A DNA stretch of 64,000 nt from Rhodovulum visakhapatnamense (GTDB lineage Bacteria > Pseudomonadota > Alphaproteobacteria > Rhodobacterales > Rhodobacteraceae), in NCBI RefSeq assembly GCF_004365965.1, contig NZ_SOEB01000012.1:1-64000 (forward strand), written 5' to 3'. A program made the translations under genes and the position numbers. The notes beneath the pieces are model-generated. The model searched no databases. It saw nothing but the letters and a program-made list of their open reading frames with translations, and had not been told where the DNA came from. This document shows positions 1 through 64,000 of the stretch, piece by piece. Positions within the stretch are counted from its first letter, which is position 1. Every line of letters starts with the position of its first letter.

Positions 1-76
1 CCAGAAAAGGTTGCTCATCATCACCCACCGTCAGTCCGAGAGCTTGAATCATTCAGCCGTAGCGGTTTCAAGCAGA

Positions 77-1243
77 TCAATGGGTCCTGAGCCTAACTCC
101 TTCTTTGCCATAGGACCAACGTGCCTCACGTCCGTCATCATGAATTGGAAAAACAATAGTTCCGTCAGGTGCTCGCATTTCAAAGAACATGCTTTCCCTG
201 TCAGATCGCAATGATGCCTTACCGTTCTTTTTAAGAAGGCGGTCGCGATGCAATCGCGGCTCACTTTCCGTAGTCTTGTATGCCTTCAAAAGATCATGAG
301 ATATTTTTTGTCGAAATCTCGCATTGTCCTTTTGGCGTTCATAGCACAAAATGAACTCATGGTCGGGCGTTATGGATACCTTATTGTCATTTGGGCTATC
401 TACCTTTTGCCAAATAAAGGTGCACTTGAAGTTGTCGCGCCCAAATATCTGATCGCAAAGAACTTTCAAGTAGTGCCCCTCATTATCGTCAATACTCACA
501 AAAATCGCCCCATCGCGCCTCAACAGTTCCCGAGCGACCTCTAGTCGGTTTTTCATGAAGCTCAGCCAAGCCGAGTGATTGAAGCGATCATTATAGCGGA
601 ATCCGTCATTTCCGGTGTTATATGGCGGGTCGATATAAATGAGCTTCACCTTGCCCGCATAGCGCGCCTTGAGCGAATGCAGCGCCAAGAGGTTGTTCCC
701 CTTGATGAGCAGGTTGTCATCCTCGCCCAGCGCCTCGACGGGCTTGGCCTTGTCCGCCGCCACCGCCTCGGCGTCCCAGCGTTCCCAGCCGGTCAGAACC
801 TTGGGTTCGAACAGCCGCGTGATGTCGTCCGGCGCGAGCGTCGTGTTCCAGAAGACCTCGTTCCGGCCCCGGTCCTCTTTCGTCATGCCGCCTTCCAGCA
901 CGCAATCCTTGTAGGGCCACGCCAGCACCACGTCGCGCGACTGGCTGAGGAAATTACGCCCTTCCATCAGGCCGATGCGGTTCTTGAAGGCCGTGTAGCT
1001 GTCCGGCAGGAACGCCTTGTTCGACACGAAATCCTGAAACTTCACCTTGTCGAAGACGTGGCATCCCGCGACCTCGGTGAAGAAATGCGCCCGGATCGTG
1101 TCGGACTGCATCAGCAGACCCAGAAGGCGCGGGTCCATGTTCAGCGCCGCCTCGATCACAGCGTTTTTCAGGATCGCGCTATCCGAGATGAAGGACTGCT
1201 CCTGCTGCAAGAGTTCGGTCAATTCGGACAGGAGATTCTGCAT
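77..1243 (-). CDS. Truncated type III restriction-modification DNA methyltransferase (Mod subunit)
   Basis: N6-adenine DNA methyltransferase of the type III Mod family, which pairs with a Res helicase-nuclease. I see catalytic motif IV as DPPYNTGND, followed by family segments such as RRDGAIFVSIDDNE. In this permuted (beta-type) class the SAM-binding FxGxG motif lies C-terminal to the target recognition region. No such motif is present before the stop, and at about 388 residues the protein is well short of the usual 600 or more. The product therefore looks inactive unless the frame resumes to the left of the window. The ATG at 1243 is chosen (GAGG about nine bases upstream); an in-frame TTG at 1309 would add 22 residues. 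GC falls sharply just after motif IV. It lies inside the tRNA-Asn element; no Res gene is visible. Confidence 0.75.
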   Translation of the reverse strand: MQNLLSELTELLQQEQSFISDSAILKNAVIEAALNMDPRLLGLLMQSDTIRAHFFTEVAGCHVFDKVKFQDFVSNKAFLPDSYTAFKNRIGLMEGRNFLSQSRDVVLAWPYKDCVLEGGMTKEDRGRNEVFWNTTLAPDDITRLFEPKVLTGWERWDAEAVAADKAKPVEALGEDDNLLIKGNNLLALHSLKARYAGKVKLIYIDPPYNTGNDGFRYNDRFNHSAWLSFMKNRLEVARELLRRDGAIFVSIDDNEGHYLKVLCDQIFGRDNFKCTFIWQKVDSPNDNKVSITPDHEFILCYERQKDNARFRQKISHDLLKAYKTTESEPRLHRDRLLKKNGKASLRSDRESMFFEMRAPDGTIVFPIHDDGREARWSYGKEGVRLRTH

Positions 1244-1309
1244 TTCGCTCGGCCTCGGTTCGGTTTCGTTCTTTGGCCCTTTCTGGCCGAAGCGGCGGGG
1301 CGTTGCCAA

Positions 1310-1674
1310 GGGGGCAGACTGGCACCGATCCGGGGCATGGGGCGGGGGTAGGGCCTATCATTGGGACAAAGACGCATTTGGGCCTATCATTGGGAACAAG
1401 GCGTTTTCCGACCCCCTCGGACCATTTGTGCCGAAGCTGCCCGGACGACACCGGCCCCTGACGGGCTGGGCTGCACTACCGGGCCAAGTGGCCACTCGGT
1501 CCACCTGAAACCCCCTCTCACCGCTCCCCACGGGCGGCTCTGGCGCGTCACCGTCAGGCCGTTGTGATGGGCGTCCTCTCGGTGGCGCATCGGCGCACCA
1601 CGGGCGGCTGTCCGGGGCCGTCCCTGCGGGGCGGTGCATTGGGGCCAACCCATCACACGGAGATCATCCATCAC
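1310..1674. other. Intergenic region of the element between divergent genes
   Basis: This 365-base stretch separates the minus-strand Mod gene from the plus-strand gene at 1675. I see no convincing coding frame in it. It holds two perfect 16-bp direct repeats (1351-1366 and 1380-1395), and the 12-bp string ccacgggcggct occurs twice (near 1530 and 1600). Promoters of both flanking genes should lie here, but none is clear. Confidence 0.6.
1351..1395. repeat. Pair of 16-bp direct repeats, possible operator
   Basis: The string GGGCCTATCATTGGGA occurs at 1351-1366 and again at 1380-1395. The 29-bp start-to-start spacing is close to three helical turns. The repeats lie about 110-150 bp upstream of the Mod ATG. 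Two same-face sites would suit a repressor or control protein of the element. That role is inferred; only the repeat is seen. Confidence 0.6.
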
Positions 1675-2268
1675 ATGAAAGACATGACCATCGTCCGCAC
1701 GGACGCCACTGCCACGTGGGCCTTCATCCTCGACATTATGGCCGAAGCCTTGGCCCGGAGCGATGCGGAAGCCCTGGACCATCTGCCACCCGGACGCCGC
1801 CGGACCATTGCGAGAAAGCGCGCCCAGCGCCATCCCGTCCCATTCGTGGACGAAGAAACCGGCGCGATCTGCCTGAACGTGCCGCTGAATCGCCAGCGCA
1901 CCGAGTGGGCCACGGTCGAGCTTGAGGACTGGCTTACCGTCCAGAACCTCGGCGCAACGGGGCTCTGGTATCTCGACGACAACGGGCGCGGCGACCTGCG
2001 TGTGAAGACCAAGCCTAGGATGCGCCGACACACGGCGGCAAAGAGCCTGACGGTCGCCCGGCTGATCCTTGGCCTCGGGCGCGGTGAGCGGGTGAAGTTC
2101 CTGAACGGCGATTCCCGTGACCTGCGACGGTCCAATCTGGCGGTTCAGGGCAGACGGGAAACCGACCGTGCCAAGAGCGCCCGCTATGATGCCCGCGCCT
2201 CCGCAATGGCCGGAGCTGACATGGCGCGCGAACTGGCGGCACTGCGCCGTCAAGGTGGCCGGGCTTGA
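1675..2268 (+). CDS. Small HNH-endonuclease-like protein of the integrated element
   Basis: A 197-residue soluble protein. Its C-terminal third contains LNGDSRDLRRSNLAV, which resembles the HxNGDxxDNRxxNL signature of phage and homing HNH/AP2-type proteins. The first histidine of the usual motif is replaced by KF, so nuclease activity is doubtful. The middle part has no family I recognise. The ATG at 1675 is preferred over an upstream in-frame start at 1564 because GGAG lies 12 bases before it and because the upstream residues look non-coding. Its stop overlaps the next start by four bases, so the two genes are probably translationally coupled cargo of the element. Confidence 0.6.
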   Translation: MKDMTIVRTDATATWAFILDIMAEALARSDAEALDHLPPGRRRTIARKRAQRHPVPFVDEETGAICLNVPLNRQRTEWATVELEDWLTVQNLGATGLWYLDDNGRGDLRVKTKPRMRRHTAAKSLTVARLILGLGRGERVKFLNGDSRDLRRSNLAVQGRRETDRAKSARYDARASAMAGADMARELAALRRQGGRA

Positions 2269-3035
2269 GCGTGATCGGCGCTCGGGAGATCAAGGGGGCG
2301 GAGACCATCTGCCCCCGGTGCCTGTCGCCCTTCACGCCGGGGCGGTCAAACCAACGCTTCTGCGGTCGAGACTGCCAGCGGGCCTATTCCCGCAATGCCT
2401 CTCGCGGGCCTCGGGCCAGGGCGGTAGACCTTCGCTATCAAGCCCGGCGCACCCGTGCTCGGCTCGACTGGATGAACGAGACCTACTACGGGACGCCACC
2501 GGGGGAACGGCTTGGGCTTCTCAAGGGGTGGCTGGACGCGGCGCGGGGCGGCGATGTCCACCTGCGCCAAGTTCTGGGCAACCCCGCATTCTACGCACCT
2601 AGCCGGGATGACCGACGCCGGGTGTGCTTCCGCCGGAGCTGGGCCTATCCGCCAGTGCCATATCTTGCCGACCGTTTCTGCATGGTGTTCCTCGGCTGCC
2701 GCGTCTGGGAGTGGATCGGCGGCAAGGCACCGGAACCGGTCGAGATTGGAGAAGTGGTGACAGCCGAAGGGGGCGGGACCAATCCGCCCTCCTACAGTGA
2801 AACAGGGGCCACCTATCCGGGCGCGGACAAGGTCTACCTACGGCGAGACGCCAAGGCGTTCCTCGACAACCTCAAGGCCATTCGCCGCGCAGTGTATGCG
2901 GAGACACCCATGCCGACCAACCTGCCTCGGGAGATCGCGGAGCGGTATCTTCGGGAATGGCTGGAACGCCCCCGAATATGGAAGGCCAGGCGGGCGGGAA
3001 ATCCGCCCTCCTACAGTGAAACAAGACCCACCTAA
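2265..3035 (+). CDS. Small zinc-ribbon protein of the element with duplicated NPPSYSET segment
   Basis: A 256-residue protein of unknown function. Near the N-terminus CPRC and, about 16 residues on, CGRDC form a probable single zinc finger. The rest is rich in Arg, Trp and Tyr (for example VWEWIGGKAPEPVE). The octapeptide NPPSYSET occurs twice, once in the middle and once six residues before the stop, and both copies are encoded by the same 24-bp DNA string inside a larger hairpin repeat. Start is TTG 2265, with AAGG about nine bases upstream and a four-base overlap with the previous gene; GTG 2271 is an alternative. It converges on the integrase gene with only 21 bp between the stops. Confidence 0.6.
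   Translation: MSVIGAREIKGAETICPRCLSPFTPGRSNQRFCGRDCQRAYSRNASRGPRARAVDLRYQARRTRARLDWMNETYYGTPPGERLGLLKGWLDAARGGDVHLRQVLGNPAFYAPSRDDRRRVCFRRSWAYPPVPYLADRFCMVFLGCRVWEWIGGKAPEPVEIGEVVTAEGGGTNPPSYSETGATYPGADKVYLRRDAKAFLDNLKAIRRAVYAETPMPTNLPREIAERYLREWLERPRIWKARRAGNPPSYSETRPT
2771..2815 (+). repeat. Hairpin repeat unit, copy 1 (inside zinc-ribbon gene)
   Basis: A unit of about 45 bp: a GGGCGG / CCGCCC hairpin (2771-2776 and 2784-2789), then CTCCTACAGTGAAACA and a CCACCTA end. The core at 2781-2804 is identical to copy 2 over 24 bp. It is read in frame as NPPSYSET. Confidence 0.75.
2992..3034 (+). repeat. Hairpin repeat unit, copy 2 (end of zinc-ribbon gene)
   Basis: The second copy has its hairpin arms at 2992-2997 and 3003-3008 with a five-base loop. 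The 24-bp identical core runs 3000-3023, and the shared CCACCTA end runs into the TAA stop. Its position at the end of the coding frame suggests it was inserted or copied there and supplied the present C-terminus. Confidence 0.75.
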
Positions 3036-3056
3036 TCAGGCATCTTGGCGGCGGCG

Positions 3057-4472
3057 CTATGACGCTCCCTCAGACTCCTTCAACCCCAACGCCCGCTCCA
3101 TCGCCCGTGTCGTCACCCTCAGCTTGGCCGGGGTGCCACCATAGACCCGATCCCCGACCTCACCGAGGGCGTGGCCCAAGATGATGTTCTGATCCAGCGA
3201 GGCGACCTCGGCCAGCCTCAGCCGATCCTTCATGTTGTGGCGCAGCGAGTGGACGGTGTGGCGCTTGTCGGTCGTGATCGCCCGCACATGCTTCATCAAT
3301 GCCGCAGAGGCCGCGTCAGAGCCCTTAGCGCGGCCATAGCCGGGGAACAGCATGTTGCCCCCTCGGGGCAGCTTGAGGGCTTCCTTGGCGGCTTCCAGAG
3401 CGTCCCCGACGAGCGGAACGTGTCGGATGGACGCCTGAGTTTTCAGGCGCCGGTTCTCATGCCATGCGACCTTGATATGCGGGAACTCGCCGGTGGTCTC
3501 CACGTCCTCGACGCGCAGCCCTGTGACCTCGGCAAGGCGGCACCCGGTGCCCTCCAAGAGCCGCCAGATCAACGCCAGATCGGGCTTCGCGCTGTCACAG
3601 ATGCGCTCCCGCACGGCCTTCAAGACCGCCGGGGGGAGGGGGTCGCGTTTCTCGCCCTCTCCGACGCTTCCACGGCCCTGAGCCTGTGGCACCGAAAGGT
3701 TGTTGAACGGGCTCTTGAAGGTGGCGGGCAGGTCCATTTCGGTGGCCGCGTGATTGATGATCGCCCTGAGCCCGTTCAGGTAGCGTGCAACGGATGAGGG
3801 GCTGATCCTCTCGCCGTTCGACTTCACCTGATCCAGCATGAAATCGCGCACCCTGCGGGCATCGTCGCGGGTCAACTCGGTGAGCACCGGATCACGGCCC
3901 AGCGCCTTGCAGGTCAGGCCGACCACCTGATTCACCTGCCCCTCAAAGCGGTGGAAGGTCTCCGGCGTCTCCTTGCCCCGGCGCTCTGCCAGATAGAGCT
4001 TCTTGGCGTCCTCAAGCGTGGGCTCTGGCCGCGCCGTCGCCCTCTCGCCATTACGAACAAGGTTGATGGTGAGCCGGTCAACGTCCGTCGCGCCGATGGG
4101 GTCAAGCGTCTCAGGGTCTTGGCGGTAGCGGCTGGCGATGCGTTCAATGATCGCCTCACGGGTGATCCAAGCGGTTCCCTCCGGGGCCAACTCGGCGGCA
4201 CGGGCAAGGGCGACCTGATACGCCTCCCGCTCTGTTGCCTCGCCTCGGTCGGCAGCCTCGCCGTGCTCGACCTGTTGCAGCGCCTTGGCAATCTCCCGCT
4301 CCACCTCGGCGTGGAACCTCGGATATGCGGCAAGGGCCTCCTTCTCAGAGTCGCCCAGCTTCTTCTTGAACTCGCGCTTGGTGATGATCTCTGCGACCGC
4401 TTTGGGCACCCTGCGGCGATACTGCCAGCGCCCCGATTTGGTCCGTTCGACGTGCTTCAAAACAAGCCCCAT
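3057..4472 (-). CDS. Tyrosine-type site-specific integrase
   Basis: A 471-residue phage/island integrase that would recombine element and chromosomal attachment sites. The N-terminus (VERTKSGRWQYRRRVPKAVA) is the arm-binding type seen in tRNA-targeting integrases. A core-binding SAM-like domain follows, then the catalytic domain with Arg in GTGCRLAEVTGL, HSLRH (His-x-x-Arg), LGH and the tyrosine in DRVYGG. All catalytic residues are present, so it looks intact. It is transcribed away from the tRNA-Asn gene 86 bp off, the classic layout for an element inserted in the tRNA 3' end. Start ATG 4472; three 11-bp repeats lie directly upstream. Confidence 0.93.
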   Translation of the reverse strand: MGLVLKHVERTKSGRWQYRRRVPKAVAEIITKREFKKKLGDSEKEALAAYPRFHAEVEREIAKALQQVEHGEAADRGEATEREAYQVALARAAELAPEGTAWITREAIIERIASRYRQDPETLDPIGATDVDRLTINLVRNGERATARPEPTLEDAKKLYLAERRGKETPETFHRFEGQVNQVVGLTCKALGRDPVLTELTRDDARRVRDFMLDQVKSNGERISPSSVARYLNGLRAIINHAATEMDLPATFKSPFNNLSVPQAQGRGSVGEGEKRDPLPPAVLKAVRERICDSAKPDLALIWRLLEGTGCRLAEVTGLRVEDVETTGEFPHIKVAWHENRRLKTQASIRHVPLVGDALEAAKEALKLPRGGNMLFPGYGRAKGSDAASAALMKHVRAITTDKRHTVHSLRHNMKDRLRLAEVASLDQNIILGHALGEVGDRVYGGTPAKLRVTTRAMERALGLKESEGAS

Positions 4473-4502
4473 GTGTGCCCCGTGTGTGCCCAGATGTGCA
4501 CC
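4472..4502. repeat. Three 11-bp-period repeats upstream of the integrase
   Basis: Copies begin at 4472, 4483 and 4494 (TGTGTGCCCCG, TGTGTGCCCAG, ATGTGCACCGG). The 11-bp period places them on one face of the helix between the integrase start and the tRNA. They could be arm-type integrase sites or an autoregulatory operator; both roles are inferred. Confidence 0.5.
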
Positions 4503-4558
4503 GGGCGGAGCGCCATGTCACTTAGTTTGTTGATATTTCGCCATTTTCACAGGGAAAT

Positions 4559-4633
4559 TGGCTCCGGCGGTAGGGATCGAACCTACGACCAATTGATTAA
4601 CAGTCAACTGCTCTACCGCTGAGCTACGCCGGA
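4559..4633 (-). tRNA. tRNA-Asn (anticodon GTT), element attachment site
   Basis: Read on the minus strand it folds as a full cloverleaf. The acceptor stem pairs TCCGGCG with CGCCGGA, the anticodon loop is CTGTTAA (GTT), and the T arm reads GTAGG TTCGATC CCTAC. The discriminator is G, and CCA is encoded at 4559-4561. It decodes AAC/AAU. The adjacent integrase implies that its 3' half served as attB, so a second copy of the 3' sequence should lie at the far end of the element, to the left of this window. Confidence 0.95.
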
Positions 4634-4712
4634 ACTGGGGGGCGATATAGCAAGTCGATTCAGTGGCGTCCAGAGGGTCTTGCAGAAAAAACGCACGCAG
4701 ATCGCGGACGCC

Positions 4713-5660
4713 TCAGACGCGTCGCCAAAGGGCTTCGGCGGCCAGGGGGCCGTCCGGGGCCGCGAGGGAATGATCCGCCAGATCAATGAGATGAGCCAGA
4801 ACGTTGCGGGTTGCGGCGGGCAGGAGAGCCGGGGGAGTGTCGGTGTAGATCGCGCGGGCGAGGGCCGCGGGCGTGGCCGGGCCCCTCGACAACACGTCAA
4901 GCAGACGGGCGGCGCGGGCGCGGCGGTGGGCGGCAAGTGCCGCGATCCGGCCGGGACCGTCGGGCACCGGGGCGCCATGGGCCGGAAAGAGACGCTGCTC
5001 GGGCCGCGCGGCGAGGCGGTCCAGCGAGGCCATGAAGGCGCCGAGATCGCCGTCGGGCGGCGAGACCATGGAGCTGGCCCAGCCCATCACGTGATCGCCG
5101 GTGAAAAGCGCGCCCGCGTCGGGCCCGAGCCCGCTCCAGGCGAAGCAAAGGTGATTGCCCATATGGCCCGGCGTATGCAGGGCGGTCAGCGTCCAGCCCT
5201 CACCCTCGATCCTGGCGCCGTCGGCAAGCGTCTCGTCCGGGGCAAATCCGGCATCGACGCCCTCGCCGCCGCCGAGCCCGTCAAGCGCCGCCAGATCGGC
5301 GCGGCGGCCCGCGCGGCTGTCGCCGAAGGCCAGCACCGGGGCGCCCGTCGCCTCGGCCAGCGGGCGGGACAGCGCGGAATGATCGAGATGGGAATGGGTG
5401 ACGATGATCCGGCTCACCCGCTCGCCTGGCGCGAGCGCGGCCAGAAGTGCGGCGAGATGCGGCCGCGAGGCCGGGCCGGGGTCGATCACCGTGACCTCGC
5501 CTTCGCCGAGAATGTAGCTGTTGGTGCCGCGGAAGGTCATCGGCGAGGGGTTCGGGGCCAGCACGCGGCGCAGCCCGGGCGCAAGCCGGTCGGCCCGGCC
5601 GGGTTCGGGGGCAAAGGGCTCGGGGGCGAAGGGCTTGGGGGCTGAGGGGTCGTCCATCAT
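4713..5660 (-). CDS. MBL-fold metallo-hydrolase (LACTB2/glyoxalase II-like)
   Basis: A 315-residue metallo-beta-lactamase-fold hydrolase. The metal motif THSHLDHSA (family HxHxDH) follows VIDPGP. HTPGHMGNH, FTGDHVMGW and a late FPAHG supply the remaining metal ligands. A helical C-terminal extension of the LACTB2 group follows. The substrate cannot be told; thioesterase or RNA-processing activity is known in the family. The first residues after the start are a Pro-rich repeat (KPFAPEPFAPEPG) produced by three 15-bp DNA units. The start is one of two adjacent ATGs (5660 or 5657) behind AGAGGA. It is divergent from the sensor kinase at 5701. Confidence 0.85.
   Translation of the reverse strand: MMDDPSAPKPFAPEPFAPEPGRADRLAPGLRRVLAPNPSPMTFRGTNSYILGEGEVTVIDPGPASRPHLAALLAALAPGERVSRIIVTHSHLDHSALSRPLAEATGAPVLAFGDSRAGRRADLAALDGLGGGEGVDAGFAPDETLADGARIEGEGWTLTALHTPGHMGNHLCFAWSGLGPDAGALFTGDHVMGWASSMVSPPDGDLGAFMASLDRLAARPEQRLFPAHGAPVPDGPGRIAALAAHRRARAARLLDVLSRGPATPAALARAIYTDTPPALLPAATRNVLAHLIDLADHSLAAPDGPLAAEALWRRV
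5602..5646. repeat. Three 15-bp tandem units at the 5' end of the MBL gene
   Basis: Units begin at 5602, 5617 and 5632 (ggttcgggggcaaag, ggctcgggggcgaag, ggcttgggggctgag). They encode the repeated APKPFAPEPFAPEP stretch immediately after the start codon. Confidence 0.65.
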
Positions 5661-5700
5661 TCCTCTTTCGTCGCGAAGGCGCTGCCGATATGGCTCTAGC

Positions 5701-10618
<4,918 letters not shown>

Positions 10619-10641
10619 GCTCTCCCGCCCCGGCGCCGGCA

Positions 10642-10658
10642 CGGGGGCTGCGCCCCCG
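10642..10658 (+). terminator. GC hairpin after pgm
   Basis: A perfect 7-bp stem CGGGGGC / GCCCCCG with a three-base loop begins 24 bases after the pgm stop. There is no T-run, so its role as terminator is only probable. Confidence 0.45.
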
Positions 10659-10708
10659 CTTGGGCCGCGTTGGGCCTGGCGCGCGCTGTCGCGCGCGCGC
10701 CTCCGGCG

Positions 10709-10775
10709 GGGGTATTGGGGCCAAGAAGAGGACGGGCGCCCCCCCGGTTCGGTCTTCTTCTTGGTAAAAATACCC
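10709..10775. repeat. Inverted pair of GGGTATT...CCAAGAAGA motifs between convergent genes
   Basis: On the plus strand GGGGGTATTGGGGCCAAGA runs on to 10729. On the minus strand GGGTATTTTTACCAAGAAGA (10775 to about 10755) is its close relative, facing it. The two copies frame the centre of the pgm-truA convergent gap and could pair as one long imperfect stem, acting as a bidirectional terminator. Confidence 0.5.
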
Positions 10776-10787
10776 GGTTTCGAACGG

Positions 10788-11561
10788 TCAATCCCGCGCG
10801 AAGGGGTCTGTCGGATAGCCGACCCCGGCGAGGTACAGCCCGTCCGGCGGGCAGACCGGTCCGCAGGCCGCGCGGTCGCGTGCCTCTAGGGCGGCCTTGA
10901 CGCCTTCGGGGGTCCAGGCGCCCGCGCCGACCCGTTCCAGCGTTCCCACGAAGCTGCGCACCTGGTTGTGCAGGAAGCTGCGGGCGCGGACGTGAAAGCG
11001 GAATTCGCGGCCGCCGGGATAGGGCATGTCCTCGATGTCGAGCGCGTCGAGCGTCTTGACCGGCGAGGCGGCCTGACACAGCGAGGCGCGGAAGGTGGTG
11101 AAGTCGTGTCGGCCCAGCAGGTGGCGCGCGGCCGCCTGCATCGGCGCCAGGTCCAGATCGTGGCCGACCCTCCAGACATGGCCCCTGTCATGCACCAGCG
11201 GGGCGCGGCGCGAGACGAGGCGGAAGAGATAGCGCCGCTCGACCGCCGAGAACCGGGCGTGGAACTCTTCCGGCACACGGGCGCAGGCCACCACCGCCAC
11301 GGGGGCCGGTTTCAGGTGATGGTTCAGCGCCTCCGACAGGCGGAACGGGTCCCAGTCCTTCGCCAGGTCGCAATGTGCGACCTGACCCAGCGCATGGACG
11401 CCCGCATCGGTCCGCCCCGCCGCTGCGATCGAGGGCACGTCCTGTTCCAGCCGCGCCAGCGCCGCCTCGACCGCGCCCTGCACCGAAGCGCGGTCGGCCT
11501 GGCGTTGCCAGCCGGAAAACGGCGTTCCGTCATATTCGATCTTCAGCGCATAGCGGGGCAT
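10788..11561 (-). CDS. truA: tRNA pseudouridine(38-40) synthase TruA
   Basis: A 257-residue enzyme that makes pseudouridine in the anticodon arm (positions 38-40) of many tRNAs. It begins [20 protein letters not shown], as family members do. The catalytic Asp is in [11 protein letters not shown] (about residue 52), and [13 protein letters not shown] is the typical C-terminal motif. Start ATG 11561 is chosen over an in-frame start 36 bases upstream because the extra residues are not family-like. It is divergent from ycjX. Confidence 0.95.
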
Positions 11562-11646
11562 GGCGCCCCGGTTACCGCGACAATCCTTCCTTGGCAATCG
11601 GGCCGCTTGGGGGCTGGCAGCACGGGCCGGGCATGATTAACTGTCA

Positions 11647-11686
11647 CCCGGACTTCGAAAGGAGCGCCCGGACCTCGAAAGGAGCG
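11647..11686 (+). repeat. 20-bp tandem duplication carrying the ycjX ribosome binding site
   Basis: cccggacttcgaaaggagcg (11647-11666) is followed at once by cccggacctcgaaaggagcg (11667-11686), with one mismatch. Each copy carries AAAGGAG. Only the second copy is well placed for the TTG start at 11690. Confidence 0.8.
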
Positions 11687-11689
11687 ACT

Positions 11690-13120
11690 TTGCGTATCGG
11701 CGATCTGGCGGATGGAATGACACGCGGCGTCGAAGGCATCGCCGCCTCGGTTTCCGAGACCTTCATGGAGCCCGTGGTGCGGCTGGGCGTGACCGGCCTG
11801 TCGCGCGCGGGCAAGACCGTGTTCATCACCTCGCTGGTGTCGAATCTTCTGGACCGGGGCCGGATGCCACAGCTGCGCGCGGCCGCTTCGGGGGCCATCG
11901 TGTCGGCCTATCTGCGGCCTCAGCCCGACAACACCGTGCCGCGTTTCGATTACGAGGCGCATCTGGCGGCGATGACCGGGTCCGAGCCGCACTGGCCCGA
12001 CTCGACCCGCGCCGTTTCGGAGTTGCGGCTGTCCCTGAAGGTGCGGCCCGGCGGGCTTGGCAGCATCTTCGGCGCGGTGACGGGCCCGCGCACGATCCAT
12101 GTCGATATCGTCGACTATCCCGGCGAATGGCTTCTGGATCTGGCGCTGATGGACAAGGATTATGCCGAATGGGCGGCCGACACGCTGGGCCGGCTCGACC
12201 AGCGGCCGGGGTCCGAGGGCTTCGTCGCGGCGCTGGGCGGGGCCGATCCGGGCGCGCCCTTCGACGAGGCGACGGCACAGATGCTGGCCGCGCGCTTCAC
12301 CGAGGCGCTGAACATCGCGCGCGAGGCGGGCTTTTCCGACTGCACACCGGGACGTTTCCTGTTGCCGGGCGAGATGGCGGGTTCGCCCGTCCTGACCTTC
12401 GCGCCCTTGCCGGTGCCGGGCGGCAGCACGCCCCGCGGCAGTCTCTGGCGCGAGATGGAACGCCGCTACGAGGCCTACAAGCGCGAGGTGGTCAAACCCT
12501 TCTTCCGCGATCATTTCTCGCGGATCGACCGGCAGGTGGTGCTGGTCGATGCGCTGGGGGCGATCCATGCGGGGCCGCGCGCGGTCGAGGATCTGCGCCG
12601 CGCGATGACCGAGATCCTCGGCGCCTTCCGGCCCGGGCGGAATGCCTGGCTCACGCGCTTCCTGATGGGCAAGCGGGTCGAGAAGATCCTCTTTGCCGCG
12701 ACCAAGGCCGACCATCTGCATCATTCCCAGCATGCCCGGCTGACCTCGATCATGCAGGCGCTGATGAAGGAAGCCCGCCGCCGCGCCGATTTCGCGGGGG
12801 CCGAGACTGCGGCAATGGCCATTGCCGCGCTGAGGGCCACGGTCGAGGAAACCCGCGAGCAGCGCGGCGAAAGCTATGACTGCGTGCGCGGCACGCTGAT
12901 GTCGACGGGGCGGCAGACCGCGCTTTACCCGGGCGAGCTGCCCGAGGACCCGGCGCTGTTGCTGGAACCGGCGCGGGACGGGGCCGAGGACTGGCTCGAC
13001 GGCGATTACCAGGTCATGCATTTCGCCCCGGCCCGGCTGACGCTGAAACCGGGCGAGGGGCCGCCGCATATCCGGCTGGACAAGGCCGCCGAATTCCTGC
13101 TGGGAGACCGCCTGAGATGA
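11690..13120 (+). CDS. ycjX: YcjX-family P-loop NTPase
   Basis: A 476-residue YcjX/DUF463 P-loop protein with Walker A in GLSRAGKTVFITSL and HVDIVDYPGEWLLDL as the Walker B/switch region. In E. coli ycjX lies beside the psp envelope-stress genes and with ycjF is co-induced by phage-shock conditions; its biochemical role is unclear. TTG 11690 is preferred because AAAGGAG lies seven bases upstream; ATG 11633 and ATG 11717 are in-frame alternatives. The stop overlaps ycjF by four bases (ATGA), so the two are one unit. No pspA, pspB or pspC is visible in the window. Confidence 0.85.
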   Translation: MRIGDLADGMTRGVEGIAASVSETFMEPVVRLGVTGLSRAGKTVFITSLVSNLLDRGRMPQLRAAASGAIVSAYLRPQPDNTVPRFDYEAHLAAMTGSEPHWPDSTRAVSELRLSLKVRPGGLGSIFGAVTGPRTIHVDIVDYPGEWLLDLALMDKDYAEWAADTLGRLDQRPGSEGFVAALGGADPGAPFDEATAQMLAARFTEALNIAREAGFSDCTPGRFLLPGEMAGSPVLTFAPLPVPGGSTPRGSLWREMERRYEAYKREVVKPFFRDHFSRIDRQVVLVDALGAIHAGPRAVEDLRRAMTEILGAFRPGRNAWLTRFLMGKRVEKILFAATKADHLHHSQHARLTSIMQALMKEARRRADFAGAETAAMAIAALRATVEETREQRGESYDCVRGTLMSTGRQTALYPGELPEDPALLLEPARDGAEDWLDGDYQVMHFAPARLTLKPGEGPPHIRLDKAAEFLLGDRLR

Positions 13121-14193
13121 CCCGCCGCCCCGTCGTGTTCGATCTGGAGGACGAAGAGGCGGCGCCCGCGCGGCCCGCGCGCAGGCCCGATCTCCAGCCC
13201 GAGGCGTTCTCCGGCCCGCCGCCCCAGGACCCGCCGGTCAGCCCGGCCACGGCGCCGCCGGTGCCCGACGAGGACGAGGATCCGGCCCCCGAGGGGCGTG
13301 CCATGCAGACCGTTGCGGCGCTGGCCGCGCGGCGCCCCTCGCGGCTGGCGCGGTTCTTCTGGTCGTCCTTCGTCGCGCTTCTGGGCTTCGTGATCTCGGT
13401 CGCGGCCTGGAACTTCGTCTTCGGGCTGTTCGAGCGCAACCAGATCCTCGGCACCATCGCCCTGACGCTGGTCGGGCTGGTCGCGCTGGCCGTGCTGCTG
13501 ATCGCTCTTCGCGAGATGGCGGCCTTCGCGCGGCTCAGGCGGCTCGACACGCTGCATCACGAGGCCGAGGCGGCCATCGGGGCCAATGACGTCAAGGCGG
13601 CCCGGGCGCTGGTCGACCGGCTGACGGGGTTCTATGCCGCGCGCGAGGACACCCGCTGGGGCCGCGCCCGGCTGGCCGAGCGGCGCGACGAGATCTTCGA
13701 TGCCGACGGCCTGATGGGCCTTGCCGAGCGCGAGCTGCTTTTGCCGCTTGATGCGGCGGCCACCCGCGAGATCGAGGCTGCCGCGCGGCAGGTGGCGACG
13801 ATCACTGCCATCGTGCCGCTGGCGCTGGCCGATCTGCTGACCGCGCTGACCGCGAATCTCAGGATGATCCGCCGTGTCGCCGAGATCTATGGCGGGCGGG
13901 GCGGCGTGCTGGGCTCGATCCGGCTGGCGCGCGCGGTGATGACCCATCTGGTGGCGACCGGCGCGGTCGCGGTGGGCGATGACATGATCGGCTCGATTGC
14001 CGGAGGCGGCATGCTGGCCAAGGTCTCGCGCCGCTTCGGCGAGGGCGTGGTCAATGGCGCCCTGACCGCCCGGGTCGGCGTTGCCGCGATGGAGGTCTGC
14101 CGACCGCTGCCCTTCCGCGAGGCGCGCAGGCCCTCGGTCAGCGCGCTGGTCAAGCGGGCGCTGACCGGCGTCTTCTCGCGCCCCGATTCCTGA
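13117..14193 (+). CDS. ycjF: YcjF-family (UPF0283/TIGR01620) inner-membrane protein
   Basis: A 358-residue membrane protein. A Pro/Glu-rich N-terminal cytoplasmic segment (to about residue 75) is followed by two adjacent TM helices (SSFVALLGFVISVAAWNFVF and TIALTLVGLVALAVLLIAL). A conserved C-terminal domain (ITAIVPLALADLLTALTANL, then VRMI-like RMIRRVAEIYGGR) is the TIGR01620 hallmark. It overlaps ycjX by four bases. The pair is co-inherited in many proteobacteria; here it probably takes part in envelope maintenance. Confidence 0.85.
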   Translation: MTRRPVVFDLEDEEAAPARPARRPDLQPEAFSGPPPQDPPVSPATAPPVPDEDEDPAPEGRAMQTVAALAARRPSRLARFFWSSFVALLGFVISVAAWNFVFGLFERNQILGTIALTLVGLVALAVLLIALREMAAFARLRRLDTLHHEAEAAIGANDVKAARALVDRLTGFYAAREDTRWGRARLAERRDEIFDADGLMGLAERELLLPLDAAATREIEAAARQVATITAIVPLALADLLTALTANLRMIRRVAEIYGGRGGVLGSIRLARAVMTHLVATGAVAVGDDMIGSIAGGGMLAKVSRRFGEGVVNGALTARVGVAAMEVCRPLPFREARRPSVSALVKRALTGVFSRPDS

Positions 14194-14257
14194 CCGGCAC
14201 GTGACCGCCCAGGCCTGCGACCTGTCTCCGCGCCCCGGCCGATTAACCCTTGTTTGC

Positions 14258-14286
14258 TTGAGCTTGACGGTCGGACCGGGGTAGAC
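14258..14286 (+). promoter_or_regulatory. Probable promoter of the VPLPA-CTERM gene
   Basis: TTGAGC (14258-14263) and GTAGAC (14281-14286) with a 17-bp spacer lie about 48 bp before the ATG at 14334, in a locally AT-richer stretch. Confidence 0.45.
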
Positions 14287-14333
14287 TGGGGGCGGGCCCG
14301 GCGACCGGCCGGGCGAACCGGAGATCGAGCGCC

Positions 14334-15086
14334 ATGACACACGCCTTTCCGGCGGCCCTTCTCGGGGCCGCATGCCTTCTTGCTGGCCAGTCCGCGACCG
14401 CGAGCACCGTCTACGGGATCGATTTCCCCGCGGGCGATATCTCTTTCGCGGACCGCGTCGTGAGTTTCACGCCGGGTTTCGGCTTTGGCGGCGGCGTGGC
14501 GCCCTGCACCGATGCCTCGAACGCGCTGGGCGTGGCCTCGGCCGGCCCCGACAGCTATCTTGGCGAATGCAACGGCTATGTGTCGCTGGGCGAGGGCGGC
14601 AGCTTGGTGCTGGGTTTTGACGACAACCTGCTGGTGCCTTCGGGCGATGCCGCGCCCGATCTGCAAGTCTTCGCTGGCGGCGACCATGACGAGCATTTCC
14701 TGGTCCTGATCGGGCTGGCGGGCAAGCTGGACGACTGGTTCGCGCTGACCGGCGCCGAAGGCTCGATCTTCCTCGGGGGCTCGACCGGCATCGACATCGA
14801 TGCCGCAGCTGGGGTCATGCCCGGTATGTCGTTCTCGCGGGTGATGATCGTCGACCTGCCGCGCTACTGCAACACCGCGACCGGGGTGATGGAATGGAGC
14901 GTGGGCGAGGCCTGCGGCTTGGATATCCGCCATCTGCCCTATGACGGTCCCTGGGCGGGCGTCGACATCTACGGGTTGGGCGCGATCTCGACGGTTCCGG
15001 CGCCGATCCCGCTGCCGGCGGCCGGGCTGATGCTGGCGACCGCGCTGGGCGGTCTGGCCGCGCTGCGTCGCCGCAGCAGGGGGTAG
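14334..15086 (+). CDS. Exported protein with VPLPA-CTERM sorting signal
   Basis: A 250-residue secreted protein. An N-terminal signal peptide ends near SATAS (about residue 23). The body is Gly/Asp-rich with no family I recognise. The C-terminus has the tripartite exosortase signal: PIPLPAAGLMLATALGG, a hydrophobic helix, then RRRSR at the very end. VPLPA-CTERM proteins are processed by a dedicated exosortase in Rhodobacterales and often accompany exopolysaccharide genes; none is near here. Four Cys residues may form disulfides. Start ATG 14334; monocistronic between ycjF and ileS. Confidence 0.8.
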   Translation: MTHAFPAALLGAACLLAGQSATASTVYGIDFPAGDISFADRVVSFTPGFGFGGGVAPCTDASNALGVASAGPDSYLGECNGYVSLGEGGSLVLGFDDNLLVPSGDAAPDLQVFAGGDHDEHFLVLIGLAGKLDDWFALTGAEGSIFLGGSTGIDIDAAAGVMPGMSFSRVMIVDLPRYCNTATGVMEWSVGEACGLDIRHLPYDGPWAGVDIYGLGAISTVPAPIPLPAAGLMLATALGGLAALRRRSRG

Positions 15087-15274
15087 CGGCGCTTTACCTT
15101 GGTCCGGCCGCTGTCTATAGAGGCGGCATGCCTTGTTCTGTCCGGCCGATCCGTCGAATTACGGGCCCGGCGCTCTGATCCAGAGCGACCGGGCAAAGGC
15201 GCTTGACCCGTCGCGCCGAACTTTCCAGACATCATCAAGACCGTAATCCGGATCGCATTCCGAGGATTCCTGCC

Positions 15275-18200
15275 ATGTGTGCCGATACACCCGACTACAA
15301 AGACACCCTGTTCCTGCCCGAAACCGAGTTCCCGATGCGCGCCGGCCTGCCCGCCCGCGAACCCGCCTGGCTGGAGCGGTGGGCGCGGATCGGCATCTAT
15401 GACCGGCTGCGCGAGAAGGAGGGCCGGGCGCCCTTCACGCTGCATGACGGTCCGCCCTATGCCAACGGGCACCTGCATATCGGCCACGCGCTGAACAAGA
15501 TCCTCAAGGACTTCATCGTCCGCAGCCAGCAGATGATGGGCCGCGACGCGCGTTATGTGCCGGGCTGGGACTGCCATGGCCTGCCCATCGAGTGGAAAAT
15601 CGAGGAACAGTACCGCGCCAAGGGGCTCGACAAGGACAAGGTCGATGTCGTCGATTTCCGCCAGGAATGCCGCCGCTTCGCCGAGGGCTGGGTCGATGTC
15701 CAGCGCGAGGAGTTCAAGCGGCTGGGCGTGACCGGCAACTGGGCCGATCCCTATCTGACCATGGACTTCCATGCCGAGGCGGTGATCGCCGAGGAGTTCA
15801 TGAAGTTCCTGATGAACGGCTGCCTCTATCAGGGCTCGAAACCCGTGATGTGGTCGCCGGTGGAAAAGACCGCGCTGGCCGAGGCCGAGGTCGAATATCA
15901 CGACCATCAGAGCCACACGATCTGGGTGAAGTTCCCAGTGGTCAATCTGCCGACATTTGATGATTTTCAAAAGTCTTTCGAAGCTCGTCAAACGTGGCTT
16001 CGGGCGCATGAGGAAGAGCTAGACATCGGGCTGGAAAAGGCCCGGGTTGAGAAGATGCGACAGCTCGAGGGAGCGTTCGTCGTCATCTGGACCACCACTC
16101 CCTGGACCATCCCGCAGAACCGCGCCGTCTGTTTCGGCCCCTCCATCGCCTATGGCCTTTACGAGATCACCGAGACCCCCGCGGAGTGCTGGGCCAAGGT
16201 CGGCGACCGCTACATCCTCGCCGATGCGCTGGCCGAAAGCGTGCTCGGCGCGGCCCGTCTGACCTCGGACATGTGGACGCGCGTGGCCGATGTGTCCGCC
16301 GACGAGCTGGGCGCGCTGACGCTCGCGCATCCCTTCCGCGGCATCGACGGAGGCAACGGCGAATGGGACTATGACGTGCCGATGCTGCCGGGCGATCACG
16401 TCACCGATGACGCGGGCACGGGCTTTGTCCATACCGCGCCCAGCCATGGCGATGACGACTACCAGATCGGGCTGAAGTTCAATCTGCCGATGACCTACAA
16501 CGTGCTGGAAGACGGCAGCTTCCGGCCCGACCTGCCGCTGTTCGCCGGCGCGGTCATCATCCGGCCCGACGGCAAGGAGGGCGACGCCAACCGCCGGGTC
16601 ATCGACACCCTGGTCGAGGTCGGTGCGCTGATCGCCCGCGGGCGGCTCAAGCACAGCTATCCGCATAGCTGGCGGTCCAAGGCGCCGCTGATCTACCGCA
16701 ACACGCCGCAATGGTTCGCGGCCATCGACCACACGCTGGACGACGGCATGGGCACCTATGGCGACACGATCCGTCAGCGCGCGCTGGCCTCGATCGACCA
16801 GCTGGTGAAATGGACGCCGCAATCGGGCCGCAACCGCATCCATTCGATGATCGAGTCGCGCCCCGACTGGGTGCTGTCGCGCCAGCGCGCCTGGGGCGTG
16901 CCGCTGACCTGCTTCGTCAAGACCGGCGCCAAGCCCACCGATCCCGATTTCCTGTTGAAGGACCCCGCCGTCAACGCGCGCATCACCGCCGCCTTCGAGG
17001 CCGAAGGGGCCGATGCCTGGTACGCCCCCGGCGCCAAGGAGCGCTTCCTCGGCAACGATTACAACGCCGATGACTATACCCAGGTCTTCGACGTGCTGGA
17101 CGTGTGGTTCGACAGCGGCTCGACCCATGCCTTCGTGCTGCGCGACCGCGCCGACGGCACGGCGGACGGCATCGCCGACCTTTATCTCGAAGGCACCGAC
17201 CAGCACCGGGGCTGGTTCCATTCCTCGATGCTGCAGGCCTGCGGCACGCTGGGCCGCGCGCCCTATCGCGGTGTGCTGACCCATGGCTTCACGCTGGACG
17301 AGAAGGGCAACAAGATGTCCAAATCGCTCGGCAACACCATCGTGCCCGAGGAGGTCGTCAAGCAATATGGTGCCGATATCCTCCGGCTCTGGGTGGCGCA
17401 GACCGACTATACCAACGACCAGCGGATCGGCCCCGAGATCCTCAAGGGCGTGGCCGACAGCTATCGGCGGCTGCGCAATACCATGCGCTTCATGCTGGGC
17501 AACCTGGCTGGCTTCTCCGAGGCCGAGAGGGTCGCGCCTGCCGACATGCCCGAACTGGAACGCTGGGTGCTGCACCGGCTGGCCGAACTGGATGAACGGG
17601 TGCGCGCGGGCTATGACGCCTACGACTTCCAGGGCGTGTTCCAGGCGCTGTTCAACTTCTGCACCGTGGACCTTTCGGCCTTCTATTTCGACATCCGCAA
17701 GGACGCGCTTTATTGCGACGCGGCCGACTCGGCGACCCGGCGGGCGGCGCGGACCGTACTGGATCTGCTGTTCCAGCGGCTGACGACCTGGCTCGCGCCG
17801 ATTCTCGTCTTCACCATGGAGGATGTGTGGCTCTCGCGCTTCCCCGGCGACGAGGGCTCGGTCCATCTGCAGGATATCCCCGAAACGCCGGCCGACTGGC
17901 GCGACGAGGCGCTGGCGGCGAAATGGGCGGGCATCCGTCAGGTGCGCCGCGTGGTGACCGCCGCGCTCGAGATCCAGCGCCAGGACAAGGTGATCGGCGC
18001 CAGCCTCGAGGCCGCGCCGGTGGTGCATGTGCGTGATGCCGAAGTGCTGAAGGCCCTGAAATCGGTCGATTTCGCCGATATCTGCATCACCTCGGCGGTG
18101 CAGCTCAGCGGCGACCCGCGCCCGCAAGAGGCGTTCCGCCTGCCCGATGTCGATGGCGTCGGCGTGGTCTTCGAAAAGGCCGAGGGCGAGAAATGCGGCC

Positions 18201-18280
18201 GCTGCTGGAAGATCCTGCCCGATGTGGGCCAGCACGCACATCCGCAGACCTGCGCGCGCTGCAGCGCGGCCCTGGGCTGA
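15275..18280 (+). CDS. ileS: Isoleucyl-tRNA synthetase
   Basis: A 1001-residue class I synthetase that charges tRNA-Ile, with CP1 editing. HIGH lies in NGHLHIGHALNK (about 68-71), the editing-domain motif is VIWTTTPWTIPQNRA, KMSKS is at about 680-684, and the C-terminal zinc knuckle is CGRCW ... CARCSAALG. ATG 15275 follows GAGG. One oddity: residues of about 224-266 (DNA 15945-16070), at the start of CP1, are Lys/Glu-rich and encoded with far less GC3 than the rest. This looks like an acquired or relaxed segment in an essential gene. Confidence 0.97.
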   Translation: MCADTPDYKDTLFLPETEFPMRAGLPAREPAWLERWARIGIYDRLREKEGRAPFTLHDGPPYANGHLHIGHALNKILKDFIVRSQQMMGRDARYVPGWDCHGLPIEWKIEEQYRAKGLDKDKVDVVDFRQECRRFAEGWVDVQREEFKRLGVTGNWADPYLTMDFHAEAVIAEEFMKFLMNGCLYQGSKPVMWSPVEKTALAEAEVEYHDHQSHTIWVKFPVVNLPTFDDFQKSFEARQTWLRAHEEELDIGLEKARVEKMRQLEGAFVVIWTTTPWTIPQNRAVCFGPSIAYGLYEITETPAECWAKVGDRYILADALAESVLGAARLTSDMWTRVADVSADELGALTLAHPFRGIDGGNGEWDYDVPMLPGDHVTDDAGTGFVHTAPSHGDDDYQIGLKFNLPMTYNVLEDGSFRPDLPLFAGAVIIRPDGKEGDANRRVIDTLVEVGALIARGRLKHSYPHSWRSKAPLIYRNTPQWFAAIDHTLDDGMGTYGDTIRQRALASIDQLVKWTPQSGRNRIHSMIESRPDWVLSRQRAWGVPLTCFVKTGAKPTDPDFLLKDPAVNARITAAFEAEGADAWYAPGAKERFLGNDYNADDYTQVFDVLDVWFDSGSTHAFVLRDRADGTADGIADLYLEGTDQHRGWFHSSMLQACGTLGRAPYRGVLTHGFTLDEKGNKMSKSLGNTIVPEEVVKQYGADILRLWVAQTDYTNDQRIGPEILKGVADSYRRLRNTMRFMLGNLAGFSEAERVAPADMPELERWVLHRLAELDERVRAGYDAYDFQGVFQALFNFCTVDLSAFYFDIRKDALYCDAADSATRRAARTVLDLLFQRLTTWLAPILVFTMEDVWLSRFPGDEGSVHLQDIPETPADWRDEALAAKWAGIRQVRRVVTAALEIQRQDKVIGASLEAAPVVHVRDAEVLKALKSVDFADICITSAVQLSGDPRPQEAFRLPDVDGVGVVFEKAEGEKCGRCWKILPDVGQHAHPQTCARCSAALG

Positions 18281-18288
18281 GACGATGC

Positions 18289-18312
18289 GGGGGCCGGATC
18301 GACCCGGCCCCC
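18289..18312. terminator. Bidirectional terminator between ileS and the EF-hand gene
   Basis: A perfect 9-bp stem GGGGGCCGG / CCGGCCCCC with a six-base loop sits between two convergent stops (18280 and 18328). Confidence 0.55.
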
Positions 18313-18327
18313 ATCCTTGTCGCGGGA

Positions 18328-19008
18328 TCAGGCTGCGGCCCCCGAGAACAGCGCCTTGGTGTTCTGGAAGGTGGCAACGCCGGTCTGCAGCGCCAACTGG
18401 TCCTTGAAGACCGACCGGTCGAACGAGCTGTCGGTCTGGAACTCGCTCTGCAGCAGCCCGGTGGTCGAATCCGGCGGCGGCGTCTGGCGGTTGGCCGCAA
18501 TGTCCGACCGGGCGGCCGCCTTGTCCTCATCGCCGACCGACACCGCCCGGTTGTCCGGATCGAGGAAGTCCGCGATCCGGCTCAGGGCGCTGTCCCGGGT
18601 CGAAGGCTGGCTGTTCCCCGTCAGATCGTAGGGGCCAGCGGCCTCTTCCGGAGACTTTGCGGCCTCGGTCTCGAGCTCCATCATGCTTTTCACGAGGTTC
18701 TCGGTGGCGCCTGGAGTTCCGAGGTCTTCCCTGCGCTTTTCCGGTTGGGACAGCGACAGAAGGCCATCGCCATTGGTATCGACATCCGACTTGGCGTTGG
18801 CGTCGATCAGGTTCGCGAGGCCGGTGCTGGCGACCTCGCCATAGGACAGGCCGCCATCCTTGTCCTTGTCGATCTGGCTCAGGATGTCCGTTGCGGACTG
18901 GGCCTGGCCGGAGGCGGCAGGCCCCTGTTGGCGGGAATCGATATGTAGCGCCTTGCGTGCTGCAGCGACGCCCCAGGCGGAGAAGTCGCCTGCGATTGGT
19001 GCGGTCAT
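18328..19008 (-). CDS. EF-hand domain protein
   Basis: A 226-residue acidic protein without a signal peptide. Two calcium-binding loops are visible: DKDKDGGLSYGE (about residues 47-58) and DTNGDGLLSLSQ (about 77-88). The second half is low-complexity (Ser, Asp, Ala) and ends TKALFSGAAA. It is probably a calcium sensor or a calcium-stabilised protein of unknown role. ATG 19008 follows GAAGGAG. The neighbouring minus-strand gene (19705-19280) is similar in size class, acidity and overall style, and the two may be functionally paired. Confidence 0.8.
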   Translation of the reverse strand: MTAPIAGDFSAWGVAAARKALHIDSRQQGPAASGQAQSATDILSQIDKDKDGGLSYGEVASTGLANLIDANAKSDVDTNGDGLLSLSQPEKRREDLGTPGATENLVKSMMELETEAAKSPEEAAGPYDLTGNSQPSTRDSALSRIADFLDPDNRAVSVGDEDKAAARSDIAANRQTPPPDSTTGLLQSEFQTDSSFDRSVFKDQLALQTGVATFQNTKALFSGAAA

Positions 19009-19078
19009 GGTCTCTCCTTCTGAGCAGACAGGTGGAGCCCCATGCTCGGAAGAAGAGGTTGGTCAAACCTGAACGGAC

Positions 19079-19118
19079 CCCCTGCGGAAGCCCCGGGCGG
19101 GGCTGGTTTTTCCGCAGG
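19079..19118. other. Nested inverted repeat between two small acidic-protein genes
   Basis: Outer arms CCTGCGGAA (19081-19089) and TTCCGCAGG (19110-19118) enclose inner arms AGCCCCG / CGGGGCT (19089-19104). On the plus strand the inner hairpin is followed by GGTTTTT, like an intrinsic terminator, but both flanking genes are on the minus strand. It lies 70 bp upstream of the EF-hand start and could be a leader structure. The remaining 160 bp of this gap show nothing else. Confidence 0.45.
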
Positions 19119-19279
19119 ATTTGTCCGGATTTGAAAGCGTCTGGCCGAAGGGTCCCGGGCGCGCGATGGGCCGTCGGGCAAACGGTCCTCGGGTGATCCC
19201 GAGACTCATGACGGGTACATTCCCCCGGCCATCAAGCCAGGGGGCAGGCGGTGGGACAAAGATGACGGCGCGGCCTCGG

Positions 19280-19705
19280 TCAGGCAACTTTTTCCGTCAG
19301 CATCCGCTGCATCGCGGTATAAAGCGCCTCGGCCTGGGTCGAGGCCTGGTCGGCCGACGAACCGGTATCGCTCAGGCTGGACAGAACGCCCTGAACGATC
19401 GATTCGGTCTGGCTGGGCGGCGGCGGGGGCGTGTCCGCGGCCAGATCGGCGGCGTCCTGCAGCAGAGTCAGCGCGGCCGAGGTCGCTGTGCCGCTGTCGG
19501 ATTCCGACGTATCGTCGGTCGTCGTCAGGACCAGAGAGGACTCGGACTCGTCGCTTTCGTCACTTTCCTGGGCTTCGAGCAGCTTGAGAAGCGTTTCCTC
19601 CTCGGTCTTGGCGGACGCGGTGGAGGACTCCTGTGGCGGTGGCGGCGGGGCCTGCCGCGCCGCACCAAGCCCGGTCAGGGCCGAGCTGGTCATCGAGATA
19701 TTCAT
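19280..19705 (-). CDS. Small acidic Ser/Asp/Pro-rich protein of unknown function
   Basis: A 141-residue protein that I cannot place in a family. It has an APPPPPQE stretch near residue 20, a Ser/Glu/Asp-rich centre (SDESDESESS), a second PPPPPSQ near residue 95, and a predicted helical C-terminus (STQAEALYTAMQRMLTEKVA). There is no signal peptide or membrane segment. ATG 19705 has AAGGA six bases upstream, and codon use is typical of the genome, so it is probably real. It sits upstream of the EF-hand gene on the same strand, 271 bp away. Confidence 0.65.
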   Translation of the reverse strand: MNISMTSSALTGLGAARQAPPPPPQESSTASAKTEEETLLKLLEAQESDESDESESSLVLTTTDDTSESDSGTATSAALTLLQDAADLAADTPPPPPSQTESIVQGVLSSLSDTGSSADQASTQAEALYTAMQRMLTEKVA

Positions 19706-19866
19706 GGCTGTCCTTTCCAGCAGTCACAATCGAGCGGGACCGCGTCGGGGGAGGGGGGACACGCTCCGGCTGCCGCCATTGAACACTCGAATGGTGGACC
19801 AAATGAGGCGGAAAGCTGGCATATGCCGACAATTTCCTCGATCCGGGGGCGACCCGATCCGGGCGC

Positions 19867-20790
19867 TCAGGCTTTCGGATGGGCCGCGTCGTAGACGTCC
19901 AGAAGCCGTGCCGTATCGACAGCCGTATAGGCCTGCGTGGTCGACAGCGAGGCATGGCCCAGCAGTTCCTGAATGGTCCTGAGATCGCCCCCCGCCGCCA
20001 GCAGATGTGTGGCGAAACTGTGGCGAAGCGCATGCGGCGTGGCCGAGGCGGGCAGGCCCAGCCGGGCGCGCGCGCCTTCCATCGCCCGGGCCACCATCCG
20101 CGGGTTCAGCGCCCCGCCGCGCGCGCCCCGAAACAGAGGCCCGTCGGGCACAAGATCGAACGGGCAGAGGTCCAGATAGACGGCGACCGCCTCGCGCGCG
20201 ACCGGCAGGACCGGAACCAGCCGCTCCTTGCCGCCCTTGCCGCGAATCCGCAGCACGTCGGGCAGGGGGGCATCGCGGCCCCTGAGCCCCAGCGCCTCGG
20301 AGATCCGGAGCCCCGAGCCGTATAGAAGCGTCGCCACCGCCGCGTCGCGCGCGGCGATCCAGGGCACCTCGGGGGTGTCGCCCAGATCGGCGATCACCGC
20401 CCGGGCCGCGTCCTCGGGCAGCGGGCGCGGCAGCTTGCGGGTGAATTTCGGCGCGCGCACCGACAGCACGGCGGTCGGCTCGAAGCCTTCGCGTCCGCCG
20501 AACCAGCGAAAGAAGCCCTTGACCGCCGACAGCGCCCGCGCCAGCGACCGCGGCCCCAGCCCGCGGCCGCGTTCATGCGCCATCCAGGCGCGCAGGTCGC
20601 GCAGCTCGATCCCGGCCAGCCGCGCGGGGCCTGCGGGCTCGCCGTCATACTCGGCCAGAAAGGCCAGAAAGCCCCGCAGATCGGTCGCATAGGCCCGGAT
20701 CGTGGCCTCGGAGGCGGCGTCGATGGCGCGCTCCTCGGCCAGCCAGGCCTCGAGCGCGTCGCGCAGCGCCGGGCTGAGCGCGAGGCTCAT
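19867..20790 (-). CDS. xerC: Tyrosine recombinase XerC
   Basis: A 307-residue Xer recombinase that acts with XerD at dif to resolve chromosome dimers. Catalytic residues are Arg in GSGLRISEALGL, Lys in RGKGGKERLVPV, HALRHSF (HxxR), LGHASLSTTQAY (His and Tyr nucleophile). The N-terminal core-binding domain begins LRDALEAWLAEERA. ATG 20790 overlaps the preceding DUF484 stop by four bases. The order fsa-DUF484-xerC next to a divergent priA is conserved in the order, which marks it as the housekeeping Xer and not an element integrase. Confidence 0.92.
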   Translation of the reverse strand: MSLALSPALRDALEAWLAEERAIDAASEATIRAYATDLRGFLAFLAEYDGEPAGPARLAGIELRDLRAWMAHERGRGLGPRSLARALSAVKGFFRWFGGREGFEPTAVLSVRAPKFTRKLPRPLPEDAARAVIADLGDTPEVPWIAARDAAVATLLYGSGLRISEALGLRGRDAPLPDVLRIRGKGGKERLVPVLPVAREAVAVYLDLCPFDLVPDGPLFRGARGGALNPRMVARAMEGARARLGLPASATPHALRHSFATHLLAAGGDLRTIQELLGHASLSTTQAYTAVDTARLLDVYDAAHPKA

Positions 20791-21494
20791 GCCAGCCAGC
20801 GCCGCAGCACCCTTTCGACGGCATCGGCGAAGAACTCCATCAGGTCGGTGCCCTGATTGGGGGTGAACTGCTGCAGATCGGCCGACCCCAGTGCCAGCAG
20901 CGCGGGCAGCCGGGCCTCGCCCAGATCCAGCGTCAAAAGCGCTTCGGACCTCAGCTCGGCGGCGCGGCTGCCATAGATCGACTCGCAATGCGGCCCGGTG
21001 CGGCGCAGCACGATCCGGCGCGGCGGCCGGCTGGTGCCGTTTCCGGCATAGCTCCGGGCAAATCCCGCAGTCATCACCCGCACCGCGCCGCCGGGCGCGG
21101 CCAGCGCCGTCTCGGCCCGGTCGCCATCGGTTTCCAGAACCAGCCGCACGCAATCGACGCGCAGGATCGCGGCCAGATCGTCGTCGAGAAGCCCCAGCAG
21201 CGTCTCGAAATCGGGCGCCTCCAGCAGGCGCAGCACGGCGCGGTGGATCTGGTTGGTGCCCGCGAGGTTTTCGTAGGCGGCGGCGATCACCGACCGGTGG
21301 GTCTCTTCCAGCCGGTCGAGCCGCGCCTCGAGCCGTTCCATCGCGATGCCGCGCAGATCGACGATGTTGGCGCCCATCATCTTGTCATTGGCCGCGACCA
21401 GGGCGCGCATCACGTCAGGGTCGTCGAGGATCACCTTGGGCTCGTTGATGATCCTCGCGCGAAGATCGTCCGCTATCGCTGCGGTGCTGCTCAT
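20787..21494 (-). CDS. DUF484 family protein
   Basis: A 235-residue cytoplasmic protein of the DUF484 family, which has a GAF-like fold and is commonly encoded just upstream of xerC. A helical N-terminal part (RARIINEPKVILDDPDVMRA) is followed by a coiled segment (ERLEARLDRLEETHRS) and the GAF-like domain ending FFADAVERVLRRWLA. Its function is unknown; its constant link to xerC suggests a part in recombinase regulation. ATG 21494 with GAGG eight bases upstream is chosen over an in-frame start 42 bases earlier. Confidence 0.85.
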   Translation of the reverse strand: MSSTAAIADDLRARIINEPKVILDDPDVMRALVAANDKMMGANIVDLRGIAMERLEARLDRLEETHRSVIAAAYENLAGTNQIHRAVLRLLEAPDFETLLGLLDDDLAAILRVDCVRLVLETDGDRAETALAAPGGAVRVMTAGFARSYAGNGTSRPPRRIVLRRTGPHCESIYGSRAAELRSEALLTLDLGEARLPALLALGSADLQQFTPNQGTDLMEFFADAVERVLRRWLA

Positions 21495-21541
21495 GTTTTC
21501 TGCCTCGTATGTGTCGTGTTTTGAGGCAGGATACACCAGGC

Positions 21542-22195
21542 TCAGAGGATTTTCTGCCCCGTTTTTTGCCAGTCGGCCATGAATGCGGCGAGCCCCTTGT
21601 CGGTCAGCGGATGCGCGGCCATGGATTGCAGCACCGCGGGCGGCGCGGTCACGACATCGGCACCGATCTTGGCGGCCTCGCTGATATGGTTGACCGAGCG
21701 GATCGAGGCCGCGAGGATCTCGGTCTTGTAGTCGTAGTTGTTGTAGATCGTGCGGATATCGGCGATCAGGTCCAGACCGTCGAGGTTGATGTCGTCAAGC
21801 CGCCCGATGAAGGGCGAGACGAAGGTGGCACCGGCCTTGGCGGCAAGGATCGCCTGCGCGGCGGAAAAACACAGCGTGACATTGACCATGTGCCCTTCGC
21901 CGGAAAGCGTCTTGCAGGCCTTCAGCCCGTCCCAGGTCAGCGGCACCTTGACCGCGATGTTGGACGCGATCTGCGCCAGCTTGCGGCCTTCCTCGATCAT
22001 GGCATCGGCGCCGGTCGCCACCACCTCGGCCGAGACCGGGCCGTCGACCAGATCGCAGATCTCTTTCGTGACCTCGAGGATGTCGCGGCCCGATTTCAGG
22101 ATCAGCGAGGGGTTGGTGGTCACGCCATCCACGATCCCCAGATCGTGGAGTTCGCGGATTGCCTCGATATCGGCGGTATCGACGAAGAATTTCAT
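21542..22195 (-). CDS. fsa: Transaldolase, FSA/TalC type
   Basis: A 217-residue small transaldolase/fructose-6-phosphate aldolase. It begins [15 protein letters not shown], has VTTNPSL, the Schiff-base Lys in [13 protein letters not shown] (about residue 86), [10 protein letters not shown], and ends in the usual [10 protein letters not shown] helix. It moves C3 units in the non-oxidative pentose phosphate pathway. It heads a co-directional run with DUF484 and xerC (47-bp gap) and is divergent from priA. Confidence 0.93.
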
Positions 22196-22212
22196 GAAAG
22201 CCTCCCCGGGCC

Positions 22213-22241
22213 TTGCTGCAATCGGTCGCGCCGGTGATAGC
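22213..22241 (+). promoter_or_regulatory. Possible promoter of priA
   Basis: TTGCTG (22213-22218) and GATAGC (22236-22241) with a 17-bp spacer lie in the 90-bp gap between fsa and priA, 45 bp before the priA start. Confidence 0.35.
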
Positions 22242-22285
22242 CGATGCGGGGCCGGGCCGAAACCCCGGCCGGGCGGGACGACGCC

Positions 22286-24475
22286 ATGAGGGAGGTTTTT
22301 CCCGAAGGGGCGCGGGTGGGCGTGCTGACGGCGCAGCCGCTGGGCCGGGTGCTCGACTATCTCGCGCCCGAGGGGGGCTGCGGGCTTGGCGATTATGTCG
22401 AGGTGCCGCTGGGCCCGCGCCGGGTGATGGGGGTGGTCTGGGGGCCGGGCGAGGGCGGCTTCGATGCCGCGAAACTGCGCCGGGTCGGCCGCGTTCTGGA
22501 TGCCGTCCCGATGCGGGACGAGATGCGGGCCTTTCTGACCCGGGCGGCCGACTACACGCTGACGCCCTTGTCGTTGATGCTGCGGCTTGCCACCCGGACG
22601 CCGGGCTTGGGCGAGGCGCCGGGCGCGCTTAGGGTTTACCGCCGGGGCGAGGGCCAGCCCGACCGGATGACCCCGCCGCGCGCCCGCGTGCTGGAGGTGC
22701 TGGAGGCCTTCGGCGGGCTGTCCTTCACCTTGTCGGAACTGGCGGCCGAGGCCGGGGTTTCGGCCGGGGTGGTCAAGGGGCTGGTGCCCTCGGGCGCGGT
22801 GCTGGAAGAGGATCTGCCGCGCGACCGGCCCTATCCCCGGCTCGATCCTGCGCGGCCCGGCAAGGCGCTGGCCGAGGATCAGGCAGCGGCCGCGCAGGCG
22901 CTGTGCGCGGGGATTGCCTCGGGGGGCTATGGCACGACGCTTCTGAAGGGCGTGACCGGTTCGGGCAAGACCGAGGTCTATCTCGAGGCCGTTGCCGCCT
23001 GCCTGCGGCAGGGCCGCCAGGCGCTTGTGCTTCTGCCCGAGATCGCCCTGACCGCCGAGTTCCTGACCCGGGTCGAGGCCCGTTTCGGCGCGCGCCCCGC
23101 CGAATGGCATTCGGGCGTGACCTCGGTCGAGCGGCGCAGGCTGTGGCGGATGGCGGGCGAGGGCGCCGCGCAGCTTGTGGTGGGCGCGCGCTCGGCGCTG
23201 TTCCTGCCGTTTCAGGATCTTGGCCTCATCGTTGTCGATGAGGAGCATGACAGTTCCTACAAGCAGGAGGAGGGGGTTCTGTACAATGCGCGCGACATGG
23301 CGGTGCTGCGGGCCTCGCTTTGTTCGGCGCAGGTGGTGCTGGCCTCGGCCACGCCCTCGCTGGAAAGCTGGGCCAATGCCGATGCGGGAAAATACGCGCG
23401 GCTCGATCTGGCGGCGCGGTTCGGCACCGCGACCCTGCCCGAGATGGCCGCCATCGACATGCGCGCCGAAGACACGGCACCCGGGCGCTGGATCTCGCCC
23501 GCGCTCGAAGCCGAGGTTCGGGCGCGGCTCGGGGCCTCGCGGCAGTCGCTTCTGTTCCTGAACCGGCGGGGCTATGCGCCGCTGACGGTCTGCCGCGCCT
23601 GCGGCCACATGATCGGCTGCGATCATTGCGACGCGCGGATGGTCGAGCATCGCTTCCAGCAGCGGCTGGTCTGCCACCAATGCGGCGAGACGAAGCCCAT
23701 TCCCGAAACCTGCCCCTCCTGCGGGGTCGCGGGCAAGCTGGCGCCGGTCGGGCCGGGGGTCGAGCGGCTGGCCGAAGAGGCGGTGGCGCTGTTCCCCGAG
23801 GCGCGGGTCGCGGTGCTGTCGTCCGACCTGTTCGGGTCCGCCCGCGCGCTCAAGGCCCAGATCGAGGCCATCGCGGGCGGCGAGGCCGATATCATCATCG
23901 GCACCCAGCTGGTCGCCAAGGGCCACAACTTTCCGCTGCTGACGCTGGTCGGCGTGATCGATGCCGATCTGGGCCTGCAGGGGTCCGACCTGCGCGCGGC
24001 CGAGCGCACCTTCCAGCTGATGCGCCAGGTCGCGGGGCGGGCCGGGCGCGGGGCCGAGCGGGGGCTGGCGCTGTTGCAGACCTATCAGCCCGAGCATCCG
24101 GTGATCCGGGCGATCCTGACCGGCGACGAAGAGGGCTTCTGGCGCGCCGAGGCCGAGGAACGCCGGGCGGCGGGTGTGCCGCCCTATGGACGGATGGCGG
24201 GGATCATCCTCTCGGCGCCCGAGGCGAAACCCGCCTTCGATCTGGGCACGTGGCTTGCGCGCAATGACGGCGCGCTCAGGCGGGTGGGGGCGCAGGTCTT
24301 CGGCCCGGCGCCCGCGCCGGTCGCGCGCATTCGCGGCCGCCACCGGGTCCGGCTGCTGGTCAAGGCACCGAAGGGCGTGCCGCTGCAGGCCGCAATCGCC
24401 GACTGGATCGCGCCGGTCAAGCTGCCGCCGAACCTGCGGCTTGCGGTCGATATCGACCCGCAAAGCTTCATGTGA
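22286..24475 (+). CDS. priA: Primosomal protein N' (replication restart helicase PriA)
   Basis: A 729-residue 3'-5' helicase that reloads the replisome at stalled forks. It has an N-terminal DNA-binding domain, Walker A in [18 protein letters not shown] in [20 protein letters not shown], the zinc-binding insert ([13 protein letters not shown], then CHQCGE and CPSCG), and the helicase motif QVAGRAGRG. All eight zinc cysteines are present. ATG 22286 is used; an in-frame upstream start adds 14 non-conserved residues. Confidence 0.96.
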
Positions 24476-24478
24476 GGC

Positions 24479-25543
24479 TCAGACCGGGCGCGCGGCGCCG
24501 TGCGGCTGGTCGATCAGGTAATCGGTCGCCATCGCGCCGAGCCACATGCTGAACAGCGCGAGCCAGGCGGTCCCCGCGAAGATCGAGGCCCCGGTCACGC
24601 CCGCCCCGATGGAACACCCGCCCGCCAGCATCCCCCCGAAGCCCATCAGCGCCGCGCCGATCATCGCCTTGCGCATGTTGACCTCGGATTCGAAGCCCTG
24701 CAGCCGCAGATCGCCGCCGACCCAGGCGGCGGCGAAGGCGCCCAGGAACACGCCCGGCACCAGCCCGATGTCGAATTGCAGGACCGCCGGGCGTTCGAGG
24801 AAGAACATCAGCGTGTTGGCCGAGGGGCCGGTGAAGGTCAGGCTCTGGACCTGCACCGGATCGAAGGCGACCTGCGAGAGCCCGAAGGTCAGCACCCAGC
24901 CGACCGCCACGGCAAAGCCCACCCCGGCCCCGAAGACAAGCTTGCGGAACGAGATCCGGTTGCGCCGCGCCAGATACAGCGCCAGCACCGCGATCATCAG
25001 GCCAAGCCCCAGCCCGCTTTCGCGCGGCAGGCCGAACCCGCCCAGCAGATCGCTGTTGCGCCCGCCCGCCGTGACCCAAAGCCCAGCGATCCGGTCGCGC
25101 AAGGGCGCGAGCCAGCCATGCAGGCTCATCTGCCCGACCACGGCGAAGATCAGCCCCGAGACGACCGAGCGCAGGTTGCCGGTCGCGGCCAGCACCAGCA
25201 TCCGTCCGGCGCAGCCTCGCGCCAGCACCATGCCGATGCCGAAAAGAAGCCCCCCCGCGATCGCCCCCGACCACGAGCCCGGTACCGCCATGATCCGCGC
25301 ATCCCCCGACCGCATCAGGCCCGACAGCTCGGCCGCCTGGACCCAGACCAGCGCGGTCGAGAAGCACAGAAGCCAGACCGCCAGCCGGGCGCCAAGCTGG
25401 CCACGCGCGACCTCGACCGCCGCCGCGCGCAGGCAAAAGGCCGAGCGCTGCGCCGCGACCCCGAAAATCCCCCCGGCGATCAGGCCGAACAGTGCAGCTG
25501 TCGGTCCCTCGCCGATGCGCTCCACCAGCTGGACGATATCCAT
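24479..25543 (-). CDS. YeeE/YedE family transporter (thiosulfate/sulfur uptake)
   Basis: A 354-residue inner-membrane protein with about nine or ten hydrophobic segments. The family cysteines appear as RSAFCLRAA, GCAGRM and AGGCSIGAG. YeeE/TsuA proteins pass thiosulfate through a relay of such cysteines, so sulfur compound uptake is likely. It lacks an adjacent TusA-like partner. ATG 25543 follows GAGAGGAGA. It is convergent with priA (3-bp gap) and divergent from an MFS gene; a LysR-YeiH pair for sulfite/sulfate export lies 1.4 kb away. Confidence 0.85.
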   Translation of the reverse strand: MDIVQLVERIGEGPTAALFGLIAGGIFGVAAQRSAFCLRAAAVEVARGQLGARLAVWLLCFSTALVWVQAAELSGLMRSGDARIMAVPGSWSGAIAGGLLFGIGMVLARGCAGRMLVLAATGNLRSVVSGLIFAVVGQMSLHGWLAPLRDRIAGLWVTAGGRNSDLLGGFGLPRESGLGLGLMIAVLALYLARRNRISFRKLVFGAGVGFAVAVGWVLTFGLSQVAFDPVQVQSLTFTGPSANTLMFFLERPAVLQFDIGLVPGVFLGAFAAAWVGGDLRLQGFESEVNMRKAMIGAALMGFGGMLAGGCSIGAGVTGASIFAGTAWLALFSMWLGAMATDYLIDQPHGAARPV

Positions 25544-25682
25544 GCAGATCTCCTCTCTCCCTGGGCAAGGGTTCTGCCCCGGCCCGGCCCGGCCTGCCTT
25601 GATCTGGGTCAGCCCTTTACGGCCCGCGGGACGGGACCGGAATCGTCTCGCCAGACCGGGATTTCAGGGATATGGGGAAACG

Positions 25683-26924
25683 ATGACCTTGCGTTTTTCC
25701 CCCCTCCGCCTCGATGCCGCCGGCACGCTGCCGCTCTGGCGGCGGCCGGTGTCGCTTCTGTTCGTGATGGCCTTCGCGATGCCCGTGGCCTTCGCCACCT
25801 GGTCGGCGCTTCTGAACAATTTCGTCATCGAGGCCGCGGGCTTCACCGGGGTCGAGATCGGCTGGCTGCACACCGTGCGCGAGGTGCCGGGCTTTCTGGC
25901 GATCGGGGTGATCGCGCTGATCCTGTTCATGCGCGAACAGGTGCTGGGGGTCGTGTCGCTGCTTCTTCTGGGGGCGGCGACGGCGGTCACTGCCTGGTTC
26001 CCCTCGCTGGGCGGCATCCTCACGATCACCATGCTCAGCTCGATCGGGTTCCACTACTACGAGACGGTGAACCAGTCGCTGCAGCTGCAATGGATCGCCA
26101 AGGACAAGGCGCCGCAGACGCTGGGTTGGCTGATGGCGGCGGGGTCGGCGGCGGCGCTTCTGGCCTATGGGCTGCTGGTCGTCACCTGGAAGACCTTCGA
26201 TCTGTCCTACAATTTCGTCTATCTCGCCTCGGGCGGGTTCACGGCCGTCGTGGCGCTGTTCTGTCTCCTGGCCTATCCGCAATTCGAGGCGCCGAACCCG
26301 CAGGTCAAGCGGCTGATCCTGCGGCGGCGCTACTGGCTTTACTACCTGCTGCAATTCATGTCGGGGGCGCGGCGACAGATCTTCACGGTCTTTGCCGCCT
26401 TCATGATGGTCGAACGCTTCGGCTTCGAGGTGAACGAGGTCACCGCGCTGTTCCTGATCAACTTCCTGGCCAACATGGCTTTCGCGCCGCTGATGGGCAA
26501 GGCGGTCGCGCGCTGGGGCGAGCGGCCGGCGCTGGTTTTCGAATATGCCGGGCTGATCTGCGTCTTCCTGGCCTATGGCGGGATCTACTATCTGGGCTGG
26601 GGCGTGGTGCTGGCCGCCACGCTTTACGTGATCGACCACATGTTCTTCGCGCTGGCCTTCGCGCTGAAGACCTATTTCCAGAAGATCGCCGATCCGGGCG
26701 ACATCGCCCCGACCGCGGCCGTGGCCTTCACCATCAACCATATCGCGGCGGTCTTCCTGCCCGCGGCGCTTGGCTATCTCTGGGTGACCTCGCCGGGGGG
26801 CGTGTTCCTGCTGGCGGCGGGCATGGCGGCAACCTCGCTGGTGCTGGCTTTGATGATCCCGCGCCATCCCTCCCCGGGCAACGAGACGGTCTTTGCCCGC
26901 CTCGCCCCGGCGGCCGCCGAATAG
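25683..26924 (+). CDS. Major facilitator superfamily transporter
   Basis: A 413-residue membrane protein with about twelve hydrophobic segments, a central basic loop (VKRLILRRRYW) and MFS-like organisation. There is no signature that would fix the substrate. Family relatives in Rhodobacterales are annotated only as MFS transporters. ATG 25683 follows GGGGAA. It ends two bases before the stop of the convergent LysR gene and may share the sulfur context of its neighbours, but that is inference from position only. Confidence 0.8.
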   Translation: MTLRFSPLRLDAAGTLPLWRRPVSLLFVMAFAMPVAFATWSALLNNFVIEAAGFTGVEIGWLHTVREVPGFLAIGVIALILFMREQVLGVVSLLLLGAATAVTAWFPSLGGILTITMLSSIGFHYYETVNQSLQLQWIAKDKAPQTLGWLMAAGSAAALLAYGLLVVTWKTFDLSYNFVYLASGGFTAVVALFCLLAYPQFEAPNPQVKRLILRRRYWLYYLLQFMSGARRQIFTVFAAFMMVERFGFEVNEVTALFLINFLANMAFAPLMGKAVARWGERPALVFEYAGLICVFLAYGGIYYLGWGVVLAATLYVIDHMFFALAFALKTYFQKIADPGDIAPTAAVAFTINHIAAVFLPAALGYLWVTSPGGVFLLAAGMAATSLVLALMIPRHPSPGNETVFARLAPAAAE

Positions 26925-26926
26925 CG

Positions 26927-27817
26927 TCATCGGGCGTCGCCGATCCGGGTCAACAGCGCCTCGACCGCGCGGCTGCGATAACGCCGGGGGTGGATCAGGA
27001 CCGAAAAGGCCCGTTCAGGCCGTGCCGTCCAGTCCACCTCGCGAAACGAGATCCCGGCCGGGACATGGGCGGCGAGCGCGCCCGCCGAGAGGAAACTGGC
27101 ATAATCGCTTTCGGCGACCACCGCGAGGATCGCCTCGTTCGACGGCAGTTCCATCGCGAGGCTCAGATCGGCCAGCCTCAGCCCCATCGCCGCCAGATGA
27201 TCCTCGAAGGCCGCGCGGGTGCCCGAGCCCGGTTCGCGCACGACCCAGTCCTGCGCCAGATAGGCGGCGCGGTCGGGGGCGGGACCGGTCGCGAGCCGGT
27301 GGCCCCTACGGGTCACCAGCGCCAGCGCGTCGCGGTCGACCACCCGGGTCAGCAGGTCGGGGGCATCGACCTCGCCCTCGACAAAGCCCAGATCGGCGGT
27401 CCCCTCGGCCACCGCCCGGGCGACCTGGGCGCTGTTGCCGATCTTCAACGAGATCGCGACGCCGGGATGGGTTTCATGCAGCGCCGCCAGCCGGGGCGGC
27501 AGCCAGTAGGACCCGACGGTCTGGCTGGCCCAGATCCGCAGCCGACCCTGCATGGTCTGGCCCAGATCGGCCAGCATCAGCTCGGCCGCCTCGCTTTCGG
27601 CCAGCAGGGCGCGGGCGGTGTCCATGAAGCGCCGCCCGGCCTCGGTCAGCGCGATCCGACGCCCCACCCGGTCGAAAAGCCGGACCCGGTGCCGCGCCTC
27701 CAGCGCCGCCACCGCCGACGACACCGCCGACTGGGTCAGGTTCAGCGCCTCGGCGGCGCGGGTCACATGCTGGCGTTCAGCGACGGCCAGGAAGATGCGG
27801 ATCTGCTCGAGGGTCAT
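26927..27817 (-). CDS. LysR-family transcriptional regulator (YeiE-like)
   Basis: A 296-residue regulator. Its winged HTH lies in the first 60 residues (IFLAVAERQHVTRAAEALNL, then TQSAVSSAVAALE), followed by a periplasmic-binding-like effector domain. It is divergent from a YeiH-family exporter, exactly as in E. coli yeiE-yeiH, where YeiE responds to sulfite. That pairing is the basis for the assignment. A perfect ATCCAA-N8-TTGGAT palindrome in the shared 123-bp gap is a likely binding site, so autorepression with effector-dependent yeiH activation is expected. Confidence 0.88.
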   Translation of the reverse strand: MTLEQIRIFLAVAERQHVTRAAEALNLTQSAVSSAVAALEARHRVRLFDRVGRRIALTEAGRRFMDTARALLAESEAAELMLADLGQTMQGRLRIWASQTVGSYWLPPRLAALHETHPGVAISLKIGNSAQVARAVAEGTADLGFVEGEVDAPDLLTRVVDRDALALVTRRGHRLATGPAPDRAAYLAQDWVVREPGSGTRAAFEDHLAAMGLRLADLSLAMELPSNEAILAVVAESDYASFLSAGALAAHVPAGISFREVDWTARPERAFSVLIHPRRYRSRAVEALLTRIGDAR

Positions 27818-27867
27818 GGCATCGGTCTTACAGGCACGCTGATAGATTAGCAAAATCGAACGAAAGC

Positions 27868-27887
27868 ATCCAAACAATCCGTTGGAT
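27868..27887. promoter_or_regulatory. Candidate LysR operator
   Basis: A perfect palindrome ATCCAA (27868-27873), eight bases, TTGGAT (27882-27887), lies between the divergent LysR and yeiH genes, 50 bp from either start codon. It contains the T-N11-A arrangement of LysR boxes and is AT-rich against its surroundings. Confidence 0.55.
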
Positions 27888-27940
27888 AAAACGGTTGTGC
27901 CGGTCCAGCCTGCCGCCCACGGCAACGGAAAGGCAGACCC

Positions 27941-28963
27941 ATGACCGACACCCCCCTCGACAGCGCCCCGCGCGGGCTGGCCCGGATCGACCGCGCCGGG
28001 CTTTTGCCCGGGCTCGCGCTGACCGGGGGGCTGGCGCTGGTGGCACTGGGGCTGCACCGCGCGCTGGGCATCCCCGCGCTCAGCCCGCTGGTGCTGGCGA
28101 TGGTCATGGGCATGGCGATCCGCAACGGGATCGGCCCGGTGCCGCTGGCCGCCCCGGGCATCGCCTTCTCGCTGAAACGGCTGCTGCGGCTGGCCATCGT
28201 GCTGTTGGGGGTCCAGCTGACGCTGGGCCAGCTGGCGGCGGTCGGGCCGGTGGGGCTTGGGATCGTGGCGGTGACGCTTTGTTCGACCTTCCTCTTCACC
28301 AAGGCGATGGCGCGGCTTCTGGGGGTCGAGCGGCGGCTGGGCGAGCTGATCGCGGCGGGCACCTCGGTCTGCGGCGCCTCGGCGGTGCTGGCCTGCAACA
28401 CGGTCACGCGCGGGTCGGACGAGGATGTGGCCTATGCCATCGCCTGCGTCACCGTCTTCGGATCGGCGGCGATGCTGAGCTTTCCGCTGATCGGGACCGC
28501 CTTGCATCTGACGCCTCAGGCCTACGGGCTTTGGGCGGGGGCCTCGATCCACGAGGTGGCGCAGGTCGTTGGCGCCTCCTTCGCGCTGGGCGATGCGGCG
28601 GGGCAGGCGGGGACGGTGGCCAAGCTGAGCCGGGTGATCCTGCTGGCCCCGCTGATCCTGGCGCTGGCCCGGGTCGGCCGGTGGCGCGGCCATGCCCCCG
28701 CCGACGGCGCCGCGCCGATGCCCTGGTTCGTGGTCGGGTTCCTGGCCATGGTCGGGGTCAACTCGGTGCTCGATCTGCCCGAGGCGGCGCAGCACGGGCT
28801 GGCGCTGACGGCTTCGTTCCTGCTGACCGTGGCACTGGCGGCGATGGGGCTGGAAACCGATATCCGCAAGCTCCGGCAAAAGGGCCTGCGCCCGCTGCTG
28901 CTGGGGGCGGCGGCCTCGGTCTTCGTGGCGGGCCTTGCGCTCGCGCTGGTGGTTCTGCTTTAG
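27941..28963 (+). CDS. yeiH: YeiH family putative sulfate/sulfite exporter
   Basis: A 340-residue inner-membrane protein with about ten TM segments. Family marks are [51 protein letters not shown] and [11 protein letters not shown]. YeiH proteins are annotated as sulfate or sulfite exporters, on limited evidence. It is divergent from the LysR regulator. ATG 27941 is well supported. Confidence 0.88.
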
Positions 28964-29012
28964 CGTCAAACCTGCGATCCGTTCAAAATTCCTTCAATTC
29001 CAGATCTGCCCC

Positions 29013-29038
29013 ATAGGCGGCCGTCGCGGGCCGCCTAT
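29013..29038. terminator. Strong hairpin between yeiH and msrA
   Basis: Perfect 10-bp arms ATAGGCGGCC and GGCCGCCTAT with a six-base loop, 50 bases after the yeiH stop and 35 before the msrA start. No T-run follows on the plus strand; it may be a terminator or part of the msrA leader. Confidence 0.5.
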
Positions 29039-29072
29039 ATCGTCTGTGGTGCAAAAGAACGGAGGTGCGAGC

Positions 29073-29723
29073 ATGTTTTCCCTTCTGGGCCGAAAGACCG
29101 ATATGGTGCGCGAGGACGAGGCTTTGAAAGGCCGTCCCGAGCCGATCGCCACCGCCGAGACCCATCACGTCTTCGGGCGGCCGCTGCAGGCGCCGGTTCC
29201 CGAGGGGATGCAGGAGATCGTCTTCGGCATGGGCTGTTTCTGGGGCGTCGAGCGGCTCTTCTGGAAGCTGCCGGGCGTCTGGATCACGGCGGCGGGCTAT
29301 GCGGGCGGCTTTACGCCGAACCCCACCTATGAAGAGATCTGCACCGGCCGCACCGGCCATGCCGAGGTGGTGCGCGTGGTCTACGACCCGGCCGAGATTT
29401 CGCTCGACCGTCTGCTCCGCACCTTCTGGGAAGGGCACGACCCGACCCAGGGCATGCGTCAGGGCAATGATCGCGGCACCCAGTACCGGTCTGCGATCTA
29501 TGTCCACACGCCCGACCAGAAGGCGGCGGCCGAGGCCAGCCTCGCGGCCTATCAGGCGCGGCTGAAGGCGGCGGGCCACCGCGCCATCACCACCGAGATC
29601 CGCGAGGCGCCGCCCTTCTTCTACGCCGAAGGCTATCATCAGCAGTACCTGTCCAAGAACCCGGGCGGCTATTGCGGGCTCGGGGGCACGGGCGTAAGCT
29701 GTCCGGGGGGAACAGGCGCCTGA
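29073..29723 (+). CDS. msrA: Peptide methionine sulfoxide reductase MsrA
   Basis: A 216-residue enzyme that reduces methionine S-sulfoxide in proteins. The catalytic Cys is in [13 protein letters not shown] (about residue 55), and [18 protein letters not shown] and HAEVVRV are family marks. C-terminal resolving cysteines are in GGYCGLGG and VSCPGG. ATG 29073 follows GGAGG. The start of the protein ([13 protein letters not shown]) is typical for alphaproteobacterial MsrA. Confidence 0.95.
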
Positions 29724-29746
29724 TCCGAGAGGCCTGATCCGAGAGG
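29719..29746 (+). repeat. 14-bp perfect tandem duplication before a start codon
   Basis: cctgatccgagagg is present twice in direct succession (29719-29732, 29733-29746). The first copy includes the msrA stop; the second supplies the GAGAGG ribosome binding site for GTG 29750. Confidence 0.85.
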
Positions 29747-29749
29747 AAA

Positions 29750-30307
29750 GTGGGCACGCGCATTCACATCACCGGAGCCAGCGGCGCGGGCTGTTCGACG
29801 CTTGGGCGTGTGCTGGCCACGCGGCTGGCCTCTCAGGTCTTCGACAGCGACGATTTCTACTGGCGGCCCTCCGATCCCCCCTTCGCGGCCAAGCGGTCTC
29901 CGGCCGAGCGCGTCGCGCTGATGCAGGCGCTGTTCGTGCCGCGTTCCGACTGGATCCTGACAGGCTCGCTGGGCGGCTGGGGCGATGCGCTGATCCCGCG
30001 CTTCACCCATGTGGTGTTCCTGACCGTGTCGCCTGCCTTGCGGCTGGCGCGCCTGCGGCGGCGCGAGCGCCAGCGCCATGGTGCCGCGATCCAGCCCGGA
30101 GGCGCCATGGCCCATGCCTATCGGGCCTTCATCGACTACGCGATGGGCTATGACAGTCCCGATTTCACCGGCCGCAGCCGGGTCAAGCACGAGCTCTGGC
30201 TCGAGGAATTGCCCTGTCCGGTGATCCGGCTCGACTCCTCGGTCGCGCCCGACCTGCTGGCCGACCGGGTGATCGAGGCGCTTGACCAGACCGTCGGCGC
30301 GGCCTAG
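29750..30307 (+). CDS. P-loop NTPase, adenylate/shikimate kinase-like
   Basis: A 185-residue small-molecule kinase-like protein. The Walker A loop is GASGAGCSTL (about residues 9-18), followed by VFDSDDFYWRPSDPPF and a lid-like RRRERQRHG. The fold class is that of adenylate/shikimate kinases and FlaR-like proteins; the substrate is unknown. GTG 29750 is chosen because GAGAGG lies four bases upstream and the residues after it begin the first beta-strand. It probably shares a transcript with msrA (26-bp gap). Confidence 0.75.
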   Translation: MGTRIHITGASGAGCSTLGRVLATRLASQVFDSDDFYWRPSDPPFAAKRSPAERVALMQALFVPRSDWILTGSLGGWGDALIPRFTHVVFLTVSPALRLARLRRRERQRHGAAIQPGGAMAHAYRAFIDYAMGYDSPDFTGRSRVKHELWLEELPCPVIRLDSSVAPDLLADRVIEALDQTVGAA

Positions 30308-30316
30308 GCGCTGGGC

Positions 30317-30346
30317 CCTGATCCCAGCCCACCTGATCCCAGCCCA
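30317..30346 (+). repeat. 15-bp perfect tandem duplication before prmA
   Basis: cctgatcccagccca occurs twice (30317-30331, 30332-30346) between the kinase stop and the prmA start. The preceding GCTGGG can pair with either CCCAGC, giving alternative hairpins. Confidence 0.8.
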
Positions 30347-30363
30347 TCCGAAAGGCCGCCCCG

Positions 30364-31242
30364 ATGCCCACCTATTCCGCGCTGACCACGCTGACCGCGA
30401 AAGCGGCCGCCGACGCTCTGGCCGAGGCCATCGAGTCGCGGATGGACCCCGAACCCATCGGCGTCGGCGTCTTCGAGATCGAGGACGGCTCGGGCCTGTG
30501 GGAACTGGGCGCCTTCTTCACCGAGGCCCCCGACGAGGCCGGGCTGGCGCTTTTGGCGATGGTGCACGGGGCGCGGCCCTTCACCGTGTCCGAGGTGCCC
30601 GAGACCGACTGGGTCGCCAAGGTCCGGCGCGATCTGGCGCCGGTTCAGGCCGGGCGGTTCTTCCTTTATGGCAGTCACGATGCCGACCGCGTGCCCGAGG
30701 GGCCGGTGCCGCTGCTGATCGAGGCCTCGATGGCCTTCGGCACCGGGCATCACGGCACCACGCTGGGGTGCCTGCGCGCGGTCGACCGGTTGGCCGAGGC
30801 CGGGCTGGCCCCCGGTGCCGTGGCCGATATCGGCTGCGGCACGGCCGTTCTGGCGATGGCGGCGGCGCATCTGTGGCAGGTGCCGATCCTCGCCTCCGAC
30901 ATCGACCCGGTGGCGGTCGAGGTCGCCGAGGCCAATGTGGCGGCGAACGGGCTGGCGGGGCGCATCCGCTGCATCGAGGCGGCGGGGTTCGAGCATCCCG
31001 AGCTGGCAGCCGCGGCGCCCTACGGGCTGATCTTCGCCAATATCCTCAAGGCGCCGCTGATCGCGTTGGCGCCCGACATCGCGGCGCAACTGGCGCCGGG
31101 CGGGATCGCGATCCTGTCGGGGCTGCTGAACGAGCAGGCCGAGGAGGTGGCCGCAGCCTACGCGGCCTCGGGTCTCGAACTGGAGGGGGCGGAACAGATC
31201 GGCGACTGGACCACGCTTTGTGTCCTGAAGCGCAGGGCCTGA
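30364..31242 (+). CDS. prmA: Ribosomal protein L11 methyltransferase PrmA-like
   Basis: A 292-residue class I SAM methyltransferase. The N-terminal substrate-recognition domain precedes EASMAFGTGHHGTT, the hallmark of PrmA, then the SAM motif VADIGCGTAVLAMAAA and post-I acidic DIDP. IFANILKAPLIALAP matches the NPPY-like catalytic region (N-I-L). It trimethylates L11 in E. coli. ATG 30364 has AAAGG 10 bases upstream. Confidence 0.9.
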   Translation: MPTYSALTTLTAKAAADALAEAIESRMDPEPIGVGVFEIEDGSGLWELGAFFTEAPDEAGLALLAMVHGARPFTVSEVPETDWVAKVRRDLAPVQAGRFFLYGSHDADRVPEGPVPLLIEASMAFGTGHHGTTLGCLRAVDRLAEAGLAPGAVADIGCGTAVLAMAAAHLWQVPILASDIDPVAVEVAEANVAANGLAGRIRCIEAAGFEHPELAAAAPYGLIFANILKAPLIALAPDIAAQLAPGGIAILSGLLNEQAEEVAAAYAASGLELEGAEQIGDWTTLCVLKRRA

Positions 31243-31304
31243 GCCGCAATATTGCCGCTTTCTCCCGGCATCATGGCCGAACTTGGCCGATGCGGGAGAG
31301 GGCG

Positions 31305-31658
31305 ATGCAGGATCCCCAATATCGCGACTTCCAAAACCGGTTGCAGCGGGTGGCCGAGATGCACCGCTCGGGCCGCGCTTTCGAGACCGCTGACACATCC
31401 CGAATGGCCGCGCTGCGACGGCCGCGCCATGCCTTGAATCTTCCGCTGTGGCGGTCGCTTGGCGTCATGGCCGCGACGGTCACGCTGGTGAAGGTAGGTA
31501 TCCTCGTCCAGATCGGCGCCCCGGCCTATGCCGAGCGTCTGGCCCTGGCCGAAAGCCGCACACCGGTCGAGCGTGCGGCGGCTGCCGTCATGCAGATCGA
31601 CCCGGCAACGGGCTGGGTCGCGCGCGGGGTCTCGGCTTTGCTCGGCCGGGGGCGCTGA
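31305..31658 (+). CDS. Small membrane protein, conserved-type hypothetical
   Basis: A 117-residue protein. A basic N-terminal cytoplasmic part (to about residue 47) is followed by one TM helix (SLGVMAATVTLVKVGILVQI) and a short outside domain ending GWVARGVSALLGRGR. I recognise no family. ATG 31305 lies just after GGGAGAGG; an in-frame ATG at 31290 is possible. Codon use is typical. It follows prmA by 62 bp. Confidence 0.65.
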   Translation: MQDPQYRDFQNRLQRVAEMHRSGRAFETADTSRMAALRRPRHALNLPLWRSLGVMAATVTLVKVGILVQIGAPAYAERLALAESRTPVERAAAAVMQIDPATGWVARGVSALLGRGR

Positions 31659-31703
31659 CCGCCGCCGACCTGATCCGTTCCCTTGGCGCAGGGCGCGCCG
31701 ATC

Positions 31704-31907
31704 TCACCGCAGAAGGGTGTCGATGTCGCCGCGGCAGAGGCCGATATCGTCGAGTTCCCGATCGCTCAGCCGCGACAGCGCCTTGCGCGTGCGGCGCAAT
31801 TCGTCCCAGGCCTGAACCCGGGCGACAAGGGTGGTGACAAAACCCAAACGCGGGGCCGTCGCCAGCAGGCCGGCCGGTTGCGGATGCGAGAGTTCGAACA
31901 TGGCCAT
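31704..31907 (-). CDS. DUF1127 (YjiS-like) small protein
   Basis: A 67-residue protein ending RTRKALSRLSDRELDDIGL followed by CRGDIDTLL, the arginine-rich DUF1127 motif. Such small proteins in Alphaproteobacteria are linked to RNA turnover and to phosphate, stress and photooxidative responses. ATG 31907 has AAGGA eight bases upstream; ATG 31901 is possible. It is divergent from ruvC across 322 bp. Confidence 0.88.
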   Translation of the reverse strand: MAMFELSHPQPAGLLATAPRLGFVTTLVARVQAWDELRRTRKALSRLSDRELDDIGLCRGDIDTLLR

Positions 31908-31998
31908 CGTGAAGGTCCTTCCGTCGCTGCTGGTCGTTCGTCGACCGCATAAAAGCGCAGCTATTCGTCCGGAATGTGGTGCGCAAGCGGGCAATTAT

Positions 31999-32013
31999 GC
32001 ATGCGTCGCATGC
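31999..32013. promoter_or_regulatory. Perfect palindrome, possible operator of the DUF1127 gene
   Basis: GCATGCG-T-CGCATGC, seven-base arms around one central base, lies 92 bp upstream of the DUF1127 start. No regulator can be named. Confidence 0.35.
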
Positions 32014-32178
32014 GCTGGGCGCATGTCGGAAACGGGCGGCCAATTCCCCGTCATAAATGGGAAAAACCGCTTCCCCGTCTGGTCGCTTTCCGACCTCCAG
32101 AGGCCGTTTCCGGACTGCGGGCGCGGCCGGTGCCGCGATGGGGCATGAAACCGCCCGGCCGCATTCCGTCTGGCCGAT

Positions 32179-32193
32179 GTTCGCTTTTCGTGC
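32179..32193 (+). promoter_or_regulatory. LexA-like box upstream of ruvCAB
   Basis: GTTC-N7-GTGC at 32179-32193 differs by one base from the GTTC-N7-GTTC direct repeat used by LexA in Rhodobacter and related Alphaproteobacteria. It lies 36 bp before the ruvC start, where a repressor would block transcription. SOS control of ruvCAB is known in other bacteria; here it is inferred. Confidence 0.45.
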
Positions 32194-32229
32194 TACTGCG
32201 TCCGAAAAGCCACAAGAAATGGGGCAGCC

Positions 32230-32736
32230 ATGCGTGTCTTGGGCATCGACCCGGGCCTTCGGAACACCGGTTGGGGGGTGATCGACCAGCGGGGCAGCCG
32301 ACTCGGTCACATCGCGAACGGCATCTGCCACTCCTCGGGCGAGACCCTGGCCGAGCGGCTTTTGTCGCTGCACATCCAGCTGACCGAGATCGTTGCCCGC
32401 TACGCCCCCGAGGCGGCGGCGGTCGAACAGACCTTCGTCAACCGAGACGCGGCCGGCACGCTGAAGCTGGGGCAGGCGCGGGGCATCGCGCTGCTGGTGC
32501 CGGCGCAGGCCGGGCTCGAAGTCGGCGAATACGCGCCCAACGCGGTCAAGAAAGCCATCGTCGGGGTCGGCCATGCCGACAAGCGCCAGATCGACCATAT
32601 GGTGCGGCTGCAATTTCCCGGCATCGAGATCGCCGGGGCCGATGCCGCCGATGCGCTGGCCATCGCGCTGTGTCACGCCCACCATCTGGCGGGGGGCGCG
32701 CGGCTGGCGGCGGCGCTGGCCCGGGCGGGCGCATGA
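32230..32736 (+). CDS. ruvC: Holliday junction resolvase RuvC
   Basis: A 168-residue endonuclease that cuts Holliday junctions. Acidic residues are Asp7 in [12 protein letters not shown], Glu in [11 protein letters not shown], and the pair in [16 protein letters not shown]. It is first in ruvC-ruvA-ruvB; its stop overlaps ruvA by four bases. ATG 32230. Confidence 0.96.
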
Positions 32737-33410
32737 TCGGGCGGCTGGCCGGACGGCTGATCCACAAGGGCGCCGATCAGGTGATGATCGATGTCGGCGG
32801 CGTGGGCTATGTCGTGCATGTCTCGGACCGCACCCTGATGGGGCTGCCGGGGCCGGGCGAGGCGGTCGCGCTTTATACCGACCTGCTGGTCCGCGAGGAT
32901 CTGTTGCAGCTTTACGGCTTTCCGACGCTGCATGACCGCGAATGGCACCGGCTTTTGATGGGGGTGCAGGGGATCGGGGCGAAGGCCTCGATGGCGATCC
33001 TCGGCACGCTTGGGGCCGAGGGCGTCGGCCGGGCCATCGCGCTGGGCGACTGGGGCGCGATCAAGGCCGCGCCCGGCGTCGGCCCCAAGATCGCCCAGCG
33101 CGTGGTCAACGAGTTGAAGGACAAGGCCCCCGCGGTGATGGCGCTGGGCGGCCGCCTCGCGCCCGAGCCCGCGGCCGGGGCGGTGATCGAACCCGGCCCC
33201 GCAGCACCTGCGCCCGCGGCGCGCCCGCAGGCCCCGGTTTCGACGTCGGTTTCGGCCCAGGCCGATGCCCTGTCGGCGCTGGGCAATCTCGGCTATGCTC
33301 CGTCCGAAGCCGCCCAGGCGGTGGCGCGGGCCGCGGGCGAGACCCCCGGGGCCGACACCAAGACGCTGATCCGCGCGGCGCTGAAGCTGCTGGCCCCCAA
33401 GGCGGACTGA
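32733..33410 (+). CDS. ruvA: Holliday junction branch migration protein RuvA
   Basis: A 225-residue junction-binding subunit. The N-terminal OB-fold ([17 protein letters not shown]) is followed by helix-hairpin-helix motifs ([35 protein letters not shown]), an Ala/Pro-rich linker (about 140-170) and the C-terminal RuvB-binding domain ([19 protein letters not shown]). The linker is somewhat long. It couples to ruvC by overlap and to ruvB across an 11-bp gap. Confidence 0.96.
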
Positions 33411-33420
33411 AGGCTGACTG
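33399..33420 (+). repeat. 11-bp tandem duplication at the ruvA-ruvB junction
   Basis: aaggcggactg (33399-33409) is followed by aaggctgactg (33410-33420), one mismatch. The ruvA TGA stop straddles the copy boundary; ruvB ATG begins one base after the second copy. Confidence 0.7.
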
Positions 33421-33421
33421 A

Positions 33422-34465
33422 ATGACCGAACCCGACCCCATGCTGCGCCCCGAGGCGCGCCCCGAGGATTCCGACCGCGCGCTGCGCCCCGAGACGCTTG
33501 ACGCCTTCATCGGCCAGGCCGAGGCGCGGGCCAATCTGCGGGTCTTCCTGCAAAGCGCGCGCCAGCGCGGCGAGGCGATGGACCATGCGCTGTTCCACGG
33601 GCCGCCGGGGCTGGGCAAGACCACGCTGGCGCAGATCGTCGCGCGCGAGCTTGGGGTGAATTTCCGCATGACCTCGGGGCCGGTGCTGGCCAAGGCCGGG
33701 GACCTTGCGGCGATCCTGACCAATCTGGAAAAGCGCGATGTGCTGTTCATCGACGAGATCCACCGGCTGTCTCCCGTCGTCGAGGAGATCCTCTACCCGG
33801 CGATGGAGGATTTCGAGCTCGATCTGGTGATCGGCGAGGGTCCGGCCGCGCGCACCGTCCGGATCGAGCTGCAGCCTTTCACGCTGGTCGGCGCGACCAC
33901 TCGGCTGGGCCTGCTGACGACGCCCCTGCGCGACCGGTTCGGCATTCCGGTCCGGCTGCAATTCTATACCGTGCCCGAACTGGAAGAGATCGTGGCGCGC
34001 GGCTCGCGCCTGCTGGGCATTCCCGCCGATCCCGAGGGCATCCGCGAGATCGCGCGCCGCGCCCGGGGCACCCCCCGGATCGCCGGGCGGCTGTTGCGCC
34101 GGGTCGTCGATTTCGCGCTGGTCGAGGGCGACGGGCGCATCACCCGCAAGGTGGCCGACCATGCGCTGACCCGGATGGAGGTCGATGCGGTCGGGCTCGA
34201 CGGCGCCGACCGGCGCTATCTCAGGCTCATTGCCGAGAACTATGGCGGCGGCCCGGTCGGCATCGAAACGCTCTCGGCCGCGTTATCGGAATCGCGCGAC
34301 GCTTTGGAAGAAGTGATCGAGCCCTATCTCCTGCAACAGGGGCTGATCCAGCGGACGCCGCGCGGCCGGATGCTGGCGCAGAAGGCCTGGACGCATCTGG
34401 GTCTTGCGGCGCCGCGCCCGGCCGGGCAAACCGCCCAGACCGACCTGTTCGACGAAGGCGCCTGA
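33422..34465 (+). CDS. ruvB: Holliday junction branch migration helicase RuvB
   Basis: A 347-residue AAA+ motor. Walker A is [13 protein letters not shown], Walker [11 protein letters not shown], sensor 1 LVGATTRLG, and the arginine-finger region LRDRFGI. A winged-helix C-terminal domain ends in [17 protein letters not shown] 33422. Confidence 0.97.
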
Positions 34466-34537
34466 CGGGCCCCGGCTGCCGCCCCGTCTTGCGTTCCTGA
34501 CGACGGCGGCCGCGACAGATGCCGAAAGGAGACCGAG

Positions 34538-35200
34538 ATGACCCCCGAGGAGGTGACCGCGCTCTTTACCCGCTCCGAGGGCGACTATCTGTTCGCGCGC
34601 TGGGGACGGCCCATCGCGCCGGTGGTTTTCGGGGTCGACGACGCGACGCTGGCGACCTTCAAGGGCGCCTGCGAGGCTGTGGTTTCGCTGGCCGGGCACC
34701 AACTGACCGAAACCGACCCGGACCTCGGGTCCAACCTCATCGTCTTCTTCTTCGAGAACTGGCTGGAGCTGGTCCGGGTGCCCCATCTCGACCGGCTGGT
34801 GCCCGATCTGGTGCGCCGGGTCGGCCGGTTGCAGGCGGCGGGCGCAAACCAGTACCGGTTTTTCCGCTTCGACGAGGATGGCGCGATCCGCGCCGCCTTC
34901 GTCTTCGTGCGGATGGATGCGGATCTGGCCCGGGTTCCGGCGGAATCGATCGCGCTCAACCAGATGGTCCAGACGATCCTGCTGTGGTCCGACACCGCCT
35001 TCGCCGAGCGCAGCCCGCTGGCCCGCATGCCGGGCGGTACGCTGGTGTTGCGACCGGAGATTGCGGCGGTCATCCGGGCAGGCTATGACCCGGCGATGCC
35101 GACGGTCGCCCGGGATGCCAGCCACGCGCTGCGCCTCGCCGCCCGGATCGGCCGGACACTCGGGCAGACACTCGGGCAGACACTCGCGCAGGATACATGA
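34538..35200 (+). CDS. Conserved-type hypothetical protein between ruvB and ybgC
   Basis: A 220-residue soluble protein with no family that I can name and no signal peptide or TM segment. Aromatic-rich stretches (IVFFFENWLELVRVPHLDRL, YRFFRFDEDGAIRAAFVF) suggest a compact alpha/beta fold. ATG 34538 has AAAGGAG eight bases upstream. The last ten residues come from three 12-bp tandem units (GQTL repeats), so the C-terminus may vary between strains. The stop overlaps ybgC by four bases, tying it to the Tol-Pal cluster. Confidence 0.75.
   Translation: MTPEEVTALFTRSEGDYLFARWGRPIAPVVFGVDDATLATFKGACEAVVSLAGHQLTETDPDLGSNLIVFFFENWLELVRVPHLDRLVPDLVRRVGRLQAAGANQYRFFRFDEDGAIRAAFVFVRMDADLARVPAESIALNQMVQTILLWSDTAFAERSPLARMPGGTLVLRPEIAAVIRAGYDPAMPTVARDASHALRLAARIGRTLGQTLGQTLAQDT
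35155..35190 (+). repeat. Three 12-bp tandem units before ybgC
   Basis: gacactcgggca at 35155 and 35167, and gacactcgcgca at 35179. They encode the GQTLGQTLAQ tail of the upstream protein and end six bases before the ybgC ATG. Confidence 0.85.
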
Positions 35201-35592
35201 CCCACCGCTTTGCCGTCCGCGTCTATTACGAGGACACCGACCTTGCCGGCATCGTCTATTATGCCAATTACCTCAAGTTCATAGAACGCGGCCGGTCGGA
35301 ATGGGTGCGCGGGATCGGGCTTGATCAGGTGCGGCTGAAGGCCGAAACCGGCATCGTCTTCGCGGTGCGCCGGGTCGAGGCCGATTATCTGAGCCCGGCG
35401 AAGTTCGACGACCTGCTGACGGTCGAGACCGATCTGGTGCGGGCGACGGCCGCGCGGCTGGTGCTGGATCAGGCGGTTCTGCGTGGCGACACGCGGTTGT
35501 TCGAGGCCCGGGTGACGCTGGCTGCGCTGGGTCCCGAGGGGCGACCGGCGCGGCTTCCGGCAGAGTTTCGCCGAAGCCTCGAAACCGGGTAG
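35197..35592 (+). CDS. ybgC: Tol-Pal associated acyl-CoA thioesterase YbgC
   Basis: A 131-residue hot-dog thioesterase. The catalytic Asp is in VYYEDTDLAGIVYYANYLKF, the classic 4-hydroxybenzoyl-CoA thioesterase motif, with ERGRSEW following. YbgC binds acyl carrier protein and phospholipid enzymes in E. coli and is nearly always upstream of tolQ. ATG 35197 overlaps the previous stop. Confidence 0.94.
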   Translation: MTHRFAVRVYYEDTDLAGIVYYANYLKFIERGRSEWVRGIGLDQVRLKAETGIVFAVRRVEADYLSPAKFDDLLTVETDLVRATAARLVLDQAVLRGDTRLFEARVTLAALGPEGRPARLPAEFRRSLETG

Positions 35593-35619
35593 GCGAGGCC
35601 CCGCGCTGACGCGGTTGTG

Positions 35620-35649
35620 TTGGCAATCCCCCTTAAAACGCGCTAGCGT
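35620..35649 (+). promoter_or_regulatory. Possible promoter of tolQRAB
   Basis: TTGGCA (35620-35625) and TAGCGT (35644-35649), 18-bp spacer, lie 50 bp before tolQ in an AT-richer patch. Confidence 0.45.
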
Positions 35650-35699
35650 CCGGTGTAACGCGGGCCGGACGAACCGGCCCTTTCCAACGAGCAGGCAGA

Positions 35700-36395
35700 A
35701 TGGATACCGATACCCTTGCGATGGCGCAGGAGATTGACTTCTCCTTGCTCGCCCTTTTCTTGCGCGCGACCATCACGGTCAAGCTGGTGATGCTGTTGCT
35801 GATCGTGGCCTCGTTCTGGTCGTGGTCGATCATCATCCAGAAGATCATCACCTACCGGAAGGCCCGGGCCGAGGCCGCGCGCTTCGACGAGGAATTCTGG
35901 TCGGGCGAGCCGCTGGACGAGCTGTTCGACAAGATCGGCCCCGAACCGCAGGCCGCGCCGGAACGGATCTTTGCCGCGGGCATGATGGAATGGCGCCGCA
36001 GCCACCGTCAGGACGGCAAGCTGATCGCGGGCGCCGCCGCCCGGATCGATCGGTCGATGGACGTGGCCATCGCCAAGGAGACCGACAGCCTGAATGCCGG
36101 GCTGTCGTTCCTTGCGACGGTGGGCTCGACCGCGCCCTTCGTCGGGCTCTTCGGCACGGTCTGGGGCATCAAGCACGCCTTCGAACAGATCGCGCTGCAG
36201 CAGAACACCAACCTCGCCGTCGTGGCGCCCGGCATCGCCGAGGCGCTGGTGGCGACCGCGCTGGGGCTGCTGGCCGCCATCCCGGCCGTGATCTTCTACA
36301 ACAAGCTGTCGGCAGACAGCGACCGGCTGGGCGGGGGCTATGAATCCTTTGCCGACGAATTCTCGACCATCCTGTCGCGCCAGCTGGACGCCTGA
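35700..36395 (+). CDS. tolQ: Tol-Pal system inner-membrane protein TolQ
   Basis: A 231-residue ExbB/TolQ-family stator protein with three TM helices: about 20-45 (ATITVKLVMLLLIVASFWSW), 135-155 (LATVGSTAPFVGLFGTVWGI) and 170-195 (PGIAEALVATALGLLAAIPA). With TolR it forms the proton channel that energises TolA during outer-membrane constriction at division. Three bases separate it from tolR. Confidence 0.96.
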   Translation: MDTDTLAMAQEIDFSLLALFLRATITVKLVMLLLIVASFWSWSIIIQKIITYRKARAEAARFDEEFWSGEPLDELFDKIGPEPQAAPERIFAAGMMEWRRSHRQDGKLIAGAAARIDRSMDVAIAKETDSLNAGLSFLATVGSTAPFVGLFGTVWGIKHAFEQIALQQNTNLAVVAPGIAEALVATALGLLAAIPAVIFYNKLSADSDRLGGGYESFADEFSTILSRQLDA

Positions 36396-36398
36396 GCC

Positions 36399-36875
36399 AT
36401 GGGTGGCAGCCTGACCCCTCGCAAAAGCTCGGGTGGACGGCGGGTGCGCGGCCACCGCCGCCATCCCGCGGCGATGTCCGAAATCAACGTCACGCCCATG
36501 GTCGACGTGATGCTGGTGCTGCTGATCATCTTCATGGTCGCGGCGCCCATGCTGACCGCGGGCGTACCGGTCGAATTGCCCAAGACCGCCGCCAGCGCGC
36601 TGCCCTCCGAACAGGAGGCCCCCCTGACCGTCACGCTGACCGCGGACGGCAAGATCGTTTTGCAGGAAACCGAGGTGGCCTCGGACGCGTTGATCCCGAA
36701 ACTGAAGGCGGTGGCCGCCGAGCGCGAGGACGACAAGGTCTATCTGCGCGCCGACGGCGCCATCCCCTATGAACGTGTGGTGCAGGTGATGGGCGCGCTC
36801 AATTCCGCGGGCTTCCGCAATATCGGTCTGGTGACCGATACCGGCGGGCCGACCCTCGACGGGCGGAGCGAGTAG
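36399..36875 (+). CDS. tolR: Tol-Pal system protein TolR
   Basis: A 158-residue ExbD/TolR protein. A basic N-terminal tail ([12 protein letters not shown]) precedes one TM helix that begins [20 protein letters not shown], whose Asp carries the proton path. A periplasmic domain with [20 protein letters not shown] follows. Nine bases separate it from the tolA-like gene. Confidence 0.96.
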
Positions 36876-36884
36876 GGCCGCAAC

Positions 36885-38066
36885 ATGAACACCGGGACCT
36901 ATATCTCGGGGGGCGCGCATCTGGGTCTGATCGCCTGGGTGATGCTGTCCGGGCTGTTCGACGCCCCGCCGCCGAAGCCGATGGAGGTGACCGACGTGAC
37001 GATCCTGTCCGGCGACGAGTTCGCGGCGCTGACGGCTCCGGCCGCGGCGCCGACGCCGTCGCAGGAGGTCGACGCGCCGGAGGCCCCGTCGCTGCCGCGC
37101 TCGCCGCGTCCCGCACCCGCGCCCGAGGCGCGCCCCCAGCGTCCCGAACCGCCCCCGCCGCAGGCCGCGGCCGAGCCCGACACCGCGCCCGAGGCGCTGG
37201 AGCCGCCCGCCGAGGCCGATGTGGCAGAGACCGTGACCGCGCCCGAGGCGCCCGAGATCCCCGAAGCCCCCGAGGCGCCGGTGACCGATACCGCGCCGCC
37301 GCGCCCCTCGACCCGGATCGCGCCCGAACCTTCGGCGCCGCCGCCCGAGGACGCGGTCGTGGCCGAGCAGCCGTCCGAGGCCACCCGCCCCGATCCGGCC
37401 GCCGAGCGGCCCACGCCCGAGGCCGACGAGGCCGCGCCCGAAGAGGCCGCCACCCAGACCGTGACCGAGGCCGAGGAACGGCCCGAGACCGGGCTGGCCA
37501 TGGCCTCGTCGCCCCGGCCCCGGAACCGCCCGAACCGGCCCGCAGCGCCCCCGCGCGAGACCCCGCCGCCCGCAGAGACCGCCGCCGCACCTCAGGCCCC
37601 GGCAGAGCCCGATGCCCCCGCCGAGACCGCCTCGGAAGAGGACAGCCTGGCCGATGCCGTCGCGGGCGCCGTTGCCGATGCGCTGTCGGAGCCCGCCGCC
37701 GCCCCCGAGGGCACCGGCGGGGCCGGGCGCGCGGCCAGCGGCCCGCCCCTGACCGCGGGCGAACGCGATGCGCTGCGCGTGTCGGTCTCGCGCTGCTGGA
37801 ACGTCGGTTCGCTCTCGACCGAGGCGATGCAGACCTCGGTCGTTCTCGGCGTGGACATGGAAGAGACCGGAAAGCCCAATATCGGGTCGATCCGGATGAT
37901 TTCCTGGACCGGCGGATCGGAATCCGCCGCACGCCAGACCTACGAATCGGCGCGCCGCGCCATAGTGATGTGCGGGTCGTCGGGTTTCCCGCTGCCGGTC
38001 GAGAAATACGACCAGTGGCGTCAGATCGAGATGACCTTCGACCCCGGAAAGATGAGGATTCGATGA
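36885..38066 (+). CDS. tolA: TolA-like energy transducer of the Tol-Pal system
   Basis: A 393-residue protein. A short cytoplasmic start and one TM helix ([16 protein letters not shown]) are followed by about 250 residues of Pro/Glu/Ala-rich spacer and a compact C-terminal domain ([20 protein letters not shown], then [15 protein letters not shown]) with two Cys. The spacer is acidic and proline-rich instead of the Lys/Ala helix of E. coli TolA, as is usual in Alphaproteobacteria. It spans the periplasm from TolQR to Pal/TolB. The stop overlaps the tolB start. Confidence 0.88.
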
Positions 38067-39391
38067 TGCTGCGCCTTCTGACCGCAATCCTGGCGCTGGT
38101 CCTTGGACATGCCGCGCTGCCGGCGCAGGCTCAGAACGGTCCGCTGAGGATCGTGATCGACGAAGGGGTGATCGAGCCCTTGCCCTTCGCCGTGCCCGAA
38201 TTCGTGGCCGAAAACGCGGCCGCCGCCGAATATGCGCAGAACATCACCCGCGTGATCGCCGCCGATCTGGAAGGCACCGGCCTGTTCCGCGAGATCCCGC
38301 GCGAGGCCTTCCTGTCGACGGTCACGAGCTTTGCCAGCCCGGTGCAATATGCCGACTGGAAGGCGATCAACGCCCAGGCGCTGATCACCGGCGCGGTCAG
38401 CGTCGACGGCTCGGGGCGGCTCAGCGTCAAGTTCCGCCTGTACGACGTCTATGCGCAGGCGCCGCTGGGCGACGGGCTGCAATTCGGCGGCGCGACCGGC
38501 AGCTGGCGCCGGGTGGCCCACAAGGTGGCCGACCAGGTCTATGCGCGGATCACCGGCGAGGGCGGCTATTTCGACAGCCGCGTCGTCTTCGTGGCCGAGC
38601 GCGGCCCCAAGAACGAACGCGCCAAGCAACTGGCGATCATGGATTACGACGGCGCCAACATGCAGGCGCTGACCGACGCCAATTCCATCGTGATCGCGCC
38701 GCGTTTCTCGCCCACGGGCGACCGCGTGCTTTATACCAGCTATGAAAGCGGCTTTCCCCGGATCTATCTGCTGGACGTGGCCACCGGCCAGCGCCGGGTG
38801 CTGGACGATCAGCCCGGCACCATGACCTTCGCGCCGCGCTTTGCCCCCGACGGCCGGCGGGTGCAGTTCTCGCTGTCCCAAGGGGGCAATACCGACCTTT
38901 ACGAGCTTGACCTGCAATCGGGTCGCCGCAGCAGGCTGACCGACGCGCCCTCGATCGAGACCGCGCCCAGCTTTTCGCCCGATGGCAGCCAGATCGTGTT
39001 CGAGTCCGACCGCTCGGGCACGCAGCAGCTTTACGTGATGCCAGCGAATGGCGGCGAGCCGCGCCGGATCTCGTTCGGGCAGGGGCGCTATGGCACTCCG
39101 GTCTGGTCGCCGCGTGGCGATTACATCGCCTTCACCAAGCAGAATCAGGGCCGGTTCCATATCGGCGTGATGCGGACCGACGGGTCCGAGGAACGCCTGC
39201 TGACCGCGTCCTTCCTCGACGAGGGCCCGACCTGGGCGCCGAACGGCCGGGTGATCATGTTCACCCGCGAAACCGCGGGCGCGGCCGGGGCGCCGGGGCT
39301 TTACACCGTCGACATCACCGGGCGGAACCTGCGCAAGGTCCCTTATCAGGGACAGGGCTCCGACCCGTCCTGGTCTCCGCTTCAACCCTGA
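38063..39391 (+). CDS. tolB: Tol-Pal system periplasmic beta-propeller TolB
   Basis: A 442-residue periplasmic protein. The signal peptide is cleaved after about AQAQ (residue 23). An N-terminal alpha/beta domain precedes a six-blade propeller with repeated motifs ([47 protein letters not shown]). It binds Pal and TolA. ATG 38063 overlaps the tolA stop by four bases; a hairpin terminator follows the stop. Confidence 0.96.
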
Positions 39392-39401
39392 GACCCGAAA
39401 G

Positions 39402-39425
39402 ACGCGCCCGGAGCCCCGGGCGCGT
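39402..39425 (+). terminator. Intrinsic-like terminator after tolB
   Basis: A perfect 10-bp stem ACGCGCCCGG / CCGGGCGCGT with a four-base loop, then TTCCCT, 10 bases after the tolB stop. It may set tolB apart from pal. Confidence 0.6.
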
Positions 39426-39491
39426 TTCCCTCATCCAATGCCGCTGGTAGGATGGCCTTGCCGGCGACGATCCGAAAAAAGGATTTCCTGA

Positions 39492-40001
39492 ATGACCCGC
39501 ATTACCACGTCGATCCTGCTGATGACGGCGCTTGCCGTGTCTGCCTGTTCGAATGCCGACCGCTTCGGGTCGGCCAGTGGCGCCGGGGGCGCCGGAGGGG
39601 CCTATGGCGCCAATGGCTCGCCCAGCGACCCGACCTCGGTGGCCTATTTCAACCAGACCATCGGCGACCGCGTGCTGTTCCTGGTCGACCAGAGCACCCT
39701 TTCGCCCGACGCAACCGTCACGCTGGACGGCCAGGCCAACTGGATGAACCAGAACACCGCCTATTCGGCCACCATCGAGGGCCATGCCGACGAACAGGGC
39801 ACCCGCGAATACAACCTGGCGCTGGGCGCCCGCCGCGCCAATGCGGTCAAGGAATACCTGGTCTCGCGCGGCGTCTCGCCGAACCGGCTGCAGACCGTGA
39901 CCTACGGCAAGGAACGCCCGATCGCGATCTGTTCGGAGGAATCCTGCTACGCCAAGAACCGGCGCGCGGTGACCGTGCTGGCCGCGGGCGCGGGGTTCTG
40001 A
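39492..40001 (+). CDS. pal: Peptidoglycan-associated lipoprotein Pal
   Basis: A 169-residue outer-membrane lipoprotein. Lipobox AVSAC gives the acylated Cys at about residue 19. A Gly/Ala-rich linker precedes the OmpA-like peptidoglycan-binding domain (ATIEGHADEQGTREYNLALG, RRANAVKEYL, YGKERPI). It anchors the outer membrane to the wall and to TolB/TolA. Ten bases separate it from cpoB. Confidence 0.96.
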   Translation: MTRITTSILLMTALAVSACSNADRFGSASGAGGAGGAYGANGSPSDPTSVAYFNQTIGDRVLFLVDQSTLSPDATVTLDGQANWMNQNTAYSATIEGHADEQGTREYNLALGARRANAVKEYLVSRGVSPNRLQTVTYGKERPIAICSEESCYAKNRRAVTVLAAGAGF

Positions 40002-40011
40002 GGAGGACGCG

Positions 40012-40848
40012 ATGATGCGGATTGCGGCGCTTGCCCTGACGGTGGCTCTGGGGCTGGCGGCGGGCGGGCCCGCCTCCGCCCAGTCGCGCGACGAAACCCT
40101 GGCGGATATCCGCCAGGAACTGACGGTGCTGAATGTCTCGGTGCAGGGGCTCAAGCGCGAGCTGTCGACCACCGGCGGGGCCATGGGCTCGGCCGGGGGC
40201 GGCTCGGCCCTGCAGCGGCTCGATGCCATCGAGGAACAGCTGCAGCGTCTGACCTCGAAGACCGAGGAACTGGAACACCGCATCCAGACGGTTGTCGATG
40301 ACGGCACCCGCCGGATCGGCGATCTGGAATTCCGGCTGGTCGAGCTTGAGGGCGGCGACGTCTCGAAGCTTGGCCAGACCTCGACGCTGGGCGGCGGGTC
40401 GGTCTCGGCCGCGCCCGCCCCGATGATCACGCCGGCGCCGGACGCGGCCGACGGGATGGAACTGGCCATTGGCGAGCGTGCCGATTTCGACGCCGGCAAG
40501 GCCGCGCTCGAGGCCGGTCAGAACGCCCAGGCGGCCGAGATCTTCGCCCGGTTCGGCGACACCTATCCGGGCAGCCCGCTGGCGGGCGAGGCGCAGTTCC
40601 TGCGCGGCGAGGCGCTGTCGGCCTCGGGCGACACCTCGCAGGCCGCGCGCGCCTATCTGGAAAGCTTCTCGGGCAGCCCTTCGGGGCCGCGCGCCTCTGC
40701 GGCCCTTCTGAAGCTTGGGCTTGCGCTCAAGGACCTGGGCCAGACCCGCGAAGCCTGCGTGACGCTTGGCGAGGTGCGGACGCGCTTTTCGGGCTCGGGC
40801 GAGGCGCAGCAGGCGGGGGCTGTGATGGCCTCGGCCGGGTGCAACTGA
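40012..40848 (+). CDS. cpoB: Tol-Pal coordinator CpoB (YbgF)
   Basis: A 278-residue periplasmic protein. The signal peptide ends near ASAQS (about residue 24). An N-terminal coiled coil (ELTVLNVSVQGLKRELST, then LQRLDAIEEQLQRL) mediates trimerisation, followed by a long linker and C-terminal TPR repeats (ALEAGQNAQAAEIFARFGDT, GEAQFLRGEALSASGDTSQA). CpoB links PBP1B activity to Tol in E. coli. ATG 40012 or 40015, behind GAGGAGG; it overlaps tilS. Confidence 0.9.
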   Translation: MMRIAALALTVALGLAAGGPASAQSRDETLADIRQELTVLNVSVQGLKRELSTTGGAMGSAGGGSALQRLDAIEEQLQRLTSKTEELEHRIQTVVDDGTRRIGDLEFRLVELEGGDVSKLGQTSTLGGGSVSAAPAPMITPAPDAADGMELAIGERADFDAGKAALEAGQNAQAAEIFARFGDTYPGSPLAGEAQFLRGEALSASGDTSQAARAYLESFSGSPSGPRASAALLKLGLALKDLGQTREACVTLGEVRTRFSGSGEAQQAGAVMASAGCN

Positions 40849-42077
40849 GCCCGGGCGCCGCGGCGCTGCAGGCGGCGCTGGCCCGGGCCTGTCCCGGCGC
40901 GGCGCCGCTGGCCGTCGCGGTCTCGGGCGGCGGGGATTCGCTGGCACTTCTGCTGGCGGCGGCGGCGCGGCCCTCGGGTCCGCCGGTCCTGGCTGTCACT
41001 GTCGATCACGGGCTCCGCCCCGAGGCGGCCCACGAGGCGCGGAGCGTGGCCGCGATCTGCGCGCGCCTCGGGGTCCCCCACAGCACACTTGTCTGGCAGG
41101 GCTGGGACGGCCGCGGCAACCTGCAGGATGCCGCGCGGCGCGCGCGGATGCGGCTGATCGCGGACTGGGCCCTGGCGCGGGGCATCGACCGCGTCGCGCT
41201 TGCCCATACTCGCGACGACCAGGCCGAAACCGTGCTGATGCGGCTCGCGCGCGGTGCCGGGGTCGACGGGCTGGCGGCGATGGCGACCGAACGGCAGGCG
41301 CTGGGCGTCACCTGGCTGCGCCCCTTCCTCGATATCCCGCGCGCCGATCTGCGCGCCTTTCTGACCGAGCGCGGGCAGAGCTGGGCCGAGGATCCCTCGA
41401 ATGACGACCCGCGCTTCGACCGGGTCCGGGTGCGGCAGGCGCTGGCGCTGCTGGCCCCGCTGGGGATCGACGCCGAGGGGCTGGCGGCGACGGCCGCCCG
41501 GCTGGGTTCGGCCCGTGCCGCCCTTGACGCCTGCACCGCCGAGGCCGCCGCGCGGATCGCTGTGGAGGAGGCGGGCGATGTGGTGCTGGACGAGGCCGCC
41601 CGCGTGGCGCTTCCCGCCGAGATCGGGCGGCGGCTGTTGTTGGGCGCGCTGGCCTGGGTTTCGGGCGCCGACTACCCGCCCCGGGCCGGGGCGCTGGCCG
41701 CCACACTTGCCCGTCTCGAGATCGCGCCGCGCACCACGCTGCAGGGCTGTCTTCTGATCCGCGAGGCCGGGCTGCTTCGGATCGGGCGCGAGCTAGCCGC
41801 GGTGGCGGGGCTGTCCGCGCCTATCGGTACGCTGTGGGACGGGCGCTGGCGCCTCGCGGGGCCGGCTACGGGGGGCGAAGAGATCCGGGCGCTGGGCGAG
41901 GCGGGGCTTGCGCTGTGCCCCGACTGGCGCGCGACCGGGCTGCCACGAAGCTCGCTTTTGGCCTCGCCCGCGGTCTGGCGCGGCGGGACCCTGGTGGCCG
42001 CGCCTCTGGCCGGTCACGGAACGGACTGGAGCGCGACGGTAAACCGTCCTTTCAGGACCCGGCTACTCTCGCATTGA
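40839..42077 (+). CDS. tilS: tRNA(Ile)-lysidine synthase TilS
   Basis: A 412-residue enzyme that modifies C34 of tRNA-Ile(CAU) to lysidine so that it reads AUA. PP-loop SGGGDSLALLL lies at about residues 29-39, with TVDHGLRPEA and HTRDDQAETVLMRL following. GTG 40839 begins within the end of cpoB, ten bases before its stop codon closes, so the two are coupled. Confidence 0.94.
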   Translation: MQLSPGAAALQAALARACPGAAPLAVAVSGGGDSLALLLAAAARPSGPPVLAVTVDHGLRPEAAHEARSVAAICARLGVPHSTLVWQGWDGRGNLQDAARRARMRLIADWALARGIDRVALAHTRDDQAETVLMRLARGAGVDGLAAMATERQALGVTWLRPFLDIPRADLRAFLTERGQSWAEDPSNDDPRFDRVRVRQALALLAPLGIDAEGLAATAARLGSARAALDACTAEAAARIAVEEAGDVVLDEAARVALPAEIGRRLLLGALAWVSGADYPPRAGALAATLARLEIAPRTTLQGCLLIREAGLLRIGRELAAVAGLSAPIGTLWDGRWRLAGPATGGEEIRALGEAGLALCPDWRATGLPRSSLLASPAVWRGGTLVAAPLAGHGTDWSATVNRPFRTRLLSH

Positions 42078-42155
42078 ACATGCGGCCTCAATCGCTATCT
42101 TAGGCCAATGGCCGGGAGCCCTTCGCCCGGCGGACCGAAATTCAAGGAGTACGCC

Positions 42156-44062
<1,907 letters not shown>

Positions 44063-44066
<4 letters not shown>

Positions 44067-44848
44067 GCCCTCACGGCTTTGAAGACTGGAACCCCGGAAC
44101 CTACGCAAGGTTCCGGGGTTTGCGTTTGCGCCCGGCGCTGGATCTGCTGGCGCAGGTACCCGAGCTGCCCGAGGGCGGCGTCGTCGATCTGGGCTGCGGC
44201 AATGGCGCGGTCGCGGGCGCGCTGCGCATGCGGTTTCCGCGTGCGACCCTGACCGGGGTCGACAGCTCGCCCGCCATGCTGGACGAGGCCCGCGTCCCGG
44301 GGCTTTACGACCGTCTGATCGAGGCCGATGCCGCAACATGGACCCCCGAGGCGCCGGTCGCGCTGATCTTTTCCAACGCGCTCTGCCACTGGCTGCCCGA
44401 TCATGCCGGGCTTTTCGCGCGCCTGGCGCGCGCGCTGGGGCCGGGGGGCACGCTGGCGGTGCAGATGCCCCGCCAGTTCGCCGCCCCCTCGCATGCTCTG
44501 ATGCGCGAGATCGCCGCGCGCTGCTTTCCCGACCGGTTCGACTTTTCCGGCTGGGTGCCGCCGGTCGCCGAAGCCGCGGCCTATGCCCGGATTTTGGCGC
44601 CGCTGGGCACCGTTTCGGCCTGGGAGACGTCCTATGTGCAGCGGCTCGACCCCGCGGCCGACGGCCATCCGGTGCGCCGCTTTACCGAGGCGACGGCGTT
44701 GCGCCCCTTTGCGGCCAAGCTCGACGGCGACGAACTGGCCGCGTTTCTGACCGAGTACGAGACCGCGCTGGACCTGGCCTATCCCGCCGCGCCGGATGGC
44801 AGCGTTCTCTTTCCATTCACCCGCGTATTCTTCACCCTCACCGTCTGA
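44063..44848 (+). CDS. SAM-dependent methyltransferase, trans-aconitate methyltransferase-like
   Basis: A 261-residue class I methyltransferase. [20 protein letters not shown] at the N-terminus matches the start of Tam-type enzymes, then SAM motif [15 protein letters not shown] and VDSSPAML. Family members methylate trans-aconitate, an inhibitor formed from cis-aconitate; substrate here is probable, not proven. GTG 44063 overlaps the ftsH stop. A 12-bp-arm hairpin with T-rich flank sits 27 bases into the coding sequence, so much of its transcription may stop there. Confidence 0.85.
44090..44120 (+). terminator. Terminator-like hairpin inside the start of the methyltransferase gene
   Basis: Perfect 12-bp arms AACCCCGGAACC (44090-44101) and GGTTCCGGGGTT (44109-44120) around TACGCAA, followed by TTGCGTTT. 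It lies 23 bases after the ftsH stop, where an ftsH terminator is expected, but within codons 10-20 of the next gene. Confidence 0.65.
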
Positions 44849-44922
44849 TCGTCGAGGGTTCTGGCCCTCGCCGGGTGCAGCCGCTATCTGTTGGCAAAAC
44901 GGAAAACGCGGGAGGATCGGCC

Positions 44923-46599
44923 ATGGCCCCGAAGACGGATATCGAGATCGCACGCACCGCCGAAAAGCGCCCGATCCAGGAGATCGGCGCCAAGCTGGGC
45001 ATTCCGCCCGAGGCGCTTCTGCCCTACGGCCACGACAAGGCCAAGGTCACGGCCGAGTTCATCGCGGGCCTCGAGGACCGGCCCGAGGGACGGCTGATCC
45101 TGGTGACCGCGATCAACCCGACGCCTGCGGGCGAGGGCAAGACGACGACCACGGTCGGCCTTGGCGACGGGCTGGCCCGGCTGGGCCACAAGACGGCGAT
45201 CTGCATCCGCGAGGCCTCGCTGGGCCCCTGTTTCGGCATGAAGGGCGGCGCGGCCGGCGGCGGCTATGCCCAGATCGTGCCGATGGAGGACATGAACCTC
45301 CATTTCACCGGCGATTTCCACGCGATCACGGCGGCGCATAACCTGCTGGCCGCGATGATCGACAACCATATCTACTGGGGCAATGCGCTGGGCATCGACC
45401 AGCGCCGGGTCACCTGGCGCCGGGTGATGGACATGAACGACCGGGCGCTGCGCGACATCGTCTGTTCGCTGGGCGGGCCGTCGAACGGCTATCCGCGCGA
45501 GACCGGGTTCGACATCACCGTCGCCTCCGAGGTCATGGCGATCCTGTGCCTGGCCACCGACCTTGCCGATCTGCAGCGGCGGCTGGGCGAGATCATCATC
45601 GGCTATACCCGCGACCGGGCGCCCGTGCATGCGCGCGAGCTGAAGGCCGACGGGGCGATGACGGTGCTGCTGCGCGACGCGATCCAGCCCAATCTGGTTC
45701 AGACGCTGGAACATACCCCCGCCTTCGTCCATGGCGGCCCCTTCGCCAATATCGCCCATGGCTGCAACTCGGTCATCGCCACGCGCACGGCGCTGCGGCT
45801 GGCCGATTACGTGGTGACCGAGGCAGGGTTCGGGGCCGATCTGGGCGCCGAGAAATTCATGAACATCAAGTGCCGCAAGGCGGGGCTTGCGCCCGCGGCG
45901 GTGGTTGTGGTGGCCACGGTCAAGGCGCTGAAGATGAATGGCGGCGTCGCCAAGGACGATCTGAAGGCCGAGAATGTGGCGGCAGTCCGGACGGGCTGTG
46001 CCAATCTCGGCCGCCATATCGAGAATGTCCGGTCCTTCGGGGTGCCGACAGTGGTCGCCATCAACCATTTCGCGGGCGATACCGAGGCCGAGATCGCAGC
46101 CGTGCAGGACTATGTGCGCGGGCAGGGGACCGAGGCGATCCTGTGCCGCCACTGGGCCGAGGGCGGCGCAGGCATCGAGCCGCTGGCGCGCAAGGTCGTG
46201 GCGCTGGCCGAGACCGACCATCACAGCTTTGCGCCGCTTTATCCCGACGAGATGGGTCTCTTCCACAAGATCGAGACCATTGCCCGCCGGATCTACCGCG
46301 CCGATCACGTGGTGGCCGACCAGAAGATCCGCGACCAGTTGACCGCCTGGGAAGAGGCGGGCTATGGCCATCTGCCGGTCTGCATGGCCAAGACCCAGTA
46401 TTCCTTCTCGACCGATCCGGCGCTGACCGGCGCCCCCGAGGGCTTCGACGTGCCGGTGCGCGAGGTGCGGCTGGCCGCCGGGGCGGGCTTCGTGGTGGCG
46501 ATCTGCGGGCGGATCATGACCATGCCCGGCCTGCCGCCCGAACCCGCGGCCCATTCCATCGGTCTGAATGCCGAGGGCCAGATCGAGGGGCTGTTCTGA
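44923..46599 (+). CDS. fhs: Formate-tetrahydrofolate ligase
   Basis: A 558-residue enzyme that forms 10-formyl-THF from formate, THF and ATP. The ATP loop is [45 protein letters not shown] and NIAHGCNS are family signatures. ATG 44923 follows GGGAGGA. It is followed by a chorismate mutase and folD in the same direction; with purU at 62163 the window holds enzymes for making, interconverting and discharging formyl-THF. Confidence 0.97.
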
Positions 46600-46673
46600 G
46601 GCGCTGCCGCATTGCGGCGCGCGGGCAGGCGGGGTAACACGCGAACCAGACGTACCGGAAGTCGAGAGGCCCC

Positions 46674-46982
46674 ATGATTCCCCCCCAGACCTGCCGCAGC
46701 ATGGACGAGCTTCGCCCACAGATCGACGCGCTCGACGCGCGTCTGGTCGGGCTTCTGGCCGAGCGCGCCCGCTATATCGACCGCGCCGCCGAGTTGAAGG
46801 CCGCCGCGGGTCTGCCTGCGCGGATCGACGACCGGGTCGAGGAGGTGGTGGCCAATGTTCGGGCGCGGGCCGGGGCAGAAGGGCTCGACCCCGATCTTGT
46901 CGAGACGCTGTGGCGGACGCTGATCGAATGGTCGATCGGGCGCGAAGAGCGGGCCCTGGGGGCCAAGGAGGTACGGGGATGA
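46674..46982 (+). CDS. Chorismate mutase, AroQ type
   Basis: A 102-residue all-helical AroQ-class protein. [20 protein letters not shown] and [13 protein letters not shown] form the long first helix with active-site Arg and Lys, and [13 protein letters not shown] the last. It converts chorismate to prephenate, or acts as an isochorismate pyruvate lyase homologue; the two cannot be separated by eye. ATG 46674; the stop overlaps folD by four bases, which couples it to folate metabolism genes. Confidence 0.88.
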
Positions 46983-47881
46983 CTGCGACACGCATTGACG
47001 GCAAGGCCTTTGCCGCCGGGATCCGCGAGAAGGTCGCGGCCCATGTGGCCCGGCTGAAGGCCGATCACGGGCTGACCCCCGGCCTTGCCGTGGTTCTGGT
47101 GGGCGAAGACCCGGCCAGCCAGGTCTACGTCCGCAACAAGGGCGAACAGACCCGCGAGGCCGGAATGGCCTCTTTCGAACATCGCCTGTCGGTCGACACC
47201 TCCGAGCCGGACCTGCTGGCGCTGATCGACCGGCTGAACGCGGACCCCTCCGTGCACGGGATTCTGGTGCAACTACCGTTGCCGGCGCATATCGGTGAGG
47301 CCAAGGTCATCAATGCGATCGACCCGGCCAAGGATGTGGACGGCTTTCACATTTCGAATGTCGGGCTGCTGGCGACGGGGCAGAAGTCGATGGTGCCCTG
47401 CACCCCTCTGGGCTGTCTTCTGATGCTGCGCGATACTCTGGGTTCGCTCTCGGGGCTGAACGCCGTCGTCGTCGGGCGCTCGAACATTGTCGGCAAGCCG
47501 ATGGCCCAGCTGCTGCTGGCTGACAGCTGCACGGTGACCGTCGCCCATTCGCGCACCCGCGACCTGCCCGAGGTCTGCCGTGGCGCCGATATCCTGGTGG
47601 CCGCCGTGGGGCGCCCGCAGATGATCCCGGGCGACTGGGTCAAGCCCGGCGCGACGGTGATCGATGTCGGCATCAACCGGGTTCCCGCGCCTGAAAAGGG
47701 CGAGGGCAAGACCCGGCTGGTCGGCGATGTCGATTTCGCCAGCGCGGCCGAGGTGGCGGGCGCCATCACGCCGGTGCCGGGCGGGGTCGGACCGATGACC
47801 ATTGCCTGCCTGCTGGCCAATACCGTGACCGCCTGCTGCCGCGCCAACGGCCTGCCCGAACCCGAGGGCCTGACCGCCTAA
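46979..47881 (+). CDS. folD: Bifunctional methylene-THF dehydrogenase / methenyl-THF cyclohydrolase FolD
   Basis: A 300-residue enzyme interconverting methylene-, methenyl- and formyl-THF with NADP. Motifs are [14 protein letters not shown] (catalytic Lys), [27 protein letters not shown] (nucleotide-binding) and [21 protein letters not shown] 46979 overlaps the chorismate mutase gene; the stop overlaps the stop of the convergent thioesterase gene. Confidence 0.96.
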
Positions 47882-48324
47882 AGCGGGATTGGCACCATCG
47901 TTCCGGTGAAACTGGCCACATGGGTCCGACCCTGGCCGGGACGGTCGCCGGTTTCGGCAAAGACCTCGGAGCGGACGACGAACAGCCGCCTGCCGGTCTT
48001 GACCACCGATCCGGTCGCGATCAGCCGGTCGCCAAGCGCCGGGGCCAGCAGGTGGATGCCGGCCTCGCTGGTCAGCACGTCATGGTCGGGCGGCATCAGG
48101 CTCAGCGCCGTGTAACCCGCGGCGCTGTCGGCCAGCGCGAAGGTGAAGGCGGCATGGGCCGCCCCGATCTGCTGGCCGAACTGGGGCCTGATCGGCGCCG
48201 AGATCGCCACGGTTCCCGGTGCGACCGATACCAGCCCGGCCCCAAGGGTCGACATCATCGCCTGCCGGGCGAAACTCTCGCGGACGATGGCCTCGAAGTC
48301 TGGATTTCTGGGCGCGTGCTGCAT
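47878..48324 (-). CDS. PaaI-like hot-dog thioesterase
   Basis: A 148-residue thioesterase of the PaaI/4HBT family. [20 protein letters not shown] carries the usual HGG-like region, here AAHAA without the HGG glycines, so activity is less certain. It probably hydrolyses an acyl- or aryl-CoA. ATG 48324 follows GGGAGAG. It is the last gene of a long minus-strand run and is tail-to-tail overlapping with folD by four bases. Confidence 0.85.
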
Positions 48325-48377
48325 GGACTCTCCCTGCACCGGTACGGGATCGACGCTAGCTTGGGCGATCTTCGCTG

Positions 48378-49058
48378 TCACGCCCGCATGGGCAGGGCCA
48401 GCGCCTTCGGCCCGGTCAGGATCGCCAGCGCATCGGCGCCCATCAGCGCGTCCAGCACCGGGGCGTGCGTCGCAAGCCCGCCCGTATAGGCGCCGAAGGC
48501 GGGCAGGATCGCGCGCCTGCAGTCGACCAGGAAACAAGGCCGTGCCACGCTCTGCCCGCCCAGCCGCCGCCGCATCTTCGGGTGATAATGCCCCGAGACC
48601 TCGCCCTCGGCCTCTCGCTCGGCGATATGGCGAAACCTGAGCGGCCCCAGCGCCAGCTCTGCCAGGGCAGTGCCGCCCAGATCGGGCGGGGCCGGGTCGT
48701 GATTGCCCGAGATCCAGATCCAGCGACGTCCGGCCATCAGCGCCGTCAGCCGGTCGGTTGCGGGCTCGGGCAGATCGCGGGCCGCGTCGTCATCGTCGAA
48801 GCTGTCGCCGAGGCAGATGACCGTGCGGGGCGCCAGCGCCTCGATCTCGGCGGCCAGCCGGGTCAAAGTCTCGTGGGTGTCATAGGGCGGCAACAGGGCG
48901 CCCGCGCGCCGCGCCAGCCGGTCGGCCTTGCCCAGATGCAGGTCGGACACGGCCAGCAGCCGTTCGGCCTCCCACCAGAGCGCGCCGGAAGCGCGGGCGG
49001 TCAGGACGGTTCCGGCCAGCGGGAAAGGATGTTCGTTCATGCTTTGTTTCAACCGCAT
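48378..49058 (-). CDS. pdeM: Ligase-associated metallophosphoesterase (PdeM-like)
   Basis: A 226-residue calcineurin-like phosphoesterase. Metal motifs are VSDLHLGKADRLARR, GDSFDDDDAA, GNHDPAP, and SGHYHPK. This branch is typically encoded with an Lhr-type helicase, an ATP-dependent DNA ligase and an exonuclease in a DNA-repair cluster. The helicase is here, 33 bp upstream; ligase and exonuclease are not. ATG 49058 is chosen because AGGAGG lies three bases before it; ATG 49040 is an alternative with no ribosome binding site. Confidence 0.9.
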   Translation of the reverse strand: MRLKQSMNEHPFPLAGTVLTARASGALWWEAERLLAVSDLHLGKADRLARRAGALLPPYDTHETLTRLAAEIEALAPRTVICLGDSFDDDDAARDLPEPATDRLTALMAGRRWIWISGNHDPAPPDLGGTALAELALGPLRFRHIAEREAEGEVSGHYHPKMRRRLGGQSVARPCFLVDCRRAILPAFGAYTGGLATHAPVLDALMGADALAILTGPKALALPMRA

Positions 49059-49091
49059 CCGCCTCCTGGAGGCAAGGGCGAAGTCCTCGCT

Positions 49092-51494
49092 TCAACTCAG
49101 ACCGGCGGCCGTCATCAGCCGGGCGGCGGCTTCGTCGATCAGACGCTGTTCGGCCGCGCCCTTCACCGGAACCCGCCCGGCTTCCAGAAACAGCGGTGCG
49201 GCCAGCGGCGAGACGCGGTCAAGGCGCCGGTGGTCGATCCGGCCGCGCACGCGGGCCAGCATCGCCTCGATCCGGCCGAAATCGACGAGCCCCTTCATTG
49301 CCTCCTCGCGCGTGATCTCGAGCAGAACGTGATCGGGGTCGTAGCGCATCAGCGTGTCGTACAGGATGTCGGACGAAAAGGTGGCCTGCCGCCCTGTCTT
49401 GCGCTGCCCGGGCAGGTTTCGCTCGATCAGACCGGCAATGACGGCGGATGTTCGAAATGTGCGCTTCATGACCGCATTTCCAGCGAGCCAGCCAGCAAAG
49501 GCTGTATATAGCTCGTTCGAATCCATCAAGTCAGAGGGGGCGTCAACCGGCTCGAGCCCCCAGATCAGCGTGGCATAGTCCGAGGCGACGAAGCTAATCG
49601 GCGCCAGTCCGGCGGCTTCCATCCGCCGGGTCAGCAAAAGGCCCAGGGTCTGCTGTGCGTTCCGCCCCGCGAAGCCGTAGACGCATAGATGCTGGCGGCC
49701 CTCATAGGGGAAGGTCTCGATCAGCAGGCGGTCGCGCTCGGGCAGGGCCGAGACCCTGCGCTGCAGCGCCAGCCAGTCGGCGGTATGGGCGGGCAGGCCG
49801 GGCCAGTCTTCGGCCCGGAACATCGCCAGGATGCGCTTGGCCAGACGCGTTGAGGTGGCGAACTTGGTTCCGGCGAAAACCGCGATCTTCGGGTCGCGGC
49901 CGGGGCTGCGACTGACCTCGACCACCATCTCGCGGAGCGCTTCATAGCGCACGACCTGGCCGCCGATCAGGAAGGTGTCGCCCGGGGTCAGAGTCGCGGC
50001 GAAGGCCTCTTCGACCTCGCCGAGCGGCGCGCCGCCGCGCGCGGGCCGCAGCCGCACCTTCAGGGTCTCTTCCTCGACGATGGTGCCAAGGTTCATCCGG
50101 ATGCGTTGGGCTGCGCGCGGGTCGCGCAAGCCCCAGTGGCCATCGGGCGCCTGTTTCAGCCGCTGCCAGCGGTCATAGGCCCGCAGCGCGTAGCCGCCGG
50201 TGGCCGCGAAGTCGAGGCAGGCGTCGAATCGGGGCCGCGTGAGGTCGGCATAGGGCCCGGCCGAACGCACCTCGGCGAACAGGGCCTCGGCGTCGAACGG
50301 ACCCGCGGCGGCGGTGGCCAGAATGTGCTGGCACAGCACGTCGCGGGCGCCGGGGCCGCGCGGCTCGCCGTCCAGATCGCCCGCGCGCACAGCGTCGAGT
50401 GCCGCCATGCATTCGACCACCTCGAAGCGGTTCGCGGGCACAAGCAGGGCCTTCGACGGGGCGTTATAGCGGTGATTGGCGCGGCCGATCCGCTGCACCA
50501 GCCGCTTGACGTTCTTCGGCGCGCCGACCTGGATCACCAGATCGACATCGCCCCAGTCGATCCCGAGATCGAGCGACCCGGTGCAGACGACAGCCCGCAG
50601 CCGCCCCTCGGTCATTGCCGTCTCGACCTTCTCGCGGGCCTCGCGCGACAGGCTGCCATGGTGGATCGCGATCGGCAGGGCATCCTCGTTGGCCAGCCAC
50701 AGATCGCGGAAGAACAGTTCGGCCTGGGCGCGGGTGTTGTGAAAGATCAGCGTCGTGCGGTGGCGTGCGATCTGATCCAGCACCGCCGGGATGGCGTGGC
50801 GCCCGCCACCCCCGGCCCAGGGCGGCGGCGCGCTCGTGTCCAGCATGGCGATGTCGGGTGGCGGGCCCGGATCGGCGGTCAGGATCTCGCAGGGCGCGCC
50901 CGTCGGGGCCAGAAAGCTTGCCAGCGCGGGCGGGTCCTCGACCGTGGCCGACAGCCCGACGCGGCGGAGCCCGGGGCAGAGGCTCTGCAGCCGCGCAAGG
51001 CCCAGCGTCAGCAGATCGCCGCGCTTCGACTCGGCCAGCGCATGGAGTTCGTCGACGATGACGCGGCGCAGCCCGGCGAAGATCCGCGGCGCGTCCTCGT
51101 AGCTGAGCAGCAGCGCCAGACTTTCGGGCGTGGTCAGCAGGATATGCGGCGGGTCGGCGCGCTGGCGGCGACGACGGGCCTGCGAGGTGTCGCCGGTGCG
51201 ATCCTCGACGCGGATCGGCAGGCCCATCTCCTCGATCGGGCGGCCAAGGTTGCGGCGGATGTCGGCGGTCAGCGCCTTCAGCGGTGAAATGTAGAGAGTG
51301 TGCAATCCATGTGCGGAATTTTCTGAAATCTCGACCAAAGAAGGTAGAAAACCTGCAAGCGTCTTGCCGCCCCCCGTGGGCGCGATCAGCAGCAGCGACG
51401 GGGCGTCGGCCCGGGTCAGCATCGCGGTCTGATGCGGATGCACGGTCCAGCCCCGGGCGGCGAACCAGTCGGCGAAGGGCGGGGGCAGGGCCAT
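49092..51494 (-). CDS. Ligase-associated Lhr-type DEXH helicase
   Basis: An 800-residue superfamily 2 helicase of the Lhr-core type. Walker A is APTGGGKTLAGFLPSL, DEXH in VIVDELHALAES, SAT in LSATVEDP, and motif VI QRIGRANHR; the WH/beta-barrel C-terminal domain ends GLVDFGRIEAMLARV. Lhr-core proteins unwind damaged or branched DNA. Two segments of about 100 bp (49440-49530 and 51280-51360) have clearly lower GC than the rest of the gene. ATG 51494 follows GGAGA. Confidence 0.93.
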   Translation of the reverse strand: MALPPPFADWFAARGWTVHPHQTAMLTRADAPSLLLIAPTGGGKTLAGFLPSLVEISENSAHGLHTLYISPLKALTADIRRNLGRPIEEMGLPIRVEDRTGDTSQARRRRQRADPPHILLTTPESLALLLSYEDAPRIFAGLRRVIVDELHALAESKRGDLLTLGLARLQSLCPGLRRVGLSATVEDPPALASFLAPTGAPCEILTADPGPPPDIAMLDTSAPPPWAGGGGRHAIPAVLDQIARHRTTLIFHNTRAQAELFFRDLWLANEDALPIAIHHGSLSREAREKVETAMTEGRLRAVVCTGSLDLGIDWGDVDLVIQVGAPKNVKRLVQRIGRANHRYNAPSKALLVPANRFEVVECMAALDAVRAGDLDGEPRGPGARDVLCQHILATAAAGPFDAEALFAEVRSAGPYADLTRPRFDACLDFAATGGYALRAYDRWQRLKQAPDGHWGLRDPRAAQRIRMNLGTIVEEETLKVRLRPARGGAPLGEVEEAFAATLTPGDTFLIGGQVVRYEALREMVVEVSRSPGRDPKIAVFAGTKFATSTRLAKRILAMFRAEDWPGLPAHTADWLALQRRVSALPERDRLLIETFPYEGRQHLCVYGFAGRNAQQTLGLLLTRRMEAAGLAPISFVASDYATLIWGLEPVDAPSDLMDSNELYTAFAGWLAGNAVMKRTFRTSAVIAGLIERNLPGQRKTGRQATFSSDILYDTLMRYDPDHVLLEITREEAMKGLVDFGRIEAMLARVRGRIDHRRLDRVSPLAAPLFLEAGRVPVKGAAEQRLIDEAAARLMTAAGLS

Positions 51495-51537
51495 CGACGT
51501 CTCCGGTGGGCGGCCGGTCAGGCGGGGTCGGGCGCGG

Positions 51538-51975
51538 TCATGCCTCGATCCAGATCGTCACCGGACCGTCATTGACCAGCGAGACCTTCATGTCGGCCCC
51601 GAACCGCCCGGTTGCGACCGGCACGCCTTCGGCGGCCAAGGCCTCGGCGAAACGCAGATACAGCCGTTCGCCCTCGGCCGGAGGGGCCGCATGCGAAAAG
51701 CCCGGGCGGTTGCCGCTGGAGGTATCGGCGGCGAGGGTGAACTGGCTGACGACCAGCGCCGCGCCGCCGGTATCGAGGACCGAGAGGTTCATCTTGTCGG
51801 CCGCGTCGCGAAAGATCCGCATCCGCGAGATGCGGCGGGCGAGCTTGTCAGCCTCGGCTTCGGTGTCGCCCGCCATGGCGCAAACGAGGATCATCAGCCC
51901 CGGCCCGATCTCGCCGAGACAGGCGCAATCGACCCGGACCGCGGCCTCGCTGACTCGCTGGACCAGCGCCCTCAT
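51538..51975 (-). CDS. dtd: D-aminoacyl-tRNA deacylase
   Basis: A 145-residue editing enzyme that removes D-amino acids from t[19 protein letters not shown] at the start, [18 protein letters not shown] (with the SQFT and GNRP motifs) and [12 protein letters not shown] at the end are the family signatures. ATG 51975 overlaps the sugar kinase stop by four bases. Confidence 0.95.
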
Positions 51976-52898
51976 GCCAGGTCCGCCGCCCAGGGCGGGT
52001 TGGCGCCCGCGCGCGCGACGGTGACGGCGGCGGCGCGGATCGCCAGATCCAGCGCGGCCTTCAGCTCCGCCCCCGGCACCCCGTCAGCAAGCGCGTCGCG
52101 GTCGAGCCTGCCCGCCCGGGCCAGCCCGGCCAGCAGCCCGGCATTGAAGGTGTCGCCCGCGCCCACGGTATCGACGACCTGCACGGGCGGCGCCGGCACG
52201 TGGCATTCGGCCCCGGCGCTCAGCGCATCGGCGCCCCCGGCGCCCCGGGTCAGCAGCACCAGCCGCGGTCCCCGGGTCAGAAGCCCCCGCGCCAGATCGC
52301 GCGCGTCCCCCGGACCCTCGAGCCAGTGCAGATCCTCGTCCGAGATCTTGAGAATGTCGGCCGCGGCGATCATCCGCGCGATCCGGGCGCGATAGGCGGG
52401 CACGTCGGCGATGAAGCCGGGCCGGATATTGGGGTCCAGCATGGTCACCCGCGCCCCGGCCTCGCGCAGGAACAGCGCCTCATAGGCGCTGCCGCAGGGC
52501 TCGGCCATCAGCGAGATGCCGCCGCAGAACAGCGCGCGCACCGACGCGGGCAGGGCGGGCAGGTCGGCGGGTGTCAGCATCCGCCCGGCCGTCGCCTCGT
52601 CATAGAAGGCATAGCGCGCGTGACCGTCGACCAGCGTCACGAAGGCCAGGGTGGTCGGCCGGTCCGAGCGCAGGCAAAGCCCGGTCTCGACCCCCGAGGC
52701 GGCCAGAGCCTCGGCAAGCTGGGTGCCGAAAAGATCGGTCGAGAGGCCTGCGAGAAAGCCGGTCGGCGCCCCCAGCCGGCCAAGCGCGATCGCGGTGTTG
52801 AAGACCGCGCCGCCCGCATGCGGGGCGAAAGCGGGCTCGCCCTCGGTGCTGGTCCGGGGCAGCATGTCGATCAGGGCCTCGCCCGCGCAAAGGATCAT
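51972..52898 (-). CDS. PfkB-family carbohydrate kinase (fructokinase-like)
   Basis: A 308-residue ribokinase-fold sugar kinase. [14 protein letters not shown], the first PfkB motif [15 protein letters not shown], and the second motif [19 protein letters not shown] with the catalytic Asp are all intact. The sequence is closest in feel to fructokinases (EALIDM start), but the sugar cannot be fixed. ATG 52898; coupled to dtd. Confidence 0.88.
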
Positions 52899-52966
52899 GG
52901 TCGGCTCGCCTCGCTCTGTCGGGGTCAGGCTAGCGCGCGGACCCGGTGGGTGCAAACGGGCATCGC

Positions 52967-54055
52967 CTACTGCTGCAGCGCGGCCAGATAGCCGATCCCG
53001 GCCGCCAGCGCGAGACCCAGCACCACGGCAATGGCGATCTTCCAGGCCGACCAGGGCCGTTCGCCCCGAACCCGGCCGCTGCGTCCGTTGACGACGAAGC
53101 GGTAGGTCTTGCCGCGATAGCGGTAGGCGGCCAGCCAGACCGGCAGCAGAACATGCTTGAAGGTGACCGCCGAAACCTGGGTCTCGAGCCGGTCGATCCG
53201 CTGGCTGTCGCCGCCGATGTCGAACATCACGTCGCGGCGGATCACCCGGTCCATGGTCCGGCGCGCCTCGGCAAAGCCGGTTTCCAGATCGACCGTGTAG
53301 CCTTCGGCCCGGAAGCCCGCCAGATACTGCGGCCGGTAGGGCAGCATCAGCGACAGGTCCCAGGGTTCGAGCGCGTCGGTATAGCGTTTCGGAAGGCTGG
53401 CCGAGGCCAGAACCAGCACGTCGTCGAAGAACCGCGCGACCCGGCCCGAAACCGGGGTCCAGCGGATCTTCTGCACCTGCACCGTCTCCGACCGGCCCTC
53501 GCGCATCACCCGGCGGGTTTCGTGATAGATCGTGCCCCGCGCGCCGCTGTACTGAGATCTCGTGTCGGCATCGAAGGTCCAGTACGGGACGTAGATGCCC
53601 TCCATCCGGCGGCCCTTGCGGGCATAGGCCTGCAACCCGTTCGGCGCGAACCAGAGCCGCCCCAGCCAGTCGGTCATTGCCTTGTGCGCCTCGGCCTCGG
53701 ACAGCGCGAAGGGCAGCACGCCCTTGGGCTTGATCCGCCGCTGAACCCCGGTTCCGGTGACGACGGGGGTCGCGCAGAACGGGCATTCGGCGGCATGGGT
53801 GGCCTCGTCCATCTCGAACTCGGCGCCGCAATTGGGGCATTTGATCTGCCGGACGTCCTGCATCTCGGCCCCCGGCAGCGCCGCGTCGAGCGCCGCGCGG
53901 TAGTCCAGCTCGGCCAGCGGCGCGTCCCAGGGGCCGGTGCCCTCGACGGGCTCCTCATGGCCGCAATGGTCGCAGATCAGCCGACCGTCCTCGGGAGAGA
54001 ATCGCAGGTCTGCCCCGCACTGGTCGCAGGGAAAGCGGTGGTCGGGGGCGGTCAT
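52967..54055 (-). CDS. Double zinc-ribbon (TFIIB-type) membrane protein, YdjG-like
   Basis: A 362-residue protein. Two N-terminal zinc ribbons (CDQCGADLRF ... CDHCGHEE, and CPNCGAEFEM ... CPFCATP) are followed by a beta-rich middle domain with WTFDADTRSQYSG and a C-terminal TM helix (AIAVVLGLALAAGIGYLAAL) ending in the cytoplasm or periplasm after four residues. In B. subtilis the zinc-ribbon protein YdjG works with the SPFH protein YdjI to recruit PspA at stressed membrane. The adjacent SPFH gene (7-bp gap) makes the analogy reasonable; it is inferred. Confidence 0.8.
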   Translation of the reverse strand: MTAPDHRFPCDQCGADLRFSPEDGRLICDHCGHEEPVEGTGPWDAPLAELDYRAALDAALPGAEMQDVRQIKCPNCGAEFEMDEATHAAECPFCATPVVTGTGVQRRIKPKGVLPFALSEAEAHKAMTDWLGRLWFAPNGLQAYARKGRRMEGIYVPYWTFDADTRSQYSGARGTIYHETRRVMREGRSETVQVQKIRWTPVSGRVARFFDDVLVLASASLPKRYTDALEPWDLSLMLPYRPQYLAGFRAEGYTVDLETGFAEARRTMDRVIRRDVMFDIGGDSQRIDRLETQVSAVTFKHVLLPVWLAAYRYRGKTYRFVVNGRSGRVRGERPWSAWKIAIAVVLGLALAAGIGYLAALQQ

Positions 54056-54062
54056 CCCGGGC

Positions 54063-55193
54063 TCAGACCCCGGGCGGGGGCGGTGGCGGGGCGACGGTGA
54101 AAAGCCGGGCAAGCTCGGGCACCTCTTCGGCGCGCTTCCAGCCGTCCTGGCCCTGGGTCCAGACAAAGCTGTCGCGGCGGAAGCTGCCCTCGCCCGCCAT
54201 CCGTCCCAGCCGGGCCATCGAGAACGGCCCCGAGGTCTGGCCGTTCTCGGCGATGTGCCAGACATGTTCGACCGGCGGCGGGGGCGGGGGGACCGGCATC
54301 GCGGCCTCGGCCGCCGGGCTGCGCGGCACCGCGCCCCAGGGGCCGGTCTGGGCGACGCTCTGGGCCATCGCCATGCCCAGGCCCGCGCCGATCCCCGCCG
54401 CCATGCCGCCGCCCGCGGGGCTTTGGGCGGCCTCGGTCATGGCTTCGGCCGCGGAATACTGGGTGTAGCGGCCCAGATCGCCCGCGATCCCCATCGAGGT
54501 GCGCTTGTCCAGCGCCTTTTCGACCTCGGGCGGCAGGCTGATATTCTCGATGTAGAATTCGGGCATGGTCAGGCCGTAGGCCTCGAGCGTTTTCGACACC
54601 TCGCCCGAAATCAGCTTGCCCAGATCGGCGGTGTTGGCGGCCATGTCCAGCACCGGGATACCGGAGGCCGCGATCACGCGGGAAAACTCCTGCACGATGA
54701 TGTTGCGGATCTGAAAGCCGATCTCGTCCATGGTGAATTCGCCATCGGTGCCGACGATCTCGACCATGAAGCGGGCCGGGTCGGTGACGCGGACCGTATA
54801 GCTGCCGAAGGCGCGGATCCGGGTCGGGCCGAATTCGGGGTCGCGCAGCATCACCGGGTTCTTGGTGCCCCATTTGAGGTCGGTGAAGCGGGTGGTGTTG
54901 ACGAAGTAGACTTCCGACTTGAAGGGAGACCGGAAGCCGTGATCCCAGTGCTGCAGCGTGGTCAGCACCGGCATGTTGTTGGTTTCCAGCATGTAGAGGC
55001 CGGGCGTGAACACGTCGGCCAGCTGGCCCTCATGAACGAAGACCGCCGCCTGACCCTCGCGCACTGTCAGTTTGGCGCCGTACTTGATGGCATGGCCCTC
55101 GCGTTCGAACCGCCAGACCATGGTGTCGCGGGTGTCGTCGACCCAGTGGATGACGTCGATGAACTCGCCGGAGAGAAAGTCGAAAATGCCCAT
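54063..55193 (-). CDS. SPFH-domain protein with C-terminal GYF_2 domain (YdjI/virion-core-like)
   Basis: A 376-residue protein. An SPFH/flotillin-like domain occupies about residues 30-230 (VREGQAAVFVHEGQLADVF, RAFGSYTVRVTDPARFMVEI), followed by a Gly/Ala/Met-rich segment (GGGMAAGIGAGLGMAMAQSV), a run of prolines and a GYF_2 domain (HVWHIAENGQTSGPFSMARL). The annotation virion core protein is used for relatives. It probably forms oligomers on the membrane. ATG 55193. Confidence 0.85.
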   Translation of the reverse strand: MGIFDFLSGEFIDVIHWVDDTRDTMVWRFEREGHAIKYGAKLTVREGQAAVFVHEGQLADVFTPGLYMLETNNMPVLTTLQHWDHGFRSPFKSEVYFVNTTRFTDLKWGTKNPVMLRDPEFGPTRIRAFGSYTVRVTDPARFMVEIVGTDGEFTMDEIGFQIRNIIVQEFSRVIAASGIPVLDMAANTADLGKLISGEVSKTLEAYGLTMPEFYIENISLPPEVEKALDKRTSMGIAGDLGRYTQYSAAEAMTEAAQSPAGGGMAAGIGAGLGMAMAQSVAQTGPWGAVPRSPAAEAAMPVPPPPPPVEHVWHIAENGQTSGPFSMARLGRMAGEGSFRRDSFVWTQGQDGWKRAEEVPELARLFTVAPPPPPPGV

Positions 55194-55274
55194 GGGTCAG
55201 GTCCTCCGTGGTGTCCGGGTCAAACTATAGGGCCGGTGCCGGACGCGGCCATGCCGGGCGCCAGAGCGCATGCC

Positions 55275-56240
55275 TCAGGCGTCGCCCCCCATCAGCTCGG
55301 CCGCCATCTGCTCGACGATGGGGCGGGCCTCGGCCGGGGTCATGCCCGGGCGCAGGCGCCGGTCGTAAAGCATCTTCAGCAGCAATTCGTCATGGGGCGT
55401 CAGCAGCGCGAATTCCTCGTCGTCGTTGAAGATCGACGGGCGTACCGAGGGGTTGTCATTGGCCAGCCCCAGCCCCTGGGACAGTTCCTCATGCACGCAG
55501 GATTGGCGCAGGCGGTCGGGATGTTCGCCGCGGATCACGGCGACGGCGCTGGAGTAGGTGCTGGACTCGCCCTTCGAGAAGGCCAGCACCAGGCAGAAAG
55601 TCGATCGCGGCATCACGGCGATCGTGCTTTGGGCGGCGACGTCGATGCCCGGGATCAGACGTTCGAGGTCGCCACCCAGGCGGCGGCGCTCGTCCTCATT
55701 GACGATGAAGACCTGAAAATTGGCCTGTTCGGGGCTGGTCACCCACATCGGCATCCCGGTCACCCGCGCCAGCCGCCGGACATAGGCCGCGATCTCGGCC
55801 CGGTCCCGGGTGCGCTGGGCGGCCGGGATCGTTGCGCCGAAGGTGATGCCAAAGCGGACGGGTTGTTCCCAGCGCCGGAGCCGGCTTTCGGTCTCGCGCG
55901 CCACCAGATGCCCGCCGCGGCTGACATATTCGTCGAACAGCGCGATCCGCACGAAATTCTCGACCAGCGCGCGGCGGGTGAAAGGCACATCGGTCTCGCC
56001 GCCATCGGTCCGCAGCAGGCCGCGCGACAGAAGATCGGCCTGCACCCGGGCGTAATGCCGGGCCAAAGCCTGGCTGTCGGGCGAAAGCTCCGGCTGCACC
56101 GCTTCGGCGGGGCGGGCGGCGGGCCGTGTCTCAGGCGGCGCGGGCGCCATCTGACAGCCGGCCAACGCCACGGCAAGGGCGCTGGCCAGCGCCCCCGGCC
56201 CGAGCCCCGGCCGAAAGGAAGGGCGCGATTTCGGCGTCAC
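55275..56240 (-). CDS. DUF2927 lipoprotein
   Basis: A 321-residue lipoprotein: signal peptide with lipobox ALAGC (Cys about residue 29), then the DUF2927 domain, with FGATIPAAQRTRDRAEIAAY and the conserved SCVHEELSQGLGLANDN, an HExxxQ pattern that resembles a metallopeptidase helix but lacks a full HExxH. Function unknown; found widely in Rhodobacterales next to telA. It lies eight bases after telA. Confidence 0.85.
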   Translation of the reverse strand: MTPKSRPSFRPGLGPGALASALAVALAGCQMAPAPPETRPAARPAEAVQPELSPDSQALARHYARVQADLLSRGLLRTDGGETDVPFTRRALVENFVRIALFDEYVSRGGHLVARETESRLRRWEQPVRFGITFGATIPAAQRTRDRAEIAAYVRRLARVTGMPMWVTSPEQANFQVFIVNEDERRRLGGDLERLIPGIDVAAQSTIAVMPRSTFCLVLAFSKGESSTYSSAVAVIRGEHPDRLRQSCVHEELSQGLGLANDNPSVRPSIFNDDEEFALLTPHDELLLKMLYDRRLRPGMTPAEARPIVEQMAAELMGGDA

Positions 56241-56247
56241 GATGCGG

Positions 56248-57429
56248 TCAGGCCTCCGGCAGGGCGCCGGCGCCCTGCGCCCGCGACTTGGCGGAGGCGA
56301 GGGTGTCGCGCAGCTCTGCCTCCATCTTTTTCAGATCGTCCTCGGCCTGGGCGCGCCGGGTCTTGCCCTCGTCGGCAATGGTCAGGCTTTCCTGGATCGT
56401 CGCGATCAGATCGGCATTGGCCTTCTTGACCGCCTCGATGTCGAACACGCCCCGTTCCATTTCCTCGCGCACGGTCCTGTTGGCCTGGCGCAGGTTGGCG
56501 GCATTGGCGGTCAACAGCTCGTTGGTCAGGTCGCTGGCCTCGCGGACCGCCAGCGCGGCCTCTTTCGAGCGCTGGATGGTGACCGCCTGCGCCAGCTGGG
56601 TTTCCCAAAGCGGCACGGTATTGACCAGGGTCGAGTTGATCTTGCTGACCAGCGACTTGTCGTTTTCCTGCACCAGCCGGATCGAGGGCAGCGACTGCAT
56701 CGTCACCTGGCGGGTCAGCTTGAGGTCATGCACCCGGCGTTCAAGATCGTCGCGCGCGGCGCGCAGGTCGCGCAGCTCCTGCGCCCGGATCACCTGATCG
56801 GCCTCGGGGGCCGCGGCGACCTCGGCCTCCTTGGCGGGGATCTCGGTGGCGTCGAGAGCTTTCAGCTTCTCTTCGCCCGCGGCGATGTAAAGCGCGAGCT
56901 CGTCGTAGAAATCGAGGGTCTTCTCGTAAAGCTTGTCGAGCGACTTGATGTCCTTCAGCAGCGTGTGTTCATGGGTCAGCAGCCGGTCGGTGATCGAGTC
57001 GATCTGGCCCTGAACCGTCTCGAATCGCGCGACGAACTTGGCGAAGGGCGCAGTGCGCCCCATCAGCTTTTCCCACCAGCTCGCCTCGCGCCGCACGTCG
57101 AGTTCGGACACCGAAAAGCCCCGGATCGTGGTCACGATCTCGCGGAGCGAGTCGCCTGCGGGCCCCACGTCCTTGTTGCGCACATCGGCCAGCATGGCCT
57201 GGCTGATGGTCTGCAACTCGGCCTGGGCACTGGACCCGAAACCGATGATCGAATTGCTGTCCGACATGTCGATCTCGGCCATGCGGGCGCGGATGGCGTC
57301 GGCCACCGGCGGCGCGGCGCCGTCCAGCGGGACCAGATCCCGGGCCGGTTCGGGCAGGACCGCCAATGTCACTTTTTCAACTTCGGCGACGTCCTGCGCC
57401 GCCTTCAGGCGATTGTTGTCCGAGCTCAT
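56248..57429 (-). CDS. telA: TelA-family (toxic anion resistance) protein
   Basis: A 393-residue, almost all-helical TelA protein: EASWWEKLMGRTAPFAKFVA and LTHEHTLLKDIKSLDKLYEK are family blocks, with heptad-like helices throughout. Despite the name, a direct role in tellurite resistance is doubtful; genomic studies link TelA to ter-type stress systems and envelope defence. Its start overlaps xpaC by four bases, and XpaC-TelA is a constant pair. Confidence 0.92.
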   Translation of the reverse strand: MSSDNNRLKAAQDVAEVEKVTLAVLPEPARDLVPLDGAAPPVADAIRARMAEIDMSDSNSIIGFGSSAQAELQTISQAMLADVRNKDVGPAGDSLREIVTTIRGFSVSELDVRREASWWEKLMGRTAPFAKFVARFETVQGQIDSITDRLLTHEHTLLKDIKSLDKLYEKTLDFYDELALYIAAGEEKLKALDATEIPAKEAEVAAAPEADQVIRAQELRDLRAARDDLERRVHDLKLTRQVTMQSLPSIRLVQENDKSLVSKINSTLVNTVPLWETQLAQAVTIQRSKEAALAVREASDLTNELLTANAANLRQANRTVREEMERGVFDIEAVKKANADLIATIQESLTIADEGKTRRAQAEDDLKKMEAELRDTLASAKSRAQGAGALPEA

Positions 57430-58340
57430 GCATTCTCTCCCGAAATGGGCGCGACGGGCGCCGTGCGGATGCCGTCCCGTTGCAGCCGGTCGCGCAAGAC
57501 TTCGATCTCGACGTCAAGATCGGTGCGGTCGTCCTGGATCAGTGCCCGGGTGCGGGCGGCGAAATTGTCCTCGAGATCGCCCAGAAGCGCCTCGTAATCC
57601 TGGCGGGCGGTGACATCGCGGGTGCGGGCGTAAAGATCGGCGAACTTCACGGTCGCATCGCGCGCGCCCAGCAGATAGACGACCAGATAGCGCCGGGCGG
57701 CGGTCAGATCGCGCGGGTCTTCCTCGACCGTGCGGAACATGTCGCGCACGACCGCCTGAAACCGTTCGACCCTCGCCTCGAGCCCGCGGTCGCCGGCGCG
57801 CCGGATCGCCTCGGACATGGTCGCCAGGTGCTTTTCGGCCTCTTCGATGGCGCGCGCCACGCGGTCCTGCTGAAAGCTGTCGATGCCTTCCATTCCCTTG
57901 TCGCCGAGCGGATCGAGGCCGAAGGCAAAGCTGTGGAGCGCGGTGCCCAAGACGGCATAGATCGCCGGGGTCAGCCAGTCGCCGCCGCCGATCCCCGCCA
58001 GCAAGAGCCCCGCGCCGGTGAGACCCGAGCCCAGGATCTTGCGCGGCAGCGCCGGGCGGCGGGCCACCTTGCGGGCGGCCCAGGCATCCTCGGCCCGCAG
58101 CCCCTCGCGGGTCAGCCAGGCGGCAAGGATCAGCACGCCGAAGGCGCCAAGCGTCAGTGCCAGCCCCGCCGGGTCGGAAAAGAAGGCGCGCGGCAAAAGC
58201 GGCAGGGGCGCGAAGAACATCGCATTGGCCCGGCCCGCGGCCCGTGCCGGACGCCGCCCCTGGAACGGATGGCGGGGCGGGGCGGCCGTCTCGGGGCCGG
58301 GCGTGCCGGGGCTGTAGCGGCCGCCGAACCGGTTGGCCAT
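57426..58340 (-). CDS. xpaC: XpaC-family membrane protein
   Basis: A 304-residue protein. A basic, Pro-rich N-terminal tail, two TM helices (PAGLALTLGAFGVLILAAWL at about 57-76; KILGSGLTGAGLLLAGIGGG at about 101-120) and a cytoplasmic helical domain (LRDRLQRDGIRTAPV at the end) are seen. XpaC is named for 5-bromo-4-chloroindolyl phosphate hydrolysis but is better known as TelA's partner. ATG 58340 overlaps the stop of a 27-codon gene (TGATG). Confidence 0.88.
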   Translation of the reverse strand: MANRFGGRYSPGTPGPETAAPPRHPFQGRRPARAAGRANAMFFAPLPLLPRAFFSDPAGLALTLGAFGVLILAAWLTREGLRAEDAWAARKVARRPALPRKILGSGLTGAGLLLAGIGGGDWLTPAIYAVLGTALHSFAFGLDPLGDKGMEGIDSFQQDRVARAIEEAEKHLATMSEAIRRAGDRGLEARVERFQAVVRDMFRTVEEDPRDLTAARRYLVVYLLGARDATVKFADLYARTRDVTARQDYEALLGDLEDNFAARTRALIQDDRTDLDVEIEVLRDRLQRDGIRTAPVAPISGENA

Positions 58341-58423
58341 CACGCGCCCCCCATGACGGCCACGTAGAAGACCAGCGCGATCAGCAGGAAGAACGACAAT
58401 TTCTGCAACCCGGTGCCCGACAT
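58340..58423 (-). CDS. 27-residue single-pass membrane peptide upstream of xpaC
   Basis: A short gene read as MSGTGLQKLSFFLLI followed by ALVFYVAVMGGA. It has one clear TM helix (about residues 8-24) after a short N-terminal segment. The start has AGAGGGG three to four bases upstream, and the stop TGA shares bases with the xpaC ATG, so translation should be coupled. A good promoter match lies upstream (58450-58479). These three facts are the support; the peptide has no family I know. It may be a partner of XpaC's TM helices. Confidence 0.65.
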   Translation of the reverse strand: MSGTGLQKLSFFLLIALVFYVAVMGGA

Positions 58424-58449
58424 GATCCCCTCTGTCTTCACGGCCTTCC

Positions 58450-58479
58450 CTTATACATGGGATGCGACGCGGCTGTTAA
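58450..58479 (-). promoter_or_regulatory. Probable promoter of the xpaC-telA operon
   Basis: On the minus strand TTAACA (58479-58474), an 18-bp spacer and TATAAG (58455-58450) lie 27 bases before the small-peptide start. It is the best -10 match in this part of the window. Confidence 0.5.
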
Positions 58480-58505
58480 AAGCAAGTGTCGGCGGGTTTT
58501 GCCGA

Positions 58506-59504
58506 TCAGCCGGGCGGAGCCTTGCCGCGCGGCCGCATCGGCCGTGCGGCGCCGGGCGTGCCTGCGCCCCGGGGCGGCTTTCGGCCCGCGACGCCGTCCG
58601 GCGTCTTGGCCGAAGCTGGCCCCTCCGACCGGCGCGGGGTCTTTGAGCCCGAAGGCTTCGGGCCGCCCGATTTGGCGCCCGGCTTTGACCCCGGGGTCTT
58701 GGGAGCACCTGGTTTTCCGGCGCCCGATCTGGGGCGGAGGGATCGCGGCCGGGCGGTTGCCTCGCCCTCGGGGCTTTCAAGACCCAGTTGGTCGCGCAGC
58801 ACGCGGCCGCGGATTTCCTCGACCTCGCCCGCCTTCAAAGCGCCAAGCTGGAACGGGCCATAGCTGATCCGGATCAGCCGGTTCACGGTCAGTCCGACAG
58901 CCTCCATGGCGCGGCGGATCTCGCGGTTCCGGCCTTCGCGCAGGCCGACGGTCAGCCAGGCATTGGCGCCCTGCTGGCGGTCGAGCGTGATCTCCATCGG
59001 CCGGAAACTCTCGCCCGCGATGACGATGCCCTCGCGCAGCGGGGCAAGCGTGGCGTCTTCGGGCGTGCCCTTGACCCGGACGCGGTACTTGCGCAGCCAG
59101 CCGGTCGACGGCAGTTCCAGCCGCCGCTTGATGGCGCCGTCATTGGTCAGAAGCAGCAGGCCCTCGGAATTGAGGTCGAGCCGTCCGACCGACATGACGC
59201 GGGGCATGTCCTCGGGCAGCTTGTCGAAGACCGTCTCGCGGTCCTTCTCGTCCTTGGCGGTGGTCACGAGGCCCGCGGGCTTGTGATAGAGCCAGAGCCG
59301 CGGCCGGTCGGCCGCCGCCAGCGGGGCGCCGTCGACGGCGATCCGGTCGGCCGGCGTGACGTTCAGCGCAGGGCTTGCGATCCGGCGGCCGTTCACCGTC
59401 ACCCGCCCGGCGGCGATCATCCGCTCGGCCTCGCGCCGCGACGCGAGCCCTGCCCGCGCCAGGATCTTGGCGATCCGCTCGCCCTCTTGTCCGGTCTTGT
59501 CCAT
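58506..59504 (-). CDS. RsuA/RluB-family pseudouridine synthase with basic tail
   Basis: A 332-residue rRNA pseudouridine synthase. An N-terminal S4 domain (RIAKILARAGLASRREAERM) is followed by the catalytic Asp motif in VGRLDLNSEGLLLLTNDG and GRNREIRRAMEAVGLTVNRL. The order of blocks fits RluB (23S U2605). The last 80 residues are Lys/Pro/Gly-rich (SKPGAKSGGPKPSGSK), a probable RNA-binding tail. Start ATG 59504 lacks an obvious ribosome binding site. Confidence 0.9.
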   Translation of the reverse strand: MDKTGQEGERIAKILARAGLASRREAERMIAAGRVTVNGRRIASPALNVTPADRIAVDGAPLAAADRPRLWLYHKPAGLVTTAKDEKDRETVFDKLPEDMPRVMSVGRLDLNSEGLLLLTNDGAIKRRLELPSTGWLRKYRVRVKGTPEDATLAPLREGIVIAGESFRPMEITLDRQQGANAWLTVGLREGRNREIRRAMEAVGLTVNRLIRISYGPFQLGALKAGEVEEIRGRVLRDQLGLESPEGEATARPRSLRPRSGAGKPGAPKTPGSKPGAKSGGPKPSGSKTPRRSEGPASAKTPDGVAGRKPPRGAGTPGAARPMRPRGKAPPG

Positions 59505-59579
59505 GGGTGGGGTTTACGCCGGATCGCGGGGCGGGGGAAGCGGCTTGCGCGGGCGGCGGGGGCGCGGCATGAGGGAGAG

Positions 59580-60032
59580 ATGAGCCCGTTTCGCAGCCAT
59601 ATGGACAGGGCGCTGGCCGAGGCCCGCGCAGCGGCACGGCGGGGCGAGGTGCCGGTGGGCGCGGTGGTGGTCGCGCCCGGCGGCCGGATCGTGGCGGCGG
59701 CGGGCAACCGGACCCGGGAACTGGCCGATCCGACCGCCCATGCCGAGATCCTGGCCCTGCGGGCGGCCTGTGCGGAGGCCCGGTCGGAACGGCTTCCGGG
59801 CTATGATCTTTACGTGACGCTGGAGCCCTGTCCGATGTGCGCCTCGGCCATCGGGCAGGCGCGGATCGCGCGGCTCTATTACGGTGCGGCAGATCCGAAA
59901 TCGGGGGGCGTTGCGCATGGGGCGCGGGTTTTTGCGCACCCACAGAGCCACCATGTGCCGGAGGTCTATGACGGCATCGCGGAAGCCGAGGCCGAGGCCC
60001 TGCTGAAGGCGTTTTTCGCCCCGCGCCGGTGA
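59580..60032 (+). CDS. tadA: tRNA(adenine34) deaminase TadA
   Basis: A 150-residue zinc deaminase that makes inosine at the wobble base of tRNA-Arg(ACG). HAEIL (zinc His and catalytic Glu) and PCPMCASAI (zinc cysteines) are present, with the TadA-type NRTRELADPTAHAE context. ATG 59580, just behind GGGAGAG; ATG 59601 is a possible alternative. It is divergent from the pseudouridine synthase gene. Confidence 0.94.
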   Translation: MSPFRSHMDRALAEARAAARRGEVPVGAVVVAPGGRIVAAAGNRTRELADPTAHAEILALRAACAEARSERLPGYDLYVTLEPCPMCASAIGQARIARLYYGAADPKSGGVAHGARVFAHPQSHHVPEVYDGIAEAEAEALLKAFFAPRR

Positions 60033-60040
60033 TCGGCGCG

Positions 60041-60092
60041 CGCGGGCCGCCGAAGGGCGCGATTTTTCTGCGAAAAATCGTGGTGGCCCGCG
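60041..60092. terminator. Nested bidirectional terminator tadA / UPF0173
   Basis: Inner perfect 9-bp stem CGATTTTTC / GAAAAATCG with a three-base loop (60060-60080) is enclosed by CGCGGGCC (60041-60048) and GGCCCGCG (60085-60092). A/T runs are present in both strands, fitting termination of the two convergent genes. Confidence 0.65.
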
Positions 60093-60109
60093 ACGAGGCA
60101 GAGGAGGCC

Positions 60110-60802
60110 CTATAGCTCGATCGGCACCAGGACCTCGGGTTCGATCACCCGGACGCCGGGCAGGTTCTGCTTAAGCGCCTCGGCGGACTGCTCGAGAATC
60201 GGGAAGGTGCGGTAATGGCAGGGGATCACTGTCTTGAAATGGAAGAAAGTCCTGGCCGCATAGGCCGCACGCTTCATGTCCATGGTGAAATGCCCGCCAG
60301 CGCAAAGCAGCCCGATATCGGGTGCGTGCAGATCATTGAAGATCTCCATGTCCGCCATCACGTCGGTATCGCCGCTGACATAGATCACATGGCCCTCGCC
60401 CGCGATCATGAAGCCCGATTCGGTGCCGGTATAGACCGGGCCATCGGGGCCCTGGACCGAGGAGGAATGGGTGGCGTTCACCATTGTCACCGCCACATTG
60501 CCAAGCCGGACCGTCCCGCCCTTGTTGAAGCCGATTACCGCGATCCCCTCGCGGGACTCCCACCAGCTCATCAGATCGAAGATGCCGACCGCCGGGATCG
60601 ACAGCTCGCGCGCGATGGCGATGGTGTCCGCGACATGATCGAAATGGCCGTGCGTGACCAGGACATGGGTCGCGCCGCCGATGGCCTCGGCCCGCCGCTC
60701 TTCGGGGAACATCGGATTGCCCACGAGCCAGGGGTCGATCAGCAGGATCTGGTCCTCGATCTCGATACGGAAGCCGGAATGCCCGAGCCAGGTGATCTTC
60801 AT
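60110..60802 (-). CDS. UPF0173 metal-dependent hydrolase (MBL fold)
   Basis: A 230-residue metallo-beta-lactamase-fold protein of UPF0173. MKITWLGHSGFRIE at the start, IDPWLVGNP, THGHFDHVADT (metal motif), and YVSGDTDVMADM are family marks. Its substrate is unknown. ATG 60802 follows GAGGAGA. Convergent with tadA. Confidence 0.92.
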   Translation of the reverse strand: MKITWLGHSGFRIEIEDQILLIDPWLVGNPMFPEERRAEAIGGATHVLVTHGHFDHVADTIAIARELSIPAVGIFDLMSWWESREGIAVIGFNKGGTVRLGNVAVTMVNATHSSSVQGPDGPVYTGTESGFMIAGEGHVIYVSGDTDVMADMEIFNDLHAPDIGLLCAGGHFTMDMKRAAYAARTFFHFKTVIPCHYRTFPILEQSAEALKQNLPGVRVIEPEVLVPIEL

Positions 60803-60907
60803 GTCGCGTTCTCCTCTGCCGCGCCGCCCCCGCCCCCGGGTTTCCCCCTTTGCCGCGCTGGCCGCGTGCTCCATGATTGCCGGGAAAAGTAACAGAGCGG
60901 AGCCGGT

Positions 60908-61576
60908 ATGCCCATGGACTGGACGCGACAGATCGACGCCTATTGCGAGCGGACCGATTTCACCTTCTGGGCCGAACCGGTGAATGCCGCGACGAATGCC
61001 GCATTCGTTCTGGCCGCACTGGTGATGTGGCGCCGCTGTGACGGGATGCCGTTGGGCCGCGCGCTGGCGGCGGTGCTGGCAGTGATCGGCGTCGGCAGCT
61101 TTCTCTTTCACACCCTGGCGACCGAATGGGCCTCTATGGCCGATGTCCTGCCGATCCTCTGTTTCATTCTGCTTTATGTCTTCGTGGCCAACCGCACCTA
61201 TTGGGGCCTCGGGCTCTGGCCCGCGCTGGGGCTGACCGCGCTCTTCTTTCCCTATGCCGCCGTCACGGGCCCACTGTTCGGGCGCCTCGGCTGGCTTGGA
61301 TCGTCGGCGGGCTATGCGCCGGTCGCGCTGTTGATCCTCGTCTATGCGCTGGCTCTGGTCCGCCGCCTTCCAGAGGTCGCAGCGGGGCTTGGCCTTGGCG
61401 TTGGCTTGCTGGCGGTCTCGCTCACTTTCCGCACCATCGACCTGCCGGTCTGCGCGGCGCTGCCGCTCGGGACGCATTTCGTCTGGCATCTTCTGAACGC
61501 AGTGATGCTGGGGTGGATGATCGAGGTTTACCGGCAGCATGTGCGGCGCGCGTCCAGGGGGGCCGTCCCGGGCTGA
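60908..61576 (+). CDS. Ceramidase-like (CREST superfamily) membrane hydrolase
   Basis: A 222-residue membrane protein with about seven TM segments. The catalytic signature of alkaline ceramidase/CREST hydrolases is visible: SFLFHTLATEWASMADVLPI (Ser, His, Asp) and GTHFVWHLLN (two His). Family members cleave amide or ester bonds of lipids with zinc. In bacteria without sphingolipids the substrate may be another amide-linked lipid such as an ornithine lipid; this is speculation. ATG 60908 has GGAG six bases upstream. Confidence 0.82.
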   Translation: MPMDWTRQIDAYCERTDFTFWAEPVNAATNAAFVLAALVMWRRCDGMPLGRALAAVLAVIGVGSFLFHTLATEWASMADVLPILCFILLYVFVANRTYWGLGLWPALGLTALFFPYAAVTGPLFGRLGWLGSSAGYAPVALLILVYALALVRRLPEVAAGLGLGVGLLAVSLTFRTIDLPVCAALPLGTHFVWHLLNAVMLGWMIEVYRQHVRRASRGAVPG

Positions 61577-61653
61577 GATCCCTCAGATTCCGGTCCTGCG
61601 GACCGGCATCGGACCGGATGCGCACCGACCGGGCAGGGCCGACGGGCTGCCGG

Positions 61654-61935
61654 TCAGATCCGGCGGTGCCGCCGACCCGGCAGGTCCGATCTGTCGAGAT
61701 GCCTCGCGATCCGGCATTCCTGCAGAAATGTCAGTGCCCGCGAGCCCTTGAGCGCCGCCGCGATCTCGGCTTCGGGAACGTCGGCCTCGATCGCAAGAAT
61801 GGCAAGAGGGATACGCGTTCCTCTGATACGCTCCAGCACATCCATGCCCGACATCTCCTCCAGCGCGGGATCAAGGCAGCATGGCACAGTCTTCAGTAGA
61901 ATTAAAACGTGAGATTTTAAAAAACAGACATCCAA
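61654..61935 (-). CDS. Truncated, diverged receiver-domain protein (FixJ-like remnant)
   Basis: A 93-residue protein. CCLDPALEEMSGMDVLERIR, then ADVPEAEIAAALKGSRA align by eye with the middle and end of FixJ/TodR-type receivers (CLVLDxxLPGMSGLDLxxRL ... DVPxAVxAMKAGA), but the N-terminal acidic pocket is missing and no output domain follows. TTG 61935 is preferred, with a perfect AGGAGG eight bases upstream; GTG 61944 overlaps that site. It may be a decaying regulator or a stand-alone half receiver. GC is lower at its 5' end. Confidence 0.45.
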   Translation of the reverse strand: MDVCFLKSHVLILLKTVPCCLDPALEEMSGMDVLERIRGTRIPLAILAIEADVPEAEIAAALKGSRALTFLQECRIARHLDRSDLPGRRHRRI

Positions 61936-61944
61936 GAACGCCAC

Positions 61945-62162
61945 CTCCTGTTAATGTCATATAAAATAATGCCCCATCTCGCTCTGCAAGTCTGGCATTC
62001 CGGAGCGAAAAACGGATTGCTGGCGCAAACGCCGCAAATTGCAAAAGGTTAAAATGGAATTGTTGGACAAATTCCCCCTTCTTCGGAAGGGGAGGTCTGC
62101 GGCCCGGGCATCGGTCGACCCGCCGGAGGGACGGTTCCTCCGGCGAATCGCTGTCCCGGGCG
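61945..62162. other. AT-rich intergenic patch with two hairpins
   Basis: The stretch near 61945-62075 is the most AT-rich in the chromosomal part of the window (ATATAAAATAATG, GGTTAAAATGG). No gene is convincing. It ends in two strong hairpins at 62075-62092 and 62121-62145. A promoter for the receiver remnant or a small RNA could lie here; neither is proven. Confidence 0.5.
62075..62092. terminator. UUCG-type tetraloop hairpin downstream of purU
   Basis: CCCCTTC-TTCG-GAAGGGG: a perfect 7-bp stem with the extra-stable C(UUCG)G loop when read on the plus strand. It is 70 bases beyond the purU stop. A second hairpin CGCCGGAGG / CCTCCGGCG (62121-62145) lies between them. It may end purU transcripts or a plus-strand small RNA. 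Confidence 0.5.
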
Positions 62163-63023
62163 TCAGCCGGGCATGAAGACGACGGTTTTGTGACCGTTCA
62201 GCAGAACCCGGCGCTGTAGATGCAGCCGCACCGCCCGCGCGAGCACCCGGCTTTCGATATCGCGCCCGACCGCAACGTAATCCTCGGCCGAGAGGGCATG
62301 GTTCACGCGCTCGGTCTCCTGCTCGATGATCGGCCCCTCGTCGAGATCGGCGGTCACGAAATGCGCCGTCGCGCCGATCAGTTTGACCCCGCGCTCATGC
62401 GCCTGGTGATAGGGTTTCGCGCCCTTGAAGGACGGCAGGAACGAGTGGTGGATGTTGATCACCCGGCCCGACAGCGCGCGGCTCAGCTTGTCCGAAAGCA
62501 CCTGCATGTAGCGCGCCAGAACCACCAGCTCGGCCCCGGTTTCCTCGACCAGGTCGAGCACTTTCCTTTCCTGCTCGGCCTTCGTGTCCTTCGTCACCGG
62601 CCAGCAATAATAGGGAATGCCTGCCGCCTCGGCCGTGGCGCGGCTGTCTTCGTGGTTCGAGACCACGGCGACCACGTCGGCCTCCATCCAGCCGACCCGG
62701 ATCTGATAGAGAATATGCAGCAGCGCATGGTCGAATTTCGATACCATCAGGATGATCTTCGGCCGCCGTTCGGCATCGACCACCTCGGCGTCCATGCCGT
62801 AGCCGTTGATGGCGGGGGCCAGTCGGGCGCGGATCGCCTCGGCCTCGGACGGGGCCTGCGTGTGGAACGCGACCCGCATGAAGAACCGGTTGCTTTCGGG
62901 ATCGCGGAACTGGGCGCTGTCCTGGATGTTGCCACCAAGCGCGGTGACCGCATTCGCGACGGTGGCGACGATCCCGGGCTGGTCGTCGCAGGTGAGCGTC
63001 AGGATGAAATGTGTCGAGGCCAT
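62163..63023 (-). CDS. purU: Formyltetrahydrofolate deformylase PurU
   Basis: A 286-residue enzyme that releases formate from 10-formyl-THF. An N-terminal ACT domain (FILTLTCDDQPGIVATVANA) is followed by the formyltransferase-like domain with INIHHSFLPSFKGAKPYHQA and HFVTADLDEGPIIEQ, containing the catalytic Asn, His and Asp. ATG 63023 has AAGGA eight bases upstream; upstream in-frame residues are not conserved. Divergent from gatC. Confidence 0.95.
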   Translation of the reverse strand: MASTHFILTLTCDDQPGIVATVANAVTALGGNIQDSAQFRDPESNRFFMRVAFHTQAPSEAEAIRARLAPAINGYGMDAEVVDAERRPKIILMVSKFDHALLHILYQIRVGWMEADVVAVVSNHEDSRATAEAAGIPYYCWPVTKDTKAEQERKVLDLVEETGAELVVLARYMQVLSDKLSRALSGRVINIHHSFLPSFKGAKPYHQAHERGVKLIGATAHFVTADLDEGPIIEQETERVNHALSAEDYVAVGRDIESRVLARAVRLHLQRRVLLNGHKTVVFMPG

Positions 63024-63256
63024 CGGCGGAATCCTTGCCTGAATGTCTTGAACGCGCGTTTCGGCGCCTTGCGTTATGGAGAAAGGCCCGGCGCGAGTGC
63101 AAGCGCCATTCCCCCGACGCCGCTTTGCGTCCCGCCCGCGACATTGCCTGTCGCCTTGCGGGGCTGGGGGGCTCGGCCCCCGGGCGCGCTCTTGCAGCAT
63201 GCGCGGCAGACGGCTAAACGCGGGGACGAATTTCACGAGCACGGAAAGGCGGCCCC

Positions 63257-63544
63257 ATGTCCATCGACATCGACACCGCGCGGCGGGTGGCGCACCTCGC
63301 CCGGATCGCCGTTCAGGAAGACGACCTGCCGGCGCTGGCGCAGGAACTGTCGGGCATCCTGACCTTCATGGAACAGCTGAACGAGGTCGACGTGACCGGC
63401 ATCGAGCCGATGACCGGTGTCACCCCGATGCGGCTGAAACGCCGCGCGGATGTGGTGACCGACGGCGAGATGCAGGACCGGATCCTGGCCAATGCGCCCG
63501 ATGCGCGCGAGGGCTTCTTCGCGGTTCCCAAGGTGGTGGAGTAA
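63257..63544 (+). CDS. gatC: Aspartyl/glutamyl-tRNA amidotransferase subunit C
   Basis: A 95-residue Gat[17 protein letters not shown] and [17 protein letters not shown] are the family motifs; it wraps around GatA and stabilises the GatCAB complex that turns Glu-tRNA-Gln and Asp-tRNA-Asn into the amidated forms. It lies four bases before gatA. Confidence 0.95.
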
Positions 63545-63548
63545 CGCC

Positions 63549-64000
63549 ATGAGCGATCTGACCAGGCTGACCATTGCCGAGGCGCGCGACGCGCTGCGCA
63601 AGGGCGAAACCACTTCGGTCGCGCTGACCGAGGCGTATCTTTCGGCCATCGACGGCGCGGGAGCGCTGAATGCCTTCGTCCACAAGACCCCCGAGATCGC
63701 GATGGACCAGGCCAGGGCCGCCGATGCCCGGATTGCGTCGGGCGAGGCGCCCGCGCTGTGCGGCATGCCGCTGGGGATCAAGGATCTGTTCTGCACCAGG
63801 GGCGTGGCCTCGCAGGCCGCCTCTAAGATCCTCGAGGGCTTCCGGCCCGAATACGAATCGACCGTGACCCGGAATCTCTGGGATGCGGGCGCGGTCATGC
63901 TGGGCAAGCTCAACATGGACGAGTTCGCCATGGGCTCGTCGAACGAGACCAGCACCTATGGCAACGCGGTCAATCCCTGGAAGGTCGACGACCGGCAGCT
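63549..64000 (+). CDS. gatA: Aspartyl/glutamyl-tRNA amidotransferase subunit A (partial, runs off the window)
   Basis: The first 150 residues of the amidase subunit. The catalytic Lys is in [12 protein letters not shown] (about residue 77), and [19 protein letters not shown] precedes the Ser-rich amidase signature, which lies beyond position 64000. The visible frame is intact. ATG 63549 follows the gatC stop by four bases, so the two are one unit; gatB is expected downstream. Confidence 0.95.

Follow-up and report, generated by a model that had tools for sequence, protein, structure and literature searches.

The xpaC gene in the 64 kb window (the whole stretch of DNA that was analysed) is preceded by a short overlapping frame that almost certainly encodes a real translated protein, a membrane microprotein of 27 residues, as judged from its conservation and its pattern of substitutions. 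This microprotein is probably a small partner of XpaC, either a subunit or a stabiliser, a reading that draws on their near-strict co-occurrence, on the coupling of the two genes and on the stress roles published for XpaC and TelA/YaaN elsewhere. The features of the locus are collected in Table 1.

Table 1. Features of the xpaC locus in the window, from the microprotein gene outwards.
Feature	Position	Strand	Evidence or remarks
Microprotein gene	58340..58423	-	Frame MSGTGLQKLSFFLLIALVFYVAVMGGA, profile match, pN/pS, K/R asymmetry
Shine-Dalgarno AGAGGGG and spacer of the microprotein gene	58424..58434	-	Sequence; SD-like motif in relatives
C-terminal Gly-Gly codons GGG GGC as putative xpaC Shine-Dalgarno, with TGATG overlap	58338..58351	-	Gly codon bias
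Promoter-like TTAACA-18-TATAAG	58446..58475	-	Sole match of at least 10/12 in the window
Terminator-like stem-loop 3' of the upstream pseudouridine synthase gene	58489..58505	-	1 found, 0.5 expected: weak
xpaC	57426..58340	-	PF10112, 8.6e-27; polytopic membrane protein with C-terminal helical part
telA	56248..57429	-	PF05816, 7.4e-107; with xpaC in 74/74 named loci
DUF2927 gene	55275..56240	-	PF11150; 70/74 named loci
SPFH/Band-7 and GYF_2 gene	54063..55193	-	PF13421, PF14237; 72/74 named loci
Zinc-ribbon membrane protein gene	52967..54265	-	41/74 named loci, many cut by flank length

The microprotein frame in named relatives

The frame runs on the minus strand from an ATG at 58423-58421 to a TGA stop at 58342-58340. 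An earlier note on this DNA had pointed out a short frame with a transmembrane helix, an AGAGGGG ribosome binding site, a TGATG overlap with xpaC and an upstream promoter match, all without naming a strand, and each of these is present. The AGAGGGG motif stands directly 5' of the microprotein ATG, in the context CAGAGGGGATC-ATG, and the TGA stop has one A in common with the xpaC ATG (58340), in the string GTGATGG. A GTG at 58343 is an alternative start for xpaC; relatives, however, keep an MA.RFGG start. We found no annotated record of the locus in the collections searched, and the one close plasmid match (H1) is unannotated.

With the XpaC protein as query we obtained 74 named loci, the closest from Rhodovulum kholense, which together with the window make 75 rows. 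The earlier note held that loss or breakage of the frame in relatives that keep xpaC would speak against the gene, and we did not encounter this: 74 of the 75 rows (the window and 73 loci) have a hydrophobic frame, 24-31 codons long, whose end lies 2-16 bases before xpaC, and the exception, L097 (Tropicimonas), lacks the short form and carries a two-helix one that spans at most 69 codons. For L056, L068, L090, L093 and L104 the short frame lies inside a longer two-helix frame, and its start may be unused. An SD-like motif is found at -16..-4 of the frame in 70 of 74 rows versus 993 of 3700 shuffles. The product is most likely a single transmembrane helix with an N-in/C-out orientation by the positive-inside rule; 60 of 74 rows have K or R among the first 10 residues and 6 of 74 among the last 8. 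Of the 35 members that are 27 residues long, 34 retain Tyr20 and 33 have Phe or Tyr at position 11.

Shuffled sequences rarely produce such a frame. Hydrophobic ORFs that reach 24 codons or more and end at the xpaC start are present in 69 of 75 named rows versus 91 of 1500 shuffled upstreams, and in 121 of 128 rows from the wider family survey described below versus 127 of 2560 shuffled upstreams (L197 and L167 were omitted from the latter control). The comparison of synonymous and nonsynonymous changes that had been proposed in the earlier note reveals purifying selection in the microprotein frame only. Over 10 disjoint pairs of 27-residue members, taken from a set of 34 (L049, which has an unknown base, was omitted), the pooled pN/pS is 0.32, versus a null of 0.85 (s.d. 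0.13) when the same substitutions are moved to random equivalent sites, and none of 1000 such draws was as low. The other two reading frames give 0.98 and 2.2. Between the window and R. kholense, the microprotein differs by three synonymous changes and one non-synonymous change.

The promoter-like site upstream of the gene is the only match of at least 10/12 when both strands of the window are scanned. The nearest relatives have a weaker site in the same place, scoring 9/12 in R. kholense L040 and 8/12 in L032 and L044. Over 74 rows the scores barely exceed those of shuffled sequence (9 or more in 8 of 74 versus 40 of 740 shuffled), and the promoter as a family-wide feature is unsupported past the nearest relatives, its place being kept only in the closest ones. 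We also dropped a reading of CTTGC...CCCAT as what we took to be a heat-shock-type promoter motif, the spacing being too long. A pseudouridine synthase gene lies upstream in 57 of the 74 named loci, and at the terminator-like stem between it and the microprotein gene the sequence CTTGCTTTT is conserved in several close relatives.

Distribution in the family and the two-helix form

PF10112 was detected in 134 of 149 Rhodobacteraceae genomes (one per genus). We read 130 of these family loci; G008, G083, G090 and the source genome, G000, lie outside the 130, and second matches per genome were excluded. A profile of the named peptides, trained with the start of L096 corrected and L066 omitted, reaches 10 bits or more beside xpaC for 116 of these 130, a count that is not independent of the training, since some named loci are maybe conspecific with family genomes, while the off-target and shuffle controls are independent of it. 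Elsewhere in the six frames of the 130 loci (364 kb) no profile match reaches 10 bits, the best being 4.2, and the source genome as a whole contains a single match, at the microprotein locus, with an E-value of 1.6e-12. The other 14 loci comprise nine with a match below 10 bits and five without a match. By eye, four of the latter (L016, L138, L153 and L200) have a form that is divergent or two-helix; the fifth, L197, is an XpaC paralogue with a low score and lacks the microprotein.

We also searched with the profile the 15 family genomes that have no PF10112 match. Fourteen contain nothing better than E 0.06. The fifteenth, G119, has a strong match (6.2e-12) near a contig end, where the microprotein is followed by an xpaC gene that runs off the contig. 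Eight of ten positive-control genomes were matched beside xpaC at E of 0.003 or lower; G001 and G018, which have divergent or long forms, escaped detection. The profile thus falls short of full sensitivity, and the absence from 14 genomes is good, if imperfect, evidence.

Among 289 genomes of the class, PF10112 is present in 17, four of them Rhodobacteraceae. The xpaC loci of the 13 genomes from other families yield no genuine match to the profile next to xpaC, the best score being 1.4 bits, which indicates that XpaC can do without the microprotein. L229, one of these loci outside the Rhodobacteraceae, carries a short hydrophobic frame of another kind at 1148-1228, which reads MRALGFLLLFGTTGLFCLRAIGSAGF from its ATG and has a stop that begins 20 bases before xpaC; it may be an analogue of the microprotein.

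In 21 of the 130 family loci, among them L012, L122, L136, L154, L170 and L192 with 15 more, the same frame is extended by an N-terminal helix that has a start of its own, giving a product of 62-81 residues that typically begins with M.RL followed by a hydrophobic stretch. L167, where the XpaC match is a fragment, was tallied without a form in this count of the two forms, and the short form is visible there. On the XpaC tree we counted 10 changes between short and long form versus 19.7 in shuffles, on a FastTree topology with many weak branches. On this weak tree the two-helix form is clustered without being of single origin, and the switches are scattered. Another variation concerns L002, L123, L175 and L199, in which a Cys follows the hydrophobic part, reminiscent of what we take to be the lipobox of small lipoproteins.

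The junction with xpaC

In all 74 rows with a short frame, the stop of the microprotein is found 2-16 bases 5' of the xpaC start base, and the junction reads TGATG, TAATG or TAGTG in 48 of them. The offset from stop to start is spread over all three frames (55, 15 and 4 of 74). Forty-four rows have a short form ending in Gly-Gly, and 36 of these have GGG or GGA as the first Gly codon, versus 573 of 1786 Gly codons within xpaC (Fisher p 3e-11). The second Gly codon has no such bias (12 of 44 rows). The first codon begins 11-17 bases 5' of the xpaC start, and exactly 11 bases in 29 rows. This looks like the pattern expected of a Shine-Dalgarno sequence for xpaC embedded in the microprotein. The suggestion of the earlier note that translation of xpaC may depend on the short frame draws sequence support from both the close junction and the codon bias, and xpaC translation is likely to be coupled to that of the microprotein.

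The same anatomy would also suit a translated upstream ORF that acts in cis, as a coupling or leader peptide bringing ribosomes to xpaC, with a dispensable product. Such an element would account for a junction that overlaps or nearly touches in every row with the short frame and for a Shine-Dalgarno sequence within Gly codons, and the Gly-Gly motif may in part be an RNA constraint: as these codons double as the putative Shine-Dalgarno sequence of xpaC, their conservation need not concern the protein. Co-occurrence at the xpaC start could also arise if coupling, or the Shine-Dalgarno sequence alone, is what is needed. However, a leader would have no need of selection at the amino-acid level, of a conserved Phe/Tyr11, Tyr20 and helix, or of the two-helix form of 62-81 residues in 21/130 genomes, and an Rfam search gave no match. 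We consider a peptide whose main role is in cis unlikely. An attenuator was rejected, as the frames overlap by one base, leaving no space for alternative structures, and no Rfam match was obtained.

Operon context and possible function

The microprotein gene would be the first of an operon continuing with xpaC, telA and the DUF2927, SPFH and zinc-ribbon genes. The zinc-ribbon gene is the probable end of this operon, and its true start is likely to be downstream of the first listed ATG. The SPFH/GYF and zinc-ribbon proteins seem similar to YdjI and YdjG from the pspA operon of B. subtilis, a likeness that, if true, would join a psp-like set to XpaC-TelA.

The conservation of the whole block leaves room for a different partner: the microprotein may have the SPFH, the TelA or the zinc-ribbon protein as its target, or may be a regulator or sensor in its own right, and be merely co-transcribed with xpaC. 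Consistent with this, xpaC-yaaN and pspA-ydjGHI all appear as sigmaW genes in the B. subtilis regulon list (PMC3498285). Against it, the microprotein gene immediately precedes xpaC and touches it, and is absent from genomes in which no xpaC was found, and we regard another partner as distinctly unlikely. A hydrophobic type I toxin-like peptide is very improbable: it would fit the size and hydrophobicity only, and the gene is single copy, in fixed synteny across the family and inside an operon, with no Rfam match in 58000-59000 that could be an antisense RNA antitoxin (Rfam covers described RNAs only). Short ORFs abound in G+C-rich genomes, but the probability of a chance ORF, or of a part of XpaC reached by frameshifting, is negligible, the first being ruled out by the shuffles (5-6% versus 92-95% in real sequence) and by pN/pS, and a fixed frameshift or N-terminal extension of XpaC by offsets that occur in all three frames.

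A partnership with XpaC itself has parallels among small membrane proteins. KdpF, of the K+-transporting ATPase, has 29 residues and one transmembrane helix, is encoded by the first gene of its operon, which touches the next gene, and stabilises the large membrane subunits. The microprotein resembles it in being small, single-pass, first in its operon and in touching the next gene, but this next gene is xpaC and not kdpA and there is no KdpF Pfam match, so the microprotein does not belong to the KdpF family. KdpF is named as a subunit in an excerpt on small membrane proteins (PMC10903887). CydX, a 37-residue subunit of cytochrome bd, is likewise encoded in the operon of its partner and, according to extracts from one study, can be traced by synteny in spite of a very variable sequence (PMC4325964). 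Its gene, in contrast, lies 3' of those of its partner, which is a different one, and neither the PF08173 match nor the cydAB neighbours that define CydX/YbgT are found for the microprotein. With 27 residues and one helix, the short form falls within the size range of small membrane subunits (up to about 50 residues, one transmembrane helix), which the long form (21/130) exceeds, and it co-occurs constantly with one larger membrane protein, XpaC. We infer that the microprotein works like KdpF and CydX without being a member of either family. Searched at E up to 10, Pfam returned no family for the 27-mer, and no Pfam or NCBIfam model scores above its cut-off for the short or the long form; the long forms do have matches, all short of every curated cut-off, which we attribute to chance.

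The xpaC and telA genes carry the same domains (PF10112 and PF05816), in the same order, as the xpaC-yaaN envelope-stress pair. The differences are the small protein before xpaC, of which we found no description in the open-licence literature searched, and the xpaC loci of the 13 genomes from other families, which have no match to it. Operon-encoded small membrane proteins are a known kind, and this particular family appears to be undescribed in that literature. Excerpts of published work place the pair in stress responses: xpaC is up 7-fold in an E. faecium liaR mutant and is linked to LiaR and CesSR in enterococci and lactococci (PMC10269926), and disruption of the Listeria telA homologue lmo1967 led to greater susceptibility to nisin and tellurite (PMC12791056).

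Modelled by itself with AlphaFold, XpaC gives a confident structure (mean pLDDT 84) that has N-terminal hydrophobic helices and a C-terminal helical bundle. Its fold has no PDB structure match at E of 0.001 or lower among the best 50 matches listed, and its sequence has no match among solved chains at E up to 0.1. The N-terminus of XpaC has a near-invariant MA.R(F/Y)GG(K/R).SP motif in a region modelled at low confidence, and this motif is a possible docking peptide.

We propose that the microprotein is translated from its own ribosome binding site as a single-pass membrane protein. Ribosomes ending its translation would meet the Shine-Dalgarno sequence in the Gly-Gly codons and re-start at the overlapping xpaC ATG, so that the microprotein and XpaC would be made together. 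Within an envelope-stress module, the microprotein would then most likely be a small subunit or stabiliser of XpaC, its helix packed against those that XpaC has in the membrane. Whether the whole of a stronger statement holds we regard as evenly poised, namely that this is an obligate small subunit of XpaC from an undescribed microprotein family, near-universal in xpaC-bearing Rhodobacteraceae, with repeated switches between one and two helices and with a Gly-Gly motif that doubles as the ribosome binding site of XpaC.

No mechanism is established for XpaC and TelA, both of them widespread stress proteins, and a near-constant small partner across a large bacterial family would offer a handle on XpaC. 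The locus would also be a clean case of a family-conserved microprotein far below the usual gene-calling sizes and without a Pfam or NCBIfam model, and of a junction that encodes both a peptide and a ribosome binding site.
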